DNA of 64,000 nucleotides, taken from an uncultured SAR86 cluster bacterium (GTDB taxonomy: Bacteria > Pseudomonadota > Gammaproteobacteria > Magnimaribacterales > D2472). A program made the translations under genes and the position numbers. The stretch covers positions 401,938 to 465,937 of the forward strand of contig CAJIYI010000001.1 in assembly GCA_905181595.1 (NCBI GenBank), written 5' to 3'. The notes under the pieces were generated by a model that was not told where the DNA came from, made no database searches, and was given only the letters and a program-made list of their open reading frames with translations. This document shows positions 1-64,000 of this stretch, piece after piece (the stretch's first letter is position 1; every line of letters begins with the position of its first letter).

Positions 1-1018
1 TTGATCTCAGAATCCTAGAAATTGTAGATGGACTAACGAGTAATTCTTTTGCTAACTCGATATTACTAATTGAGTTGAGTTGAATTGACTCATTTAATAA
101 AAATTTACTCTGTTTTTGGCATATTAGAGTACCAACTTTCTGAACAGTTTCATTCCTTTTATTTATAGATCTAATGAGCCATTTTGCATCTAAAATTTTT
201 TCTTTAAGTTTAATGCTGCCTTTACTTTTCTTGGTTAAATTCTCTAATTCTTTATCAAATCTTAACTTAGGAAAATTGTCTTCAACAAAACTAATTGTTA
301 GATTGCCTTCTGACGGAATTATTTCAATATCGGCTTGTATGTATTGAGTTGATTGAAAATCAAGACCGGGAGATAAGTCACAGCTTTTAATTAAATCCAA
401 CGCAATGCTTATTTCTTCTAGAGGAAATTTTTTTTGGAGCTCATTTTGAGCTTCCTGGAAGTCTCCAAAAGTAGGATTATATAAAATTTCATTAATTAGC
501 TGCAGTTGACTTTGTCCCAGATTTTTTCTTTTTAATTGAAGTAAAATTAGCTCTTTGAAATCTCTTGCCCCTATCCCAGCAGGTTCAAAGTTCTGAATAA
601 TGTTTATCAAAACATCTAGAATTTTGTCTACCTGAATTCTATGGTTAAATAACTCCTCTAGCTCTTCACTGTTCAGTTGCAAAAGCCCACTTTCATCTAG
701 AGATTGAACAAGAGTCATAGCAATCTCTTGCTGTGACTTGCTAAGTTTTAAATCATTTACTTGAGATTCAAGCGAATTTTGCAGAGTCACGATTTCTGCT
801 AAATTTGATAGCAGCTCATCATCATCATTATTATAGTAATTGAAAGAGACATCTTCCCCTGATTCTTTAATTAAGAATGGATTATCCTGAGCTTCAGCAT
901 GTATTTTATTAATAATTTCAACTCTTGAGAGCTGAAGCAGATCAATAGATTTTTTAAGTTGTGGGGTAATTGTTACCTGTTGTTTTTGCTGAAATTCCCT
1001 TACTAGCTTAATGGCCAT
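1..1018 (-). CDS. rpoN: RNA polymerase sigma-54 factor RpoN (partial, C-terminus beyond window)
   Basis: Read by translating the minus strand from the ATG whose A is at 1018; it stays open to the window edge for 339 codons. The N-terminus holds the glutamine-rich activator-interaction region (REFQQKQQ, then TPQLKKSIDLLQLS). An acidic stretch and the core-binding region follow (EPAGIGARDFKELILLQL), and near the edge comes the helix-turn-helix part (ELLVSPSTISRILRS). The RpoN box that reads the -24 element should lie just outside. RpoN directs core polymerase to -24/-12 promoters and needs AAA+ activators to open DNA. Only 3 bases separate it from the lptB stop, so it is the last visible gene of the kdsD-lptA-lptB-rpoN operon, the usual gammaproteobacterial order. 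The family is about 450-500 aa, so roughly 100-140 residues are missing. Confidence 0.93.
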   Translation of the reverse strand, partial: MAIKLVREFQQKQQVTITPQLKKSIDLLQLSRVEIINKIHAEAQDNPFLIKESGEDVSFNYYNNDDDELLSNLAEIVTLQNSLESQVNDLKLSKSQQEIAMTLVQSLDESGLLQLNSEELEELFNHRIQVDKILDVLINIIQNFEPAGIGARDFKELILLQLKRKNLGQSQLQLINEILYNPTFGDFQEAQNELQKKFPLEEISIALDLIKSCDLSPGLDFQSTQYIQADIEIIPSEGNLTISFVEDNFPKLRFDKELENLTKKSKGSIKLKEKILDAKWLIRSINKRNETVQKVGTLICQKQSKFLLNESIQLNSISNIELAKELLVSPSTISRILRS

Positions 1019-1021
1019 TTT

Positions 1022-1747
1022 TTAGCTATACATATTTCCAAGATATGTTTTCGTTACCAAATCATTTGCAATTAGTTGATCCTTATTTCCCTCAGCAATC
1101 ACCTTCCCTGAATCCATGATAATTGCTCTATTACATAAATTTAGGGTCTCCCTAACATTATGATCAGTAATTAAAATTGAAATATCTGTTTTAACAATTC
1201 TATTGAGTAAATCTTTTATCTCTTCTATTGCAATTGGATCAATCCCTGCAAAAGGCTCATCAAGGAGAAGAATAGATGGATTGCATGCTAATGCTCTGGC
1301 AATCTCAACTTTTCTTCTTTGTCCGCCGGAGAGCATGCGTCCCTGATGATTTAAAATTTGAGTTAAGTTAAATTCACTAATAGTCATATCAAGAAATTTT
1401 TGCCTATCATGATCAGTTTTCATAGTTAATTCAGCAATTCCAATGAGATTTTCTTTTACAGTTAAGTCTTGAAAAATAGAAGATTCTTGAGGCAGGTAAG
1501 TTAAACCGGCTCTTGATCTGAGATGCATTGGTAAATTTGAGACGTCCTGACCATTAATTTCAACTGTTCCTTTATCAGGAGCAAGTAATCCAGCCGCAAT
1601 ATAAAATGCAGTAGTTTTTCCAGCACCATTTGGGCCAAGTAAACCAATGATTTCTTTCGCTCCAATTGAAAAAGCTATATCTGAAAGAATATCCTTGCCA
1701 GCAATGGTTTTATAAATCCCATTTAAGCTAAGCCTGGTATTAGTCAT
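1022..1747 (-). CDS. lptB: LPS export ABC transporter ATP-binding protein LptB
   Basis: Cytoplasmic ATPase of the LptB2FGC complex, which extracts lipopolysaccharide from the inner membrane and pushes it to the cell surface. The 241 aa match the family length. Walker A is GPNGAGKTT near residues 39-47, the signature is LSGGQRRKVEIARAL near 140-154, Walker B with the catalytic Glu is ILLLDEPFAGIDP near 159-171, and the switch His is in ITDHNVRE near 193-200. The start codon overlaps the lptA stop by 4 bases, so the two are probably translationally coupled. lptF and lptG are not in the window, as is usual for this locus. Confidence 0.96.
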   Translation of the reverse strand: MTNTRLSLNGIYKTIAGKDILSDIAFSIGAKEIIGLLGPNGAGKTTAFYIAAGLLAPDKGTVEINGQDVSNLPMHLRSRAGLTYLPQESSIFQDLTVKENLIGIAELTMKTDHDRQKFLDMTISEFNLTQILNHQGRMLSGGQRRKVEIARALACNPSILLLDEPFAGIDPIAIEEIKDLLNRIVKTDISILITDHNVRETLNLCNRAIIMDSGKVIAEGNKDQLIANDLVTKTYLGNMYS

Positions 1748-2151
1748 TGGGGAGAGATTTGATATCTAATTTGCTCTGCATAAATTGACTGATCCTTCTG
1801 CTGTAGTCGAGCATCTCCCAGCATTTCCATAGAGAGATTGGGATAGATGATAAATTGATTTGCTGCTCCATTAATATTATTTTTGTTAGATAGAATTGAT
1901 GCAGGGGAGCCATCAATGACCAATTTTTCTTCATCATAACTTAGAATCGCACTATCTCCAGACAAGATAAAATCACCAAAGTTAATTTGTATGTTTGTTT
2001 TTAGTAATAGCTTATTTGTAAATTTATTTAGGGTCACATATTCAGCCTTAATAGAGATGTCTCCATAATTAGGAATTTCTTTAGCAGAGATGCTCGCAGT
2101 AATAGACAAACTAATTAAAAAATATGAGAAAAATTTTAAATTGCTAATCAT
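1744..2151 (-). CDS. lptA: LPS transport periplasmic protein LptA
   Basis: Periplasmic bridge protein that stacks beta-jellyroll units to carry LPS from LptC to LptD. At 135 aa it is shorter than the E. coli protein (185 aa). A signal peptide covers about residues 1-23, with probable cleavage after SISA. The rest shows the OstA/LptA pattern of alternating beta strands (GDISIKAEYVTLNK, GDFILSGDSAILSY, LVIDGSPASI). It lies between kdsD and lptB, which supports the call. The lptC gene that normally precedes it is absent here, so LptC must be encoded elsewhere or be replaced. The sequence is divergent and the call relies partly on position. Confidence 0.85.
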   Translation of the reverse strand: MISNLKFFSYFLISLSITASISAKEIPNYGDISIKAEYVTLNKFTNKLLLKTNIQINFGDFILSGDSAILSYDEEKLVIDGSPASILSNKNNINGAANQFIIYPNLSMEMLGDARLQQKDQSIYAEQIRYQISPQ

Positions 2152-2157
2152 TGCAAT

Positions 2158-3126
2158 CTAGATGATTCCAGACTCAAGCAATTGATGCATGGTAATAATA
2201 CCGCTGGCGTTATCTTTGGCGTGAGTCACGACTAATGTAAAAATTTTATTTTTTTCCATTATTTCTGCAGCATCTATAGCCAAAGCATCATGAGCAATAC
2301 TTTTAAAATTATTTGTCATTACAGTTCCAATAGAAGTTTTTACAAGATCTTTTTCTTGGTTCAAACATCTTCGCAAATCTCCATCAGTGAAAATACCAAT
2401 TATTTTTTTACCATCTGCTACCAAGGTGATCCCAAGTTTTTTTTCAGTGATCTCAATTAAAGCATCTTTTAGGCTCGCATCTTTTGAAACAACAGGAGTG
2501 CTATTATCCATAATGGCTATATCTTTTACCAAAGTGGTTAATTTTTTTCCAAGCTGGCCCGCAGGATGTGATTTAGCAAAATCATCTTTTGTAAATCCTC
2601 TATGCTCCAAAAGCGAAACAGCTAAGGCATCACCAAACACAAGGGCAAGAGTGGTGGAAGAGGTTGGAGCTAGATCAAGAGGGCAAGCTTCTTCATTCGC
2701 CTTAATTAATATATTAATATCTCCAGTTTTTGCAATGGTAGAGTCTGCGTTGTTGGTGAGTGTGAAAATACTTCCCGCACATCTTTTTAACGCCGGTAAA
2801 ATCTCAATAATCTCTTTTGTCTCTCCGGAATTAGATAGAATTAAAATAGCATCTTTCTTATCTATCATGCCTAGATCACCATGCGCAGCTTCTGTTGGGT
2901 GAATAAAAAATGATGGAGTGCCTGTGCTAGAAAGTGTTGCAGATATTTTTTGAGCGATGTGACCAGATTTACCAATTCCCATTAGAATTAGCTTTCCTTT
3001 CGTGGCTAGTATGTTTGAACATAGGTCATTGAATGTTTCTTTAATTTGATCTTGCAAGCCTAGGATGGCTTTGCCCTCAATTTGTATAACTTTGAGAGCG
3101 CTGTTGATAAAATTATTCTCTTGCAT
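2158..3126 (-). CDS. kdsD: Arabinose-5-phosphate isomerase KdsD
   Basis: Interconverts ribulose-5-phosphate and arabinose-5-phosphate, the first step of Kdo synthesis for LPS. The 322 aa contain an N-terminal SIS sugar-isomerase domain (about residues 35-170; GIGKSGHIAQKISATLSSTG and SNSGETKEI are typical) and two C-terminal CBS domains (about 205-322). It heads the minus-strand operon, with lptA 6 bases downstream. In many gammaproteobacteria kdsC (Kdo-8-phosphate phosphatase) follows kdsD directly, but not here. kdsA, a later enzyme of the pathway, is at 35832. The divergent mlaC starts only 39 bases away. Confidence 0.95.
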   Translation of the reverse strand: MQENNFINSALKVIQIEGKAILGLQDQIKETFNDLCSNILATKGKLILMGIGKSGHIAQKISATLSSTGTPSFFIHPTEAAHGDLGMIDKKDAILILSNSGETKEIIEILPALKRCAGSIFTLTNNADSTIAKTGDINILIKANEEACPLDLAPTSSTTLALVFGDALAVSLLEHRGFTKDDFAKSHPAGQLGKKLTTLVKDIAIMDNSTPVVSKDASLKDALIEITEKKLGITLVADGKKIIGIFTDGDLRRCLNQEKDLVKTSIGTVMTNNFKSIAHDALAIDAAEIMEKNKIFTLVVTHAKDNASGIITMHQLLESGII

Positions 3127-3165
3127 GGCTAATTTATAATAATGTACTAATGTTATAATACCTTC
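3127..3165. promoter_or_regulatory. Divergent promoter region kdsD / mlaC
   Basis: The 39 bases between the two divergent starts must serve both operons. Two perfect TATAAT hexamers lie on the + strand at 3135-3140 and 3154-3159, with AT-rich equivalents on the other strand. No good -35 element stands out for either, so exact promoters are uncertain. The hexamer at 3154-3159 ends 7 bases before the mlaC ATG at 3166. If used, it would give an almost leaderless transcript, or translation could begin at the ATG at 3178. Confidence 0.4.
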
Positions 3166-3777
3166 ATGAAAGTAACTATGAAATCTATTCTTATTTTAAT
3201 AGGCTTGATTGCCCTTCCTGTATTTACGATTGCGCAGTCCAATCCTGAAAATTTTCTTGATGATCGTGCGCAAGCAATGGTTGATGTTATTCGCAGTAAT
3301 CAGAGTTTATATGCTTCTGATCCTGAGAAATTTAAAGCTAAAATTAATACTATCTTTGAACCAATGGTAGATTTTCGAAGAGTTGGTGCTAGCGTTATGG
3401 GAAAGAAATATTATAAGGCAGCATCAAAAGATCAGCGTCTTCGATTTATTTCTGCGTTTAAAAAATCTCTACTTGACACTTACTCTTCTACATTAGCACA
3501 ATGGGGAGATCAAACCATAGAGACTCATTTTTCTCAAAAGACAATCTTTGTTAAGACTGAAGACGTCAATCAGAGTCTTGTAGCTTCAAATAGTATTTAC
3601 CCAATAACCTATAAGGTTAGAAACGATGGTAAAGGTAATTGGCTAATAATTAATATTATTGTTAATGGTGTGAACCTTGGGCTCACATTTAGAAATCAGT
3701 TCCAGGCATTAGCGTTAGAGCATAATGAAAATATTGATGAAATTATCAATAATTGGATTTCAGACGCTGACTTTTAA
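3166..3777 (+). CDS. mlaC: Phospholipid-binding protein MlaC (Ttg2D family)
   Basis: Periplasmic shuttle that carries phospholipids between the MlaA outer-membrane complex and the MlaFEDB inner-membrane transporter. The 203 aa begin with a signal peptide (start ATG at 3166 or, equally plausible, at 3178; cleavage near TIAQ). The rest is the MlaC fold: FEPMVDFRRVGASVMG near 66-81, repeated helices, then YPITYKVRNDGKGNWLIINIIVNG-type strands. It is followed by ibaG and murA as in mlaFEDCB-ibaG-murA of E. coli. However mlaF, mlaE, mlaD and mlaB are missing, which leaves mlaC without its transporter in this region. Confidence 0.88.
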   Translation: MKVTMKSILILIGLIALPVFTIAQSNPENFLDDRAQAMVDVIRSNQSLYASDPEKFKAKINTIFEPMVDFRRVGASVMGKKYYKAASKDQRLRFISAFKKSLLDTYSSTLAQWGDQTIETHFSQKTIFVKTEDVNQSLVASNSIYPITYKVRNDGKGNWLIINIIVNGVNLGLTFRNQFQALALEHNENIDEIINNWISDADF

Positions 3778-3798
3778 AAAAATTTAGGTTTATTTTTT

Positions 3799-4020
3799 AT
3801 GAATATTACAGAATTTCTTCAAGATAAATTTCCTGATGCCGACATTTCTTCTGATGGAGAAGATTGTTCTTCTAGATTAGTAATTGTAAGTAATACATTT
3901 GAGGGTCTTTCTATTCTTAATAGGCATAAACTAGTCATGGGAACTCTTAAAGAGCACTTTCAGTCTGGTGAAGTCCATGCATTAAGCCTCACGACAAAAA
4001 CACCTTCAGAGATTGTGTAA
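3799..4020 (+). CDS. ibaG: BolA-family protein IbaG
   Basis: Small BolA-like protein (73 aa). The family works with monothiol glutaredoxins in iron-sulfur and acid-stress physiology. The fold is recognisable from LVIVSNTFEGLSILNRHKLV (BolA helix-loop with the conserved HK/HR region) and HALSLTTKTPSEI at the C-terminus. It sits immediately upstream of murA with a 3-base gap, its conserved neighbour in many gammaproteobacteria. The role is inferred from family and position. Confidence 0.88.
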   Translation: MNITEFLQDKFPDADISSDGEDCSSRLVIVSNTFEGLSILNRHKLVMGTLKEHFQSGEVHALSLTTKTPSEIV

Positions 4021-4023
4021 ATA

Positions 4024-5283
4024 ATGGAAAAATTAAAAATCATTGGCGGCAATAGGTTATCTGGCATAATTTCCTGTTCTGGTGCAAAGAATGCTGCTTT
4101 GCCAATGCTTGCCGCAACCATTCTCACTGACAAACCAGTCACTTTCAAAAATCTCCCCTATCTTCAAGATATTACAACTATGTTTGAGATTTTAGGCTCT
4201 ATGGGAGCTGATATTACTCTTAACGAAAATATGGATTTTAGAATTTCAACAGCCAATCTTCATGATTTTGAAGCTCGCTACGAACTAGTTAAAACTATGC
4301 GCGCATCTATATTAGTTCTTGGTTCGCTAGTTGCGCGTCATGGGTTTGCCAGAATCGCCTTACCAGGAGGATGTGCCATTGGCACAAGACCAGTTGATTT
4401 CCATTTATCTGCACTAGAGCAGCTTGGTGCAAAGATTGAACTAAAAAATGGTTACATAGAAGCAAGCGCAAAAAAATTAATTGGATGTGAGATAAGCTTT
4501 CCTGGAATATCTGTCACTGGCACTGAGAACATAATGATGGCTGCTGTTTTGGCAAAAGGACAAACGATATTGCGTAACGTTGCGAAAGAACCAGAGGTTG
4601 AAGATTTAGCAAAATTTTTAAACTCCATGGGTGCGCAGATCTCGGGCGCAGGAACTGATGAAATTACTATCAATGGCGTAGATGATCTTACTGAGTCTAT
4701 CTTTACTATTCCTGCTGATAGGATTGAAGCTGGCACTTATTTGATTGCAGCTGCCGTTACATATGGAGATATTGTAATTCAAGATATTAATGCAAATAGG
4801 ATGAATAATATTTTAGATAAACTTAAGCTTAGTGGTGCTCTCATAGAGACCACCGAAAATAGTATTAGTTTATCCATGCCTCATAATTCAATACATTCGG
4901 TAGATATCTCCACCGCTCCTTTTCCAGGCTTTCCCACTGACATGCAGGCTCAATTTACCGTTTTAAATGCATTATCTAATGGATCAGCAGTAGTTACAGA
5001 AAATGTCTTTGAAAATAGATTTATGCATGTTCAAGAATTAAATCGTATGGGTTGTGATATTACAGTCAAGGGAAGTAATGCATTTATAAAAGGGGTAAAT
5101 CATTTAACAGGAGCGCCTGTAATGGCAACTGATCTGAGGGCATCGGCTAGCTTAATATTAGCCGGCTTATGTGCAGATGGAGAGACAATTGTTGATAGAA
5201 TTTATCATATTGATCGTGGTTACGAACGCATTGAAGAAAAGCTCTCATATTTGGGAGCTGATATTGCTAGATTACCGGGTTAA
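4024..5283 (+). CDS. murA: UDP-N-acetylglucosamine 1-carboxyvinyltransferase MurA
   Basis: First committed step of peptidoglycan synthesis: transfers enolpyruvate from PEP to UDP-GlcNAc in the cytosol. The 419 aa match the family. SGAKNAALPMLAA at about 19-31 holds the conserved Lys-Asn pair. The fosfomycin-reactive cysteine is Cys117 in PGGCAIGTRPVDFH, so it is a Cys-type, fosfomycin-sensitive-type enzyme by motif. TDLRASASLILAG near the C-terminus is also typical. It follows ibaG by 3 bases. Its TAA stop overlaps the stop of the convergent degS gene inside a shared TTAA at 5280-5283. Confidence 0.97.
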   Translation: MEKLKIIGGNRLSGIISCSGAKNAALPMLAATILTDKPVTFKNLPYLQDITTMFEILGSMGADITLNENMDFRISTANLHDFEARYELVKTMRASILVLGSLVARHGFARIALPGGCAIGTRPVDFHLSALEQLGAKIELKNGYIEASAKKLIGCEISFPGISVTGTENIMMAAVLAKGQTILRNVAKEPEVEDLAKFLNSMGAQISGAGTDEITINGVDDLTESIFTIPADRIEAGTYLIAAAVTYGDIVIQDINANRMNNILDKLKLSGALIETTENSISLSMPHNSIHSVDISTAPFPGFPTDMQAQFTVLNALSNGSAVVTENVFENRFMHVQELNRMGCDITVKGSNAFIKGVNHLTGAPVMATDLRASASLILAGLCADGETIVDRIYHIDRGYERIEEKLSYLGADIARLPG

Positions 5284-6278
5284 TTTGTTTGAGCCCTGGT
5301 CACTAAATCTTTTTTAATAATTTTATTCTCCTGGATAATCTCAAGGGATATCTCATCCCCAGGAAAAGAATTTCTTAGAGCGGCAGTGAGATTTTCCCAC
5401 GATGCAGCCTCAGTATTAATTGAAATAATAATAGCGCCAAGTTTAATGTCGGCACCTTCGAATAGGGGACCTTGTTCCTTTAACTCTAAAATTTCCAATC
5501 CGTAAACCAACTCATTATCAAGAACAAACCTTTTGTATTTCACCCTGAAGTCTCCTATCCATGATTGCTGAACAGATCCGTATTTTATTATTTCAGAAGC
5601 AACTTCAATCATTTTGTTTGAAGGCAGAGCAAAGCCAATTCCGGCATAGGACCCAGTTTTTGAAAAAATTTTTGTATTCATACCGATAAGGTTACCCCTA
5701 TGATTTAGTAGCGCTCCTCCTGAATTTCCAGGGTTAATAGCCGCATCTGTTTGGATAAGTTCAAGGTATGGATTTCCATAATCTCTTCCAGTTGCACTAA
5801 CTATGCCGCTGGTAAATGTTTTACCGAGCCCAAACGCATTCCCAATTGCAAATACCTCATCGCCAACACGAATACTTTTACTATTTGCTAGCTTTATTGG
5901 TGCTAAAGGTTCTTGAGAAGTAATTTTAATGACAGCTAGATCTGATCTTTGATCATAGCCTATTACATTTGCAATTCTAATCCGACCATCATCTAGCTCA
6001 ACATTAATTTCTTTTTTGCGATCAATGATATGCAGATTTGTAATGATGTAGCCATCGTCAGAAATAATAATGCCCGAACCCACTATCTCTTGATTTTCTC
6101 GCACTCGGTATCCTGAAGATGCAGAAGAGTTAGTGGCAATGATATTAACTACCGAGAGAGCAGCTTTGCTTATTCCCGCTGAATTTTTGCTATTAGACAT
6201 ATCTGTATAAAGATATGGGAGAATAACCAGAAGAATTAAAAAATTTATTCTCGAAAGTTTATTATTCAAAAATTTCAT
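5280..6278 (-). CDS. degS: Membrane-anchored serine protease DegS/AlgW type
   Basis: Trypsin-like HtrA protease that senses misfolded outer-membrane proteins and starts regulated proteolysis of the anti-sigma factor RseA. It has 332 aa with one N-terminal membrane anchor (about residues 11-25), a protease domain and a single C-terminal PDZ domain (about 230-325). One PDZ plus an anchor fits DegS rather than DegP or DegQ. The triad is His83 (NLHII), Asp113 (RSDLAV) and Ser186 (NPGNSGGAL). It lies between murA and zapE, close to the E. coli degS-zapE arrangement. Only 19 bases separate its start from the divergent zapE start. Confidence 0.9.
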   Translation of the reverse strand: MKFLNNKLSRINFLILLVILPYLYTDMSNSKNSAGISKAALSVVNIIATNSSASSGYRVRENQEIVGSGIIISDDGYIITNLHIIDRKKEINVELDDGRIRIANVIGYDQRSDLAVIKITSQEPLAPIKLANSKSIRVGDEVFAIGNAFGLGKTFTSGIVSATGRDYGNPYLELIQTDAAINPGNSGGALLNHRGNLIGMNTKIFSKTGSYAGIGFALPSNKMIEVASEIIKYGSVQQSWIGDFRVKYKRFVLDNELVYGLEILELKEQGPLFEGADIKLGAIIISINTEAASWENLTAALRNSFPGDEISLEIIQENKIIKKDLVTRAQTN

Positions 6279-6297
6279 AGGAGCTAATTAATTTATT

Positions 6298-7329
6298 ATG
6301 CAAGATATAGAAATTGTACTTGAGAACTTGGCTTCTCAGGAAGTAACACCCGATCAGGCGCAACAATTATTTTTAGAAGCTTTCATAGAGTTTGATTATA
6401 AATACAAGCAGACTTCCTTTTTTCGTAAAAATTCTAATCCTGGAAGCATTTATTTATGGGGCCCAGTTGGAAGGGGCAAGACACTATTGCTGAAAGCTAT
6501 AGATTCAAGCTACTTTAAGAATTCAGGACAATTTCATTTTCTTGAATTTATGCAATTGATCCATAACAGTTTATTTGAAGTTTCAAAAAATAAAAATCCT
6601 TTAGCTCTTGTTGCAAAAAAGATAGCAAAGAATTATGACATGCTTTTTATAGATGAATTTCAGATCGAAGACATAGCTGACGCTATGATTATTGGCTCAG
6701 TCATTGAATCTTTAGTTAGCAAGGGTATTCGCATAATGCTTTCATCTAACTCACACCCAAATAACCTTTATAAGGATGGGCTTCAAAGAAATAAGTTCTT
6801 GCCAGCCATTGAATTCATCCAATCGAATTTTATGATTTTTAATTTAGAGGGGTCTGAAGATTATCGATTACGAGATATTGCTTTAATAAGATCCTATGAG
6901 CCTGACGTGAAGGAGTTCCTCGGTAAAACATTTAGCGAGGAATGGGCAGAGAGCCAAAAGTTTATTGTCAATGACAGATCTTTTCCTTGCGAGGGACGAT
7001 CATCAAAATTTCTTTGGCTATCATTTCAAGAATTTTTTTCAGAACCATGCGGGAGCAAAGATTTTATAGATATTGCAAAAAACTATGAATGGTTATTTAT
7101 CAGTAACTTCCATGCCTGCGATGATCAGCACCTAGATAAAATTAGGCGATTTATCAGTTTTATTGATATCACCTACCAAGAACGCCAAAAAATGAAGTTA
7201 TTTTATGCAGATGGTTTTTTAACAGATTTTTATCAAGGAACCCAATTAAAGTTATTATGGGAAAGATCGGAAAGTAGATTGCATGAAATCTCCAGTGAGA
7301 GCTATCTAAAGAATTTAGAGAAAAACTAA
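6298..7329 (+). CDS. zapE: Cell division ATPase ZapE (AFG1 family)
   Basis: Cytoplasmic P-loop ATPase of the AFG1/ZapE family, linked in E. coli to late Z-ring constriction. The 343 aa contain Walker A GPVGRGKTLL (about 55-64), Walker B MLFIDEFQIEDIADAM (about 117-132) and a sensor-like SSNSHPNNLY (about 152-161). C-terminal AFG1-type features include WLSFQEFFSEPCGSKDF and the arginine-containing RRFISFIDITYQ. It lies upstream of rplM-rpsI as in other gammaproteobacteria. There is no clear Shine-Dalgarno sequence in the 19-base gap to degS. Confidence 0.92.
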   Translation: MQDIEIVLENLASQEVTPDQAQQLFLEAFIEFDYKYKQTSFFRKNSNPGSIYLWGPVGRGKTLLLKAIDSSYFKNSGQFHFLEFMQLIHNSLFEVSKNKNPLALVAKKIAKNYDMLFIDEFQIEDIADAMIIGSVIESLVSKGIRIMLSSNSHPNNLYKDGLQRNKFLPAIEFIQSNFMIFNLEGSEDYRLRDIALIRSYEPDVKEFLGKTFSEEWAESQKFIVNDRSFPCEGRSSKFLWLSFQEFFSEPCGSKDFIDIAKNYEWLFISNFHACDDQHLDKIRRFISFIDITYQERQKMKLFYADGFLTDFYQGTQLKLLWERSESRLHEISSESYLKNLEKN

Positions 7330-7347
7330 ACTAAATGCATTAAAATA

Positions 7348-7409
7348 TTGATTAAATTGCGCTTAAACATTAACATTCGCATCTAATTTTCTCTTAAAAT
7401 ATAAAAATA
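7348..7409 (+). promoter_or_regulatory. Probable promoter and leader of rplM operon
   Basis: The 80-base gap before rplM holds a possible sigma-70 promoter: TTGATT at 7348-7353, 17 bases, TAACAT at 7371-7376. A second AT-rich hexamer, TAAAAT, lies at 7395-7400. The match is only 4 of 6 at each box. No strong ribosome-binding sequence precedes the rplM ATG, and I see no L13-binding hairpin I could defend. Confidence 0.3.
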
Positions 7410-7844
7410 ATGAAAACCCTTTCTCTTAGAAAAGAAGATGCAACTCATGATTGGTTTATTGTCGATGCATCAGATAAAATTTTAGGCCGTTTAGCTACAA
7501 AAATTGCTGATAGAATCAGAGGTAAAGATAAGCCAACTTTTACTCCGCATACTGATGGTGGCGATTATGTTATTGTGATCAATGCAGACAAAATCAAAGT
7601 AACAGGTAATAAGCTAGAAGATAAAAAATATTACACTCATACTCTATATCCAGGCGGTTTAAAAACAAAAGTCTTGAAAGATATCTTAGAGACTAAGCCT
7701 GAATATATTATCGAAGAAGCAGTTAAAGGCATGCTTCCCAAAAATAAACTTGGGAAACAAATGTTTAAGAAATTAAAAGTTTTTAAAGGGTCTGAACATC
7801 CTCATGAATCGCAACAACCAACAATCTGGGAACCAAAAATATGA
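7410..7844 (+). CDS. rplM: 50S ribosomal protein L13
   Basis: Early-assembling large-subunit protein that binds 23S rRNA. The 144 aa are the usual length. Recognised by [20 protein letters not shown] at the N-terminus, [20 protein letters not shown] in the middle, and [19 protein letters not shown] followed by [12 protein letters not shown] at the C-terminus. It is paired with rpsI, whose start overlaps its stop by 4 bases, the conserved rplM-rpsI operon. Confidence 0.98.
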
Positions 7845-8233
7845 GCACATCAATCCATTATGCAACAGGAAGACGTAAAACATCTTCAGCAAGAGTCTAC
7901 TTATCAAAAGGTGAGGGCAAGATCATGGTTAATGATAAAGAGCTTGCACATTATTTTGGCAGACAAGTAGCACAAATGCTTGTATTACAGCCCCTTCGAC
8001 TAACTGAGCTCGACGAGCAAGTTGATATTAAGGCTATGGTTAAAGGTGGTGGAAGTTTTGGTCAAGCCGGAGCTATTAGGCATGGTATTTCAAGAGCTTT
8101 ATTGGAATATGATGAATCTCTAAGACCTCAACTGAAATCTGCAGGCTTTTTAACTAGAGATGATAGAAAAGTTGAAAGAAAGAAACCAGGTTTAAAGAAA
8201 GCTAGAAAAAGTTCTCAATTCTCAAAACGTTAA
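7841..8233 (+). CDS. rpsI: 30S ribosomal protein S9
   Basis: Small-subunit head protein whose C-terminal tail reaches the P site. It has 130 aa, the standard length. [15 protein letters not shown] at the N-terminus, the [20 protein letters not shown] core, and the basic tail ending in SSQFSKR are diagnostic; the final lysine-arginine contacts tRNA. It starts inside the rplM stop by the 4-base ATGA overlap. petA begins 10 bases after its stop, so bc1 genes may be co-transcribed with it. Confidence 0.98.
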
Positions 8234-8243
8234 TTCCTGCTGC

Positions 8244-8828
8244 ATGGAAGAAAAACTTACCACACGAAGAAAAGTTTTAATTGGCATGACTGCAGCTGTA
8301 GGATCTGCAGGTATTCCCTTTGCCGCAGTCCCTTTTTTATCTGCTTGGAATCCAAGCGCAAAAGCTAAGGCTGTTGGTGCTCCAGTTAAAGTTGATATTT
8401 CAAAAATTCAAGTTGGGCAAAAAATTCAAGTCGCCTGGAGAAAGCAACCTGTTTTTGTTATAAGGCATTCAAAAGAAGCTCTTGCAAATTTATCACAAAT
8501 AGAAGAGAAGCTAGATGATCCTCAGTCAAATAACATTGATGAGCCATATCGTGATATTAATCCCACTAGGTCTACTTCCAATGAATTTACAGTAATTGCA
8601 GGTGTATGCACTCATCTTGGTTGTTCGCCCAAATACTATCCGAAAATGGAGCCGCAGCCTTGGGATGAAACTTGGATCGGAGGATTTTTTTGTCCCTGTC
8701 ATGGTTCTATGTTTGATATAGTGGGCAGAGTTTTTAAAGGGGTGCCCGCACCGACAAATCTAAAGGTACCACCACATAATTTCAGAGGAAATATTTTAAC
8801 CATAGGGGAAGATAAGGGAACTGCATAA
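8244..8828 (+). CDS. petA: Ubiquinol-cytochrome c reductase Rieske iron-sulfur subunit
   Basis: Rieske [2Fe-2S] subunit of the cytochrome bc1 complex; accepts an electron from ubiquinol and passes it to cytochrome c1. The 194 aa begin with a Tat-type signal/anchor (TTRRKVLIG, then a hydrophobic helix to about residue 38). The cluster-binding boxes are CTHLGCS (about 127-133) and CPCHGS (about 151-156), which supply the two Cys and two His ligands plus the disulfide cysteines. It is the first gene of petABC, and its stop overlaps petB by one base. Confidence 0.96.
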   Translation: MEEKLTTRRKVLIGMTAAVGSAGIPFAAVPFLSAWNPSAKAKAVGAPVKVDISKIQVGQKIQVAWRKQPVFVIRHSKEALANLSQIEEKLDDPQSNNIDEPYRDINPTRSTSNEFTVIAGVCTHLGCSPKYYPKMEPQPWDETWIGGFFCPCHGSMFDIVGRVFKGVPAPTNLKVPPHNFRGNILTIGEDKGTA

Positions 8829-10045
8829 TGTCAAATCAATCTTCAGGCATATTTAACTGGGTAAATGATCGTTTACCTATAAAAAATACATACGAACGTC
8901 ATCTATCAAAGCATCCTGTACCAAAGAAAGTTAATTTTTGGTATTTGTTTGGTGCCTTGGCTTTAGTGGTGTTAATTATTCAAATTGTTTCGGGTATTTG
9001 GCTGATGTTTGGATATGAAAATACTGAGGAGGGAGCCTTTGCATCGGTAGAATATATTATGCGAGATGTTGATTATGGCTGGGTCGTCAGATATATGCAT
9101 ACAACAGGCGCATCAATGTTTTTTGCAGTAGTATATTTGCATATGTTTAGAGGGCTAATGTATGGTTCTTATCATAAGCCTCGTGAGCTAGTATGGATTT
9201 TTGGGATGACAATTTACCTTGTTATGATGGCCGAAGGTTTTCTAGGGTATGTTTTACCATATGGCCAAATGTCATATTGGGGTGCTCAAGTTATTATTTC
9301 CCTTTTTGGTGCAATTCCCTTTATTGGTGAGTCTTTGGAATTATGGGTCAGAGGGGATTATTATATTTCTGGTGCCACAATTTCTCGCTTCTTCGCTTTG
9401 CATGTTGTTGCATTACCCTTAATTCTCATAGCCCTAGTTTTTATGCATTTGGTTGCTTTGCATGAAGTAGGTGCTGGAAACCCAGAGGGTGTTGATATTG
9501 AAAAATATGTAGATGAGGATGGTGTACCTTTAGATAGTGTTCCATTTTTTCCATATAAAATTTTAAACGCTTTGGTTGCAATAGGGATTTTTGGAATAGT
9601 GTTCTCAATTATTATGTTCTTCTTTCCAGAGGGTGGAGGTTACATGTTGGAGCTTGCTAATTTTGAAGAAGCAAATCCACTCAGCACACCTGATCATATT
9701 GCGCCAGTTTGGTATTACTCTCCTTATTACGCCATGCTAAGAGCGATTCCAGATAAGCTGGGAGGACTAATAGTGATGGGTGCAGCCATAGCAATACTTT
9801 TTGTTGTACCTTGGCTTGATCGAAGTAAAGCTGCTTCTATTAGGTATAAAGGCAATTTAAGTAAAATTGCTATGACGATTTTTGTCATCAGTTGGTTAAT
9901 GCTAGCTTGGCTTGGAACTATGCCTGTTACTGAGCTGCGAACAACTCTTAGCCAGATTGGTACTGTAATTTATTTTGCATTTTTTCTTTTAATGCCAGTT
10001 TATACCTCGATTGAAAAATCCAGACCCGTACCAGAACGATTATGA
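8828..10045 (+). CDS. petB: Cytochrome b subunit of bc1 complex
   Basis: Membrane subunit carrying the two b hemes and the quinol/quinone sites. The 405 aa contain at least eight hydrophobic segments. The heme ligands are two pairs of histidines, one in RYMHTTGAS and YLHMFRG on helix B and the other in FFALHVVALP and FMHLVALHEVG on helix D. The PEWY-like motif of the Qo site appears here as APVWYYSPYYAMLRAIP near residue 295, so the motif is PVWY. The stop overlaps petC by 4 bases. It is the full-length, unsplit bacterial b type. Confidence 0.96.
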   Translation: MSNQSSGIFNWVNDRLPIKNTYERHLSKHPVPKKVNFWYLFGALALVVLIIQIVSGIWLMFGYENTEEGAFASVEYIMRDVDYGWVVRYMHTTGASMFFAVVYLHMFRGLMYGSYHKPRELVWIFGMTIYLVMMAEGFLGYVLPYGQMSYWGAQVIISLFGAIPFIGESLELWVRGDYYISGATISRFFALHVVALPLILIALVFMHLVALHEVGAGNPEGVDIEKYVDEDGVPLDSVPFFPYKILNALVAIGIFGIVFSIIMFFFPEGGGYMLELANFEEANPLSTPDHIAPVWYYSPYYAMLRAIPDKLGGLIVMGAAIAILFVVPWLDRSKAASIRYKGNLSKIAMTIFVISWLMLAWLGTMPVTELRTTLSQIGTVIYFAFFLLMPVYTSIEKSRPVPERL

Positions 10046-10836
10046 AATTAGTTATTCTTAGCTTTTTCTTTCTATTTTCTCTTGGAGCATCTTCAGCTGA
10101 ATCTGCTCCATGTGGTAACTATGGAGAGTGCGATGAATTTGCACCTCAATTAAATAACCTTGAGTCACTTCAACTTGGTGCAGTAACATTTATGAATAAC
10201 TGTTATGGCTGCCATTCACTAAAATATTCTCGCTGGAATAGAATTGCAAAAGATTTAGAGATTCCTGAAGAAATTTTTGCATCGAACTTGGTCTATGGTC
10301 AAACAGTAAAACTGGGTGACACGATGAATGGTTCTATGAAAAAAGAAGTTGCTGAGACATGGTTTGGAATTTCTCCACCTGATTTGACGCTTGTTACAAG
10401 ACTCCATGGATCAGATTGGGTCTATACATACCTTAAAACGTTCTATGAAGACTCATCAAAGCCTTACGGTGTAAATAATATGGTTTATCCTGGTGCCGCT
10501 ATGCCGAATGTTCTGGCATCCATGCAAGGACAACAAATACTATCTTGTAAACAAGTCCCTATCATTGCATCTAATGGAGGAGTGAAGAGAGATTCATCTG
10601 GTAATAATATAACTGAAGAAAAGTGTGGATATCTCAAAACCATCCCAGGTAGTGGAACTTTATCGACAGAAGAGTTTGATGAAGTCATATATAACCTTGT
10701 AAATTTTATGACTTATGTTGGAGAACCGAGTCGGGCAGATAGAGAGAGAATAGGCTGGTATGTTATTCTCTTTTTTATAATTTTTACTTCATTTGCCTAT
10801 CTTCTTTTTAAAGAATATCAAAAAGATTATCACTAG
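10042..10836 (+). CDS. petC: Cytochrome c1 subunit of bc1 complex
   Basis: Periplasm-facing c-type cytochrome that passes electrons from the Rieske protein to soluble or membrane cytochrome c. The 264 aa comprise a signal peptide (about 1-21), a heme site CYGCH (about residues 54-58), the probable Met axial ligand in PGAAMPNVL, and a C-terminal membrane anchor (WYVILFFIIFTSFAYLLF) followed by a short basic tail. It completes petABC. sspA follows after 27 bases, as in many gammaproteobacteria. Confidence 0.95.
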   Translation: MKLVILSFFFLFSLGASSAESAPCGNYGECDEFAPQLNNLESLQLGAVTFMNNCYGCHSLKYSRWNRIAKDLEIPEEIFASNLVYGQTVKLGDTMNGSMKKEVAETWFGISPPDLTLVTRLHGSDWVYTYLKTFYEDSSKPYGVNNMVYPGAAMPNVLASMQGQQILSCKQVPIIASNGGVKRDSSGNNITEEKCGYLKTIPGSGTLSTEEFDEVIYNLVNFMTYVGEPSRADRERIGWYVILFFIIFTSFAYLLFKEYQKDYH

Positions 10837-10863
10837 AACTTTAATAAACAACCCAGGGGAATT

Positions 10864-11472
10864 ATGATTTTATATTCTGAAAAAGACGATCACTATAGCC
10901 ATAGAGTAAGAATAGTATTGGCAGAAAAAGATATTGCCTGTGAGATTAGAGAGACCTCCAACGAAGAGGCTCCAGATGAGGTTCTTGCTCTTAATCCTTA
11001 CCATTGTCTTCCAATCTTGTCGGATCGTGATCTTGGTCTTTACGACACTGGCGTCATGCTTGAGTATCTTGATGAAAGATTTCCTCATCCACCATTACTT
11101 CCTGTATACCCAGTTTCTAGGGCTAATAGCAGATCCTTAATGCTTCGAATAGATAAAGAATGGTGCCCACTCATTGATGCATTGACCTTGAAAGAGCTTT
11201 CAGAAAAAGAACTGCTCATCATGCGAGAAGAACTACTCAATGAGATTAGTACTGTAGCTCCAACCTTTAAGGAATTTAATTTTTTTATGAGCGAGGACTT
11301 CTCAATTATCGATTGCTATCTAGCCCCGATTCTTTGGAGATTGCCATCTCTAGGAATTAACCTTCCTCTTAATAGGCATCTAAAGCCTCTCTTGGATTAT
11401 CAAGCTAAGATCTTTGCAAGACAAAGTTTTCAGGATAGTCTTTCAATGATTGAAAGAGATCTTCGCTCTTAA
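10864..11472 (+). CDS. sspA: Stringent starvation protein A
   Basis: Glutathione-S-transferase-fold protein that binds RNA polymerase and alters transcription in stationary phase. The 202 aa have an N-terminal thioredoxin-like half (YSEKDDHYSHRVRIVLAEKD; the family's DPYSHRVR-like site) and a helical C-terminal half. The conserved LPILSDRDLGLYDTGVMLEYLDERFPHP region fits SspA, not a catalytic GST. It has a good ribosome-binding site (CAGGGGA). The usual next gene, sspB, is missing, and the TAA stop is shared in TTAA with the convergent lpoA. Confidence 0.93.
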   Translation: MILYSEKDDHYSHRVRIVLAEKDIACEIRETSNEEAPDEVLALNPYHCLPILSDRDLGLYDTGVMLEYLDERFPHPPLLPVYPVSRANSRSLMLRIDKEWCPLIDALTLKELSEKELLIMREELLNEISTVAPTFKEFNFFMSEDFSIIDCYLAPILWRLPSLGINLPLNRHLKPLLDYQAKIFARQSFQDSLSMIERDLRS

Positions 11473-12572
11473 GAATTTATCCAATTAGAGTTAATTCTTT
11501 GCATTGGAAGACTTCTTGTTGTGCAGCTATTTCTTTGAAACTTTAGGGTTCCAGTCATCCCATCAATATCTGCAGAGCGAATACCTGCCTGCTTAATTAT
11601 TTCTATTAATAGCCAATCATGCAGCATAGACCTTTGCATTATCCCCTCAAGAGAAGTAATTTCTTTGCTGCGAATATTTTGAGACAGGCGCTCTGAGAGG
11701 GTAACTGAAGAATTTTCAAAATCTAGTAACTGGTTAGTATTATTTAAAGCTTCTAAGCTAGAAATAAAATTAACATATTGAAATTTATTCCCTCCATGAT
11801 ATCTAAAGGCAGGGAAAACAGATTGGAATTGTGCAGGCTCAAGGAGAAGAAATATTTTCTGGACATCATGTCTCGGTCGAGCTGAAAACTCTAATTTTTG
11901 ATTTGGGTTCAAGCTAGTAATTTTCTTAAATCTTTTGTTGCTACTATTTATGCCAAGTGTTTCAGCAGCAAACAGTTGAGGATCATCCTTTTTAAATAAA
12001 ATGCTATTAATTTTAGGAAATTGGTCAGTCAAAAAATTTTTCTCATCAGAAAATCCTTCAGAGTAGACAAGGAGAGCAGAGTCAGAAGAACTGCTTACTT
12101 CTGTGGCAATAGTTTCTAAAGCATCTTCATAGAGACTGGAGCAAAATCCTAATGGCGCTTCAGATAAAACATTCTGTGAGATATATTTTTTATCAGATTG
12201 ATCCCATTTAATCTGTATAGGTAAATCTAGACCATAAATTAATTGGATTAATTCAAAGGAATAGATGTTTGATTTTCCTGTATAGATAATAAAATCTTCT
12301 TTTGATGCAATTTTTCTTATATTACTACGAAGTTTTTTTAAATTATTAAGCTCATCGCTACTTAACTGTGAATCTTTAATATATGAATTTAATTCACTTA
12401 TTGTTTTCGCGCTAAAGTCCTTATAACTAAAATATTGTTTTACATCTTTAGCTTGAAGGCTTTCTTCTAAAATAAAATTTTCATTTGAATGATTAATCTT
12501 TGCAGAAGTACATGATGCTAAGATAGCAATAAAGCCTATCAATGTAATAACAGTATTTTTTCTTGATCTCAT
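11469..12572 (-). CDS. lpoA: Penicillin-binding protein activator LpoA (short form, lipoprotein)
   Basis: Outer-membrane lipoprotein family that activates the bifunctional synthase PBP1A. It has 367 aa with a lipoprotein signal and lipobox LASC (Cys21). The C-terminal half carries LpoA features: RPRHDVQKIFLLLEP, the core before VFPAFRYHGG, and a terminal MTGTLKFQRN strand. E. coli LpoA is about 680 aa with an N-terminal TPR-like domain. That domain seems largely absent here, as in other short LppC-family proteins. It is divergent from rsmI with a 12-base gap, the conserved yraM/yraL arrangement. Confidence 0.85.
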   Translation of the reverse strand: MRSRKNTVITLIGFIAILASCTSAKINHSNENFILEESLQAKDVKQYFSYKDFSAKTISELNSYIKDSQLSSDELNNLKKLRSNIRKIASKEDFIIYTGKSNIYSFELIQLIYGLDLPIQIKWDQSDKKYISQNVLSEAPLGFCSSLYEDALETIATEVSSSSDSALLVYSEGFSDEKNFLTDQFPKINSILFKKDDPQLFAAETLGINSSNKRFKKITSLNPNQKLEFSARPRHDVQKIFLLLEPAQFQSVFPAFRYHGGNKFQYVNFISSLEALNNTNQLLDFENSSVTLSERLSQNIRSKEITSLEGIMQRSMLHDWLLIEIIKQAGIRSADIDGMTGTLKFQRNSCTTRSLPMQRINSNWINS

Positions 12573-12584
12573 CTTTTTAATATT

Positions 12585-13413
12585 ATGCTTTATCTAATCT
12601 GCACACCCATTGGTAATTTAAATGATTTATCTTTGAGGTCAATCAATACCTTAAAAGAAGTAGATTGTATTTATGCAGAAGATACGAGAGTTTCAGCGAA
12701 ACTATTTCAGCATTTTAAGATATCCAGGAAGTCTGTGCCATTTCATGAGCATAATGAAATCAAGCAAATTACTGAGATAACTCAAGCCTTATCAGAGGGG
12801 CTGAATATAGCCATTATGTCTGATGCTGGAGCTCCACTTATTTCAGATCCTGGATATCCATTAATTCAAAAGTGTATTGAACTTGATTTGGAATTTACAG
12901 TGTTACCTGGACCCTCTTCAGTTATTAACGCCATTCTTTTATCGGGAATACCCTCTCATCAATTTACTTTTTGTGGTTTTATCCCAAGACCTATTCTTTC
13001 AAGAAAAAAAGTTGCAGCTGAGATCAAAAAAAGTGGAATTTCTCATGTGTTTTTTGAATCAGCAAAACGATTGCCTAAAACTTTAGAGATATTTTTAGAG
13101 GTTCTTGATGCGAATACTCAGGTATCAATATGCAGAGAAATGACTAAGGAGTATGAGTCTATCTATCGCGGCTCTCTCGATGAAATTTATTCTCAGTTAT
13201 TAAATTCAGAAATTACCCTGTTGGGTGAATTTGTCATAGTTATTCAATCTTCATTGAAATCGCAAAGTAGTTATGAGCTAGAGGAAGACTTTTGTAAACC
13301 TTTTCTTGAGTATCATGTCTCCCTCAGATGCATCTAAGTTAATTGCAAAAATAACCAGTCATTCTAAGCAAGATGTTTATAAGTTTCTTTTAAGCATTTC
13401 TAATTCTTCTTAA
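12585..13413 (+). CDS. rsmI: 16S rRNA 2'-O-ribose C1402 methyltransferase RsmI (apparent +1 frameshift near the 3' end)
   Basis: SAM-dependent tetrapyrrole-methylase-fold enzyme that methylates C1402 of 16S rRNA. The frame from 12585 runs to a stop at 13335-13337 (250 aa). It holds CTPIGNLNDLSLRSINTLK, AEDTRVSAKLFQHF and MSDAGAPLISDPG, all diagnostic. The RsmI C-terminal helical domain (SPSDASKLIAKITSHSKQD, then VYKFLL) is encoded in the +1 frame up to a TAA at 13411-13413. Removing one T from the TTTT before GTAAACC near 13290 joins both parts into a normal-length protein. So this is either a homopolymer error or a genuine recent truncation. There is no room for an upstream leader: lpoA starts 12 bases away. 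Confidence 0.88.
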
Positions 13414-13419
13414 TGGCAT

Positions 13420-13425
13420 TAGAAT
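13420..13425 (+). promoter_or_regulatory. Possible -10 element of rnpB
   Basis: TAGAAT lies 6-7 bases upstream of the predicted first base of helix P1 of the RNase P RNA, the distance expected for a -10 box. The sequence 17 bases further up (TTTCTA) is a poor -35. The hexamer lies just after the restored rsmI stop at 13413. Confidence 0.35.
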
Positions 13426-13430
13426 GCACA

Positions 13431-13762
13431 TGAGTTGATCGGATGGTCGCTAGCTTTTAGCTAGAGGAAAGTCCGGACTTCATAGAGTAAAGTGCCAGGT
13501 AACTCCTGGGAGGCGTGAGCCTACGGCAAGTGCAACAGAAAGAATACCGCCAAGAAATTGGTAAGGGTGAAACGGTGGGGTAAGAGCCTACCGCGAGATT
13601 GGTAACAATCTTGGCAATGTAAACCCCACTTTGAAGCAAAACCAAATAGGGATCCATTTAGGCTACTCGTCTAGGGTCCGGGTAGGTTGCTCGAGCAATA
13701 TGGTGACATATTGCCTAGATAGATGACCATTTAAGACAGAATCCGGCTTATAGATCAACTCA
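13431..13762 (+). ncRNA. rnpB: RNase P RNA (class A)
   Basis: Catalytic RNA that trims the 5' leader of tRNA precursors. Conserved blocks are present in order. The 5' P4 strand with GAGGAAAGTCCGGAC is at about 13464-13478. It is followed by a CAGGTAA block (AGTGCCAGGTAACTCCTGGG, near 13491-13510), GAAACGG near 13569, and the 3' P4 strand ACAGAATCCGGCTTA at about 13736-13750. The ends pair as P1: GAGTTGATC at 13432-13440 with GATCAACTC at 13753-13761, plus one more U-A pair. A run of nine T follows at 13767-13775 and may help termination. At about 332 nt it is shorter than the E. coli RNA (377 nt). Confidence 0.96.
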
Positions 13763-13780
13763 CTCATTTTTTTTTATAAA

Positions 13781-13819
13781 AAAGTGTGTAAAAGTGTGAA
13801 AAATGTTGTATAAAGTGTG
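13781..13819 (+). promoter_or_regulatory. Probable MraZ operator: four-copy direct repeat before mraZ
   Basis: Repeats AAAGTGTG at 13781-13788, AAAGTGTG at 13791-13798, a degenerate AAATGTTG at 13801-13808, and AAAGTGTG at 13812-13819, spaced 10, 10 and 11 bases. MraZ regulators bind short direct repeats about one helical turn apart upstream of their own gene (TGGGN repeats in E. coli, AAAGTG-type repeats in mollicutes). The array ends 23 bases before the mraZ ATG and contains a TATAAA at 13809-13814. Autoregulation of the cluster, including ftsZ, is a likely inference. Confidence 0.75.
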
Positions 13820-13842
13820 TTACTAAGATTAAATCAGATAAT

Positions 13843-14310
13843 ATGTTTGGATTTACAACAATTTCGATAGATGCAAAGGGTCGCTTGGCTATACCTGCAA
13901 AATATCGTGATCATCTTCAAGCCAAACAAGAAACACAAATTGTTGTTACCAGAGATCCTCAATACCCAGCATTAAAAATATACCCAGGTTCTGAATGGAC
14001 CCAGATTGCTCATGGACTTCAATCTCTTCAGGGCCTAGACCCAATAGTTCGAAATCTTCAATGGACAATATTAGGAAATGCGAGCGTTAGTGAATTTGAT
14101 CCTTCTGGCAGAATGTTAATTTTAGTTCCAAGCGAGCTCAGAGAATATGCAGATATTAATGCGTCCAATAAAGTTGCATTAGTTGGCATGGGGAATAAGT
14201 TTGAAATCTGGAACGATCAAAACTGGGAAATGAGACAAACAGGTGGGTCTTTATCTACAGAGATACTTGAAGTTGTGCTGCCAGAAAGCATAAAAACAAT
14301 GACATTTTAA
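13843..14310 (+). CDS. mraZ: Transcriptional regulator MraZ
   Basis: AbrB-fold DNA-binding protein that forms a ring and regulates the division/cell-wall cluster it heads. The 155 aa have two SpoVT-AbrB-like repeats. The first begins ISIDAKGRLAIPAKYRDHL (residues 7-25) and the second contains SEFDPSGRMLILVPSELREYA (about 86-106). It is the first gene of the dcw cluster. A repeat array that matches MraZ sites precedes it. ftsZ follows with a 16-base gap. Confidence 0.96.
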   Translation: MFGFTTISIDAKGRLAIPAKYRDHLQAKQETQIVVTRDPQYPALKIYPGSEWTQIAHGLQSLQGLDPIVRNLQWTILGNASVSEFDPSGRMLILVPSELREYADINASNKVALVGMGNKFEIWNDQNWEMRQTGGSLSTEILEVVLPESIKTMTF

Positions 14311-14326
14311 AAATAAGGGGTATGAA

Positions 14327-15454
14327 ATGAACTGGGAAATAATTGAAGAAACAGGTAGCAAAGCAAAAATTAAAGTTATTGGTGTGGGTGGAGCTGGTGG
14401 AAATGCAGTCATTCATATGATGGAGCATAAAATACAAGGACCAGATTTTATATGTGCCAACACAGACTCTCAGGCATTAGACAAGGCCAAAGGAGCAACT
14501 ATTTTAAAATTAGGCGACAACCTCACCAAGGGTTTGGGGGCAGGCGCTAATCCTGAAGTTGGAAAGCAAGCAGCAGAAAGAGATAGAGATGCGATCACAG
14601 AGATGCTTGATGGGGCCGATATGGTCTTTATTACTGCTGGCATGGGTGGCGGAACAGGAACAGGTGCAGCACCTGTTATTGCTCAAATTGCAAAAGAGCT
14701 TGGAGCGTTAACAGTTGCAGTGGTAACTAAACCTTTTAGTTTTGAAGGAAGGGAAAGACAAAAGGCTGCCGAAGGTGGCATTTCTGAATTGGTTGAAGAA
14801 GTCGATAGTCTGATCACAATACCAAATGAAAAATTAATGGAAATACTAGGTGCTAGAACTACTATGCAAGAAGCTTTTGCTAAAGCTGATGATATTTTAA
14901 AAGGAGCAGTTCAAGGCATTTCAGACATTATTATGAAGCCTGGTTACGTTAATGTTGATTTTGCTGATGTGAAGACTGTAATGTCAGAAAAAGGTATTGC
15001 GATGATGGGTACTGGAAGTTCTAATGCAGAAGATGGAAGGGGCATAGAAGCAGCTCAGCAAGCAGTGAGCTCAGAGTTACTTGAAGATGTGGAATTAAAA
15101 GATGCAAGAGGTATCTTGGTAAACATTTCAGCTAATGGGGTCAGATTATCTGATAATGCTGAAGTCGATTCAGTGATTAGTGAATTTACAGCAGAAGACG
15201 CAACAATTATTTGGGGAGTTGTAGAAGACGATACTATGAGTGAGGATGAGCTCTTAGTGACAATAGTTGCAACAGGCATAAATCAAAGAGGAGCTACGTT
15301 GGCGGTAGACAATACCAGGCAAGCAACAGTCCAGCTAAACCCAGTTGGTTTAAACGCTCATTCAATTAGACAAGTAGAGTCAGGTGGCACATCGTCTGCA
15401 GAGGAAATTGATTTCCTTGATGTGCCGACCTTCATGAGAAAACAAGTAGATTAA
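14327..15454 (+). CDS. ftsZ: Cell division GTPase FtsZ (relocated to second position of the dcw cluster)
   Basis: Tubulin homologue that polymerises at midcell and recruits the divisome. The 375 aa contain [13 protein letters not shown] at the N-terminus, the tubulin signature [10 protein letters not shown] (about 107-116), the T7-loop region with [11 protein letters not shown], and a short linker ending in the C-terminal peptide [13 protein letters not shown], which binds FtsA and ZipA. It has a good ribosome-binding site (AAGGGG, 14316-14321). In the usual order ftsZ follows ftsQ-ftsA at the end of the cluster. Here it lies between mraZ and rsmH, and ftsA (28218) is followed by rpsF. I see no second copy in the window. 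Confidence 0.98.
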
Positions 15455-15457
15455 TCA

Positions 15458-16330
15458 ATGTTACACGTTCCAGTTCTACTGGAAGAATCGCTAGATTTTT
15501 TACTGAATGATTTATCCGGATCATACCTAGATCTCACGTTTGGAAGAGGCAGCCATTCTCAAGAAATATTAAATAGACTATCTCCATCAGGCAAACTTTT
15601 TGCTGTAGATAGAGACCTGGAAGCAGTATCTTACGGTAAAGATAATATTGCAGACAAAAGGTTTGAGATTTTTCATGCCAATTACTCTCAGATAGATGTT
15701 CTATTTTCAGAGCAGCAATTTAATGGAATTCTTTTAGATCTAGGAACATGCTCAACACATCTTGATAATCACTCTAGAGGGTTTAGTTTTCAGGGAGAAG
15801 GTCCATTAGATATGCGCATGGATACTTCCCAAGGGTTTAGTGCCGCAAGTTTCTTAAATGAGTCTACCGAACAAGAGATCAGCGATGTTATATATAAATA
15901 TGGAGAAGAAAAGGCTTCTAGAAAAATTGCAAAAGCTATAGTTGCATTTCGCAATCATACTTTAATTAACAGCACCTCAGATCTTGTAAAAATTATTGAG
16001 GGTGTTTTAAAAAGGACTGGTAAAAAACATCCAGCAACTAAAACTTTTCAAGCAATTAGAATCCATGTAAATAATGAATTAGAGCATTTAGAAATTGCTT
16101 TGGGCAAACTAGCACAATTACTAAATAAAAAAGGAGTCATAGCGATCATTTCTTTTCACTCGCTTGAAGACAGAATAGTGAAGAACTTTTTTAAACCTGA
16201 TATTCAATCTCTCCCAAAGGATATTCCCATTAATAATGTTGTAAAGAGAGCTTTCATTGCATTAAAAAGAAAGTTAAACCTTCTGCCGAAGAAATTAAAC
16301 GAAATCCTAGATCTAGAAGTGCCGTTATGA
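15458..16330 (+). CDS. rsmH: 16S rRNA m4C1402 methyltransferase RsmH (MraW)
   Basis: Methylates N4 of C1402 in 16S rRNA, the same nucleotide modified by RsmI. The 290 aa begin with LHVPVLLEESLDFL. They contain the SAM-binding YLDLTFGRGSHSQEIL (about 23-38), LDLGTCSTHLDNHSRGFSF and PLDMRMD (about 91-117), and FQAIRIHVNNELEHLE (about 194-209) with IISFHSLEDRIVKNFF. It starts 3 bases after ftsZ. The motif LDLGTCSTHLD replaces the common LDLGVSSPQLD. It is slightly shorter than the E. coli protein (313 aa). Confidence 0.95.
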   Translation: MLHVPVLLEESLDFLLNDLSGSYLDLTFGRGSHSQEILNRLSPSGKLFAVDRDLEAVSYGKDNIADKRFEIFHANYSQIDVLFSEQQFNGILLDLGTCSTHLDNHSRGFSFQGEGPLDMRMDTSQGFSAASFLNESTEQEISDVIYKYGEEKASRKIAKAIVAFRNHTLINSTSDLVKIIEGVLKRTGKKHPATKTFQAIRIHVNNELEHLEIALGKLAQLLNKKGVIAIISFHSLEDRIVKNFFKPDIQSLPKDIPINNVVKRAFIALKRKLNLLPKKLNEILDLEVPL

Positions 16331-16346
16331 GAGTCTATTCAAAGTT

Positions 16347-16622
16347 ATGAAATTTTCTATAAAATTATATTTTTTATTTTTTTTATTGTTTATTTTACTA
16401 TGCGTCTGCTTGGAAACGGTAAAAGTGAGATGGCAAATAGCTCAAGAGTTTGAAAATCAAGCTTATCTAAACCTTTCTCAGAATAAGTTCAAGCAAATTA
16501 ACGTTCAACTTCAAACTGAGCACTATCATTTGAACTCACCAGCAAAAGTAGAGCGCCATGCAAAAGAAATATTGAAGATGGAAGAAATTATTAATATTAA
16601 AATAATTCATCGTGAAAAATAA
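16347..16622 (+). CDS. ftsL: Cell division protein FtsL
   Basis: Small bitopic divisome protein that forms a complex with FtsB and FtsQ and activates FtsWI. The 91 aa have one N-terminal transmembrane helix (about residues 6-23, very rich in F, L and I) and a periplasmic heptad-like helix. The call rests on size, topology and position between rsmH and ftsI, because FtsL sequences are poorly conserved. Its end overlaps the ftsI start by 11 bases. Confidence 0.85.
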   Translation: MKFSIKLYFLFFLLFILLCVCLETVKVRWQIAQEFENQAYLNLSQNKFKQINVQLQTEHYHLNSPAKVERHAKEILKMEEIINIKIIHREK

Positions 16623-18216
16623 TCTAGGTCTAAGCTGGCGTGCATTAACTATCTACGCAACTTTAATCATCATTTTTTGCATAGTAATGTTCAGAATTTT
16701 TGCCATACAATTTAATGATAGAGATTTTCTGGGATCTAAGGGCGAGAGAATGCTTAACACTTCTAGGGTTATTACTGCATTACGAGGAGGAATCTATGAT
16801 CGGAATAATTTTCCACTGGCAGTATCTGTTGTGCAATACAATCTTTTTGCCTTACGTAATTTTTCAAAGGAAGAGTATTCTGCAATTAAAAAAATTCTTG
16901 CAATCAATCAATCATTTGATGAGATAGATGAGTTAAAGAGAAAATCATTATTATTTTCTAACTTAGATTTTTCTCAACACGAAAGAATTAAAGCCTTGCG
17001 TCTTAATGGGGTGGAAATAGAGTCATTTCAAAAGCGTTATTATCCTCTTGGAGAACAAGCATCACCATTCATTGGTTTCGCAGGAAAGGATGGTAATGGC
17101 TTGGAAGGCCTAGAAAATATCTTAGATGATAGATTGTCTGGTATTGCCGGAATGGAAATAGTAACAAGAAATGCTAGCAGGAAACCCAAAGAAGTTAGTC
17201 CAGTTACTCCTGGCCAAAACTTTAACTTAACTATTGATAGCAGAATTCAATTTTATACTTTCAAGCATCTTTCAAGATTTATCAATGCTAATAATGCCAA
17301 AGGAGGCAGTGCAATTGTGTTGGATAATCATTCTGGTGAAATCTTAGCAATAGCTAGCTATCCTTCTTACAATCCAAACAGCCGATCAAGAATTATTCAA
17401 AGAAATAGGGTGCTGGTTGATGCTTTTGAACCTGGATCAATTATTAAACCATTGGTTCTGGCCAAAGGAATTGATTTAGGCCTTATTAGCCTTGATCAGG
17501 TGATAGATACCAGCCCCGGTTTTATAAGCCTCAATAATAGAAAAATTTCGGATCCAAGAAATTATGGAGAATTAAGCTTTAAGGAAATTATTCAGAAATC
17601 TAGTCAGGTTGGCGCCTCAAAACTCGCCCTTATGATTGGAGTAGATGGCCTAACTTCTAGCTATAAAGCGTTTGGTTTATCCAAACCGTCTAATATCTTT
17701 TTCCCTGGTTTAGCCTATGGCACCATTAACACTAGACCAAATATTTCTGATCATGAAATTGCAAGTTTAGGTTTTGGCTACAGCATGACTGCTTCTGCCC
17801 TTCAGATAGCTCAAGCTTATTCCGTATTTGCAAATGATGGCTACCTAAAAGATTTTAAAATCTTTCAAAATGATGAGGAAGTTTATCAGCAGAGAGTTAT
17901 ATCAAGCAAAACAGCATCACAAGTATTACTTGCCTTAGAGTCTGTGGTCAAAGATGGTACTGGTAAATTAGCTTCAATTACTGATCACTCAGTTGCTGGA
18001 AAGACTGGAACATCCCATAAACCTAGTTCTAGCGGCGGCTATGATAAAAGTAAGTATATTTCTTCTTTTGCAGGCATTGCTCCTTTAAGCTCGAAGCGAC
18101 TTACTATCTTTGTTAGTGTGGAGGAGCCTGGATTGAATAATTATTCAGGAGGCATGGTTGCTGCTCCCTTATTTGCAGCTATTTCAAAAGATGTATTAAA
18201 TTATCTTGATGAATAG
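16612..18216 (+). CDS. ftsI: Septal peptidoglycan transpeptidase FtsI (PBP3), atypical SxN motif
   Basis: Class B penicillin-binding protein that crosslinks septal peptidoglycan with FtsW. Starts at GTG 16612. The 534 aa have an N-terminal transmembrane helix (about 14-31), a pedestal domain with ALRGGIYDRN, and a transpeptidase domain. The active-site Ser276 and Lys279 lie in PGSIIKPLV and the KTG box is residues 464-466 (AGKTGTSHK). The middle SxN motif, normally SSN in this enzyme, reads Ser330-Ser331-Gln332 (codon CAG at 17605-17607). Context is normal: ftsL before and murE after with overlap. Whether Gln serves in catalysis is unknown. Confidence 0.95.
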   Translation: MKNNLGLSWRALTIYATLIIIFCIVMFRIFAIQFNDRDFLGSKGERMLNTSRVITALRGGIYDRNNFPLAVSVVQYNLFALRNFSKEEYSAIKKILAINQSFDEIDELKRKSLLFSNLDFSQHERIKALRLNGVEIESFQKRYYPLGEQASPFIGFAGKDGNGLEGLENILDDRLSGIAGMEIVTRNASRKPKEVSPVTPGQNFNLTIDSRIQFYTFKHLSRFINANNAKGGSAIVLDNHSGEILAIASYPSYNPNSRSRIIQRNRVLVDAFEPGSIIKPLVLAKGIDLGLISLDQVIDTSPGFISLNNRKISDPRNYGELSFKEIIQKSSQVGASKLALMIGVDGLTSSYKAFGLSKPSNIFFPGLAYGTINTRPNISDHEIASLGFGYSMTASALQIAQAYSVFANDGYLKDFKIFQNDEEVYQQRVISSKTASQVLLALESVVKDGTGKLASITDHSVAGKTGTSHKPSSSGGYDKSKYISSFAGIAPLSSKRLTIFVSVEEPGLNNYSGGMVAAPLFAAISKDVLNYLDE

Positions 18217-19645
18217 CATATCAAGCGTTTCTTCTTATTTTAATGTTGCTTGCAATATTGAGAAACTTATTCTTGGTATTACTGATGACTCAAGAGACGT
18301 AAAGAATGGATATTTATTCGTAGCTAGAGCTGGTATAAATTCTCATGGCATAAAGTTTATAGACAATGCTATTTCAAATGGCGCTGTGTGCATTCTTAGT
18401 GATCAGCCCAAGCCAAATGGAGTAAAGATTCCATTCATCTCTAGTAAGAATCTTGAAAGCTTACTAATTAAATTTTTATTTAACTTTTATGACCTTGATG
18501 AAGATCATTTCTTGGTTCACGGGGTGACAGGAACTAATGGCAAAACATCTACTACTTTTATGGCTCATCAAATTATAAGGAAACTTAAAAAACCCTCCTG
18601 TTATATTGGAACTCTTGGAGCAATCATAAATGATGAATTAATTTCCACTAAAGGCAATACAACCCCAGGCATATTTGAGCTATTTGAGCTTTTAGGCGAC
18701 ATCCAATCTAATGAACAAACATTTATTTTTTTAGAAGTATCCTCACATGCATTAGAGCAAGAGCGACTGCTCTCATTGCCTTTTCATCGAACTATGCTTC
18801 TAAATATTAAATCAGATCATTTGGATTATCACCGATCTCTTGAGCAATATATTAAAGCTAAGCTCTCAATATTTAATCTCCACTCAGCAAGTACCCCGAT
18901 GGCTTTCATAGACTCTTCTTTAGTGGCATCTAATTTAAACACCTCGGAGCACAAAGAAAGAATTCAATTTATTAGCGCTCAAGATTCATCAGCACCTTTT
19001 TATTTTAAAACAAAATTTACTGATGACGGTTCGTCTACAATTAAATTTCAATTGCCTAATTGTAGCTTCTTAATTGAAATTTCATTGTTTCCTCAATTCA
19101 ATCTTGATAACTTTGCTTGTGCGATAGCTCTAATTTCTGATTCAATTTCAAAGAATGAACTCGAGGCAATAGACTATTCAGATATAAGCTTGCCCCCAGG
19201 AAGAAGTGAGTTACTGCGGTTGGACAGAGGTGATGTGTTTATTGATTTTGCGCATGATCCAGATGCTATGGAAAATATATTATCCGCATTATCACAATCT
19301 TATTCCGATATCTTGCTAATCTTTGGTTGCGGGGGTGAAAGGGATAAAGAAAAGCGCCCCAAGATGATGGAGGTCGCAGAAAATTATGCAAAAAAAATAA
19401 TTTTTACTTCTGATAATAATCGAGGAGAGGCATTCCAGCGAATAGTTGAAGATGCTACTGGTGCAAGTAAGTTTCAACATTTAACCGTTATACAGTCCAG
19501 ACAAGATGCAATCATGCAAGGCCTTGCATCTCTCACTAATCAAAATATCTTGGTAATATTAGGTAAGGGGCATGAAAGAACAATGGAAGAGGGCGGAAAT
19601 AAAATTCCATTTAATGATCGAGAATGTGTTCTAAGCAGCATATAA
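18209..19645 (+). CDS. murE: UDP-MurNAc-tripeptide synthetase MurE
   Basis: Mur ligase that adds the third stem-peptide residue, expected to be meso-diaminopimelate in this group. About 478 aa from the ATG at 18209, which overlaps the ftsI stop by 8 bases; a TTG at 18206 is less likely. The ATP site is GVTGTNGKTSTTF (about 106-118). LEVSSHALEQERL and LNIKSDHLDYH are typical. The substrate-selecting DNPR motif of mDAP-adding enzymes reads Asp-Asn-Asn-Arg here (codons 19412-19423): the Arg that contacts the second carboxylate is kept, the Pro is changed. Confidence 0.95.
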   Translation: MNSISSVSSYFNVACNIEKLILGITDDSRDVKNGYLFVARAGINSHGIKFIDNAISNGAVCILSDQPKPNGVKIPFISSKNLESLLIKFLFNFYDLDEDHFLVHGVTGTNGKTSTTFMAHQIIRKLKKPSCYIGTLGAIINDELISTKGNTTPGIFELFELLGDIQSNEQTFIFLEVSSHALEQERLLSLPFHRTMLLNIKSDHLDYHRSLEQYIKAKLSIFNLHSASTPMAFIDSSLVASNLNTSEHKERIQFISAQDSSAPFYFKTKFTDDGSSTIKFQLPNCSFLIEISLFPQFNLDNFACAIALISDSISKNELEAIDYSDISLPPGRSELLRLDRGDVFIDFAHDPDAMENILSALSQSYSDILLIFGCGGERDKEKRPKMMEVAENYAKKIIFTSDNNRGEAFQRIVEDATGASKFQHLTVIQSRQDAIMQGLASLTNQNILVILGKGHERTMEEGGNKIPFNDRECVLSSI

Positions 19646-19646
19646 A

Positions 19647-21002
19647 ATGAAATTTATTCAAAATACCAGTGACATATTATCAGCCTTGGGAATAGCAGGT
19701 AAACACAGATCTCTAATTAAAGATTTCTGTATTGATTCTAGAAAGGCAAAACAGCATTCGGTCTTTATAGGGCTCACCGGCTCAAATGAAGATGGGAGTA
19801 AATACTGTGATGATGCGTTTTCGAATGGAGCAGTATTTGCAATTATTAAAGCTAAAAAAGATATGAATGCCAATAAGCTTAAAGACAACACTCTTGGTGT
19901 CTCAAACCCAGAAAAAGCATTGGCTAAGTTGGCTCAAGTTACTTTAAAAAATTTTACAGGACCTGTCATTGGTATCACTGGTAGCAATGGCAAGACAACT
20001 ACCAAAAACATTCTTAGCGCAGGAATTAAAAATAGTTTCTCAACGTTTAAAAATTTTAATAACGAAATAGGGTTACCTTTATGTGCTTTGATGCTTGATT
20101 TAAACAATGAGGCAGCAATCTTTGAAATGGGAGCAGCAAAAAAGGGAGATATCCACTTTTTATCGAAAATCATCCAACCAGATATAGGTATTATTACTCA
20201 TATTGGCCACTCTCATTTATTGGGCTTAAATTCATTAAAAGGTGTCCTAGAGGTAAAGTCAGAATTAATTCATAACATTAAAAATAATGGTACTGCCATA
20301 GTGCCAAATGGCCCGCATTTAAATTATTGGAGAAGGTTAAGGAAAGATATTTCTTTTATAACATTTGGTTTAGACGATTCGGCTGAATTTTTTGCTAGCA
20401 ATATTGAGTCTTCTCCGGCAGGAACATCTTTTTCCATTTATTCTCAACATTTTAAAGATCAAATCCTGGTGAGCACACCTCTTATGGGGAATCATAATAT
20501 CTTAAATATTCTCGCTGCATTTTCTAGTGTCTATCAGTTAAATGGAGACATGAATTTTTTTCTTAAGTCATTGAAAAGCTTTAAAAATGAATCTCAAAGA
20601 CTTGAGTTTCAACCATGGATAAACCAATCAAACCTTATTAATGATTCTTACAACGCTAATCCTGATTCTGTCAAAGCTGCAATAGATGTGCTGCATCAAA
20701 TGAGAGGAAGAAAAATTATGATACTAGGAGATATGAAAGAGCTCGGAAGGTACAGAAAGAAATTTCACAAGGAGATTGGAGAGTATGCGAAAATCAAGAA
20801 TATAGACTTGTTCTTAGGCTTTGGCGACCTTGCTAAACATTCTGTTGATAGCTTTGGTTCTTCTGGCATATTTTTTAACTCAAAAATAGCCTTAACCGAA
20901 TTTTTAAAATCAGAAATTTCTAAGAAAGACTATGTTTTATTAAAGGGCTCAAGGGGTATGCGGATGGAAGAATTTATCAATATAGGAGACAGAGATGATT
21001 GA
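19647..21002 (+). CDS. murF: UDP-MurNAc-tripeptide-D-Ala-D-Ala ligase MurF
   Basis: Adds the D-Ala-D-Ala dipeptide made by Ddl to complete the UDP-MurNAc-pentapeptide. The 451 aa contain the ATP-binding loop GITGSNGKTTTKN (about 109-121), FNNEIGLPL (about 136-144), ITHIGHSHLLGLNSLKGV, and the C-terminal NDSYNANPDSVKAAIDVL with ILGDMKELG. It begins 1 base after murE and overlaps mraY by 8 bases. Confidence 0.97.
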   Translation: MKFIQNTSDILSALGIAGKHRSLIKDFCIDSRKAKQHSVFIGLTGSNEDGSKYCDDAFSNGAVFAIIKAKKDMNANKLKDNTLGVSNPEKALAKLAQVTLKNFTGPVIGITGSNGKTTTKNILSAGIKNSFSTFKNFNNEIGLPLCALMLDLNNEAAIFEMGAAKKGDIHFLSKIIQPDIGIITHIGHSHLLGLNSLKGVLEVKSELIHNIKNNGTAIVPNGPHLNYWRRLRKDISFITFGLDDSAEFFASNIESSPAGTSFSIYSQHFKDQILVSTPLMGNHNILNILAAFSSVYQLNGDMNFFLKSLKSFKNESQRLEFQPWINQSNLINDSYNANPDSVKAAIDVLHQMRGRKIMILGDMKELGRYRKKFHKEIGEYAKIKNIDLFLGFGDLAKHSVDSFGSSGIFFNSKIALTEFLKSEISKKDYVLLKGSRGMRMEEFINIGDRDD

Positions 21003-22080
21003 GCTTCTAGGAACATGGTTAATGGCTTATGACTCTGGATTTGATGTCCTGCGTTACCTTACTGTTAGGACTATTGGTGGAACATTAACTGCATTGCTTT
21101 TATCTATATTGCTAGGCCCATTAATTATTAGCCTGCTAACTAAAATGCAATTTTCACAATCTATCCGAGATGATGGTCCCCAGTCCCATCTTGCAAAAGC
21201 TGGTACGCCTACTATGGGCGGATTAATTATTATATTTTCACTATTAATTTCTACCTTGTTTTGGGCAGATTTAAAAAATCCTTATATCTGGATACTAATC
21301 TTTGTAACTCTTTCTTTTTCCAGCATTGGTTTAGCCGATGATTGGTTAAAAATTAGGCATAAGAGCTCTGAGGGGTTGAATGGAAGATACAAACTTTGTT
21401 TACAATTTATATTCTCCCTTGCTGCAATGCTATTTATGCTTAAAGTATCCCCAGAGGGAAATAATCAAATTTTTATCCTTCCTTTTGATAAAGAGTTTAT
21501 TTTTATTATTTCTCCACTTACTTTTTTGTGTATTAGTGTATTTGTAATTATGGGCTCCTCTAATGCAGTGAATTTAACAGATGGCTTAGACGGCTTAGCT
21601 ATCCTGCCATCTGTATTAATAGCTGCTGGCCTTGGCTTGATTGCTTATGCAATGGGTAATCAAATCATTGCAAATTATTTATTTATTCCGTTTCATCCTT
21701 TAACAGGTGAGTTAATTGTATTTTGTGGAGCCTTGATAGGTGCTGGAATAGGCTTTCTTTGGTATAACACTTATCCTGCTCAAATCTTTATGGGTGACCT
21801 CGGATCACTGACGCTAGGGGGTATTCTTGGAACGCTAGCTGTCTTAGTTAGACATGAAATAGTTTTTGCAATTATGGCAGGAGTATTTGTGATGGAGACA
21901 CTCAGCGTCATCATTCAAGTAGGCTCGTATAAAATTCGAGGCAAGCGAGTTTTTTTAATGGCTCCCATTCATCATCATTTTGAGCTGAAAGGCTGGGCAG
22001 AACCAAAAGTAATTGTTCGTTTTTGGATCATTACTTTTGTACTTGTTCTTTTCGCTTTAGCAACACTAAAGCTAAGATAA
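20995..22080 (+). CDS. mraY: Phospho-MurNAc-pentapeptide transferase MraY
   Basis: Integral membrane enzyme that makes lipid I by joining phospho-MurNAc-pentapeptide to undecaprenyl phosphate. The 361 aa have about ten transmembrane helices, the standard length. Catalytic motifs are visible: GTPTMGG at the first cytoplasmic loop (about 70-76), the Asp-Asp pair in GLADDWLK (about 112-119), NAVNLTDGLDGLA (about 189-201), and the histidine-rich LMAPIHHHFELKGW near residue 330. Confidence 0.97.
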   Translation: MIELLGTWLMAYDSGFDVLRYLTVRTIGGTLTALLLSILLGPLIISLLTKMQFSQSIRDDGPQSHLAKAGTPTMGGLIIIFSLLISTLFWADLKNPYIWILIFVTLSFSSIGLADDWLKIRHKSSEGLNGRYKLCLQFIFSLAAMLFMLKVSPEGNNQIFILPFDKEFIFIISPLTFLCISVFVIMGSSNAVNLTDGLDGLAILPSVLIAAGLGLIAYAMGNQIIANYLFIPFHPLTGELIVFCGALIGAGIGFLWYNTYPAQIFMGDLGSLTLGGILGTLAVLVRHEIVFAIMAGVFVMETLSVIIQVGSYKIRGKRVFLMAPIHHHFELKGWAEPKVIVRFWIITFVLVLFALATLKLR

Positions 22081-22089
22081 AAAAATTAA

Positions 22090-23160
22090 ATGACATCTTT
22101 AATATTTGGCTATGGTATGACAGGTCAATCATTTGACCGATACTTGACGAAGAATGGAGTTAAATTTGATATCTATGATGTCAAGCATGTTGATCACCCT
22201 AATGCATTCAGCAAACTTCCTAGTAAAGAGAAATTACAATCCTATGAGATGGTTTATATAAGCCCAGGCATCAATATTCTTGAGCTCTATCCCAACAAAG
22301 AATTTGAAAAAGTTAATTTTAAAACTGATTTAGATATATTTTTTGAAGAAGACAGCTCCATTAAAATAGGGATTACTGGAACAAATGGTAAAAGCACATG
22401 CTGCATGCATTTAAGTCAATTGCTTGATAATGCTGAAATATTAGGGAATTTTGGCAGACCGCTTCTTGATAGTATTAATTCTAAAAAAAAATACTCAATC
22501 ATTGAGCTGTCCAGTTTTCAGCTTGAAAAAATGAAAGATAATTTACTTGATTTTGGCGTTCTGTTAAATATCGCTCCTGATCATATTGACCATCACGGTA
22601 GTTTCAATAATTACATAAATGCTAAAAATAGAATTTTAGAAGCAAGTCAATCAACCACTGAAAATGGTCCCTTTGAAATATTCGAAATAATTACAGGAAA
22701 CAAGTACCAGGGAGGCTTGCAACCTCAAGATTTAATAAATTTACCTCATCGACTAGAAAAGATAATACTTAATAATCGAGCAATCATTATTAATGATTCT
22801 AAGTCGACCAATACAGATTCGTTAAAATACGCTCTAAGCAATGTCTCTGATGACTCTTGTGTGCATCTAATACTTATGGGAGACCCAAGCAAAGAGAGAT
22901 ATGATTCTTTATTGCTTTCCAAGCCGCAATATCTTTATATTTGTGGAAAGCATGCAGATCAGTTAAGCAGCAAGATAATTCATCGCAATAAGTCTATTTT
23001 TCAATCTTTAGAAGATACCTTGAAGCACATCAATCATAGCTTTGCTGGCAATGTAGAAATTTTATTTTCACCAGCTAATCCTAGCGGTAGGGATTATAAA
23101 AATTTTGAAGAGAGAGGTGAGCATTTTTTAAATTTAGCTCAAGAGATATTAAATGATTGA
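22090..23160 (+). CDS. murD: UDP-MurNAc-L-Ala-D-Glu ligase MurD (shortened central domain)
   Basis: Mur ligase that adds D-glutamate to UDP-MurNAc-L-Ala. The 356 aa are well short of the usual 430-450. Present are the Rossmann N-terminus (FGYGMTGQSF), the ATP loop GITGTNGKST (about 94-103), ELSSFQLE (139-146), NIAPDHIDHHG (160-170), LPHRLE (218-223) and INDSKSTNTDSL (234-245). Between AKNRIL (178-183) and LPHRLE only about 34 residues occur where about 90 are usual. The conserved G-x-H-N-x-x-N-A-L segment is missing there. No frameshift is evident. It could be a real deletion or a divergent minimal enzyme. Confidence 0.88.
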   Translation: MTSLIFGYGMTGQSFDRYLTKNGVKFDIYDVKHVDHPNAFSKLPSKEKLQSYEMVYISPGINILELYPNKEFEKVNFKTDLDIFFEEDSSIKIGITGTNGKSTCCMHLSQLLDNAEILGNFGRPLLDSINSKKKYSIIELSSFQLEKMKDNLLDFGVLLNIAPDHIDHHGSFNNYINAKNRILEASQSTTENGPFEIFEIITGNKYQGGLQPQDLINLPHRLEKIILNNRAIIINDSKSTNTDSLKYALSNVSDDSCVHLILMGDPSKERYDSLLLSKPQYLYICGKHADQLSSKIIHRNKSIFQSLEDTLKHINHSFAGNVEILFSPANPSGRDYKNFEERGEHFLNLAQEILND

Positions 23161-24256
23161 TAGAGAAAATATTTTAATTATCCTCCCATTTATCTGTCTT
23201 CTATTTATTGGCTTAGTCATGGTGACGTCTTCAAGTGTTTATGTCGCAGAAAAAATGTATGGCAATCCATTTCAATTTGCAGAAAAACATATCATTTTTC
23301 TTTGTTTAGGCATGATCACTTCCGTTATTGCTATTAGCATTCCTTCCAAATTATTTTATAACTATGATTGGTTTTTTCTGTTGGCCTCCTTTTTATTATT
23401 ACTGGCCTTGTTACTTCCAGGCATTGGAACTGAGGTGAATGGAAGTACGAGATGGATAAGACTTGGCCCAATCAATATCCAACCATCTGAAGTAAGTAAA
23501 TTGGCATTATTAATATACATTTCAGGATATTGCGTAAGACGATTAAGTGAGATTAATACAACTTTAGGGTTTTTTCGTCCCTTGATTGTTCTGGGTGGAT
23601 TTGGTCTATTGATAATGAATCAACCAGACTTAGGTTCTACTTTAGTAATTGGAATGCTTGTTATTGCTATATTATTTTTTGCAGGGATATCTTTTGTTCA
23701 ATTTCTTTTACTGGCATCTTTGATGATCGGATTAGCTGCATCAGCAGTATTTTTTTCGGCTTACAGATATGCAAGATTAATATCTTTTACTGACCCATTT
23801 GCATATTTTGATAAAGCTGGCTGGCAACTTGGTAATGCTCTGCTTGGTATTGGGCGAGGAGAATGGTTTGGAGTAGGTTTGGGAAATGGAATACAAAAAA
23901 ATTTGTATCTTCCTGAGCCACATACAGACTTCATTTTTGCTGTACTTGTAGAAGAGTTTGGTGTGACAGGTAGTTTAGTTTTACTTGCCCTGTATGCAGC
24001 CTTAATAATTGGTATTTTTAGGACAGCAATTAAAGCAATAGAGCTGGGAAGATTATTTGAAGGATTAATTGCATTTGGTGCTGGTGTATTGATTGCTGTG
24101 CAAGCCTTATTCAATATTGGAGTGAATTTAGGAATTTTACCTACGAAAGGTCTTACTTTACCTTTTATAAGTTACGGTGGAACAAGCTTAATTTTATTTA
24201 TGTTTATGATAGGTATGGTGCTTCGAATAAATCACGACAATAGGTCGATTAAATAA
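23153..24256 (+). CDS. ftsW: Septal peptidoglycan glycosyltransferase FtsW
   Basis: SEDS-family polymerase that extends glycan chains at the septum in partnership with FtsI. The 367 aa have about ten transmembrane segments. NGSTRWIRLGPINIQPSEVSKLAL (about 98-121) contains the family signature, and the catalytic-loop Asp is in NQPDLGSTLV (about 155-164). LPEPHTDFIFAVLVEEFG and the C-terminal LPFISYGGTSL are also diagnostic. It overlaps murD by 8 bases, and its TAA overlaps the murG ATG by 1 base. Confidence 0.97.
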   Translation: MIDRENILIILPFICLLFIGLVMVTSSSVYVAEKMYGNPFQFAEKHIIFLCLGMITSVIAISIPSKLFYNYDWFFLLASFLLLLALLLPGIGTEVNGSTRWIRLGPINIQPSEVSKLALLIYISGYCVRRLSEINTTLGFFRPLIVLGGFGLLIMNQPDLGSTLVIGMLVIAILFFAGISFVQFLLLASLMIGLAASAVFFSAYRYARLISFTDPFAYFDKAGWQLGNALLGIGRGEWFGVGLGNGIQKNLYLPEPHTDFIFAVLVEEFGVTGSLVLLALYAALIIGIFRTAIKAIELGRLFEGLIAFGAGVLIAVQALFNIGVNLGILPTKGLTLPFISYGGTSLILFMFMIGMVLRINHDNRSIK

Positions 24257-25302
24257 TGAGATTTTTAATCTCAGCAGCTGGGACTGGGGGACATGTTTTT
24301 CCAGCCCTTGAATTTTCTGCAGAGTGCATTAAAAATAATCATGACGTGCTTTGGATGGGCACAAAAACTGGATTGGAGAGCCGTAAGGTTCCCGAAAAAA
24401 ATATTCAATTCATGACTGTCCCCATGAGGGGTTTTAGGGGCAAAGGTCTTTTGAATAAATTCATATCAATTTTTGGCTTAGCAGCATCGATTGGAAAGAC
24501 AATTATCTTTTTATTTCAAAATAAAATAAATTTCGTAGTTTGTTTTGGTGGATACATTTCATTGCCAGTAGGAATTGCAGCTATTCTTTGTCGCAAGCAG
24601 CTAATTCTTCATGAGCAAAATGCTGTTATGGGAACTTCTAATAAGCTGCTAGCACCGTTTGCTAAGATAATATTTCTAGGAACTCCATTAGCTACGGTGT
24701 CTCAAAAGAATACTCAGCTGGTTGGAAATCCAATCAAGAGAATTTACAAACATCAGGATATGGCGCCCCCTAAATCTGATGAGTTAAAGATCTATGTCAC
24801 TGGTGGAAGTCTAGGTTCAGAATTTATTAACAAGAATATTCCCATTGCATTAAGCTCATTAAATATTCCAATAATGATTAAGCATCAATCAGGTCTGAAT
24901 AAATTAGATGGAGTTCAAAGTTTATATACTGGGAGAACCTCTAGCGATATTCAAGAATTCTATGAGACACCCTTAGAGAATATTTTATGGTCTGATTTTG
25001 TTATTTGCCGAGCAGGGGCTTTGACTTTAGCAGAAGTTACCAGCCTAAGTCGAGGTTGCATTATGATTCCTCTGCCTTCTGCTATAGATAACCATCAGCT
25101 TGAAAATGCCAAGCAGATTGAAAAACTCAATATGGGACTAATATACGAGGAATCAGCATCGCCTCAAGCCTTGCAAGAAAAATTAATCAATATTATTGAA
25201 AAAAAAATGCATCTTAGCTGGCAGAATAATACAAATTCAATTGATCATTTCCAAGCAGCTGAAAGGATGTTAAGTTCAATTTTACAAATCAATAATAGTT
25301 AA
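24256..25302 (+). CDS. murG: Lipid II-forming N-acetylglucosaminyltransferase MurG
   Basis: Peripheral inner-membrane GT28 enzyme that converts lipid I to lipid II. The 348 aa contain the N-terminal glycine loop SAAGTGGHVFPAL (about 5-17), a second glycine-rich loop VTGGSLGSEFINK (about 180-192), the UDP-GlcNAc site SDFVICRAGALTLAEV (about 248-263), and IPLPSAIDNHQLENA. Start and length fit the family, and the gene sits in its standard place. Confidence 0.97.
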   Translation: MRFLISAAGTGGHVFPALEFSAECIKNNHDVLWMGTKTGLESRKVPEKNIQFMTVPMRGFRGKGLLNKFISIFGLAASIGKTIIFLFQNKINFVVCFGGYISLPVGIAAILCRKQLILHEQNAVMGTSNKLLAPFAKIIFLGTPLATVSQKNTQLVGNPIKRIYKHQDMAPPKSDELKIYVTGGSLGSEFINKNIPIALSSLNIPIMIKHQSGLNKLDGVQSLYTGRTSSDIQEFYETPLENILWSDFVICRAGALTLAEVTSLSRGCIMIPLPSAIDNHQLENAKQIEKLNMGLIYEESASPQALQEKLINIIEKKMHLSWQNNTNSIDHFQAAERMLSSILQINNS

Positions 25303-25303
25303 A

Positions 25304-26704
25304 ATGAAGTCATTGGGTTTCCAGCAATTTAAGCAAATTCATATGATTGGCATTGGCGGATCAGGAATGATTGGTTTGGCAACAATACTCCAAAAGAGAG
25401 GATTTAAGATCACTGGCTCTGATTTAGTTATCACACCTGAGGTAGAGGAATTAAAAAAATTAGGCTCTAAAGTACAGATTGGGCATGAGCCAAATCTCAT
25501 CAAGAATGCTGATCTCGTTGTAGCTTCTTCTGCTATTTCTAAAAGAAATCCCGAGCTTGTATTTGCTAAAAAATTAGACATTACTATTATCCCACGCGCT
25601 GAAATGTTAGGCACATTAATGAAGCCTTACCGTAGCATTGCGGTTGCAGGAAGTCATGGTAAGACCTCAACTACGAGCATCATTGCAAGTGTTTTTAATG
25701 CAGCAGGTTTGAGTCCAACCTATGTTGTGGGGGGGCAAGTATTAAGCGTTGGGCGAAGCTCTAATCTTGGAGATGGGAGTTACATGATTGTAGAAGCAGA
25801 CGAGAGTGATGGCTCTTTTTTGCATCTTCAACCTGAGATTGCTGTTATTACTAATATTGATAATGATCACCTTGCTTTTTATGACTCAAATCAAGATAAG
25901 TTAAATCAAGCTTTTGTTAGTTTCGCAGAAAACCTTCCATTTTATGGGCATTTAATCATCACCTTAGATGACAGTAATGTTTCTAAGATAGCAAAACATA
26001 TTCATCGAAAAAAAATTACCTTTGGGTTTTCTTCAAGAAATCAATTTCAAATTATTAATGTTGAATTATTGAAAGGAGTTCAAAACTTTCAATTGTTAGA
26101 TACCAATACTAAAAAGCTTTATTCATTTTCTACGCCTCTTAGTGGAAAGCATAATATTTATAATCTTTGCGCAGCTATCTGTGTTGCTCTAGAGGAAAAG
26201 ATTTCTATTGCAGATATCAAGAAAGGCTTGAAAAATTTTAAGGGAGTAGGGCGAAGATTTGAGATAGGACAAATTTCAATAAGCAATCAGCCTAAAATTT
26301 TGATTGATGACTATGGTCATCACCCAACAGAAATTTTAGTTACCATCAAAGCAATGAAAGAAAAATTTCCTAAAAAACGTATTCTTATGATCTTTGAGCC
26401 GCATCGATACTCAAGAACAAAGCAGCTTTTGAAAGATTTTATTAAAGTGCTATTAAAAGTTGATCAATTAGTACTTTTAGACATATATCCTGCAAGCGAG
26501 AAACCAATGCGTGGTATCTCATCCTCAAGATTGATGGATGAAATTAATCAGCAAAAAGGAAATGCTATTAATTTATCTAATGTTCATGCAATAGAGTGGA
26601 TTACAAAAAATTACAAAGAATTTGATATTCTTGTCACGCAGGGTGCAGGGACAATTTCACAATTAAACAATTCAATTAAAGAGAAGTGGGCATTAAAAAA
26701 ATAG
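25304..26704 (+). CDS. murC: UDP-N-acetylmuramate-L-alanine ligase MurC
   Basis: First Mur ligase, which adds L-Ala to UDP-MurNAc. The 466 aa contain IHMIGIGGSGMIGLA at the N-terminus (about 12-26), the ATP loop AGSHGKTSTTS (about 114-124), EADESDGSFL (about 164-173), NIDNDHLAFY, and LIDDYGHHPTEI (about 338-349). It begins 1 base after murG, and its 3' end overlaps the ddl start by 19 bases. Confidence 0.97.
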   Translation: MKSLGFQQFKQIHMIGIGGSGMIGLATILQKRGFKITGSDLVITPEVEELKKLGSKVQIGHEPNLIKNADLVVASSAISKRNPELVFAKKLDITIIPRAEMLGTLMKPYRSIAVAGSHGKTSTTSIIASVFNAAGLSPTYVVGGQVLSVGRSSNLGDGSYMIVEADESDGSFLHLQPEIAVITNIDNDHLAFYDSNQDKLNQAFVSFAENLPFYGHLIITLDDSNVSKIAKHIHRKKITFGFSSRNQFQIINVELLKGVQNFQLLDTNTKKLYSFSTPLSGKHNIYNLCAAICVALEEKISIADIKKGLKNFKGVGRRFEIGQISISNQPKILIDDYGHHPTEILVTIKAMKEKFPKKRILMIFEPHRYSRTKQLLKDFIKVLLKVDQLVLLDIYPASEKPMRGISSSRLMDEINQQKGNAINLSNVHAIEWITKNYKEFDILVTQGAGTISQLNNSIKEKWALKK

Positions 26705-27600
26705 CAGTTTTGTATGGAGGTATGTCTGCGGAGAGAGATGTATCCATAGAAAGTGGTAAAAATATTTATGCAGCTATTCTTGATCTTGGATATGAAGCAA
26801 GTTTAATTGACTATCCCAAAGAATTTACAAATGCGGTTATGGAAAATCATGATTATCTTTTTATTGCCTTGCATGGAGAGGATGGAGAGTCCGGTGACTT
26901 GCAAAAAATATTATCTGATAAGAGCATTCCATACTCAGGTAGCGATGCAATTGCATGCTCCAGAACCTGGAATAAAGCGAGGTGCAAAGAAATTTTAAAC
27001 CTCAACAATATTCCAACCCCTCAGTGGGTATCTATCGGTGAACTTTCTCAAGAATCTTGCAACCTTGAATCTGATAAATTTAATGTTTTCAACCTTAGCA
27101 ATCCTTTATTTCTTAAGCCTGAAGAAGAGGGATCTAGCATTGATGTATTCAAAATTACAAATGAGTCTGATCTCAGCGACGCAATTCAAAATTGCTCAAA
27201 TAACAACAGACCTTTCATATTTGAAGAATGTATTGAGCACAAAGAGCTAACAGTACCGGTACTGAATGGAAGATGCTTGCCAGCTGTTGAAATCATTACT
27301 AGCGAATCTTTCTATAATTATAAAGCTAAATATGAAAAGGATGATACTCAGCTCCTTCAAATTAATTACTCTCCCGAAGAGCAAGAAATCTTAGAATCCA
27401 TATGTATGAATACCTTTAATGTGATGGGCTGTAAAGGTTGGGCTCGGATTGATCTGTTGCAAGATTTAGAAGGAGAGTTTTATGTGCTTGAAATCAACAC
27501 AGTTCCGGGCATGACTTCTCATAGTTTATTTCCAGCATCTGCAAAAAGTGCCGGACTTGATTATAAATCGCTAATTCAAGAAATTATCAATGAAAGCTAG
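26686..27600 (+). CDS. ddl: D-alanine-D-alanine ligase
   Basis: ATP-grasp enzyme that makes the D-Ala-D-Ala dipeptide for MurF. Starts at GTG 26686 inside the end of murC; the first residues then read GIKKIAVLYGGMSAERDVS, which fits the family start. The 304 aa are typical of the short DdlB type. YGGMSAERDVSIESG, LHGEDGESGDLQ, FLKPEEEGSSIDVFK and LEINTVPGMTSHSLFP are the recognised blocks. It lies between murC and ftsQ as usual; alr, which supplies D-Ala, is at 32013. Confidence 0.96.
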   Translation: MGIKKIAVLYGGMSAERDVSIESGKNIYAAILDLGYEASLIDYPKEFTNAVMENHDYLFIALHGEDGESGDLQKILSDKSIPYSGSDAIACSRTWNKARCKEILNLNNIPTPQWVSIGELSQESCNLESDKFNVFNLSNPLFLKPEEEGSSIDVFKITNESDLSDAIQNCSNNNRPFIFEECIEHKELTVPVLNGRCLPAVEIITSESFYNYKAKYEKDDTQLLQINYSPEEQEILESICMNTFNVMGCKGWARIDLLQDLEGEFYVLEINTVPGMTSHSLFPASAKSAGLDYKSLIQEIINES

Positions 27601-28228
27601 CAACTATAAATATTTAATTGCGATTATTTTTATATTTTTTGGTGAACAGATTGCTGCTGAGGATCGCATCGTAATTAATTTTGAGAGCCCGCCCTCTCTA
27701 AATCAAGAAGCTAAATTGATTCAAAATATTAAAAATTATAATTCAGTTCAAAGCATTGAGAACTATCTAACGCAACAGAATTGGATAGAGAATTTTTTGA
27801 TTAAAAGCAGCTTCTTTGGAAAATTTCATCAGATTTTTATACAAAGCAAAAAACCAAAGTATGTCTGGAAAGATAAATTTTATATAGACAGCCAAGTATC
27901 AACATTTGCTTATGATGGCGGTTATCCTGATCTCATACGTTTAGATATGCCATTAGAGTACCTAACTTTTTGGATCAAAGCTGAAAATCAATACATCACA
28001 TTATTTAATGATTTGAGCCTTACTATTAGATCAGTTGGTTTTCAACCTGCAGTAGGCTGGTATTTGCTCACTAGCGATGCTTTAAGAGTGAATTTGGGGG
28101 ATGAACTCTCAAATGACACCTATCAAAAACTTTCACTTACACTTAAATATATGTTCGAAAATAACCTAACACCTAGTATCATTGATCTTAGATACAAAGC
28201 TGGAGCAGCACTAAATTATGGCAAATAA
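27590..28228 (+). CDS. ftsQ: Cell division protein FtsQ (divergent)
   Basis: Bitopic divisome protein that binds FtsB and FtsL and links early and late division proteins. The 212 aa have an N-terminal hydrophobic segment (about 8-23), a POTRA-like region, and a beta domain. The C-terminal part is the most telling: GWYLLTSDALRVNLGDE (about 157-173) and IDLRYKAGAALNYG (about 198-211) match the FtsQ pattern before ftsA. The sequence is poorly conserved otherwise and the call rests strongly on position between ddl and ftsA, with overlaps of 11 bases at both ends. Confidence 0.82.
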   Translation: MKASNYKYLIAIIFIFFGEQIAAEDRIVINFESPPSLNQEAKLIQNIKNYNSVQSIENYLTQQNWIENFLIKSSFFGKFHQIFIQSKKPKYVWKDKFYIDSQVSTFAYDGGYPDLIRLDMPLEYLTFWIKAENQYITLFNDLSLTIRSVGFQPAVGWYLLTSDALRVNLGDELSNDTYQKLSLTLKYMFENNLTPSIIDLRYKAGAALNYGK

Positions 28229-29447
28229 TGGCACAAAAGATTCCGACTATGTGGTTGGATTAGATATCGGAACATCAAAAGTTGTATGTATTATTGGAAA
28301 ATATATTGATCAGCATTCAGTAGAGATTGTATCTATGGGATCCTATCCTTCCAGCGGTTTAAAAAAAGGTGTGGTTGTAAATATTGATGCTACTACTGAT
28401 GCTATTCAAAAATCTATAGACCAAGCTCAAACTTCATTTGATGGAAAAATTAAAAATGTATTTGTAGGAATTGCTGGAAATCATATCCGCAGTCTGAATT
28501 CTCATGGAATAGTGGGAATTAAAGATAAAGAGGTAGTGCCAGGGGATATTGATAGAGTAATGGAGGCTGCTCAAGCAGTTGCTATTCCGTCCGATCAAAG
28601 GGTTCTGCATGTGTTACCACAAGAATATGTGATTGATGATCAAGATTCCATTAGAGAGCCATTGGGTATGTCTGGAGTGAGATTGGAATCCCATGTGCAT
28701 CTAGTAACTTGCGCAAACAATGCCATTCAAAATATTGAAAAATGTGTCAAGAGATGCGGTATCGATGTTGATGGGTTTGTGCTTGAGCAATTAGCCAGTT
28801 CTTATTCGGTGTTGTCTGAAGATGAAAAAGAATTAGGTGTATGTCTAGTTGATATTGGGGGTGGAACAACCGATATTGCAGTTTTTAACGCTGGCTCGAT
28901 AGCCTTTACTGGAGTAATACCAATAGCTGGAGATCAAGTGACAAGTGATATTGCGGTAGCCTTAAGAACACCTACTGCTCAAGCTGAAGATATTAAGCAG
29001 AAACATGGCTGTGCCGCAGCTGAATTAACAAATGATGGAGAAACTCTTGAAGTTATGAGGGTTGGAGGAAGGCCTCCAGAGGATTTATCTCGTCGGTCTC
29101 TAGCAGAGATAGTAGAGCCTAGATATGTTGAGTTATTTGAATTAGTCAAAGCAGAAATTCAACGCAATGGCTTCGAAAGTAAAATCCCCGCAGGAATTGT
29201 CCTAACAGGTGGCACCTCTAAAATTGAAGGAGCTGTCCCATTAGCTGAATCTATTTTTCAAACAAGTGTCCGCCTTGGTATTCCTGAAAAATTTAGCGGC
29301 ATGGAGTCTGTGTTAAAAAATCCTATTTATGCCACTGCGCTCGGATTAGTGAGTTTTGGGTTCGATCAGCTAGAGCAGGGCTATACATTAGAAAATAATA
29401 AATCTATTTTTGATAGAGCTTTTGGGTTCCTTAAAAATAATTATTGA
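28218..29447 (+). CDS. ftsA: Cell division protein FtsA
   Basis: Actin-like ATPase that anchors FtsZ filaments to the membrane. The 409 aa have the family's N-terminal VVGLDIGTSKVVCIIG (phosphate 1), the 1C-domain region, CLVDIGGGTTDIAVF (phosphate 2, about 214-228), GIVLTGGTSKIEG (adenosine motif), and a C-terminal amphipathic tail ending FDRAFGFLKNNY that should be the membrane-targeting helix. In almost all relatives ftsZ comes next. Here an 80-base gap and rpsF follow, because ftsZ has been moved to 14327. lpxC is also absent. Confidence 0.97.
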   Translation: MANNGTKDSDYVVGLDIGTSKVVCIIGKYIDQHSVEIVSMGSYPSSGLKKGVVVNIDATTDAIQKSIDQAQTSFDGKIKNVFVGIAGNHIRSLNSHGIVGIKDKEVVPGDIDRVMEAAQAVAIPSDQRVLHVLPQEYVIDDQDSIREPLGMSGVRLESHVHLVTCANNAIQNIEKCVKRCGIDVDGFVLEQLASSYSVLSEDEKELGVCLVDIGGGTTDIAVFNAGSIAFTGVIPIAGDQVTSDIAVALRTPTAQAEDIKQKHGCAAAELTNDGETLEVMRVGGRPPEDLSRRSLAEIVEPRYVELFELVKAEIQRNGFESKIPAGIVLTGGTSKIEGAVPLAESIFQTSVRLGIPEKFSGMESVLKNPIYATALGLVSFGFDQLEQGYTLENNKSIFDRAFGFLKNNY

Positions 29448-29485
29448 TTGCAGGCAGTATTTACCTTAGAATTCACGCTCCTTGG

Positions 29486-29504
29486 TTTTTTGATGTTCAA
29501 AAAA
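29486..29504 (+). other. AT-rich inverted repeat in the rpsF leader
   Basis: TTTTTTGA at 29486-29493 and TCAAAAAA at 29497-29504 form a perfect 8-base inverted repeat with a 3-base loop, in the 80-base gap between ftsA and rpsF. As RNA it would be a weak hairpin. It could be a protein site or part of a promoter. I do not see the CCG-bulge hairpin expected of an S6:S18 autoregulatory leader. Confidence 0.35.
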
Positions 29505-29527
29505 TCTATTAACTCAGAAGGAAATAT

Positions 29528-29968
29528 ATGAATAATTACGAATTAACTTTGATACTTAATCCAGACTTATCATCTAAGTTTGATGAATTTCAGTCTAAAT
29601 TTGATAAAACTCTATCTGATATAGGCTTTGAAGTGAAAAAATTAGAGAATATTGGAAGAAGACAGCTTGCTTACAGCATTTTAAATCATAATAAAGGGCA
29701 TTATGCTATTTATCAGCTAGAAGGACCTGCTGCAGGAGCTCTAGAGCTTGAAACCAAGCTAAAGTATGATACTTCCGTTATCAGGCATCTATTATTAAAA
29801 GTTGACACCCTATCTCTTGATGATTCTTTGTTAATGGTAGAGGCGCAAGAAGCTAAAAAGGCCCCACAAGAAGAAATTAAAGTGACTCCTCCAAAGGCAA
29901 AAGTATCCTTAGAAGCTAAGCCAGAAGTTACCCCTGCTGAAGACAGCAAAACAACGGAGAGTGAATAA
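29528..29968 (+). CDS. rpsF: 30S ribosomal protein S6
   Basis: Small-subunit platform protein that binds S18. The 146 aa have the S6 core over residues 1-95 ([13 protein letters not shown] at the start, [39 protein letters not shown]). A low-complexity tail rich in K, P, E and T follows (about 105-146), longer than in E. coli. It has a strong ribosome-binding site (AGAAGGAAAT). rpsR follows with a 1-base overlap. priB, which sits between them in enterobacteria, is absent. Confidence 0.97.
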
Positions 29969-30159
29969 TGTCTCAAGATGCCAAAAAGAATTTCAATTAC
30001 AAGAATACAGACCTACTTAAAAGATATATCACCGAAACAGGAAAGATTATTCCAGCAAGGGTCTCCAATATCTCTGCTTCCGAGCAAAGAAAACTAACTA
30101 AAGCGGTCAAAATTGCAAGATTTTTAGCATTGTTGCCATATACCGACTCACATAGATAA
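29968..30159 (+). CDS. rpsR: 30S ribosomal protein S18 (short N-terminus)
   Basis: Partner of S6 on the small-subunit platform. The 63 aa contain the full conserved core: [21 protein letters not shown] and [14 protein letters not shown] at the end. E. coli S18 has 75 aa and begins with a basic FRRRKFCRF segment. That segment is missing here, and the upstream bases in this frame offer no earlier start because the gene overlaps the rpsF stop by 1 base. Loss of this N-terminal tail is known in some lineages. Confidence 0.96.
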
Positions 30160-30162
30160 ATT

Positions 30163-30609
30163 ATGAAAATTATACTTTTAGATAAAATCCAAAAACTTGG
30201 CGGAATTGGAGACGTAGTAGATGTTAGCTCTGGTTATGCAAGAAATTTTTTAATACCTAAAAAGAAAGCAATGTTTGCTTCAGACGATAATTTAAAATAT
30301 GTTGAGAGTCGTAAATCAGAATTGGCCGCTGCTTCCGCTGATGAAGTTGCAAAAGCGCAGGGCTTAGCTGATTCCATTGAAGGCTCGAAGGTAGAGATCA
30401 AAGTTCAAGTAACTGAAGAGGGAGCTTTGTATGGCTCAGTGGGAACTAGAGAGATTTCTGATGCATTTATTGCGATTGATCTTGCTGTTGATAAGAGCGT
30501 AGTTCAACTGCCTGAGGGACCACTTAAGGAATTAGGAGATTACTCTATTACTTTGCTGTTTCATCCAGAGGTATCTTGTGTTGTTGAAGTTTCAGTTCAA
30601 CCAGAGTAG
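30163..30609 (+). CDS. rplI: 50S ribosomal protein L9
   Basis: Elongated large-subunit protein at the base of the L1 stalk. The 148 aa begin MKIILLDKIQKLGGIGDVV, then VSSGYARNFLIPKKKAMFA, the long connecting helix (about 40-75), and a C-terminal domain with GALYGSVGTREI. It begins 3 bases after rpsR; dnaB follows after 36 bases, the conserved rpsF-rpsR-rplI-dnaB order. Confidence 0.97.
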   Translation: MKIILLDKIQKLGGIGDVVDVSSGYARNFLIPKKKAMFASDDNLKYVESRKSELAAASADEVAKAQGLADSIEGSKVEIKVQVTEEGALYGSVGTREISDAFIAIDLAVDKSVVQLPEGPLKELGDYSITLLFHPEVSCVVEVSVQPE

Positions 30610-30645
30610 TTGTTATCTTTTTAATATGATGTAAAAATCATATTT

Positions 30646-32016
30646 ATGTCAATTCAGTCCATAGAAAATACCGAACAGGTTCGCGACCTTGAAAAAGCTG
30701 TGCTTGGCGGCTTGATGCTTGAGACTGAAAGATATGATGCAGTTAGCTTGATCATTCAATTCTCAGATTTTGAAGGCCAAGATCATCAGAGTATATTCCA
30801 ATCCATGGGAGAGCTTGTATATGCAAATAAACCCTTAGATCCGTTAACAGTTTCTGGAAGATTGGATAATAAAAATCTTCTAACAAGAGCGGGGGGCAAA
30901 AATTACCTAATTGATCTTGCTTCCTCGAGTCCATCAGCAGCCAATCTTGAGGCTTATGCTGAAATGATTCGACAAAAATCCATTTCTAGAAAATTGATGA
31001 GAATAAACTCAGAAATTTCACAATTGATTATTAATCCTCAGGGCAAAGATGCAGCTGCCTTGCTCGACGAGGCTGAAACAAAAATTTTCTCGTTGAATGA
31101 TGAGGCTAGTAAAACAGCTTCAAGTATTCAGAAATTGGATGTATTAATACCTCAGTCGATTGATAAACTAAACCAAATTGCTAACAGCGGATCTTCATTG
31201 CTAGGCTCATCAACTGGCTTTAAAGATTTGGATGCTAAATTACAGGGATTGCAAAATGGTGATCTTATTATTGTGGCAGCTAGACCCAGCATGGGTAAAA
31301 CTGCATTGAGTATGAATATTGTAGAGAATTTTTTATTAAACAAAGAAGTTGAGGGCGGCGTTCTTGCATTCAGTCTTGAGATGCCTGCAGAATCTTTGAC
31401 GACTAGGCTCCTCGCGAGTAATGCTAAAATTGATCAACAAAAAGTCAGATCGGCATCAATGAATCAAAATGATTTAAAAAGATTTATGGAATCCTCCTCC
31501 AAGTTAAAAGATCTCCCTCTTTATATTGACGATAGTTCTATGCTATCTCCAATGGAATTAAGGGCTAGAGCCAGAAGAATACATAGACAGGAACCAAATG
31601 GCTTATCTCTTATAGTGGTGGATTATCTCCAGTTAATGGAGTTGCCGTCCTCTACTGAAAGTAGAGTGAATCAAATTTCAGAAATATCAAGATCTTTAAA
31701 AATGCTGGCAAAAGATTTGAATGTCCCCGTTATAGCATTGTCTCAGTTAAACAGAGCTGTCGAGCAACGTCCCAATAGAAGGCCTGTGATGTCTGATTTA
31801 AGGGATTCTGGGGCTATTGAGCAAGACGCAGATGTAATTTTATTTATCTACAGAGATGAGGTTTACAACGAGGATTCTGAGGAAGGCAACAAAGCAGAAA
31901 TAATTATAGGCAAGCAAAGAAATGGCCCAATTGGAAAAGTGAATCTTACTTTCTTGAAAGAATTTACTCGATTTGAAGATTTTGCTGTAGATAGTTACTA
32001 CGATAATATTCAATGA
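30646..32016 (+). CDS. dnaB: Replicative DNA helicase DnaB
   Basis: Hexameric 5'-3' helicase at the replication fork. The 456 aa have an N-terminal DnaG-interaction domain (EKAVLGGLMLETERYD near 17-32), a linker helix, and a RecA-fold ATPase: Walker A ARPSMGKTAL (about 213-222), Walker B LIVVDYLQLM (about 323-332), and the H4/arginine-finger region SDLRDSGAIEQDADVILFIYR (about 382-402). There is no intein, a common insertion in this gene. The stop overlaps alr by 4 bases. Confidence 0.97.
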   Translation: MSIQSIENTEQVRDLEKAVLGGLMLETERYDAVSLIIQFSDFEGQDHQSIFQSMGELVYANKPLDPLTVSGRLDNKNLLTRAGGKNYLIDLASSSPSAANLEAYAEMIRQKSISRKLMRINSEISQLIINPQGKDAAALLDEAETKIFSLNDEASKTASSIQKLDVLIPQSIDKLNQIANSGSSLLGSSTGFKDLDAKLQGLQNGDLIIVAARPSMGKTALSMNIVENFLLNKEVEGGVLAFSLEMPAESLTTRLLASNAKIDQQKVRSASMNQNDLKRFMESSSKLKDLPLYIDDSSMLSPMELRARARRIHRQEPNGLSLIVVDYLQLMELPSSTESRVNQISEISRSLKMLAKDLNVPVIALSQLNRAVEQRPNRRPVMSDLRDSGAIEQDADVILFIYRDEVYNEDSEEGNKAEIIIGKQRNGPIGKVNLTFLKEFTRFEDFAVDSYYDNIQ

Positions 32017-33065
32017 TCCAGCCGAATTCTGAGCTCATTATTGACTATGAGTTAGTCAGAAATAATATCCAGCTTATTCGTAAAAAAATCTCGCCCTCTT
32101 CAAAGTTTATGGCAATTGTTAAAAGTAATGCCTATGGGCATGATCTTAATACAACTGCCAAAGCTTTAAATGAAAGTGTGGATGGCTTTGGTGTAGTTCG
32201 TCTTGAAGAGGCAATTCATTTACGAGAACAATCTGATTTACCAATTTTAATGATGCAAGGAGTGTATTCTACAGAAGCCTACGATGAGCTAAAAAAAAAT
32301 GAAATTTGGACAACACTTCATTCTCTAGCTCAGATTCCTCTAGCGCATCAATATGTTGATGATCTGGTCTTCTGGATAAAAATTAATACAGGCATGAATA
32401 GGCTAGGACTGCAGTTCAGTGAATTGGATAAATGTAAGTCTTTTATAAAAAAAAGCAATGTTTTGATGACACATTTGGCATGCGCTGATAATCCTGACGA
32501 TGAGCTAAATCAAATACAATTTTCAAAATTTGACGAGGCATGGAAGCATACCGGTCAGAGTCTCCTTCGAAGCGTTGTTAATTCTGCCGGATCAATAAAT
32601 TTTCCAGAGCAATCTCATGATTGGTCAAGAGTTGGCATTGGGATGTATGGAGGTCTTTCTGATATGCCGGAACTTAAAACTGCTATGACTTTTAGAAGCC
32701 AGATTATTGGGTTTCAAGATTTAAAGATTGGAGAGCGTATTGGTTATGGAGGCCGTATAAAAACTTCTAGAGAGACTAAACTTGCAATAGTTTATTGCGG
32801 TTATGCTGACGGTTTTCCTCAACCAGCAATGGATGGAACCAACGTCAGAATAAATAATCATATTGCTACTGTTATGGGAAGAGTGAGCATGGATTTAATT
32901 TCTATTGATGTGACTGATAACCCTAATTGCGCTATTGGCGATTGGTGCGAGTTCTGGTCTCCCGATTTACCTATCAACCCAATAGCTCAAAAAAATAATT
33001 TGATTTCTTATGAACTTATGACCAAAATAAGTCCTAGAGTTCAAAGACACTATATAAACGTATGA
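32013..33065 (+). CDS. alr: Alanine racemase
   Basis: PLP enzyme that makes D-alanine for peptidoglycan. The 350 aa contain the PLP-lysine motif MAIVKSNAYGHD (about 31-42; Lys35), the pyridine-contact region SRVGIGMYGG, and the second-base region CGYADGFPQP (about 252-261). It overlaps dnaB and the following di-iron gene by 4 bases each, so it is probably co-translated with both. It feeds ddl at 26686. Confidence 0.96.
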   Translation: MIQPNSELIIDYELVRNNIQLIRKKISPSSKFMAIVKSNAYGHDLNTTAKALNESVDGFGVVRLEEAIHLREQSDLPILMMQGVYSTEAYDELKKNEIWTTLHSLAQIPLAHQYVDDLVFWIKINTGMNRLGLQFSELDKCKSFIKKSNVLMTHLACADNPDDELNQIQFSKFDEAWKHTGQSLLRSVVNSAGSINFPEQSHDWSRVGIGMYGGLSDMPELKTAMTFRSQIIGFQDLKIGERIGYGGRIKTSRETKLAIVYCGYADGFPQPAMDGTNVRINNHIATVMGRVSMDLISIDVTDNPNCAIGDWCEFWSPDLPINPIAQKNNLISYELMTKISPRVQRHYINV

Positions 33066-34141
33066 AAATTAATTACTTAGATAATAATCCAAGAGAGATA
33101 CAGCTAGAGGAAGATTTGCCTCCATATATGACAGAGGCTGTTGCTGATGATATTGCTGAGATATTTAGTACGCCATTAACTGGAGCTTATAACTGGGATT
33201 ATACCCATCAAGATAACAGAATTAAAAAGCTGTATGAGCTTGGTAAAGAGTTGAACTGGAACGTTGAGGTTGATGTAGATTGGTCTAGACCATTTGAGCC
33301 AATGACTGAACCAACTCCAATATTTTGGGACGATTATGCTCCATATCAAAGACTGTCTGATGAAAGAAAAGTAGAGTTCTTAAATCATAGAATGGCTTGG
33401 AGCCAAAGTCAGTTCCTTCACGGAGAACAAGGAGCCTTGTTAGTTGCCTCTCAGCTAACCTCATGCGCGCCAACATACAATGCAAAGCTATATGCTGCAT
33501 CTCAGACTTTTGATGAAGCCAGGCATGTCGAAGCATTTAATAAATATATTCAGACTAGAACAAAAATGATGTATCCAATTGGCAATGCTTTAAAATCAAT
33601 CCTTGATAAGATTCTTACTGATCCAAGATGGGATCTAAAATTTATTGGCATGCAGATTATTATTGAGGGATTAGCTTTGGCAGCTTTTCAAACCTCACGA
33701 GAACTTACAAAAGATCCAGTATTACGAGATATGCTTGGTCTAATCATTCGAGACGAGGCAAGACATGTCACTTTTGGAATTAATTATTTAGAAGAATTTG
33801 TTGAAACTTTAACCGAAGAAGAAAAAGAGGAAAGAGCTCAATTTGCTTATGAGGCATGTTGGTTGAGCAGAGAAAGACTCATATCTACAGATGTTTTTGA
33901 TCATTTTGGCTGGGATTCAGAGGATGCAAGGCAATTTCAATTAAGTTCAGATATTACCAAGCATTTCCAAAAACTACTTTTTCAAAGGGTAATGCCAAAT
34001 TTAAAAAGAATTGGTCTGCTAAGAGATTCTGTAAAAGGCAAGTTTGAAGATCTAGGCATTTTAGAATATGCAACAGCTAAAAGTGATGCTGATATTGACT
34101 GGGCTGATTTATCTAGACCTTTATTCGAAGAAAGTGCTTAA
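33062..34141 (+). CDS. Ferritin-like di-iron carboxylate protein (probable oxidase/oxygenase), function unassigned
   Basis: I recognise the fold class, not the function. The 359 aa contain a four-helix di-iron signature: Glu122 (HGEQGALL), Glu152 and His155 (FDEARHVEAF), Glu202 (IIEGLALA), Glu232 and His235 (RDEARHVTFG). Two DEARH boxes resemble ribonucleotide reductase R2 and bacterial multicomponent monooxygenases more than bacterioferritin. It overlaps alr by the 4-base ATGA, and pyrG follows after 59 bases. No reductase or partner subunit is nearby. Candidates are a single-component N-oxygenase, a fatty-acid/aldehyde-type oxidase, or an R2-like ligand-binding oxidase. Confidence 0.75.
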   Translation: MKINYLDNNPREIQLEEDLPPYMTEAVADDIAEIFSTPLTGAYNWDYTHQDNRIKKLYELGKELNWNVEVDVDWSRPFEPMTEPTPIFWDDYAPYQRLSDERKVEFLNHRMAWSQSQFLHGEQGALLVASQLTSCAPTYNAKLYAASQTFDEARHVEAFNKYIQTRTKMMYPIGNALKSILDKILTDPRWDLKFIGMQIIIEGLALAAFQTSRELTKDPVLRDMLGLIIRDEARHVTFGINYLEEFVETLTEEEKEERAQFAYEACWLSRERLISTDVFDHFGWDSEDARQFQLSSDITKHFQKLLFQRVMPNLKRIGLLRDSVKGKFEDLGILEYATAKSDADIDWADLSRPLFEESA

Positions 34142-34165
34142 TTAGTATTTATTAATTCCAATATC

Positions 34166-34174
34166 TGATATTCT
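34166..34174 (+). promoter_or_regulatory. Possible extended -10 promoter of pyrG
   Basis: TGA-TATTCT at 34166-34174 matches an extended -10 element, 26 bases before the pyrG ATG at 34201. The -35 region 17 bases upstream (TATTTA) is weak, as expected for extended -10 promoters. I see no CTP-dependent attenuator sequence with confidence. Confidence 0.35.
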
Positions 34175-34194
34175 GTTTAACCATCAAAAACTGA

Positions 34195-36664
<2,470 letters not shown>

Positions 36665-36665
<1 letters not shown>

Positions 36666-37954
36666 TGCCAAGCATCAAATCAATTAAAGCCATTCAGGTT
36701 TTTGACTCTAGAGGAACTCCAACTATCTCATGTAGAGTTGATTTGGAAAGTGGAGCTACATATACCTCCATGGTTCCAAGCGGAGCTTCAACTGGCTCTA
36801 GAGAAGCTCTAGAACTTCGTGATGGAGGCCCAACCTATTTAGGCAAAGGAGTTCAGACGGCTGTAAATAATATCCACAATAAAATTGCACCCGCTCTTAT
36901 TGGGATGGATGTTAATCATCAAAAGTTAATAGACGAAACAATGATTGCTTTAGATGGCTCTGATACCAAATCTAATCTTGGCGCAAATGCAATTCTAGGA
37001 GTTTCGCTTGCAGTATTAGGAGCAGGAGCTAATTTTAATCACATCCCCATATACCAATACGTAAACAAAATTTATAGCGATATTAATGGCGTGATGCTTG
37101 ACATGAATCTGCCAATTCCCATGCTCAACATTATTAACGGTGGGGAGCATGCTGACAATAATATTGATATACAAGAATTTATGATTATGCCAATTGGAGC
37201 AAGCTCCTTCTCAGAAGGAATGCAGTGGTCTACAGAAATATATGCTGGGTTGAAAAAGCTTTTGCAAGATAAAAACTTAAGCACGGGCGTTGGCGATGAG
37301 GGTGGATTTGCACCAAACTTAAAATCAAATAATGAGGCTATCGAGCTCATCATGCAGGCTATAACAAATAACGGTTTAAGACCTGGAATTGATGTAAGTC
37401 TTGCTCTTGATTGCGCTGCTACTGAATTTTATCAAGATAATTTGTATCATTTAAAGGGAGAATCTTCTCAATTAACCTCAGCAGAATTTTCTACGTATCT
37501 AGAATCATTAGCTGCAACCTATCCAATCGTATCTATTGAGGATGGTATGGATGAGAGCGATTTCCTGGGCTGGCAAAAACTTACAGAGACTTTAGGTGAA
37601 AAATGTCAGTTAGTTGGAGATGACCTGTTTGTTACAAATGTGAAAGAGCTTCAAAGAGGTATCGATGAGTCGCTAGCGAATTCAATACTAATTAAATTTA
37701 ATCAAATAGGCACCATTACCGAGACCATTAAAACAATATACTTAGCAAATTCTAATAATTTTACTTCAGTTATTTCTCATAGATCAGGAGAAACCGAAGA
37801 TACTATTATTGCAGATATATGTGTGGGATTGGGAGCAGGGCAAATAAAAACAGGAGCCCCTTGTCGTTCAGATAGAGTAGCGAAATATAATAGATTATTG
37901 TGGATAGAGGCACAAAATCCCAATCTAACATTTGCTAAAAATGTCTTTAATTAG
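36665..37954 (+). CDS. eno: Enolase
   Basis: Glycolytic enzyme that interconverts 2-phosphoglycerate and PEP; its product PEP is used by MurA and KdsA. The 429 aa are the standard length. Recognised by [18 protein letters not shown] (about 38-55), [17 protein letters not shown] (about 156-172), [10 protein letters not shown] (about 208-217), [20 protein letters not shown], and [12 protein letters not shown] (about 370-381), which hold the Mg and catalytic residues. In E. coli it also belongs to the degradosome. It overlaps ftsB by 14 bases. Confidence 0.98.
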
Positions 37955-38243
37955 AGTTCTGACATGGCTTTTAATCTTTCTTATTACCGTCACCGCTTAT
38001 GGCCTTTTTTTTGGTGCTGATAGCAAGGCAAGCTTTGCCATTCTTCAGAATGAAAATAAGTTATTGAGCGATGCCAATGATTCTCTCGAGACAGAAAATA
38101 ATTTTTTAGAGTCTGCAATCAAAAGCAAGCAACAAAATGATTTATATGCTGAAAAATTTGCCAGAGAAGAACTAAATCTGATAATGCAAGGTGAGGAATT
38201 TATAAGCTTTCAAGAAATAAATGCTGATGAACCGCAACAATAA
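37941..38243 (+). CDS. ftsB: Cell division protein FtsB
   Basis: Small bitopic protein of the FtsQLB complex. About 100 aa from the ATG at 37941; an upstream TTG at 37932 is possible but less likely. It has one N-terminal transmembrane helix (about residues 5-24) followed by a coiled coil ([20 protein letters not shown]). The conserved ftsB motif near [19 protein letters not shown], typical of this divisome subunit, follows. It lies between eno and ispD as in E. coli and overlaps both. Confidence 0.92.
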
Positions 38244-39384
38244 AATTTCAGTCATTATTCCAGCTGCTGGAGCTGGATCTCGTTTTAAAGCGAAGAAACC
38301 AAAGCAATACTGCATGCTTGGATCTCAAACTATACTAGAGCAAACCGTCAGCATATTTATTGATATTCCTGAGGTTCAAATAATTTATATTGCTGTTCAT
38401 CCCGACGATCAATTGATTCAATCCCAGTCATTTTTTAATCATCCTAAAATCTCAATTGTTTCAGGAGGAGCAACTAGAATTCAATCAGTATTCAATGCAG
38501 CATCAAAGATTGATGGAGAGGATAGTAAGGCAGTATTAATTCATGATGCTGTTAGACCATGGCTAGAATTAACGCATCTTGCAGACCTATTGAATGAATT
38601 TCATAGCAGCTCAGATTGGGATGGCATATACCCATGTATTGCTCTCTCAGATTCCTTAAGAGAAAAAAAAGATAATCAATTTATTCCAGTAGATAGAGCT
38701 AGCTTTTTTCAAGTTCAAACACCTCAAATTTTTAATACCTTGGCCATTCAAGATGCTCTAAGTCAGGCAATTAATTCAGGTGAAGAGTTTACCGATGAGA
38801 CTCAGGCTATGGAACATGCTAGCTACAAGGTTAAGGTTGTTGAAGGCAACAGATTGAACAATAAAGTAACCTTTGCAGATGATTTAAGAATACCAGAAAT
38901 TGATGATTCTAGAATTGGCAGAGGCATAGATTTTCATAGATTAGAGCCTGGGAATGGAATGACTTTGGCTGGCATTTTCCTTGAAAGTAATTTATCTATT
39001 GTTGCTCATTCTGATGGAGATATCGTTCTTCATGCACTGGCAGATGCCTTGCTGGGAGCTGGAGGTCTTAACGATATTGGGTATTATTTTCCTGATACTG
39101 ACGCTGCTAATAAAAATTTAAGCAGCATTGTTATCTTAGAAAAAACTCTAAACCTTTTAGAGCACAAAAAACTTCAACCACGAAATGTTGATTTGGTCAT
39201 TATATGCGAGCAACCAAAGATTACCCCTCATGTTCCTGTTATGAAAGAGGCCTTATCAGAATTATTAAAGATTGAGAAAGGAGACATTGCAATTAAGGCG
39301 ACTACTGCAGAAGGCATGGGAGTTATTGGTCAAGGCAATGGAATAGCTGTTTACGCAATTGCATCATTAATGGAAGTGAGATGA
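38221..39384 (+). CDS. ispDF: Bifunctional IspD-IspF isoprenoid enzyme (fusion)
   Basis: Two MEP-pathway steps in one 387-aa chain. Residues about 1-225 are 2-C-methyl-D-erythritol 4-phosphate cytidylyltransferase (IspD): PAAGAGSRFKAKKPKQY, SGGATRIQSVFNA, IHDAVRPWL. Residues about 230-387 are 2-C-methyl-D-erythritol 2,4-cyclodiphosphate synthase (IspF): GRGIDFHRLEPG, LVAHSDGD-like (SIVAHSDGDIVLHALADALLG), and TTAEGMGVIGQGNGIA. The product leads to undecaprenyl carriers for the wall genes here. In most gammaproteobacteria these are separate adjacent genes; fusion is better known in alpha- and epsilonproteobacteria. Either ATG at 38221 or 38227 may be the start. Confidence 0.95.
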   Translation: MLMNRNNKISVIIPAAGAGSRFKAKKPKQYCMLGSQTILEQTVSIFIDIPEVQIIYIAVHPDDQLIQSQSFFNHPKISIVSGGATRIQSVFNAASKIDGEDSKAVLIHDAVRPWLELTHLADLLNEFHSSSDWDGIYPCIALSDSLREKKDNQFIPVDRASFFQVQTPQIFNTLAIQDALSQAINSGEEFTDETQAMEHASYKVKVVEGNRLNNKVTFADDLRIPEIDDSRIGRGIDFHRLEPGNGMTLAGIFLESNLSIVAHSDGDIVLHALADALLGAGGLNDIGYYFPDTDAANKNLSSIVILEKTLNLLEHKKLQPRNVDLVIICEQPKITPHVPVMKEALSELLKIEKGDIAIKATTAEGMGVIGQGNGIAVYAIASLMEVR

Positions 39385-40130
39385 ATATATTATTAACAAA
39401 CGATGATGGCTATGAGGCAAGTGGAATTCAGGAGTTGTACAAATCACTCGGAGCCAATAATCAAGTATTTTTAATTGCTCCCAAGGATAACTGTAGCGGC
39501 ATGAGTGCAGCCATTAGCTTGCGGAAAGAGATAGAAGTTCAAGAAATTGATAAGAATATTTATGCTGTTTCTGGAACTCCAGCAGATTGCTCATATCTTG
39601 GATTGCTTTCTATTATATCCGAGCCTATTGATATGATTGTCTCAGGCATTAACCTAGGAGCTAATCTCGGAGAAGATATTTTTTACTCTGGAACAGTGGG
39701 AGCTGCCATCGCCGGTCGAAGGTTAAGTTATGTGCCGGTGGCATTTTCAGTGGCAGCTTTTGCGCCTAAGAATCTTGAATATCTTGCAAAAAGGGCTGCA
39801 ATCATCACTGAGCAGGCCAAGGGCTTGCCCGCGGATAAAAATCTTTTAGTTAATGTTAATTTTCCTGATCTACCTGAGTCAAAGATAGCAGGTATTAAAA
39901 TAACAAGACTGGGCAAAAGAGGTATTCCAGATATACCTGATCTCATTAGAAAAAATGAGTCATCATCATTTTATAGCTTTGGTCCTTCTGGTGCCCTAAT
40001 GCCAGATCAAGTGAATACAGATATGCAGGCCATAAAAGATAATTACATTTCTATCTCCATTCTGGACTATAACTTAACTGCCATGGATTCTGATTGGCAA
40101 ATTTTTGAAACTGCATTTACTGATGCGTAG
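39381..40130 (+). CDS. surE: 5'/3'-nucleotidase SurE
   Basis: Metal-dependent nucleoside monophosphate and polyphosphate phosphatase. The 249 aa begin NILLTNDDGYEASGI (Asp-Asp metal ligands about 8-9) and contain SGTPADCSYLGL, VSGINLGANLGEDIFYSGTVGAAIAGR (Asn ligands), a close family match. It overlaps ispDF by 4 bases and pcm by 8. truD, which lies between ispF and surE in E. coli, is absent. Confidence 0.96.
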   Translation: MNILLTNDDGYEASGIQELYKSLGANNQVFLIAPKDNCSGMSAAISLRKEIEVQEIDKNIYAVSGTPADCSYLGLLSIISEPIDMIVSGINLGANLGEDIFYSGTVGAAIAGRRLSYVPVAFSVAAFAPKNLEYLAKRAAIITEQAKGLPADKNLLVNVNFPDLPESKIAGIKITRLGKRGIPDIPDLIRKNESSSFYSFGPSGALMPDQVNTDMQAIKDNYISISILDYNLTAMDSDWQIFETAFTDA

Positions 40131-40800
40131 TTCAGGTTTTACTTCCGCAAGAGTTCAAGAGCAGATGATTCAGCTAATGCTTGAGATGGGAATTAAAGAC
40201 TTTCGTGTTCTAGATGCAATGAGTCAGGTGCCAAGGCATATTTTTTTAGATGAAGCATTGTGGAGTCGTGCCTATGAAAATAGATCTCTCACTATTGGCT
40301 ATAAACAAACTATTTCTCAACCATACATAGTGGCAAAGATGACAGAACACCTTATCAGCCATACCAGTAAGAGGGGTAGGGTAATGAAAAAAATTCTTGA
40401 AATTGGATCGGGGTGTGGATACCAATCCGCAGTATTGTCTTATTTTGCAGAGGAGATTTGTGCGGTAGAAAGAGTTAAACCTTTGGTAATGAAATCCAGA
40501 GAAAATCTTAGGGAGCTTGGAATAAGAAATATACTTATTAAGCATGCAGATGGCTTTGAGGGATGGGGTGAAAGTGTAAAATTTGATGGAATTATCTGTG
40601 CAGCTGCACCTCGAGAGTATCCTAAAGAGCTACTAGAATTACTGGAGATTAATGGAAAATTAGTCATCCCAGTTGGTTTAGAGGGACATCAAAAACTTTA
40701 TGTAATTACTAAAACAAGTGAAAGCGAACATGAGGAAGTTATTCACGAGGATGTCGCATTTGTTCCTATGCTTCCTGGCACCTCAAAAGGAGCTATCTAG
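40123..40800 (+). CDS. pcm: Protein-L-isoaspartate O-methyltransferase
   Basis: SAM-dependent enzyme that repairs isoaspartyl damage in aged proteins. About 225 aa from the ATG at 40123, overlapping surE by 8 bases. It contains VPRHIFLDEALWSRAYENRSLTIG-type N-terminal features, TISQPYIVAKMTEHL, the SAM loop ILEIGSGCGYQSAVLSYF, and VERVKPLV, then the C-terminal GKLVIPVG and FVPMLPG. It has its normal place between surE and nlpD, with a DUF368 gene inserted. Confidence 0.95.
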   Translation: MRSSGFTSARVQEQMIQLMLEMGIKDFRVLDAMSQVPRHIFLDEALWSRAYENRSLTIGYKQTISQPYIVAKMTEHLISHTSKRGRVMKKILEIGSGCGYQSAVLSYFAEEICAVERVKPLVMKSRENLRELGIRNILIKHADGFEGWGESVKFDGIICAAAPREYPKELLELLEINGKLVIPVGLEGHQKLYVITKTSESEHEEVIHEDVAFVPMLPGTSKGAI

Positions 40801-40802
40801 AT

Positions 40803-41525
40803 ATGTCACAGCAAATTAAATATGCCATTGCTGGTTTTTGCATGGGGCTTGCCGAACTTATTCCAGGGGTTTCTGGTTCTACCATTGCAGTGGTATTTAA
40901 AATTTATAAAAATTTGATGTCTATTTTTAGTGAGCTGAAATGGAGCAATGTATCTTTAAATATTTCTCAGCTCTCTCAAAGCTTTCAGCTCAAGTTATTC
41001 TTCCCATTAATAGGTTCGATGCTGTTTTCTATTATTTTATTCTCCAAAGCCATAGATTATTTAATCCAGAGCTATGAAGGGGTTTTTTTTGGTGCACTGG
41101 GATGGCTTATGATTATTCTTTCGATTCAGGTTGCCAATTTCTTTATCTCAGCATTTAAAAAACCTTTATTGCTTTTTTTTGCATTGCTTGGAATGGGAAT
41201 AGGATTTTTTCTGAATGAGCTCGCTATAGATTTTGAGACACCAGGTACTTTGTATTTATTTGCATGTGGATTATTGGCATTCTCATTTTTTTTAATTCCA
41301 GGTATATCTGGAAGTGCAATTCTTGTAATTTTAGGTGTTTATGGACTTGTCATCCAATCAATTTCTCAGCTTAACCTGGGGATACTACTTCCTTTTGGAT
41401 TGGGTTGCGTGGTTTCTTTGTTACTTTTACCGAAATTCATTCTAGCTGCTTATCTAAAATATGAAGACAAGCTCTTATTTCTTTTTGCTGGTTTAATATT
41501 TATATCAGGATACTCATTAATCTAA
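40803..41525 (+). CDS. DUF368 (PopT-type) polytopic membrane protein
   Basis: A 240-aa protein with about eight hydrophobic segments. It carries the DUF368 hallmark twice: GLAELIPGVSGSTIAVV near residues 16-32 and FFLIPGISGSAILVILGVYG near 162-181, an internal inverted-type repeat. DUF368 proteins have been linked to polyprenyl-phosphate recycling across the membrane. That would fit the wall and isoprenoid genes around it, but this assignment is inference. It starts 2 bases after pcm and its stop overlaps nlpD by 1 base. Confidence 0.85.
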   Translation: MSQQIKYAIAGFCMGLAELIPGVSGSTIAVVFKIYKNLMSIFSELKWSNVSLNISQLSQSFQLKLFFPLIGSMLFSIILFSKAIDYLIQSYEGVFFGALGWLMIILSIQVANFFISAFKKPLLLFFALLGMGIGFFLNELAIDFETPGTLYLFACGLLAFSFFLIPGISGSAILVILGVYGLVIQSISQLNLGILLPFGLGCVVSLLLLPKFILAAYLKYEDKLLFLFAGLIFISGYSLI

Positions 41526-42163
41526 TGAAATTTTCTGTACTTTATTTGATTGCGATTCTTTTGATCGGCGGATGCAGCTCATTAGAAAGTGTTACATCAA
41601 ATTTTTTATCAAAAATTCCTCAAAGCTCAAAAGAGTCTTATGACGTTAAATCCGGTGATTCCATTTGGTCTATTGCTCTGCAATATAACTTAGATCCAGA
41701 AACAATTATTGAGCATAATAATCTCTTCAAGCCTTTTACAATTTTTCCAGGGCAAAAACTATATCTAGATAATTCTTCCATCAGCAAGGCTGTTATTAGC
41801 TCTGAGCAAATTTTAGTTTGGCACAGTCCAATTAATACAAATAAGAAACCAGTTTCTCAGGGATCATATTGGCTTATGTACGAAACGGATAAAGGAAAAC
41901 CAATTTCTTCAATACAAGAGGGAAGAGTGGTTATTGCTGGACCTGATATTCCAGGGTATGGGAACCTTGTGATGATCTCTCATCCAAATGGATTTTTAAG
42001 TCTTTATGCTCATTGCAAAGATATCTTTGTTAAAAAGGGTGATGTTATTTCTAGGGGAGAGATCATCGCTAATGTTGGAAGTTCCGAGGTCTCATCTCCG
42101 ATGCTTAGGTTTCAGCTGCGAAAAAATGGATCTCCGGTTAAGACCTCTGGCATAAAGTTTTAA
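41525..42163 (+). CDS. nlpD: LysM/LytM-domain lipoprotein NlpD (amidase activator type)
   Basis: Envelope lipoprotein family that activates the septal amidase AmiC. The 212 aa have a lipobox IGGC (Cys17), a LysM domain (about 39-82: VKSGDSIWSIALQYNLD, NNLFKPFTIFPGQKLYL), and a C-terminal degenerate LytM domain (about 125-210). The latter has GYGNLVMISHPNGFLSLYAH but lacks the HxH and HxxxD zinc pairs of active M23 peptidases, as NlpD does. It follows surE-pcm. rpoS, the usual next gene, is missing. Confidence 0.9.
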   Translation: MKFSVLYLIAILLIGGCSSLESVTSNFLSKIPQSSKESYDVKSGDSIWSIALQYNLDPETIIEHNNLFKPFTIFPGQKLYLDNSSISKAVISSEQILVWHSPINTNKKPVSQGSYWLMYETDKGKPISSIQEGRVVIAGPDIPGYGNLVMISHPNGFLSLYAHCKDIFVKKGDVISRGEIIANVGSSEVSSPMLRFQLRKNGSPVKTSGIKF

Positions 42164-42168
42164 TTAAC

Positions 42169-42492
42169 CTATCTTTCCAGCAAGTGTATCTTTTCTTTAA
42201 TGTTAGCGTATTCATCTGCCTCAGGTAGTTTATCTTTCTCTTCAGTAATATTTGGCCAAACTTCACTTAACTCAGCATTAATTTCGATAAAGGGTATCTG
42301 ATCATCAGGCAACTCATCTTCTGAAAAAATTGCATCAACCGGACACTCTGGTTCACATAATGCGCAGTCAATACATTCCTCTGGATGAATAACTAAAAAA
42401 TTTGGACCTTCATAAAAACAATCAACAGGGCAGACTTCCACACAGTCTGTATGCTTACATTTAATGCAGGACTCTGTAACGATAAATGCCAT
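42169..42492 (-). CDS. fdxA: Ferredoxin FdxA, seven-iron type
   Basis: Low-potential electron carrier with a [3Fe-4S] and a [4Fe-4S] cluster. The 107 aa contain [17 protein letters not shown] at about 9-25 and [15 protein letters not shown] at about 40-54. The spacing fits the FdxA family, which also has the acidic C-terminal extension seen here. It is divergent from recA (140-base gap) and convergent with nlpD (5-base gap). In pseudomonads fdxA also lies close to rpoS, mutS and recA. Confidence 0.95.
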
Positions 42493-42577
42493 GAAGCAAA
42501 CTTAGTGATGAATTAAATAAGATTTTAGCAACGACTCGCGAACAAGTCAGCATGAATCTGATAATATTAATATTTAA

Positions 42578-42605
42578 TTTACATTTCTGTATTTTGTAAT
42601 ATACT
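42578..42605 (+). promoter_or_regulatory. recA sigma-70 promoter
   Basis: TTTACA at 42578-42583, 16 bases, TATACT at 42600-42605. It lies 28 bases upstream of the recA ATG. The -10 box overlaps the LexA site, as expected for SOS repression. A strong ribosome-binding site, AAGGAG, is at 42621-42626. Confidence 0.7.
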
Positions 42606-42621
42606 GTACATATATACAGTA
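42602..42621 (+). promoter_or_regulatory. LexA (SOS) box of recA
   Basis: CTGT-N8-ACAG with CTGT at 42604-42607 and ACAG at 42616-42619, flanked by TA on both sides (TACTGT...ACAGTA). The 8-base centre is ACATATAT. This is the proteobacterial LexA consensus, placed over the -10 element of the recA promoter. The lexA gene itself is not in the window. Confidence 0.9.
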
Positions 42622-42632
42622 AGGAGTAAGTT

Positions 42633-43640
42633 ATGTCAGATAAAGATAAAAACCTAACAGAGACGCTTTCACAGATAGAAAAGCAATTTGGAAAAGGAAC
42701 AGTAATGAAAATGGGCGATCGTGAAATAGTCGATATGCCTTGTGTATCAACCGGCTCAATCGGCTTAGATATTGCGCTTGGAATTGGGGGTTTGCCTCAA
42801 GGGCGTGTTGTAGAAATTTTTGGCCCTGAGTCATCAGGGAAGACTACATTAACCCTTCAAGCTATTGCAGAGTGTCAGAAAGCTGGTGGTACGGCAGCGT
42901 TTATCGATGCCGAGCATGCACTAGATCCTAATTACGCTTCAAAGCTTGGAGTGAATGTTGATGAGCTTCTTCTCTCGCAACCAGATACTGGCGAACAAGC
43001 TCTTGAAGTTACTGATATGTTAGTTAAATCAGGAAGTGTTGATTTGATAGTTATAGATTCAGTTGCTGCTTTAACTCCAAGAGCCGAGATTGAAGGAGAC
43101 ATGGGCGATCATCATATGGGCTTACAGGCGAGATTAATGTCTCAAGCACTTAGAAAAATTACAGGTAATATTCAAAGATCCAATTGCATGGTAATTTTTA
43201 TTAACCAAATTAGGATGAAAATCGGAGTCATATTTGGTAACCCAGAGACAACTACTGGCGGTAATGCATTAAAATTTTATTCATCAGTTCGATTGGATAT
43301 TCGTCGAATAGGAGCAGTTAAAGAGGGTGAAGAGGTCGTGGGAAATGAGACTCGCGTTAAGGTTGTTAAAAATAAGGTCTCACCCCCATTCAAACAAGCC
43401 GAATTTCAAATTATGTACGGTGAGGGTATTAATGTTGAAGGCGAGATTCTAGAGTTTGGCCAGAAATTAGAGTTAATTGAAAAATCCGGATCTTGGTATA
43501 GCCATAATGGAGAGAAAATCGGTCAAGGGAAAGTAAATGCAAGTAAGTATCTTAAAGAGAATCCAAAGATTCGTGATAGCTTAATGAAAGAAATTAAGAC
43601 AGCTTACATACCCTCCATTAACAAGTCAGCTAAAAAGTAA
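42633..43640 (+). CDS. recA: Recombinase RecA
   Basis: ATP-dependent strand-exchange protein and coprotease for LexA. The 335 aa contain Walker [10 protein letters not shown] (about 67-75), the Glu-containing [13 protein letters not shown], Walker [23 protein letters not shown] (about 140-161), and the DNA-binding loops around [14 protein letters not shown] and [20 protein letters not shown]. There is no intein. A LexA box precedes it. No recX follows; a thiolase gene comes next. The common mutS neighbour is absent. Confidence 0.98.
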
Positions 43641-43680
43641 CATTCACTATATTGCTAAGTTAGGTATAAATTGATTAAGA

Positions 43681-43706
43681 TACTCTCTCTATTATAGGAG
43701 AGAGTA
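43681..43706 (+). promoter_or_regulatory. Hairpin that would mask the ribosome-binding site of the thiolase gene
   Basis: TACTCTCTC at 43681-43689 pairs with the last nine bases before the ATG (GAGAGAGTA, 43698-43706), plus one U-G pair, with the 6-base loop ATTATA. The 3' arm contains the Shine-Dalgarno sequence AGGAGAG directly before the ATG at 43707. Folding would block ribosome access. This could be a thermosensor-like or other translational control element, or chance in a weak recA terminator region. Confidence 0.55.
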
Positions 43707-44885
43707 ATGTCAAATAATGCATACATAGTTTCAGCAGTTAGAACACCCGGTGGAAAAAAAAATGGAAGTCTAAGCCTTTGGCACCCAGCTGATTTGGGGG
43801 CAAAAGTTCTCGATGAGCTTGTATTGCAAACAGGTATTGATCCAGCTCTCATTGATGATGTTATTTTTGGTTGCGTTGATCAGGTTGGAGCTCAATCTGG
43901 AAACGTAGCTAGAAATGCTATTTTAGCTTCTAGTTTACCTGAATCAGTCCCAGGCACATCTGTAGATAGGCAGTGCGGTTCTTCTCAACAAGCAATACAT
44001 TTTGCAATCCAAGCAGTCATGTCAGGTACCCAAGATGTTGTTATTGGTGGAGGCGTGGAAATAATGTCAATGGTTCCAATTGGTGCGAGCATTAAAGATG
44101 GTTATGAAGCTGGTCACGGTCTTCCATTTGATTCTGAGGGTATGAAAACTAGATATCCAGGTATCTTCTTCTCACAATTTACCGGTGCCGAACTTATGGC
44201 CGAAAAATGGAATCTTTCCCGTCAAGATTTAGATAATTTTGCTTTAAGTAGCCATCAAAAAGCTATGCTTGCAGTTGAGGGAAAATATTTTGATAGAGAG
44301 ATTCTGCCTGTTCAAGCCAAAAATGCAGAAGGTAAATCAGATATGATCTTCGTTGATGAAGGTATTCGATATGATGCTAGCTTAGAAGCTCTGGCTGGAC
44401 TTAAGACTGTTACTGAAGGTGGTGTTATTACTGCTGGTAATGCAAGTCAAATTACTGATGGTGCTTCAGCTGTAATGGTCTGTAATGATGCTGGCCTTAA
44501 GAAAATTAAAACTGATCCTAGGGCTAGAATTGTTGCTATTAGTGTAGTGGGCGATGACCCTATTATGATGCTAGGTGGGCCAATTCCTGCGTCTCATAAA
44601 GTACTTAAAGCAGCTGGGTTAAATATTGATGATATAGATTTATATGAGGTCAATGAAGCATTTGCTCCAGTTCCTCTATCATGGGCAATTGAACTGAAAG
44701 CTGATAAAGATAAATTAAACGTTAATGGTGGTGCTATGGCTCTTGGCCATCCTCTTGGAGCAACCGGAGCTAAACTGATGACTACACTTCTGCACGAACT
44801 AGAAAGAAGAGATGCTAAATTTGGGCTTCAGGCAATCTGTGAAGGCGGTGGAACAGCAAATGCTACGATAATTGAGAGAATCTAA
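43707..44885 (+). CDS. Acetyl-CoA acyltransferase (thiolase)
   Basis: Thiolase that cleaves or condenses 3-ketoacyl-CoA. The 392 aa carry Cys90 (VDRQCGSSQQA), the His in GGAMALGHPLGATGAK near 343-358, and the second Cys in AICEGGGTAN near 376-385, which form the catalytic set. The two-domain thiolase length fits. The substrate (acetyl-CoA, fatty-acid or steroid side-chain intermediates) cannot be told from the sequence. No other beta-oxidation gene is adjacent. Its stop directly abuts the stop of the convergent proS gene. Confidence 0.93.
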   Translation: MSNNAYIVSAVRTPGGKKNGSLSLWHPADLGAKVLDELVLQTGIDPALIDDVIFGCVDQVGAQSGNVARNAILASSLPESVPGTSVDRQCGSSQQAIHFAIQAVMSGTQDVVIGGGVEIMSMVPIGASIKDGYEAGHGLPFDSEGMKTRYPGIFFSQFTGAELMAEKWNLSRQDLDNFALSSHQKAMLAVEGKYFDREILPVQAKNAEGKSDMIFVDEGIRYDASLEALAGLKTVTEGGVITAGNASQITDGASAVMVCNDAGLKKIKTDPRARIVAISVVGDDPIMMLGGPIPASHKVLKAAGLNIDDIDLYEVNEAFAPVPLSWAIELKADKDKLNVNGGAMALGHPLGATGAKLMTTLLHELERRDAKFGLQAICEGGGTANATIIERI

Positions 44886-46169
44886 TTATTGATTTTTGAA
44901 ATGTTCAAAGATTGAGGTAATTTCAGTGATATTGTTTATTGAGCTTTGACCATTCCTATGCTTTAGCTCAACTTCCCCCGACTCTAAAAAATTATTCCCT
45001 ATAATTATATTGACTGGTATGCCAATTAATTCAGCATCTTTCATCTTGGTACCATAGCCATCTTTTCTATCATCTAGGATTACTTCATAGCCCATAACTT
45101 GCAGTTGCTCACTTAAGTTGTTTGCAGCTTCAGCAATTTTTGGTTCCTTGGTATAACCAATAGCGACAATATTTACTTCATATGGCGCAATTGATTCTGG
45201 CCATAAGATACCTTTGTCATCATTATTTTGCTCAATTGCGGCAGCAACAAGTCTTGATACTCCAATCCCGTAACAGCCCATAAATAAATCAACAGCCCTG
45301 CCTTCTTGATTTAACACGTTAACTTTCATTAACTCTGTATAGATTTTTCCTAGCTGAAAGATGTGACCAACTTCAATACCTTTTTTAATCTCAATAACCC
45401 CATTCCCATCAGGAGATGGCTTGCCTTCTAGAGTGCTAATATCTTGCTCCCTCATCTCAGCAATAGCTCTGTATTTATTGCAAATTCAGATGCATCACTA
45501 ATAGCTATAGTATCTTCACCATTTTCCGCCAATACATGAAATTCTTCTGAGGCATCTCCACCAATTGCACCAGAATCTGCCTTTACTATTTTATATTCTA
45601 GGCCAATTCTTTCTAGAATTTTTTTATAGGTATTCCTCATTAGGAGATATGTTTCTTGTAATGAAGCCTCATCAATATTGAAACTATATGAATCTTTCAT
45701 TAAAAATTCTCTACCCCTCATTACGCCATACCTTGGTCGAATTTCATCTCTAAATTTTGTTTGAATTTGATAGATATTTAACGGAAGTTCTTTATAGCTC
45801 TTTACATTATTTCTTACTAAGTCTGTGATGACCTCTTCGTGAGTAGGGCCCAAGCAGAAATCTCTATCATGCCTATCCTTAAATCTTAATAATTCTGGTC
45901 CCATTTTCTCCCAGCGCTTTGTCTCTTCCCATAATTCTTTTGGATGCACCATAGGCATCAAGACCTCCTGTGCTCCAGATTGATCCATCTCGTCTCGCAC
46001 AATATTCTCTATTTTACGAAGAACCTTTAATCCCAATGGAAGCCAAGTGTATATTCCCGACGAGACCTTTCTGATCATCCCGGCTCTGAGCATTAGTTGA
46101 TGGCTAATTACTTCAGCATCCTGAGGTGAATCTTTTAAAGTTGGTATGAAAACTCTTTGACCAAAACAT
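44886..46169 (-). CDS. proS: Prolyl-tRNA synthetase, short form without editing insertion (two apparent frameshifts)
   Basis: Charges tRNA-Pro. It is split over three frames. The true N-terminus ([20 protein letters not shown]) has a fitting ATG at 46169 one base out of frame, restored by removing one T from TTTT at 46163-46166. The main N-terminal part ([59 protein letters not shown]) runs to a stop at 45452. The C-terminal part ([12 protein letters not shown]-like, [27 protein letters not shown]-like) continues in another frame from about 45470. The 180-residue INS editing domain is absent between FAINTE and [18 protein letters not shown]. With both bases corrected it is about 427 aa, like alphaproteobacterial enzymes. 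Confidence 0.88.
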
Positions 46170-46223
46170 TTTTTATATTTGAATATTCATTTAGTTTATA
46201 ATTTTATATTTTTTTAGACACTT

Positions 46224-46508
46224 ATGCCGATTTATGATTACAAATGCTCTAATTGCGAGCACCAATTTGAATTAATTCAGAAATTTTCTGATCAGCCTGC
46301 TGAAATTTGCCCTCAATGCAGTCAAAAATCTGTTCAGAAATTAGTATCAGCTCCTTCCTTTAGGTTGAAGGGCGGCGGCTGGTATGAAACAGATTTTAAA
46401 ACTGGTGCTAAAAAGAATATAGTAGATGCTAAAGATGATAAGGCTAGCAAACCAAAAGAACCAAAAAAAACTACAGATACATCTCCGAGCTCTGGCACGG
46501 AAAAATAA
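46224..46508 (+). CDS. FmdB/CxxC zinc-ribbon regulatory-type small protein
   Basis: A 94-aa protein with a single zinc ribbon: CSNC at residues 8-11 and CPQC at 31-34, within YDYKCSNCEHQFELIQKF. The family signature GGGWYETDFKTGAKK follows, then a low-complexity K/P/S tail. The family is often annotated FmdB regulator, but its function is not established. It lies 22 bases upstream of aspS, a conserved place in proteobacteria, and is divergent from proS. Confidence 0.85.
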   Translation: MPIYDYKCSNCEHQFELIQKFSDQPAEICPQCSQKSVQKLVSAPSFRLKGGGWYETDFKTGAKKNIVDAKDDKASKPKEPKKTTDTSPSSGTEK

Positions 46509-46530
46509 ATTTTAAAAAGGAAGTTAAAAA

Positions 46531-48285
46531 ATGCGATCACACTACTGCGGGGATATTCAAAGTTCAGATATTGGTGCAGAGGTTGAGATTTCAGGCTGGG
46601 TTCACAAAAGAAGAGATCATGGAGGTGTTATTTTTTTAGATATCAGAGATCTACATGGAATAGTGCAGGTAGTTTTTAATCCAGAATCTAAAGATACATT
46701 TGACCTTGCAGATTCATGCAGAAGTGAGTTTGTTATAAATATCAAAGGCTTAGTAAGGGCAAGGATTGAAGGAGCGATCAATCCAAAGATGGCAACAGGT
46801 GAAATTGAGATTGAAGCCCAGAGCTTGATCATTTACTCCAAAGCATTAACGCCTAAGTTCCCTTTGGATGATTATCAAGAGGTCAATGAAGATGTTAGAT
46901 TAAAAAATAGATTTCTTGATTTAAGAAGGCCGGATGTTAATGATAGATTGATCAAAAGATCAAAAATTACTTCAAAAATTAGATCAGTTTTAGAGTCAAA
47001 TAATTTTCATGAGATTGAAACTCCAATCTTAACAAGAGCGACGCCAGAAGGCGCTCGTGATTATTTGGTGCCTAGCAGAGTCCACCCGGGTGAATTCTTT
47101 GCTTTACCTCAATCACCTCAACTATTTAAACAACTTTTAATGATAGGTGGCCTGGATAAGTATTATCAAATTGCCAAATGCTTTAGGGATGAGGATTTGC
47201 GAGCAGACAGACAGCCTGAATTTACTCAAGTTGATATAGAAGCTTCATTTGTCACCACTGAAGATATTATAAATTTGGGAGAGGATCTTATTACCTCTTT
47301 ATTGGCTGAATTCACAAACTACGAACCCATCGAAGTCCCTCGCATTAAATATAAAGATGCTATTACTAAGTATGGTTGCGATAAACCAGATCTTAGAATT
47401 CCATTAGAGCTTGAAGATATTTCTGAGCTTATGAAAAATGAAGAATTTAAAGTATTTTCTGGACCGGCAAATGATCCGAAGGCAAGAGTGGTTGCGCTTC
47501 GTGTTCCAGGAGCAGCTGAACTTACCAGAAAGAAAATTGATGAATATACTGATTTTGTAGGGAAGTTAGGCGCAAAAGGATTAGCGTATATCAAAGTGGT
47601 AGCCTTGGAAGAAGAAAACGGTCTCCAATCCCCAATTTTAAAATTCCTTGATCAAGCAACTGTTAATTCAGTAACTTCCGCCCTTAAAGTTGAAAACGGT
47701 GACATGATTTTCTTTGGTGCGGGCAATGCCAATGTAGTTAATTTATCTATGAGCTCCCTTATAAAAAAACTAGCTGATGATCTAGACCTTTATGTATCTG
47801 AATGGGCGCCTTGCTGGATCGTTGACTTTCCTATGTTCGAGAGAACCAAGGAAAATAAATTAACTTCTTTGCATCATCCCTTTACGCTTCCAGTCGTAAC
47901 TATTGACGAACTTGCTAACAATCCAGATGAGGCGCTGGCTTGTGCCTATGATTTTGTGTTGAACGGATATGAGTTAGGTGGAGGTTCTTTAAGGGTCCAC
48001 GATCCAGTAATGCAGAGTGAGATATTTAAGATACTCGGAATCTCATCAGAGGAAGCGGACGAAAAATTTGGGTTTTTATTATCTGCCTTATCTTCTGGTT
48101 GCCCGCCGCATGGAGGTATTGCTTTTGGATTAGATAGAATAGTTATGCTCCTGACAGGCACAACCAATATAAGAGACGTGATAGCATTCCCTAAAACACA
48201 AAGTGCCTCCTGCTTGCTAACAAATGCCCCTGGAGAGGTTACTCTCAGCTCAACTAGAGGAGTTACACGTGCAATCAACGGTTGA
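46531..48285 (+). CDS. aspS: Aspartyl-tRNA synthetase
   Basis: Class II synthetase for tRNA-Asp. The 584 aa have an N-terminal OB fold ([22 protein letters not shown] about 20-41), motif 1 near [20 protein letters not shown], motif 2 near [19 protein letters not shown], the bacterial GAD insertion domain (about 280-420), and motif 3 [16 protein letters not shown] (about 528-543). A good ribosome-binding site (AAAGGAAG) precedes it. yebC follows after 13 bases. Confidence 0.98.
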
Positions 48286-48298
48286 GAAGGAATAGATT

Positions 48299-49039
48299 AT
48301 GGCAGGACATTCAAAATGGGCCAATATTAAACATCGCAAGGCTAGACAGGATGCATCTAGAGGCAAGATTTGGACTAAAGTAATAAGAGAAATTACAGTT
48401 GCTGCAAAAGGTGGCCCTGATCCAGATGATAATCCCAGGTTAAGATTAGCATTGGATAAAGCAAATGCTTCTAATATGCCGAAAGATACTATCAAACGAG
48501 CAATACAAAAAGGCTCAGGTACTGGTGAAATGGGCATAATTGAAGAGCTTGTTTTTGAAGGGTATGGACCTAATGGAGTTGCTATTTTAGTTGAGACTAT
48601 GACTGACAATAGAAATAGAACAGTAGCCGATGTGCGTCATGCTTTTTCTAAGTTTGGAGGGAATATGGGGACTGATGGTTCCGTAGCATATTTATTCAAC
48701 AAACTTGGCGTAATTCATATTGCAAACTCCTATGAAGAAGACTTTATTATGGAGGTAGCTTTAGAGGCAGGAGCAGAAGACTTTGTGGTTACTGAAGACT
48801 ACTTTGAAATTATCACCACCCCAATTAACCTTTCTGATGTCGCTGCAGCTTTGCAAGAAAAAGATATAGAAACTTTAAATGCTGAAACAACCATGAGAGC
48901 AGAAACATTAGTTCATCTCGATCAAGAAGCATCAGAAAAAGTTCTAAAAATTATGAATTTTATGGATGACCTAGATGATGTCCAAGAGGTTCATACCAAT
49001 GCTGAATTCCCAGATGATTTTGTTGATGAAGAGGCATAG
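48299..49039 (+). CDS. yebC: YebC/TACO1-family protein
   Basis: A 246-aa member of the YebC/PmpR/TACO1 family, variously described as a transcriptional regulator or a factor that helps translate proline-rich stretches. Diagnostic blocks are AGHSKWANIKHRKARQDASRG (residues 2-22), ASNMPKDTIKRAIQKGSG and EGYGPNGVAILVETMTDNRNRTV. It lies after aspS, as in Pseudomonas, where ruvCAB would come next. Here a different nuclease gene follows. Confidence 0.96.
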   Translation: MAGHSKWANIKHRKARQDASRGKIWTKVIREITVAAKGGPDPDDNPRLRLALDKANASNMPKDTIKRAIQKGSGTGEMGIIEELVFEGYGPNGVAILVETMTDNRNRTVADVRHAFSKFGGNMGTDGSVAYLFNKLGVIHIANSYEEDFIMEVALEAGAEDFVVTEDYFEIITTPINLSDVAAALQEKDIETLNAETTMRAETLVHLDQEASEKVLKIMNFMDDLDDVQEVHTNAEFPDDFVDEEA

Positions 49040-49041
49040 TC

Positions 49042-49464
49042 TTGGCAATTAACTCAAGAACAAAAGGGGCTAATTTTGAAAGAGAAATTGGTAACTTGTT
49101 GGTGCAAGAGCTCAATCTAACCCAGCCTGTGAAAAGGATTTTAGAGCAAACAAGAACAAAGGAATTACCTGATCTTAAATTAGGGCGCTGGTGCATTGAA
49201 TGCAAGAGGTATGGTGATGGTGCGGAGCCTTCAGCAGAATGGTGGGATCAGGTTTTAGCTGCAACTCCCCCTGGAGAATTTCCAGCATTAATTTATAAAT
49301 TTAATCGCAGACCAATCAAAGTTAGAATTTTAGCAGGTACATTAGTCCCGGAATTAGATTTTTCTCCAATGACCATTGATCTAATGTGGGAAGATTACAT
49401 TGAAATTCTTCGCTACCTTTTTCAAGTAGATATCGAGCAACATGAAGCCTCTATTCAAGTGTAA
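49042..49464 (+). CDS. PD-(D/E)XK-type nuclease, Holliday-junction-resolvase-like, in the ruvCAB position
   Basis: A 140-aa protein starting at TTG 49042, 2 bases after yebC. The layout matches small PD-(D/E)XK nucleases: SRTKGANFEREIGNLL (Glu13 or Glu15), a strand ending in PDL (Asp44), then WCIECKRY (Glu53, Lys55), and an aromatic WWDQV helix. Similar proteins are annotated in phages as Holliday-junction resolvases. Its 3' end overlaps ybgC by 23 bases. In relatives, yebC is followed by ruvC-ruvA-ruvB and then ybgC, so this gene replaces that block. Resolvase activity is inferred; a restriction or repair nuclease is possible. Confidence 0.72.
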   Translation: MAINSRTKGANFEREIGNLLVQELNLTQPVKRILEQTRTKELPDLKLGRWCIECKRYGDGAEPSAEWWDQVLAATPPGEFPALIYKFNRRPIKVRILAGTLVPELDFSPMTIDLMWEDYIEILRYLFQVDIEQHEASIQV

Positions 49465-49852
49465 CGACTTTATTTGCAAGATTTTTGTTGAAGACACGGA
49501 TTTTCAGGGCGTGGTTTATCACGCCAATTATCTCAAGTACTTTGAAAGATCTAGATCTCAATTTTTAGCAGATCACCACCTCTCTCAGACTGATGCATTG
49601 CTAAACATGGAATCATATGTCGTTAAAAAAATAGATTTAGAATTTTGTACACCAGCAAAACTTGAGGATACATTAATCATAAAAACCAATGCAGTGCTTG
49701 CAAGCAAGGCTCGCATACAATTTCTTCAGTCAGCTGTTAATCAAAAAAATGATACACTCATTTGCAAGGGACTGGTTGAGGTTTGTTACTTAGATAGTAC
49801 CAAAAATAAACCAAAAGCTTTTCCTGATAGCTTATTAGCTCTATTTAGGTAA
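49442..49852 (+). CDS. ybgC: Acyl-CoA thioesterase YbgC
   Basis: Hotdog-fold thioesterase at the head of the tol-pal operon; in E. coli it acts on short acyl-CoAs and binds acyl carrier protein. The 136 aa contain VEDTDFQGVVYHANYLKYFERSR (the family signature with catalytic Asp18), then a standard hotdog strand pattern. The signature has Phe where Ala or Gly is common in the DTD-x-x-GVV part. It starts within the previous nuclease gene; tolQ follows after 5 bases. Confidence 0.94.
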   Translation: MKPLFKCNDFICKIFVEDTDFQGVVYHANYLKYFERSRSQFLADHHLSQTDALLNMESYVVKKIDLEFCTPAKLEDTLIIKTNAVLASKARIQFLQSAVNQKNDTLICKGLVEVCYLDSTKNKPKAFPDSLLALFR

Positions 49853-49857
49853 TACAC

Positions 49858-50538
49858 ATGGAAAACTTTTCAATCATAGATTTATTTCTTCAAGCCAGTC
49901 TTATTGTCCAGTTGGTTATGATCGTATTACTTGTGGTTTCAGTCTTATCCTGGATTGTAATTTTTGAAAGATATTTTAATTTAAATAAAATCAAAGCAGC
50001 TAATAGGGCATTCGAAGATCAATTTTGGTCTGGCGAAGATTTAAATGAGTTATATGAGATTGTTGGAAATATTCCTCGCGATGAATTGACTGGGTCAAGA
50101 AATGTTTTTAAGCATGGCTTCAGAGAATTTCTGAGATTGGCGGATGGTCAAAAAATTTCCATCGAAGATTTGGAGAGTGTCAATCGCGCCATAAGAGTTT
50201 CGTTGGCAAGAGAAGAAGATTCATTGATGAAGCACTTACCCTTTTTGGCAAATGTTGGTTCTGTTAGTCCATATGTAGGGTTATTTGGAACAGTCTGGGG
50301 AATAATCAATTCATTTCAAGGTCTTTCCGATGCAACTCAAGCAACCATCAATGCTGTAGCTCCGGGTATTTCTGAGGCGCTAGTTGCAACTGCATTAGGG
50401 TTATTTGCTGCAATACCAGCAGTCGTTGCCTACAATCGTTTTGCTTCTGAATCTGACTCTCAGCTTCAGCAATCTTCAATATTTGGTGAAGAGCTTGCCA
50501 GCATACTTTACAGACAAACTGTCAAAGAAAAGAATTGA
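49858..50538 (+). CDS. tolQ: Tol-Pal system proton channel subunit TolQ
   Basis: Inner-membrane protein that uses the proton motive force with TolR to drive TolA during constriction. The 226 aa have three transmembrane helices (about 11-37, 130-160, 170-195). The family region PFLANVGSVSPYVGLFGTVWGIINSFQGL (about 129-157) and APGISEALVATALGLFAAIPAVVAYN are typical. The stop overlaps the tolR start by 4 bases. Confidence 0.97.
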   Translation: MENFSIIDLFLQASLIVQLVMIVLLVVSVLSWIVIFERYFNLNKIKAANRAFEDQFWSGEDLNELYEIVGNIPRDELTGSRNVFKHGFREFLRLADGQKISIEDLESVNRAIRVSLAREEDSLMKHLPFLANVGSVSPYVGLFGTVWGIINSFQGLSDATQATINAVAPGISEALVATALGLFAAIPAVVAYNRFASESDSQLQQSSIFGEELASILYRQTVKEKN

Positions 50539-50957
50539 TTTACCGAATTGGCAAGAGAAAAAAGCTCAATGCAGAAATTAATGTAGTTCCATACATTGAT
50601 GTGATGCTTGTATTGCTCATAATTTTTATGGTTTTATCTCCTCTGCTTATTCAGGGTATCGAGGTAAATTTACCTAAAACAGACACCACTAAAATGTCTA
50701 TTTCTAGCGAGCCTTTAGTTATTTCTATAGATGCAAAGGGTGAATACTTTCTTAATCTAGGAGAGGAGCAGCTACCAATTTCATTAATGGAATTGAAGAG
50801 CAAAGCCAAGATCATTTATGAGGCTAATCCAGAAATTGAAATTGTATTTAAGAGTGACTCAAAGGTACCATTTGATTTTGTCGCAAAGGGAATGGCGAGC
50901 ATTCAAAGTTTAGGAATACAGAAAATTGGTATTGTGACTTCAGGTTATGACAGCTAA
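50535..50957 (+). CDS. tolR: Tol-Pal system protein TolR
   Basis: Bitopic partner of TolQ. Starts at TTG 50535, overlapping the tolQ stop. The 140 aa have one helix (about 19-37) with the proton-conducting Asp in the membrane motif: INVVPYIDVMLVLLIIFMV (Asp23). The periplasmic domain follows. An alternative later start would cut into the conserved helix, so TTG is preferred. tolA follows with an 11-base overlap. Confidence 0.95.
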   Translation: MIYRIGKRKKLNAEINVVPYIDVMLVLLIIFMVLSPLLIQGIEVNLPKTDTTKMSISSEPLVISIDAKGEYFLNLGEEQLPISLMELKSKAKIIYEANPEIEIVFKSDSKVPFDFVAKGMASIQSLGIQKIGIVTSGYDS

Positions 50958-51579
50958 CTTAAGATATCTCAATGCCTCTTTTTTTTCATTTTGCTTTCAT
51001 GCAGCAATTTTTCTATATTTATATGGGACGTTTAACAGCAACTCATCACAAAATCTGTTAATTTCAAAACCATTGCAAGTAGAGCTCAAGTTTGAATCTG
51101 AGATTAAGTCAGCTAAGCAAGAGACTGTGAATCCTAAATCCCTTGATAGCCGTCAGATGCAAAAACAAGTCACCCAAGCAGCTGCATTGGAATCAAGCGA
51201 ATTAAGGCTAGCCATTGAAGAAAGTATGCTTTATTCCAATCTATCAGACTTATTAGAACAAGAAGAAAGTATCAGTCTGTCTCAAGAGCAGGAGCAAATA
51301 TTTTTTTATAGCCAAAAAATTATTAACACCATAGAAAATGCTTGGATGAAACCAAGAAATATCCCTGAGGGCTTAGTGGCTAATTTAAGACTGCATATTC
51401 TGTCAACTGGCCGTATCTCTAAGGTGTATCTTATCAAAAGTAGTGGCAATATTCGATTTGATAACTCTGCACTTCAAGCTGTCCGGAGGGTGGAAACTCT
51501 AAATTTTTTCAACGAAATACCGTCCTCACTTTATAAAAAAGAGTTCAAGAAAATAGCAGTTAGCTTCAAACCATCATGA
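50947..51579 (+). CDS. tolA: Tol-Pal system protein TolA
   Basis: Inner-membrane protein whose C-terminal domain reaches Pal and TolB at the outer membrane. At 210 aa it is much shorter than in E. coli (421 aa), because the long alanine-rich helical domain is almost absent. It has one N-terminal transmembrane segment (about 9-25), a short polar linker, and a TonB/TolA-type C-terminal domain (about 115-205; NTIENAWMKPRNIPEGLVANLRLHIL at the start, IRFDNSALQAVRRVE). The call rests on that domain and position between tolR and tolB. Confidence 0.88.
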   Translation: MTANLRYLNASFFSFCFHAAIFLYLYGTFNSNSSQNLLISKPLQVELKFESEIKSAKQETVNPKSLDSRQMQKQVTQAAALESSELRLAIEESMLYSNLSDLLEQEESISLSQEQEQIFFYSQKIINTIENAWMKPRNIPEGLVANLRLHILSTGRISKVYLIKSSGNIRFDNSALQAVRRVETLNFFNEIPSSLYKKEFKKIAVSFKPS

Positions 51580-52859
51580 AAAAAATATCTCTTTTTGCAT
51601 TATTTGTTTTGCCTTTATTTTGCGCAAGCGAACTTTTTCTAGAAATAACTAAGGGCTCGGAGGATCCATTTAAAGTGGCAATGATCCCTTTTGCTGGAAA
51701 TGCAAGCGTGTCTAAAAAATTAAATAAAGTTATCCGCAATGATTTAAGTAGAACAGGTGAATTTTCTTTGCTTGATGAGCGTCTATTACTCCCGCTTGAA
51801 GTAGAAAATGAGGAGATTAACTACCAAGATTGGAGACTGCTTGGAATGGATTATCTGGTAGTAGGCAATATTGTTAAAGAAAAGAACTCTATTGATGTGA
51901 GTTATGAGATTTACGATATACAAAAAAGACGAAAAATTCGAAGCTCAAAAGTATTTGGATTACCAAATCAACTTAGGCAGCTTGCTCATTACACCAGTGA
52001 CGGCATATATGAATCAATTGCAGGAATTAAAGGTATTGCCTCAACTAAGCTTCTTTACGTGAATGAAATTAAATCAGAGGATATTAAATCTAGATATCGT
52101 TTGATGTTAGCTGATTCAGATGGCGCAAATGAACAGACTCTTTTGAGTAGCTCAGAGCCAATTATCTCTCCGTCTTGGTCTCCAGATGGTAAAAAGGTTG
52201 CATATGTATCATTTGAAACAGGCTTAGCTAAAGTTTATATTCAAAATATTGCTTCCGGAAAGAGGGAATCAGTTCTCTCCAAGAATACTCAAATTAGCTC
52301 TCCATCTTGGTCTCCAGATGGTAAGTACTTATCTTTAACTATCTATCAAGATGGGAATGCTGAGATATATATTCTTCGATTAAGGGACAAAACATTAACT
52401 AGGATGACTAATCAATTTGCAATTGATACAGAGTCCTCATGGTCACCAAAGGGCAATAAAATACTTTTTACAAGCGGGAGATCAGGATCTCCTCAAATTT
52501 ATGAATTAGATTTAAGAAGATTGAATTCCAAAGCTAAGAGAATTTCTTTTGAAGGAAGTTACAACGCCAAGGCTAGCTATCTTCCGAACGAGGAAGGGAT
52601 CATCTTTGTTCATCGCTCAACAGATGGTTTATTTCATATAGCGCTTAAATATAAAAAAGAAAACTTTATAAGAATATTAACTGAAGCAAAGATGGACGAA
52701 TCTCCAAGTGTTGCTCCGAACGGTAATATGGTAATCTATGGAATAACTGAAGGAGATCAAAGCATGCTTGCAGGCTTTAGCTTGAGCGGCGCAACTTTTA
52801 AGCTGCCAGCATCTAAAGGAGAGGTCAGAGAGCCCGCTTGGTCAAATTTTTTAAGATAA
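51576..52859 (+). CDS. tolB: Tol-Pal system translocation protein TolB
   Basis: Periplasmic protein that binds Pal and cycles with TolA. The 427 aa start with a signal peptide (about 1-17). A mixed N-terminal domain (about 30-160) follows, then a six-bladed beta-propeller with PD40 repeats (SPSWSPDGKKVAYVSFE, SPSWSPDGKYLSLT, ESSWSPKGNKILFTSGR, VAPNGNMVIYG). The start overlaps tolA by 4 bases. The N-terminal TolA box is divergent and not confidently located. Confidence 0.95.
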   Translation: MKKISLFALFVLPLFCASELFLEITKGSEDPFKVAMIPFAGNASVSKKLNKVIRNDLSRTGEFSLLDERLLLPLEVENEEINYQDWRLLGMDYLVVGNIVKEKNSIDVSYEIYDIQKRRKIRSSKVFGLPNQLRQLAHYTSDGIYESIAGIKGIASTKLLYVNEIKSEDIKSRYRLMLADSDGANEQTLLSSSEPIISPSWSPDGKKVAYVSFETGLAKVYIQNIASGKRESVLSKNTQISSPSWSPDGKYLSLTIYQDGNAEIYILRLRDKTLTRMTNQFAIDTESSWSPKGNKILFTSGRSGSPQIYELDLRRLNSKAKRISFEGSYNAKASYLPNEEGIIFVHRSTDGLFHIALKYKKENFIRILTEAKMDESPSVAPNGNMVIYGITEGDQSMLAGFSLSGATFKLPASKGEVREPAWSNFLR

Positions 52860-52876
52860 AATACTCGGATAATATT

Positions 52877-53353
52877 ATGATACATAGACCTTTAAATACT
52901 GTTTTTGCTTCTTTGGCATTAATTCTTTTTTCAGCATGCAGCTCACTGCAAGTAACAGAGGAATCTGTTTCAAATCAAGCTGTGGCTGGAGTTACAGTTT
53001 CTTCAAAATCTACTGCCACTCAAGCTGTTTTAGCTAATGCTGTTGTCTACTTTGAATATGATGAATTCACCCTTACGAGTAAATCAATTCAGGCATTAAA
53101 AGGTGTTGTAGAACTAATGAACAAAAATAATAAAATTACTTTATCACTTGAAGGCCATGCTGATGAAAGGGGTACAAGAGAATATAATTTAGCTCTAGGT
53201 CAACGTCGATCTGAATCAGTAGCAAATTATTTGATTGCTAATGGTATCAAGCGAAGTCAACTTTCTGTAAAAAGCTATGGAGAGGAACGACCTCTATCCT
53301 TAGGTTCCAATGATTCAGCTTGGTCAAAAAATAGAAGAGTAGAAATTAGATAG
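52877..53353 (+). CDS. pal: Peptidoglycan-associated lipoprotein Pal
   Basis: Outer-membrane lipoprotein that binds peptidoglycan through meso-DAP. The 158 aa from the ATG at 52877 begin with a lipoprotein signal ending FSAC (Cys21). The OmpA-like domain covers about 50-158: VYFEYDEFTLTSKSIQAL, LEGHADERGTREYNLALGQRR with the DAP-binding Asp and Arg, and the C-terminal SWSKNRRVEI. An upstream TTG at 52838 would add residues before the signal peptide and is unlikely. Confidence 0.95.
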   Translation: MIHRPLNTVFASLALILFSACSSLQVTEESVSNQAVAGVTVSSKSTATQAVLANAVVYFEYDEFTLTSKSIQALKGVVELMNKNNKITLSLEGHADERGTREYNLALGQRRSESVANYLIANGIKRSQLSVKSYGEERPLSLGSNDSAWSKNRRVEIR

Positions 53354-53364
53354 TTTAAATTCTC

Positions 53365-54000
53365 ATGAAACTCTTTTTTGCTGTTTTGCTATCGACTCCT
53401 TTGTTTATAGAATCACAGGAAGTTGATGCTGGAGATATTTTATTTTTAAAAGTACAAGAGTTAGAAGGTGAAATTTCTGCTCTTAGAAGTGAGTTGGAAT
53501 CACAGGCATATCTGATCGACAAGCTTTTAAATGAAAATCAAAGCAAGGTTGAAATAAATAATACTGTCGATACTCAAGCTCAAGTTGCTGAAAATTCATT
53601 TAGATTTGAAGGTATCAATGATGGGCAAAGTATAGATGAGGTCTATGAGCAGGCTATTTCTCAGCTAAATAATAAGAATTTTGAAGATGCTAAAAAATCT
53701 TTTGTGTATCTTGCAGATAATTTTAGTGATGATGAAAAAATTCCTCTGAGTTTATTTTGGCTTGGAGAGATTTCATTGCTGGAATCCAATCTTGAGCAAA
53801 GTGAAACTTTTTTTCAGTTACTTGCAGTTAACCATCCAGATCACTGGAGAACACCTCTAGCTCATAAGAAAATAGGTGATATCTTGATGATGTCTGGCGA
53901 GCTAGGTGCCGCAAAGATTAAATACCAATTTGTTGTTCAAACTTATCCCAATAATGCAGCTTCTTCTTTAGCCTTGCAGTTATTGGAAAATATGGAATAA
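53365..54000 (+). CDS. cpoB: Cell division coordinator CpoB (YbgF)
   Basis: Periplasmic protein that links Tol-Pal to PBP1B at the septum. The 211 aa have a signal peptide (about 1-17), an N-terminal coiled coil (about 27-60; LKVQELEGEISALRSELES), a polar linker, and C-terminal TPR repeats (about 90-208; YEQAISQLNNKNFEDAKKSF, FWLGEISLLESNLEQSETFF, KIGDILMMSGELGAAKIKYQ). It closes the tol-pal operon. tRNA-Lys lies 27 bases downstream. Confidence 0.93.
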   Translation: MKLFFAVLLSTPLFIESQEVDAGDILFLKVQELEGEISALRSELESQAYLIDKLLNENQSKVEINNTVDTQAQVAENSFRFEGINDGQSIDEVYEQAISQLNNKNFEDAKKSFVYLADNFSDDEKIPLSLFWLGEISLLESNLEQSETFFQLLAVNHPDHWRTPLAHKKIGDILMMSGELGAAKIKYQFVVQTYPNNAASSLALQLLENME

Positions 54001-54027
54001 TCACCTTTTTTTATGAAATCCTATCTT

Positions 54028-54103
54028 GGGTCGCTAGCTCAGCTGGTAGAGCAGTTCGCTTTTAACGAATTGGTCACAGGTTCGAATCCTGTGCGACCCA
54101 CCA
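54028..54103 (+). tRNA. tRNA-Lys (anticodon TTT)
   Basis: A 76-base cloverleaf with a genome-encoded CCA at 54101-54103. The acceptor stem is GGGTCGC with GCGACCC; the D loop contains AGCTGGTAGAG; the anticodon stem pairs GTTCG with CGAAT (one G-U pair) around the loop CTTTTAA; the T arm is CACAG-GTTCGAATC-CTGTG. It follows cpoB and precedes a transporter gene on the same strand. T-rich sequence follows, but no clear terminator. Confidence 0.98.
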
Positions 54104-54134
54104 TTAATTTTTCTATTTTTGTAGCTCTAAATTA

Positions 54135-55397
54135 ATGAAATTATTTTTTAACTCTATTGCCTCAGCCTTAAAGAGAATCACTTTATCGTTCACGAAAGAA
54201 TCAATTCTTGCGGGTTTCTTCTTCTTTTTAGTTTTATGCTCTTGGTATATTTTACGACCAGTAAGAAATGAGATGGCAGTTCAAAATTCTGAAATTCTTC
54301 CATATCTACTTGGTATTGGGGCACTTGTTATGCTGCTATTGAATCCAGTTTATTCATGGCTGGCTTCTAGAAAAAATTTAAGGGGTGTTCTAATAGGCTG
54401 CTATTCTTTTTTTATTAGCAACTTACTTGGATTTATTATTTTATGGAAATTCTTTGATCTTTCATCATCTATTGTTCTGAGTCAGATATTTTATATTTGG
54501 TGCAATGTGTATTCTTTTTTTGTTGTGTCTATATTTTGGGTTGTCATTATTAATTTGTTCAGAGGGGATAATGCTGCAAATGTTTTTGGAGTAATAGCAG
54601 CTGGAGGATCCTTGGGAGCTTATCTTGGTTCAGAAATTTCTAAACAGCTAGCTTCTACATTCAATGAATCAGGCATTATTTTTTTTACAATGATTGCTAT
54701 AGTTTTTCTTTGTTTGGCACTAATCGCAGGATTAGTTTTAATGCAGCGATTCTCTAATTTAAAGGGAATCAATGAGTCACCTGGAGGGTCAAGCTTTGAT
54801 GCTATAAGAAATTTAATTTCTTCTTCTCAGATTCGATCTATTGGTCTGTATATGTATCTTTGGACGGCTCTCATGACAGTTCACTGGATTACCTCTGTTG
54901 AAATAGTAAATGCTTGGTCATCAGATGGAGGTAATAGGATTATCTTCTTTAGTCAAATAGAGCAGACAGTAACGGTGCTGACTTTATTCACTCAATTTTT
55001 CTTAACAGCAGCAATCATGCGTGTTGTCGGGCCAAAATATATTTTAATGAGCTACGGTTTTTTATTCACAGGTGTGTTTATTGGTTATTTCTTAGCTCCG
55101 ACCATTGGGTATGTTTTTGTTGTAACTATTATTTTAAGATTGTTCGAGTATGGAATTAATAAGCCAACAAGAGAACTAATATTTAGCTACCTCAAGAAAG
55201 TAGATCGCTATAAATCATCTGTATTTGTTGACACATTTCTTGTGCGTCTAGGGGACTTCTCAGGCAGTGGTTTTATCTTGATTTCCAAATCATTTGGAGT
55301 GGCATTCTCTCAGGTACCATTATTAGCAATACCTTTTGCGGGATGCGTGGCTTTACTAGGCTTAAAAATTCCTCCCAAAGAGCAAATTAAATCTTAA
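54135..55397 (+). CDS. Nucleotide-translocase-like / MFS-type transporter, substrate unknown
   Basis: A 420-aa protein with about twelve hydrophobic segments. The N-terminal LCSWYILRPVRNEM near residues 35-48, together with TVLTLFTQF and the C-terminal EYGINKPTRELIFSYL block near 337-352, is typical of proteins related to the ATP/ADP (NTP/NDP) translocase group, common in free-living bacteria as unnamed transporters. Substrate cannot be told from sequence: the classic obligate-parasite nucleotide exchangers share the fold, but free-living versions may move other compounds. It follows tRNA-Lys and is convergent with bepA; both stops use one TTAA. Confidence 0.75.
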   Translation: MKLFFNSIASALKRITLSFTKESILAGFFFFLVLCSWYILRPVRNEMAVQNSEILPYLLGIGALVMLLLNPVYSWLASRKNLRGVLIGCYSFFISNLLGFIILWKFFDLSSSIVLSQIFYIWCNVYSFFVVSIFWVVIINLFRGDNAANVFGVIAAGGSLGAYLGSEISKQLASTFNESGIIFFTMIAIVFLCLALIAGLVLMQRFSNLKGINESPGGSSFDAIRNLISSSQIRSIGLYMYLWTALMTVHWITSVEIVNAWSSDGGNRIIFFSQIEQTVTVLTLFTQFFLTAAIMRVVGPKYILMSYGFLFTGVFIGYFLAPTIGYVFVVTIILRLFEYGINKPTRELIFSYLKKVDRYKSSVFVDTFLVRLGDFSGSGFILISKSFGVAFSQVPLLAIPFAGCVALLGLKIPPKEQIKS

Positions 55398-56824
55398 AAA
55401 CCTCTTTTTTGCCCCAGTCGATCTTGTGCGTATTTAATTTTTGTCATGATTGTTTCTGAGGTTTGAAAAGAACTGCCTGAGATTCTGAGTGCGAATTGAA
55501 ATTGATTAAGGGCATTTTCTAAGTCACCAAGTAAGAGGTAATATTCACCTCGGCTGAGATGATATCCTAAAATATTTTTACCAGATCTTTGAATTTCAGA
55601 AAGAAGCATCCAAAGATGCGGGTCATTATTTTTAGTGATCAAGAGCTCTCTAACGATCTCCTCAGCCTGAATCGTTTTATTTTGAGCACTTAGAATATTT
55701 GATTTGATTATTGAGGCTGGATAATTACCAGGAGAAATTTTTAATACAGCTTCTATTTGAAGTTTAGCTTTTTCTAATTTCTGATCCAAAAGATATATTT
55801 CAGCTTTGGTAATATTAAGAATCAAATTTTTTGGATATCTGCCTAATAACTCATTAACTATAAGCAAAGCTTTTTCGGAATTGCCTGTTGCTTGCAAAGC
55901 CATGAGATAAGCATACTTATTCTCGTTGTTTGGGTTTTCTACAGATAACTGCTCAAAGAATCTAATTGAGGCTTGGGGAGAGGAGGAGGCATATCTCGCT
56001 TTGAGCCTACCCTTTACAAACTCAAAGTTGATGGTATTTTTCTTCCCACCTGAAAACTCTATTTGATCGGCTGCATTCAAGGCATCGCTGACTCGCGAAG
56101 ATGTCACTGGATGGGTTAGAAGAAACTCAGGAGGATTATCACCAGCCAGTTTTCTAATTTTTGCCATATTTTCAAACATTTGACCCATTGAGGATGGATC
56201 ATACCCGGCCGCAATTAAATTATTGAACCCAAAGCGATCTGCCTCTCTCTCAAATATTCGACTATACCTTAACTGTTGTTGCGCAAGAGCTGCAGGACCA
56301 GCCATCATAGCCGTAGGATTATTAGCTACTATTGCTAGGGCGATCGCTGAAACCATTACAAGTGAAGAGGCTAAATTAGTATCTCTACCCCGAAGGACAT
56401 TTCTGGCAAAGTGCCTTTGGCTAAGATGAGCCAATTCATGGCTCAGTACGGATGATAGTTGCGCTTCATTTCCAGCATTTAAAAACAACCCACCATTCAC
56501 ACCAATAACTCCACCAGGCGCAGCAAATGCATTTAATGACTTCTCATCAATCAATATAATAGTGAAATCCCTGTCTTCAACTTGGGATGTTTCCGATAAT
56601 CTGTATATCAGTAGTTCTGTGTATTCCTGTATTAAAGGATCATTAATAAGAGGTGCTTGAGCATAAACTTGCTCCACAAAACTTTGACCTAATAATTTTT
56701 CTTGTTCAAGAGAAATAACACCTGAAACTCTATCACCAAGATCTGGTAAATTAAGATCTTTTCCTTGAGAGAAAAGTGCCGAGGGAGCAATCAAGGCTAT
56801 GACTAAAATCCATCTAAGTATCAT
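55394..56824 (-). CDS. bepA: Periplasmic M48 metalloprotease/chaperone BepA
   Basis: Zinc protease that helps assemble or degrade outer-membrane proteins such as LptD, with the BAM complex. The 476 aa have a signal peptide (about 1-20), the M48 zinc site HELAH at 129-133, the third ligand in FEREADRFG near 193, and a C-terminal TPR region (about 275-465; NPNNENKYAYLMALQATGNSEKA). The gene order with the bcp-dapA group is also seen in pseudomonads. It is divergent from the permease gene, with an 89-base gap. Confidence 0.93.
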   Translation of the reverse strand: MILRWILVIALIAPSALFSQGKDLNLPDLGDRVSGVISLEQEKLLGQSFVEQVYAQAPLINDPLIQEYTELLIYRLSETSQVEDRDFTIILIDEKSLNAFAAPGGVIGVNGGLFLNAGNEAQLSSVLSHELAHLSQRHFARNVLRGRDTNLASSLVMVSAIALAIVANNPTAMMAGPAALAQQQLRYSRIFEREADRFGFNNLIAAGYDPSSMGQMFENMAKIRKLAGDNPPEFLLTHPVTSSRVSDALNAADQIEFSGGKKNTINFEFVKGRLKARYASSSPQASIRFFEQLSVENPNNENKYAYLMALQATGNSEKALLIVNELLGRYPKNLILNITKAEIYLLDQKLEKAKLQIEAVLKISPGNYPASIIKSNILSAQNKTIQAEEIVRELLITKNNDPHLWMLLSEIQRSGKNILGYHLSRGEYYLLLGDLENALNQFQFALRISGSSFQTSETIMTKIKYAQDRLGQKRGF

Positions 56825-56913
56825 AGGACTATCTTAGCTTAAGCTTGTTATGCTTACACTATTGGTTAAATTCAATTAATATACAGTTTGTTTGACAACA
56901 TTAAATACTAAAA

Positions 56914-57969
56914 GTGCTTGAAGATATAAATAATTTATTTAAAAAGATATTTTCTAACGAAGAAACGTTAGTTTTCTCTTTGCTGTTACTTTCTGCCTTT
57001 TTTGTGCTCTTTTTCTTAGGCGGAATCCTTACTCCATTTTTAATTAGTATTATTTTTGCCTACCTTCTTGTTGGTATGCAAACCAGACTTGAATCATTTG
57101 GGATCAAAAGCATCATTGCATTTTTGATTACCTATGGTTTCTTTTTATTGCTGGGAGTCGCATTAATGGTTTGGCTTGCTCCATTGGTCTACCAGCAGCT
57201 TCAATCTATAGTCTTAGAGGTTCCTAAATGGCTCAACTCTTTTTTAATATTTGCACAGGATATTCCAGCCAAATACCCTGACTTAGTATCTTCAGACCAA
57301 ATTACTGTATTTTTAGAAACCCTTTCAGGTCAAATTACCACTTTATCTCAAGATTTTGTTAAGGCTGGCATTACTGGAATTCAAAGCACAGTTACGGTAG
57401 CAATAAATTTAGTTTTATTACCCATTTTAGTCTTTTTCTTTTTATTTGACAGAAAAGAGATTATTTCAGGTTTGCTGAGCATTCTTCCAGCAGAGAGGAT
57501 GATGCTAAAAAACATCTGGATAGAGATGGACGGGCAGCTGAGTAATTATGCAAGAGGCAAGGCAATTGAAATTGTTATTGTGGGAAGTTTAGCAGCAATG
57601 ATTTTTCTTTACTTTGGCCTAGAATATGTTGCTCTTTTATCAGTATTGGTTGGTTTTTCAGTATTAATTCCATACCTAGGAGCTTTTATAGTAACCATCC
57701 CTGTTGCAATCATAGGGCTATTACAATTTAATTTAACTTTTGATTTCTGGCTCCTCATGGGTTCGTATCTTGCATTGCAGATACTAGATGGAAATTTATT
57801 AGTTCCGATATTGTTTTCTGACGCTGTTAAGCTTCATCCAGTAATGATTATTCTTGCTGTATTTGTCTTCGGAAGCCTATTTGGATTTTGGGGAGTATTT
57901 TTTGCCATACCAATAGCTACGCTAATTAAGGCTATATGGAATGCATGGCCTGAAAAGTTAGTTGACTAG
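56914..57969 (+). CDS. AI-2E/PerM-family permease
   Basis: A 351-aa member of the AI-2E transporter/PerM family, starting at GTG 56914. About eight transmembrane segments are seen in the family arrangement: three N-terminal hydrophobic stretches, a soluble helix region (about 95-140), then a long C-terminal set including ILVFFFLFDRKEIISGLLSILP, the YARGKAIEIVIVG loop, and a terminal GFWGVFFAIPIATLIKAIW. The substrate is unknown; in Pseudomonas and Xanthomonas similar genes sit by bcp. The ribosome-binding site is weak. Confidence 0.85.
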   Translation: MLEDINNLFKKIFSNEETLVFSLLLLSAFFVLFFLGGILTPFLISIIFAYLLVGMQTRLESFGIKSIIAFLITYGFFLLLGVALMVWLAPLVYQQLQSIVLEVPKWLNSFLIFAQDIPAKYPDLVSSDQITVFLETLSGQITTLSQDFVKAGITGIQSTVTVAINLVLLPILVFFFLFDRKEIISGLLSILPAERMMLKNIWIEMDGQLSNYARGKAIEIVIVGSLAAMIFLYFGLEYVALLSVLVGFSVLIPYLGAFIVTIPVAIIGLLQFNLTFDFWLLMGSYLALQILDGNLLVPILFSDAVKLHPVMIILAVFVFGSLFGFWGVFFAIPIATLIKAIWNAWPEKLVD

Positions 57970-57974
57970 CTAAA

Positions 57975-58448
57975 TTACGAGGTTAGCTCTCTTACAGCCT
58001 CCAAGACTTCCTGAACATGCCCTTTAACCTTAACGCCTCTCCATTCTTTTTGAATTTTTCCAGATGAATCAACGATGAATGTGCTTCTATCAACTCCCAT
58101 GTATTCTCTTCCATACATAGATTTTAATTTCATTACATCAAATGCTTTGCATACTTTTTCATCTGGGTCGGAGAGAAGTTCAAATGGGAAGCTTTGATTA
58201 GATTTAAACTTCTCATGAGATTTAATTGATTCTCTAGATACACCCAAAATCTCTGTATTCATTTTTTTAAATAGCTTGTAACTATCTCGAAATTCTTGGC
58301 CTTCTGTTGTACATCCCGGAGTACTATCTTTTGGGTAAAAATATATAACAACGTTCATTCCCTTGAAGGAAGAATTTTCAACCATTTGATCATTTGTTGC
58401 ATCAGCTTTAAATGCTGGACATTTCTTACCTACTAGATTTTTAGCCAT
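57975..58448 (-). CDS. bcp: Peroxiredoxin Bcp (BCP/PrxQ type)
   Basis: Thiol peroxidase that reduces hydrogen peroxide and lipid peroxides. The 157 aa contain the peroxidatic Cys in STPGCTTEGQEFRD (Cys46 approximately). The resolving Cys, which lies five residues later in the E. coli-type CxxxxC, is absent; the residue there is Gln. Another Cys occurs at VCKAF near residue 96 and may resolve, or the enzyme could act as a 1-Cys protein. It is divergent from dapA (49-base gap) as in E. coli, and convergent with the permease gene. Confidence 0.93.
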   Translation of the reverse strand: MAKNLVGKKCPAFKADATNDQMVENSSFKGMNVVIYFYPKDSTPGCTTEGQEFRDSYKLFKKMNTEILGVSRESIKSHEKFKSNQSFPFELLSDPDEKVCKAFDVMKLKSMYGREYMGVDRSTFIVDSSGKIQKEWRGVKVKGHVQEVLEAVRELTS

Positions 58449-58497
58449 TATTTTTCTCGAAAAAAGTGTATAGTTTCATTTTTTACTGAAAATAGAA

Positions 58498-59398
58498 ATG
58501 ATGCAACCCCTCCAAGGCAGTTTTGTGGCTCTAGTGACACCTATGCGTGCCGATGGATCATTGGACTATGAATCATTAGAATCCTTGATTGACTGGCATA
58601 TTCAATCAGGAACCAATGGAATTGTTGCCGTTGGAACAACGGGAGAGTCTGCAACCGTCTCTGTTATGGAGCATCTTAAAATCATTGAGCAGACTATTGA
58701 GTTTGTTGATGGAAGAATCCCTGTGATTGCTGGCACAGGAGCAAATTCCACTCAGGAAGCTTTAGAGCTAACACAAACTGCCGCATCACTAGGTGCTGAC
58801 TTTGCTTTAATAGTTACCCCTTATTACAACAAACCTAATCAAGAGGGGCTTTATCAGCATTATATGAAGATTGCTGATTCTGTAGAAATACCTCAAATTT
58901 TATATAACGTCCCATCCAGGACAGCATGCGATCTTAGGCCAGAGACTGTGTCTAGGCTTTCCTATCATCCTAATATAGTTGGGATTAAAGAGGCAGTAGA
59001 TGATCCTGTGCGTTTGGATGAATTAATGTCTATTCGAGAGAGAGCGAATGATCAAAAATATTTTGCTGTTTTATCTGGAGATGACCCAACTTTTAGTGAG
59101 TTTATGTCAACAGGTGGAGATGGCGTCATATCTGTTGCAGCAAACATTCTTCCCAGCCAAGTTGCTAAAATTTGCGGGCTTAATCTTGAGGGGCACTATG
59201 AGGATGCAAAAGAACTAAATGATATGTACAGAAGATATTTTTGAACTTTTGTTCATTGAGGCCAATCCAATACCGGTAAAATGGATGTTAGAACAAATGA
59301 CGAAAATTAATTCCGGCATTCGTTTGCCCCTGATATCTTTAGATTCTCAGTATCATGATGCTATAAAAAATGAGATGATTAAATTAAAATTACTATGA
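58498..59398 (+). CDS. dapA: 4-hydroxy-tetrahydrodipicolinate synthase DapA (apparent +1 frameshift near the 3' end)
   Basis: First step from aspartate semialdehyde to diaminopimelate and lysine, hence wall precursors. The frame from 58498 gives 248 aa with GSFVALVTPMRADGSLDY, VGTTGESATV, YYNKPNQEGLYQHY, the Tyr and Lys of the active site (ILYNVPSRTACD, VGIKEAVDDP). It stops at 59242-59244, about 45 residues early. The standard C-terminus (ELLFIEANPIPVKWMLEQM, then GIRLPLISL) lies in the +1 frame to a TGA at 59396-59398. Removing one T from the T5 run near 59237 restores it. Probably a sequencing or assembly error. Confidence 0.92.
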
Positions 59399-60394
59399 AA
59401 AACATTCAATCCTTTTGCTCTTTTTTATTAATAATATGTGTGACTTCATGCTCATATATTTCTGGTCCAGAAGGAATGTTCCCCGAAACTAAATATAAAT
59501 TTTTTGAAGAGGAGAGTCAATTCAGATCTCACTCTAGATGATGAGAATTTACAAATCATTACAGATGATCATTATCCTCCAATTACGGAAGGTATTGCCT
59601 CAGCTGAAGAGCAAGATATTCCTGCCCCGAGGCAAATTTTTTCTTCAGGAGAGTCTAATGAAGTTCAATTAAGAAGGTTGGGAGAATTAATGTGGGTCTA
59701 CATTGAAACGATGCCTTCAACAGCCTGGCCAATTGCCAAGAATTATATTGAAGCCTCTTCTATGTCTATAGTTACCGCAAATCCAGACACCGGCATCTTT
59801 ATAATTGAACATTCTGAAAATCTAAATTTACAGCTAGTTATTGAGCATGGTATCAAGGAAGCTTCAACAGAGATATTCCTTAGATCAAATAAAAATTTGG
59901 ATGGCGTTGGCGAAGATTTAGACTCTACCTTTATACAAACTGAGCTTGAAAAAATTGTTCAGTATTTTGCTAGCTCTGTTTCTTCATTTGCTGGTACCTC
60001 GCTTGCAGCCCAGAACCTCAATGATAGAAAAAAAGCTAAAATTTTTAATCTCAACAATCAAACAATGATTGAGTTAGATTTAGGTTTTGATAGGGCCTGG
60101 TCAGCTGTGAGCAGGGCACTTACAGCAGGCAACATTACCTCAAATGATATAGATAGAGATAATGGAATATTCTTAGTAAGCTATTCTGCAGAATCTGAAA
60201 AGAGCAGCTGGTTTTCTTTTTTAAATTTTACAGATAATGAAAACAATGATTCTTTATTGCTTAATGAAGCAGCTGAATTTAAAATTATTCTTACAACCAA
60301 GGAAGGTAAAACAAATATTTTAGTTAAATCCCTGACTGGTGCTAATGAGGAAGCTGAGCAGCTCATCTCTAAAATTAATGAATTATTGAGTTAA
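59395..60394 (+). CDS. bamC: Outer membrane assembly lipoprotein BamC (apparent +1 frameshift near the 5' end)
   Basis: Lipoprotein of the BAM complex. The true start is the ATG at 59395, which overlaps the dapA stop. A signal with lipobox VTSC (Cys19) and SYISGPEGMFPETKYKF follow in this frame. It would stop soon after, at a TGA near 59539. The rest of BamC (KRRVNSDLTLDDENLQIITD, EEQDIPAPRQIFSSGESNEVQ, and a two-domain helix-grip region to 60394) is in the +1 frame, open from 59504. Removing one T from the T6 run at 59498-59503 joins them. dapA-bamC-purC is the conserved order. Conservation of BamC is weak, so the call leans on position and the lipobox. Confidence 0.85.
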
Positions 60395-60398
60395 AACT

Positions 60399-61118
60399 AT
60401 GGAAAAATTATCACAAATTACCACCGGTAAAGCCAAATCTTTATTTGCTACTTCTAATCCAGAACACCTAATTATGGAATTTAGAGATGATACTTCTGCC
60501 TTTGACGGCAAGAAAATGGAGGCATTGGATAATAAGGGGAAGGTAAATAATCAATTCAATGCATTTGTTATGGAGTTTTTAGCTTCCAAAGGCATTGAAA
60601 CTCATTTTATTGAGCTTGTCTCAGGCAACGAATCACTTGTCCGTAAGCTGGAGATGTTTCCCATAGAATGTGTTGTTAGAAATAGAGCTACAGGCTCGCT
60701 GTGTAAAAGATTAGGTATTGAAGATGGCTTGATACTAGACCCCCCACTGTTTGAATTTTTCTTAAAAGACGATGCCTTGGGCGATCCTTTAATTAATGAT
60801 CATCATATTGAGTCTTTTGGCTGGGCTTCTCAAGAGCAAGCTGATTCAATGAGGGAATTGAGCTTAAAAGCCAACAATATTCTTGTTGATTTTTTCAAAG
60901 AAGCTAATCTTATTTTGGTTGATTACAAATTAGAATTTGGAATTTTTAATGGCAAAATGTTGTTAGCAGATGAGTTTACGCCCGATGGTTGTCGCTTATG
61001 GGATAAGGATACTTTGACTAAAATGGACAAAGATAGATTTCGTCAAGACTTGGGTAATGTCATTGAAACTTATGGGGAAGTTGCCGAAAGATTAGGAATG
61101 CAAATAAAACTTGACTAA
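60399..61118 (+). CDS. purC: Phosphoribosylaminoimidazole-succinocarboxamide synthase
   Basis: SAICAR synthetase of purine synthesis, using ATP and aspartate to act on CAIR. The 239 aa contain the ATP site (TGKAKSLFATS and the lysine in the following strand), FRDDTSAFDGKK, ECVVRNRATGSLCKRLG (about 89-105), and LADEFTPDGCRLWD near 192-205. It begins 4 bases after bamC, its normal neighbour. The last codons overlap the iscR promoter. Confidence 0.97.
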   Translation: MEKLSQITTGKAKSLFATSNPEHLIMEFRDDTSAFDGKKMEALDNKGKVNNQFNAFVMEFLASKGIETHFIELVSGNESLVRKLEMFPIECVVRNRATGSLCKRLGIEDGLILDPPLFEFFLKDDALGDPLINDHHIESFGWASQEQADSMRELSLKANNILVDFFKEANLILVDYKLEFGIFNGKMLLADEFTPDGCRLWDKDTLTKMDKDRFRQDLGNVIETYGEVAERLGMQIKLD

Positions 61119-61142
61119 TTAACTCGGGTATTCATAATACCC
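61107..61142 (+). promoter_or_regulatory. iscR promoter with type 1 IscR site
   Basis: Bases 61107-61131 match the type 1 IscR consensus (ATASYYGACTRWWWYAGTCRRSTAT) at 22 of 25 positions: the half sites AAACTTGACT and TCGGGTAT are clear. TTGACT at 61111-61116 also reads as a -35 box, with CATAAT at 61133-61138 as -10 (16-base spacer). GGGTATT at 61126-61132 and AATACCC at 61136-61142 form an inverted repeat over the -10. The predicted start of transcription is at or next to the iscR ATG at 61145. Confidence 0.75.
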
Positions 61143-61144
61143 AT

Positions 61145-61582
61145 ATGAATTTTACCACCAAGAGTCGCTATGCGGTCAACGCATTAGCAGATCTTGAATT
61201 TTTATCGCTTGACTCTACACCGGTTGCTTTAAAAGATATTGCTAATAGACAAGGTATTGATCTTGCTTATTTAGAGCAATTATTCAGAAAGCTTAGAGTG
61301 GCTGGATTGGTTGAGAGCATTAGAGGTAGGAATGGTGGATATATTTTTGCCATTAAGCCAAAAAATATTTCAATTAAGGATATTATGCATGCCGTTGAAG
61401 AAAATCTAGACTCTACAAACTGTGCTGGTACGGCTACCTGCCATGCAGGCAAAAGATGTAACTCTCACCAGCTATGGGATGACTTAAACAATGTTGTGGA
61501 TAGTTTTTTAAGGGATATTTCAATTGCAGAGCTCGCTGAATCACACAAGCAACCACATATTAAATTAATGGAAATACAATAA
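61145..61582 (+). CDS. iscR: Iron-sulfur cluster regulator IscR
   Basis: Rrf2-family repressor that binds a [2Fe-2S] cluster and represses isc when iron-sulfur supply is ample. The 145 aa begin [19 protein letters not shown] (winged-helix start) and continue with the recognition helix [16 protein letters not shown] and GRNGGYIFA. The cluster ligands are in [13 protein letters not shown] (about 98-110), the usual three-cysteine array. There is almost no 5' leader because a promoter lies just upstream. It overlaps iscS by 1 base. Confidence 0.96.
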
Positions 61583-62808
61583 TGAGCACTGACATAAACC
61601 TACCAATCTATCTCGATTATGCATCTACGACTCCAGTAGATCCTCGGGTTGCCAAAAAGATTTCCGATCATTTAACTTTAGATGGAAATTTTGGTAATCC
61701 AGCATCACGTTCGCATAAATTTGGCTGGAAGGCAGAAGAATCGGTCGAGGAGGCTAGGTCGCATGTAGCAAACTTGGTTGGTTGCGATCCCCGAGAAATT
61801 GTGTGGACATCCGGTGCCACTGAAGCAAATAATCTAGCTATTAAGGGCATTGCAAATTTCTATCAAGCAAAAGGCAAGCATATAATTACTTCTAAGATTG
61901 AACATAAAGCTGTATTGGATGCATGTAGGCAGCTTGAAAGAGAAGGCTTTGAGGTGACTTATTTAGATCCAACAGAAGGCGGCCTTATAACCACTAGTTT
62001 AATAGATAGCGTTGTAAGGGACGATACTATCCTGATTTCAATCATGCACATTAATAATGAGCTTGGTACAGTCAATAATCTTCATGAGATAGGATCTTAT
62101 GCAAGAGAAAAAGGTATCTTTTTTCATGTGGATGCCGCTCAAAGTACTGGCAAAGTAGAAATAAATTTGTCTGAGCTACCTGTAGATTTAATGTCATTTT
62201 CTGCTCATAAGACATATGGCCCTAAAGGAATTGGTGCTTTGTTTGTATCTCGTAAACCGCGAGTAAGAATTGAAGCTCAAATGCATGGAGGTGGCCATGA
62301 AAGAGGCATGAGATCTGGTACCTTGCCAACGCATCAAATTGTTGGAATGGGAGAAGCTTTTAGAATTGCCAAAGAAGAAATGTTTGCTGATAAAAAGAAA
62401 ATTGAAGCTCTCCATAAAAAGTTTTACGATTCTGTTTCAAAAATTGAAGAAATTTATGTGAACGGAGACATTAATAATAAAGTTAGCAATATTCTAAATA
62501 TTAGTTTTGCATACGTAGAGGGAGAATCTTTAATCATGGCACTAAAGGATATTGCTGTATCTTCAGGGTCTGCTTGTACATCTGCAAGTTTAGAACCATC
62601 ATATGTATTAAGAGCATTGGGAAGGAAAGATGAACTTGCATCTAGCTCTATCAGATTTTCCTTTGGTCGGTTTACAACTGACGAAGATATTGAATACACA
62701 TTGTCTTTGATTAACCACGCTGTTGAAAGGCTTAGGGAGCTATCACCCCTATGGGAAATGTATCTTGATGGTATTGATCTTGATACAGTGGATTGGCAAA
62801 CGCATTAA
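61582..62808 (+). CDS. iscS: Cysteine desulfurase IscS
   Basis: PLP enzyme that removes sulfur from cysteine and passes it to IscU and other acceptors. The 408 aa contain [32 protein letters not shown], the PLP-lysine region [16 protein letters not shown] (about 210-225), and the persulfide Cys loop [21 protein letters not shown] near 330, the group I long form. The C-terminus ends DWQTH as expected. Confidence 0.98.
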
Positions 62809-62824
62809 ATATTGGGAGGTATTT

Positions 62825-63229
62825 ATGGCATATAGTAAAAAAGTAGTTGATAAGTTTGAAAATACTATTAACGAGCCTGCAAAACATAATGTAGGTAGAT
62901 TTAATCCAAAGGACATGGATATTGGTACCGGCATGGTTGGAGCGCCAGCATGTGGAGATGTTATGAAGTTGCAGATTAAATGTGAGCAACAGGGCAATAC
63001 TCATGTTATTAAAGATGTAAAATTTAAGACATATGGTTGTGGTTCGGCTATTGCCTCATCAAGTGAGTTGGTTGAAATGCTTCTTGGTAAAACTCTTGAA
63101 GAAGCCAAAGAAATTAAAAATATCGATATTGTAGATGCTCTTGAGTTACCACCCATTAAAATTCATTGTTCAGTTTTGGCTGAAGATTCGATCAAACAAG
63201 CCATAGAGGATTACGAGCAGAAGCAGTAA
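62825..63229 (+). CDS. iscU: Iron-sulfur cluster scaffold IscU
   Basis: Scaffold on which [2Fe-2S] and [4Fe-4S] clusters are built from sulfur supplied by IscS. The start is the ATG at 62825, preceded by GGGAGG. The 134 aa carry the three ligand cysteines in GAPACGDVMKLQ, TYGCGSAIASSS and KIHCSVLAEDSI, and the conserved Asp between. The LPPIKIHC motif, which in other bacteria binds the HscA chaperone, is intact (LPPIK) although hscA is missing from the operon. Confidence 0.97.
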   Translation: MAYSKKVVDKFENTINEPAKHNVGRFNPKDMDIGTGMVGAPACGDVMKLQIKCEQQGNTHVIKDVKFKTYGCGSAIASSSELVEMLLGKTLEEAKEIKNIDIVDALELPPIKIHCSVLAEDSIKQAIEDYEQKQ

Positions 63230-63231
63230 AC

Positions 63232-63580
63232 ATGGAAAAGTTTTCACCAGAAGCATTGAGATTCTCTGAAAGTGCACTTGCGCACTTTGCCTTCGAGTAT
63301 TCAAAGTCGAGGTAAGGGCTTGGGTGTGCGTATTGGCGTTAAAAAAGCTGGTTGCTCAGGCTTTGAATACTTTTTTGATTATGTTGATGATATTTTGACT
63401 GAAGGCCAAGATATCATATTTAATGAAAGTGAATGTAACATTTATGTTGACCAAGAGAGTCTTAATTACCTGAAAGGCAGCATGGTCGATTATTCCGATG
63501 AAGGTCTAAACAAAGGTATTAAGTTTCACAATCCAAATGCAAAAGCTGTGTGTGGGTGTGGCGAAAGTTTCACTATCTAA
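63232..63580 (+). CDS. iscA: Iron-sulfur assembly protein IscA (apparent +1 frameshift near the 5' end)
   Basis: A-type carrier that receives or stores clusters. The ATG at 63232 opens MEKFSPEALRFSESALAHFA, the expected start, but this frame ends at a TAA near 63313. The rest (SIQSRGKGLGVRIGVKKAGCS, CGCGESFTI at the end) is in the +1 frame to 63580. Removing one base in the TTTGCCTT stretch near 63276-63283 joins them to about 115 aa. The three conserved cysteines (GCSG, CGCGES) are present. Position between iscU and fdx supports the call; the frame break may be a sequence error. Confidence 0.9.
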
Positions 63581-63581
63581 C

Positions 63582-63920
63582 ATGGCTTTTATAAAATTAT
63601 TACCTCACTTTGAGCTTTGTCCTGATGGAGCTGAGTTTGAAACTAGGTCAGATGAGTCTATTTGTGAAGCTGCGCTAAGAGAGGGTATTAAAATAGAGCA
63701 TGCATGTGAAATGTCATGTGCTTGCACCACATGTCATATTATCGTCAGAGAAGGTTTTGATCATCTTGATGAGGCTTCTGAGACTGAAGAAGATATGCTT
63801 GATAAGGCTTGGGGATTAGAATCAAATTCACGTTTAAGTTGCCAAACTATCCCAACAGATGGAGAGTTTACTGTTGAATTACCAAAATACACAATCAACC
63901 AAGTCTCTGAGGATCATTGA
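63582..63920 (+). CDS. fdx: ISC-type [2Fe-2S] ferredoxin
   Basis: Electron donor for IscU cluster building. The 112 aa from the ATG at 63582 contain CEMSCACTTCHIIV (C-x5-C-x2-C) near residues 42-51 and the fourth Cys in SRLSCQTIP near 87. This adrenodoxin-like spacing is typical of Isc ferredoxins. In most operons hscB and hscA lie between iscA and fdx; here fdx follows iscA by 1 base, so they are absent. iscX overlaps the stop by 1 base. Confidence 0.96.
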   Translation: MAFIKLLPHFELCPDGAEFETRSDESICEAALREGIKIEHACEMSCACTTCHIIVREGFDHLDEASETEEDMLDKAWGLESNSRLSCQTIPTDGEFTVELPKYTINQVSEDH

Positions 63921-64000
63921 TGCAGTATAAATGGTCAGATATTCTTGATATCGCAATAGATTTGCATGATGCCTATCCAGAAATTGATCCTCAGTGGATA
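63920..64000 (+). CDS. iscX: IscX (YfhJ), partial at window end
   Basis: Start of the small acidic protein that binds IscS and iron, the last gene of most isc operons. The 27 visible residues begin with QYKWSDILDIAIDLHDAYP and continue DPQWI, matching the IscX N-terminal region (W-x-D, D-x-x-P-x-x-D-P). The family is about 66 aa, so more than half lies beyond the window. ATG overlaps the fdx stop by 1 base. Confidence 0.9.
   Translation, partial: MQYKWSDILDIAIDLHDAYPEIDPQWI

Follow-up and report, generated by a model that had tools for sequence, protein, structure and literature searches.

The window analysed here, a stretch of 64,000 nucleotides, comes from positions 401938-465937 of contig 1 of a SAR86 gammaproteobacterium whose genome assembly (1.41 Mb, 2 contigs) is 87.6% complete. 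It holds a short nuclease gene wedged between yebC and a ybgC-type gene. The features of the locus are listed below, with residue invariance judged in two protein alignments: A1, made of the window protein and 32 of the 48 other nuclease loci, picked for diversity, and A2, made of the window protein and 44 of 58 distinct viral open reading frames (ORFs), which were obtained from 72 of the best 80 viral loci.

42633..43640, + strand: host recA, about 5.4 kb upstream of the nuclease gene (ORF; PF00154, E 4.7e-145)
46531..48285, + strand: conserved upstream neighbour, an ORF that we take to be aspS (gene order across loci)
48299..49039, + strand: yebC, immediately 5' of the nuclease gene (PF01709/PF20772)
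49042..49464, + strand: PD-(D/E)XK nuclease gene at the ruvCAB position, candidate Hjc-like Holliday-junction resolvase (140 aa, TTG start)
49078..49080, + strand: codon of Glu13, motif I (KGxxFER, helix 1), invariant in A1 (33 rows) and A2 (45 rows)
49171..49173, + strand: codon of Asp44, motif II (PDL), invariant in A1 and A2
49198..49206, + strand: codons of Glu53-Cys54-Lys55, motif III (ExK), with Glu53 and Lys55 invariant in A1 and A2
49442..49852, + strand: ybgC-type thioesterase gene, overlapping the nuclease gene by 23 bases (PF13279/PF03061)
49858..52859, + strand: presumably tolQ-tolR-tolA-tolB, the cluster downstream of ruvC in relatives (ORFs; gene order)

The two flanking genes are identified by the YebC profile (E 6.5e-55) and by 4HBT_2, the profile of YbgC-type thioesterases (E 1.6e-15), and no ORF for ruvC, ruvA or ruvB lies between them in the window. 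A sequence-only reading of this DNA had given junctions of 2 and 23 bases on either side of the nuclease gene. The first is confirmed by the ORF coordinates, with yebC ending at 49039 and the nuclease gene starting after a 2-base gap at 49042. The second is right in length but is an overlap and not a spacer, the final 23 bases of the nuclease gene being the beginning of ybgC (start 49442); tolQ starts at 49858. Among nuclease genes of the same genus, the start codon varies at one position between ATG, GTG and TTG. For comparison of the slot, 20 RuvC-bearing genomes of the class were taken from the listed rows, which makes them a non-random sample. yebC is the closest searched gene 5' of ruvC in 18 of the 20, ybgC or tolQ lies 3' of ruvC in 16, and both flanks hold in 14. 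The SAR86 locus is the same gene string, in which the nuclease gene substitutes for ruvC and for the stretch after it, presumably ruvA-ruvB in the comparison loci. The nuclease gene occupies the ruv slot of SAR86, and the order yebC-nuclease-ybgC-tolQ agrees with the placement at the ruv locus made in that reading.

The catalytic motifs had been placed at E13, P43-D44-L45 and E53-C54-K55, which proved correct when the letters were checked. E13, D44, E53 and K55, which make up the PD-(D/E)XK core of PDDEXK_15, do not vary in A1 or A2; the invariance of Pro43 is limited to A1, and Cys54 is nearly invariant in the 45 rows of A2. In a Pfam-A scan with an E limit of 1, the window protein hits PDDEXK_15 (PF24608) and nothing else, and thus no RusA family; the cut-off is passed narrowly (27.2 bits versus 27). 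With the same limit, PF24608 is matched by every one of the 45 A2 rows (best E 1.4e-20). The predicted alpha-beta model comprises a helix at residues 5-24 and strands at 45-47, 50-57 and 80-87. This AlphaFold model is confident, contains the PD-(D/E)XK core and is closest to the archaeal Hjc-type Holliday-junction resolvases; it has the fold of archaeal-type Hjc (PF01870), and the nearest solved folds are junction resolvases. The Pfam match, the predicted fold and the invariant residues together bear out the assignment as a PD-(D/E)XK nuclease. At the level of profiles, the window protein has no match to Pfam Hjc (PF01870) at E up to 1, which is matched by 2 of the 45 A2 rows (best E 3.1e-4), and hhalign against the SIRV2 resolvase gives a Prob of 0.4-0.5. 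Neither RuvC (PF02075) nor the RecU profile matches the protein, and NCBIfam returned no family for the 4 proteins scanned. Sequence searches of solved structures gave 5 matches with A1, at E 0.5-0.9 and all unrelated, and none with A2.

Of the 199 genomes of the order, 177 have the nuclease, with all 22 genera represented, and among the 40 genomes that are at least 90% complete it is present in 38. Outside SAR86 it was found in 3 of 271 genomes of the class, all of which also carry RuvC. We inspected 6 of the 22 SAR86 genomes without the nuclease, including both good ones (G046 and G054): in these two, as in G041 and G168, the contig stops short of the nuclease position, and the G133 contig contains just recA and the gene next to it. 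The sixth contig (L254, G089:C8) is SAR86-like up to residue 470 of aspS, after which the conserved order is lost through either misassembly or rearrangement.

A look for the same arrangement in relatives had been suggested as a check, and it was found there. The nuclease gene lies directly 3' of yebC in each of 49 loci drawn from four families, a set that includes the window itself and two loci from one genome, and the order yebC-nuclease-ybgC holds in 80 of 80 named contigs, those with the closest genes among 100 confirmed, of which 68 are named SAR86 and 12 have broader or other names; many genomes are identical between the two sets, so that the counts are not additive. ybgC comes next after the nuclease gene in 47 of the 49 loci and tolQ in both loci of family f4 (L045 and L046), in which ybgC was not found between the nuclease gene and tolQ. 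Comparison of the window with eight same-genus loci gives a dN of 0.04-0.12 for the nuclease, with a dS of 0.96-2.2 (near saturation) in six pairs and undefined in two. By identity, the nuclease roughly equals yebC in conservation and exceeds ybgC. It is a core gene of the SAR86 order. A chance ORF was considered as well and ruled out by the conservation in 177 of 199 genomes and by a dN well below dS.

Profile searches of the host genome found no RuvC, no RuvB_C and no RuvA_N, and no intact ruvCAB elsewhere in it. RuvB_N gave four weak host matches (E 8e-5 to 2.5e-4), which were rejected as true RuvB since the best of them is a dnaX-like ORF and RuvB_C is matched in none of the 199 genomes. 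Across the order, RuvC (PF02075) and RuvB_C (PF05491) are found in 0/199 genomes and RuvA_N (PF01330) in 2/199, and each of the three in 0/40 of those at least 90% complete; in 14 control genomes, the RuvC, RuvB_C and RuvA_N models detect 8, 10 and 10, respectively. Six of the SAR86 genomes are single contigs (G003, G005, G006, G008, G012 and G030). Neither RuvA_N match was accepted as evidence for RuvA in SAR86. The one in G020 is below the cut-off. The other, in G118, is a clear ruvA that stands alone next to a transporter-like gene (L226, G118:C98) in a bin that is 73% complete and 3% contaminated, and RuvA_N is unmatched in the 3 other genomes drawn from that genus, so that a foreign contig is likely. 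The lack of RuvABC that had been noticed in the window therefore holds for the host and order-wide, RuvA being near-absent. A class-wide draw has RuvC in 260 of 275 genomes; its 4 SAR86 genomes all lack RuvC, as do 11 of the 271 others, which makes 15 in total and leaves 260 of 271 with RuvC outside SAR86. The 11 non-SAR86 genomes without a RuvC match also lack the SAR86-type nuclease.

In phage databases, the nuclease matches PHROG_244, a family labelled 'putative PDDEXK endonuclease' or 'RusA-like Holliday junction resolvase'. Taking 'RusA-like' at face value was ruled out, because Pfam RusA is unmatched and the fold is Hjc-like. Homologues occur in 26 phage records, at identities of 41% or less, and there are at least 552 relatives on viral contigs, of which the best 80 were kept. 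For each of the two nearest viral groups one contig was scanned: L066, with a 57% identical nuclease, carries tail-fibre, holin and virion genes, and L067, with a 49% identical nuclease, carries virion and endolysin genes. These structural and lysis genes identify both as phages. In neither contig does the nuclease gene sit amid recombination genes, and the neighbour genes of the window are absent from the kept viral loci and the four class loci searched alongside. A wider set of neighbours of the viral relatives (A3; 117 of 129 listed ORFs, near-copies excluded) matches 95 PHROGs. Among the 25 of these from which functions were read, RecE-like exonuclease (8 members), exonuclease VIII (5) and primase-helicases (5) head the families whose function is known, which also include DNA polymerases (3) and a ssDNA-annealing protein (3); a single protein may count towards several families. 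Helicase-, terminase- or SSB-like ORFs, judged by eye, are found in L062, L063 and L065. The description of the protein as phage-type is thus upheld by the Pfam and PHROG matches and by the viral relatives.

In a tree calculated from few columns and rooted at the midpoint, the SAR86 rows group with five phage rows in a single starred clade (100/99) amid more phage rows; because of the midpoint root, the phage-to-host direction is one that we only infer. The L066 phage row, on a long branch, falls within the SAR86 rows in a starred group of 23 rows (99/96), with weak support for its exact placement (92/57), and this suggests a later movement from host to phage. L066 (IMGVR_UViG_3300009603_000058, nuclease at 4995-5417) may represent such a transfer or a SAR86 phage.

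RecA is present in 179 of the 199 genomes of the order and in 40 of the 40 good ones, and with recA present, strand exchange is kept in the SAR86 host. The host also has a full-length RecG (670.6 bits versus a cut-off of 659.4). The RecG profile TIGR00643 matches all 199 genomes, since other helicases match it too, and the matching frames of about 980-1100 aa would be Mfd. In five genera of the host's family (g2, g3, g4, g5 and g9, with 33+1+17+10+3 = 64 genomes), the best TIGR00643 match is no better than E 6.5e-111, compared to E 1.3e-176 or lower for those listed matches that cover almost the entire profile. The RecG wedge domain (PF17191), an imperfect marker that detects 8 of 14 controls and misses Caulobacter, is found in 130 of the 199 genomes. 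It is absent in 62 of the 64 genomes of these genera, by a complete match list, the per-genus RecG counts being tallied by hand, and the other two have marginal matches with internal stops. Seven more genomes without PF17191 are scattered across other genera, two of them at 90% completeness (G043 and G047). Of the 64 genomes, 15 reach a completeness of 90% or more, among them the single-contig G006, and 56 carry the nuclease. RecG appears to have been lost in these five SAR86 genera, which are also without RuvABC. Since they seem to lack it, RecG is not the general partner across the order: branch migration via RecG, as previously proposed, is possible for the host and fails order-wide. Taken as a whole, the sequence-only reading was borne out on fold, phage kinship, absence of RuvABC and locus, but a dependence on RecG throughout the order is unsupported.

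These data make it probable that an ancestral SAR86 bacterium swapped ruvCAB in place for a phage Hjc-like resolvase, a core gene ever since. In the ancestor of the order, ruvC-ruvA-ruvB would have given way, between yebC and ybgC-tolQ, to the gene of a phage-derived Hjc-like PD-(D/E)XK endonuclease, which would have been passed on as a core gene afterwards. Most simply, the replacement was a single event in one ancestor, and the order-wide spread of the nuclease is a matter of retention, not of repeated choice. The nuclease is a putative junction-cutting enzyme. By analogy with its fold and with known Hjc enzymes, it would act as a homodimer, bind four-way junctions arising from RecA or fork reversal, hold Mg2+ via Asp44 and Glu53 and cut two paired nicks. 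Archaeal and phage resolvases need no RuvAB motor, and the SAR86 nuclease would presumably load without one. Branch migration, if needed, could be provided by RecG where present, and in the RecG-less genera by another translocase or by spontaneous migration. Whether a RecA-proficient, free-living order resolves its junctions by one phage-derived Hjc-like enzyme without RuvAB, and in five genera also without RecG, so that these have neither a RuvAB-type nor a RecG-type helicase dedicated to branch migration, is in our judgement evenly balanced.

The nuclease, though of phage origin, might also serve a different housekeeping purpose, such as fork clean-up, by cutting branched DNA or flaps, while YqgF/RuvX cuts Holliday junctions or a helicase and a topoisomerase, acting as a pair, dissolve them. 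We consider this unlikely. PD-(D/E)XK folds do serve many roles, and the search for yqgF that had been suggested found YqgF in the host and in 54 of the 55 SAR86 genomes searched in all; given its presence, the nuclease is not the sole candidate resolvase. For the few genomes that have neither RuvC nor RecU, a 2005 survey proposes YqgF or resolvases of prophages (PMC1193525), and Deinococcus YqgF is termed a putative resolvase in a 2022 abstract (PMC9601230). However, YqgF accompanies RuvC or RecU in most bacteria according to the same survey (PMC1193525) and so explains nothing specific to SAR86, the closest solved folds are those of junction resolvases, and the nuclease gene sits at the exact site of ruvCAB loss. 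It is far more doubtful still that the nuclease is a passenger, restriction-like or anti-phage nuclease that settled where ruv had been deleted independently: none of the PADLOC anti-phage models matches it at E up to 1, and its retention in all 22 genera, low dN relative to dS, compact overlap with ybgC and invariant catalytic residues are those of a core gene. That RuvABC is present but was missed is barely credible: many SAR86 genomes, including that of the host, are incomplete and one bin has a clear ruvA, but all three models find nothing in the 40 most complete genomes while detecting controls, six genomes are single contigs, and the nuclease fills the syntenic place.

The replacement of ruvCAB by an Hjc-like nuclease can be set against several known systems. 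RuvC of other Gammaproteobacteria shares the chromosomal slot, after yebC and before ybgC-tolQ, but its RNase H-like fold is unrelated to that of the nuclease, and RuvC works with RuvAB. RecU is of the PD-(D/E)XK type. In Firmicutes, RecU is likewise a different enzyme for the job of RuvC, and replacement of RuvC by an unrelated resolvase is already known from the 2005 survey, in which only ten of 117 bacterial genomes are without both RuvC and RecU (PMC1193525). The phage proteins of PDDEXK_15 (PF24608)/PHROG_244 are homologous to the SAR86 nuclease, with the same invariant residues and the same size, but are phage genes that often lie amid recombination or replication genes, whereas the nuclease is a chromosomal core gene at the ruv locus. 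Archaeal-type Hjc and its relatives and phage Hjc_15-6 (PMC8805305) are also close; the SAR86 nuclease differs in its lack of a Pfam Hjc match, in having a gammaproteobacterium as host and perhaps in its conserved WWxQV and PALxYKF blocks. What would be new here is that all three ruv genes were exchanged in place across a whole order, part of which appears to have lost RecG too. A literature search that left out most subscription journals turned up nothing on RuvABC or Holliday junctions in SAR86 and nothing on the phage PDDEXK 'RusA-like Holliday junction resolvase'; the SAR86 papers it gave on DNA repair and RecA, by their titles and abstract openings, do not have junction processing as their subject, and among the papers listed by further searches none deals with that process in SAR86. 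This silence is weak evidence of novelty.

Few parts of the bacterial recombination machinery are as conserved as RuvAB with RuvC or RecU. If true, an in-place, three-for-one phage-type swap fixed throughout a marine order would show that the RuvABC core is dispensable in free-living bacteria, and SAR86, which is abundant in the surface ocean, may untangle recombined DNA in a much simpler way. The RecG-less SAR86 genera would be a natural experiment on the question if recombination requires RuvAB- or RecG-driven branch migration at all.

Between recA and aspS, the gene that we take to be proS, for prolyl-tRNA synthetase (44886-46093, - strand), is split in the host genome into two ORFs in different frames. 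Its parts lie in one frame in 71 of the 71 SAR86 loci in which both were found, and the split is likely an assembly indel or a young lesion. The short spacing between the parts is such that the editing insertion domain seems to be absent. The dnaX-like gene of the host (L001:72-1692, G000:C1, minus strand) consists of a 376-aa ORF and, close behind it, a separate 157-aa ORF resembling the C-terminal part of the gene product. E. coli dnaX contains a programmed frameshift, and the split of the dnaX-like gene would reflect either an assembly indel or a frameshift of this kind.
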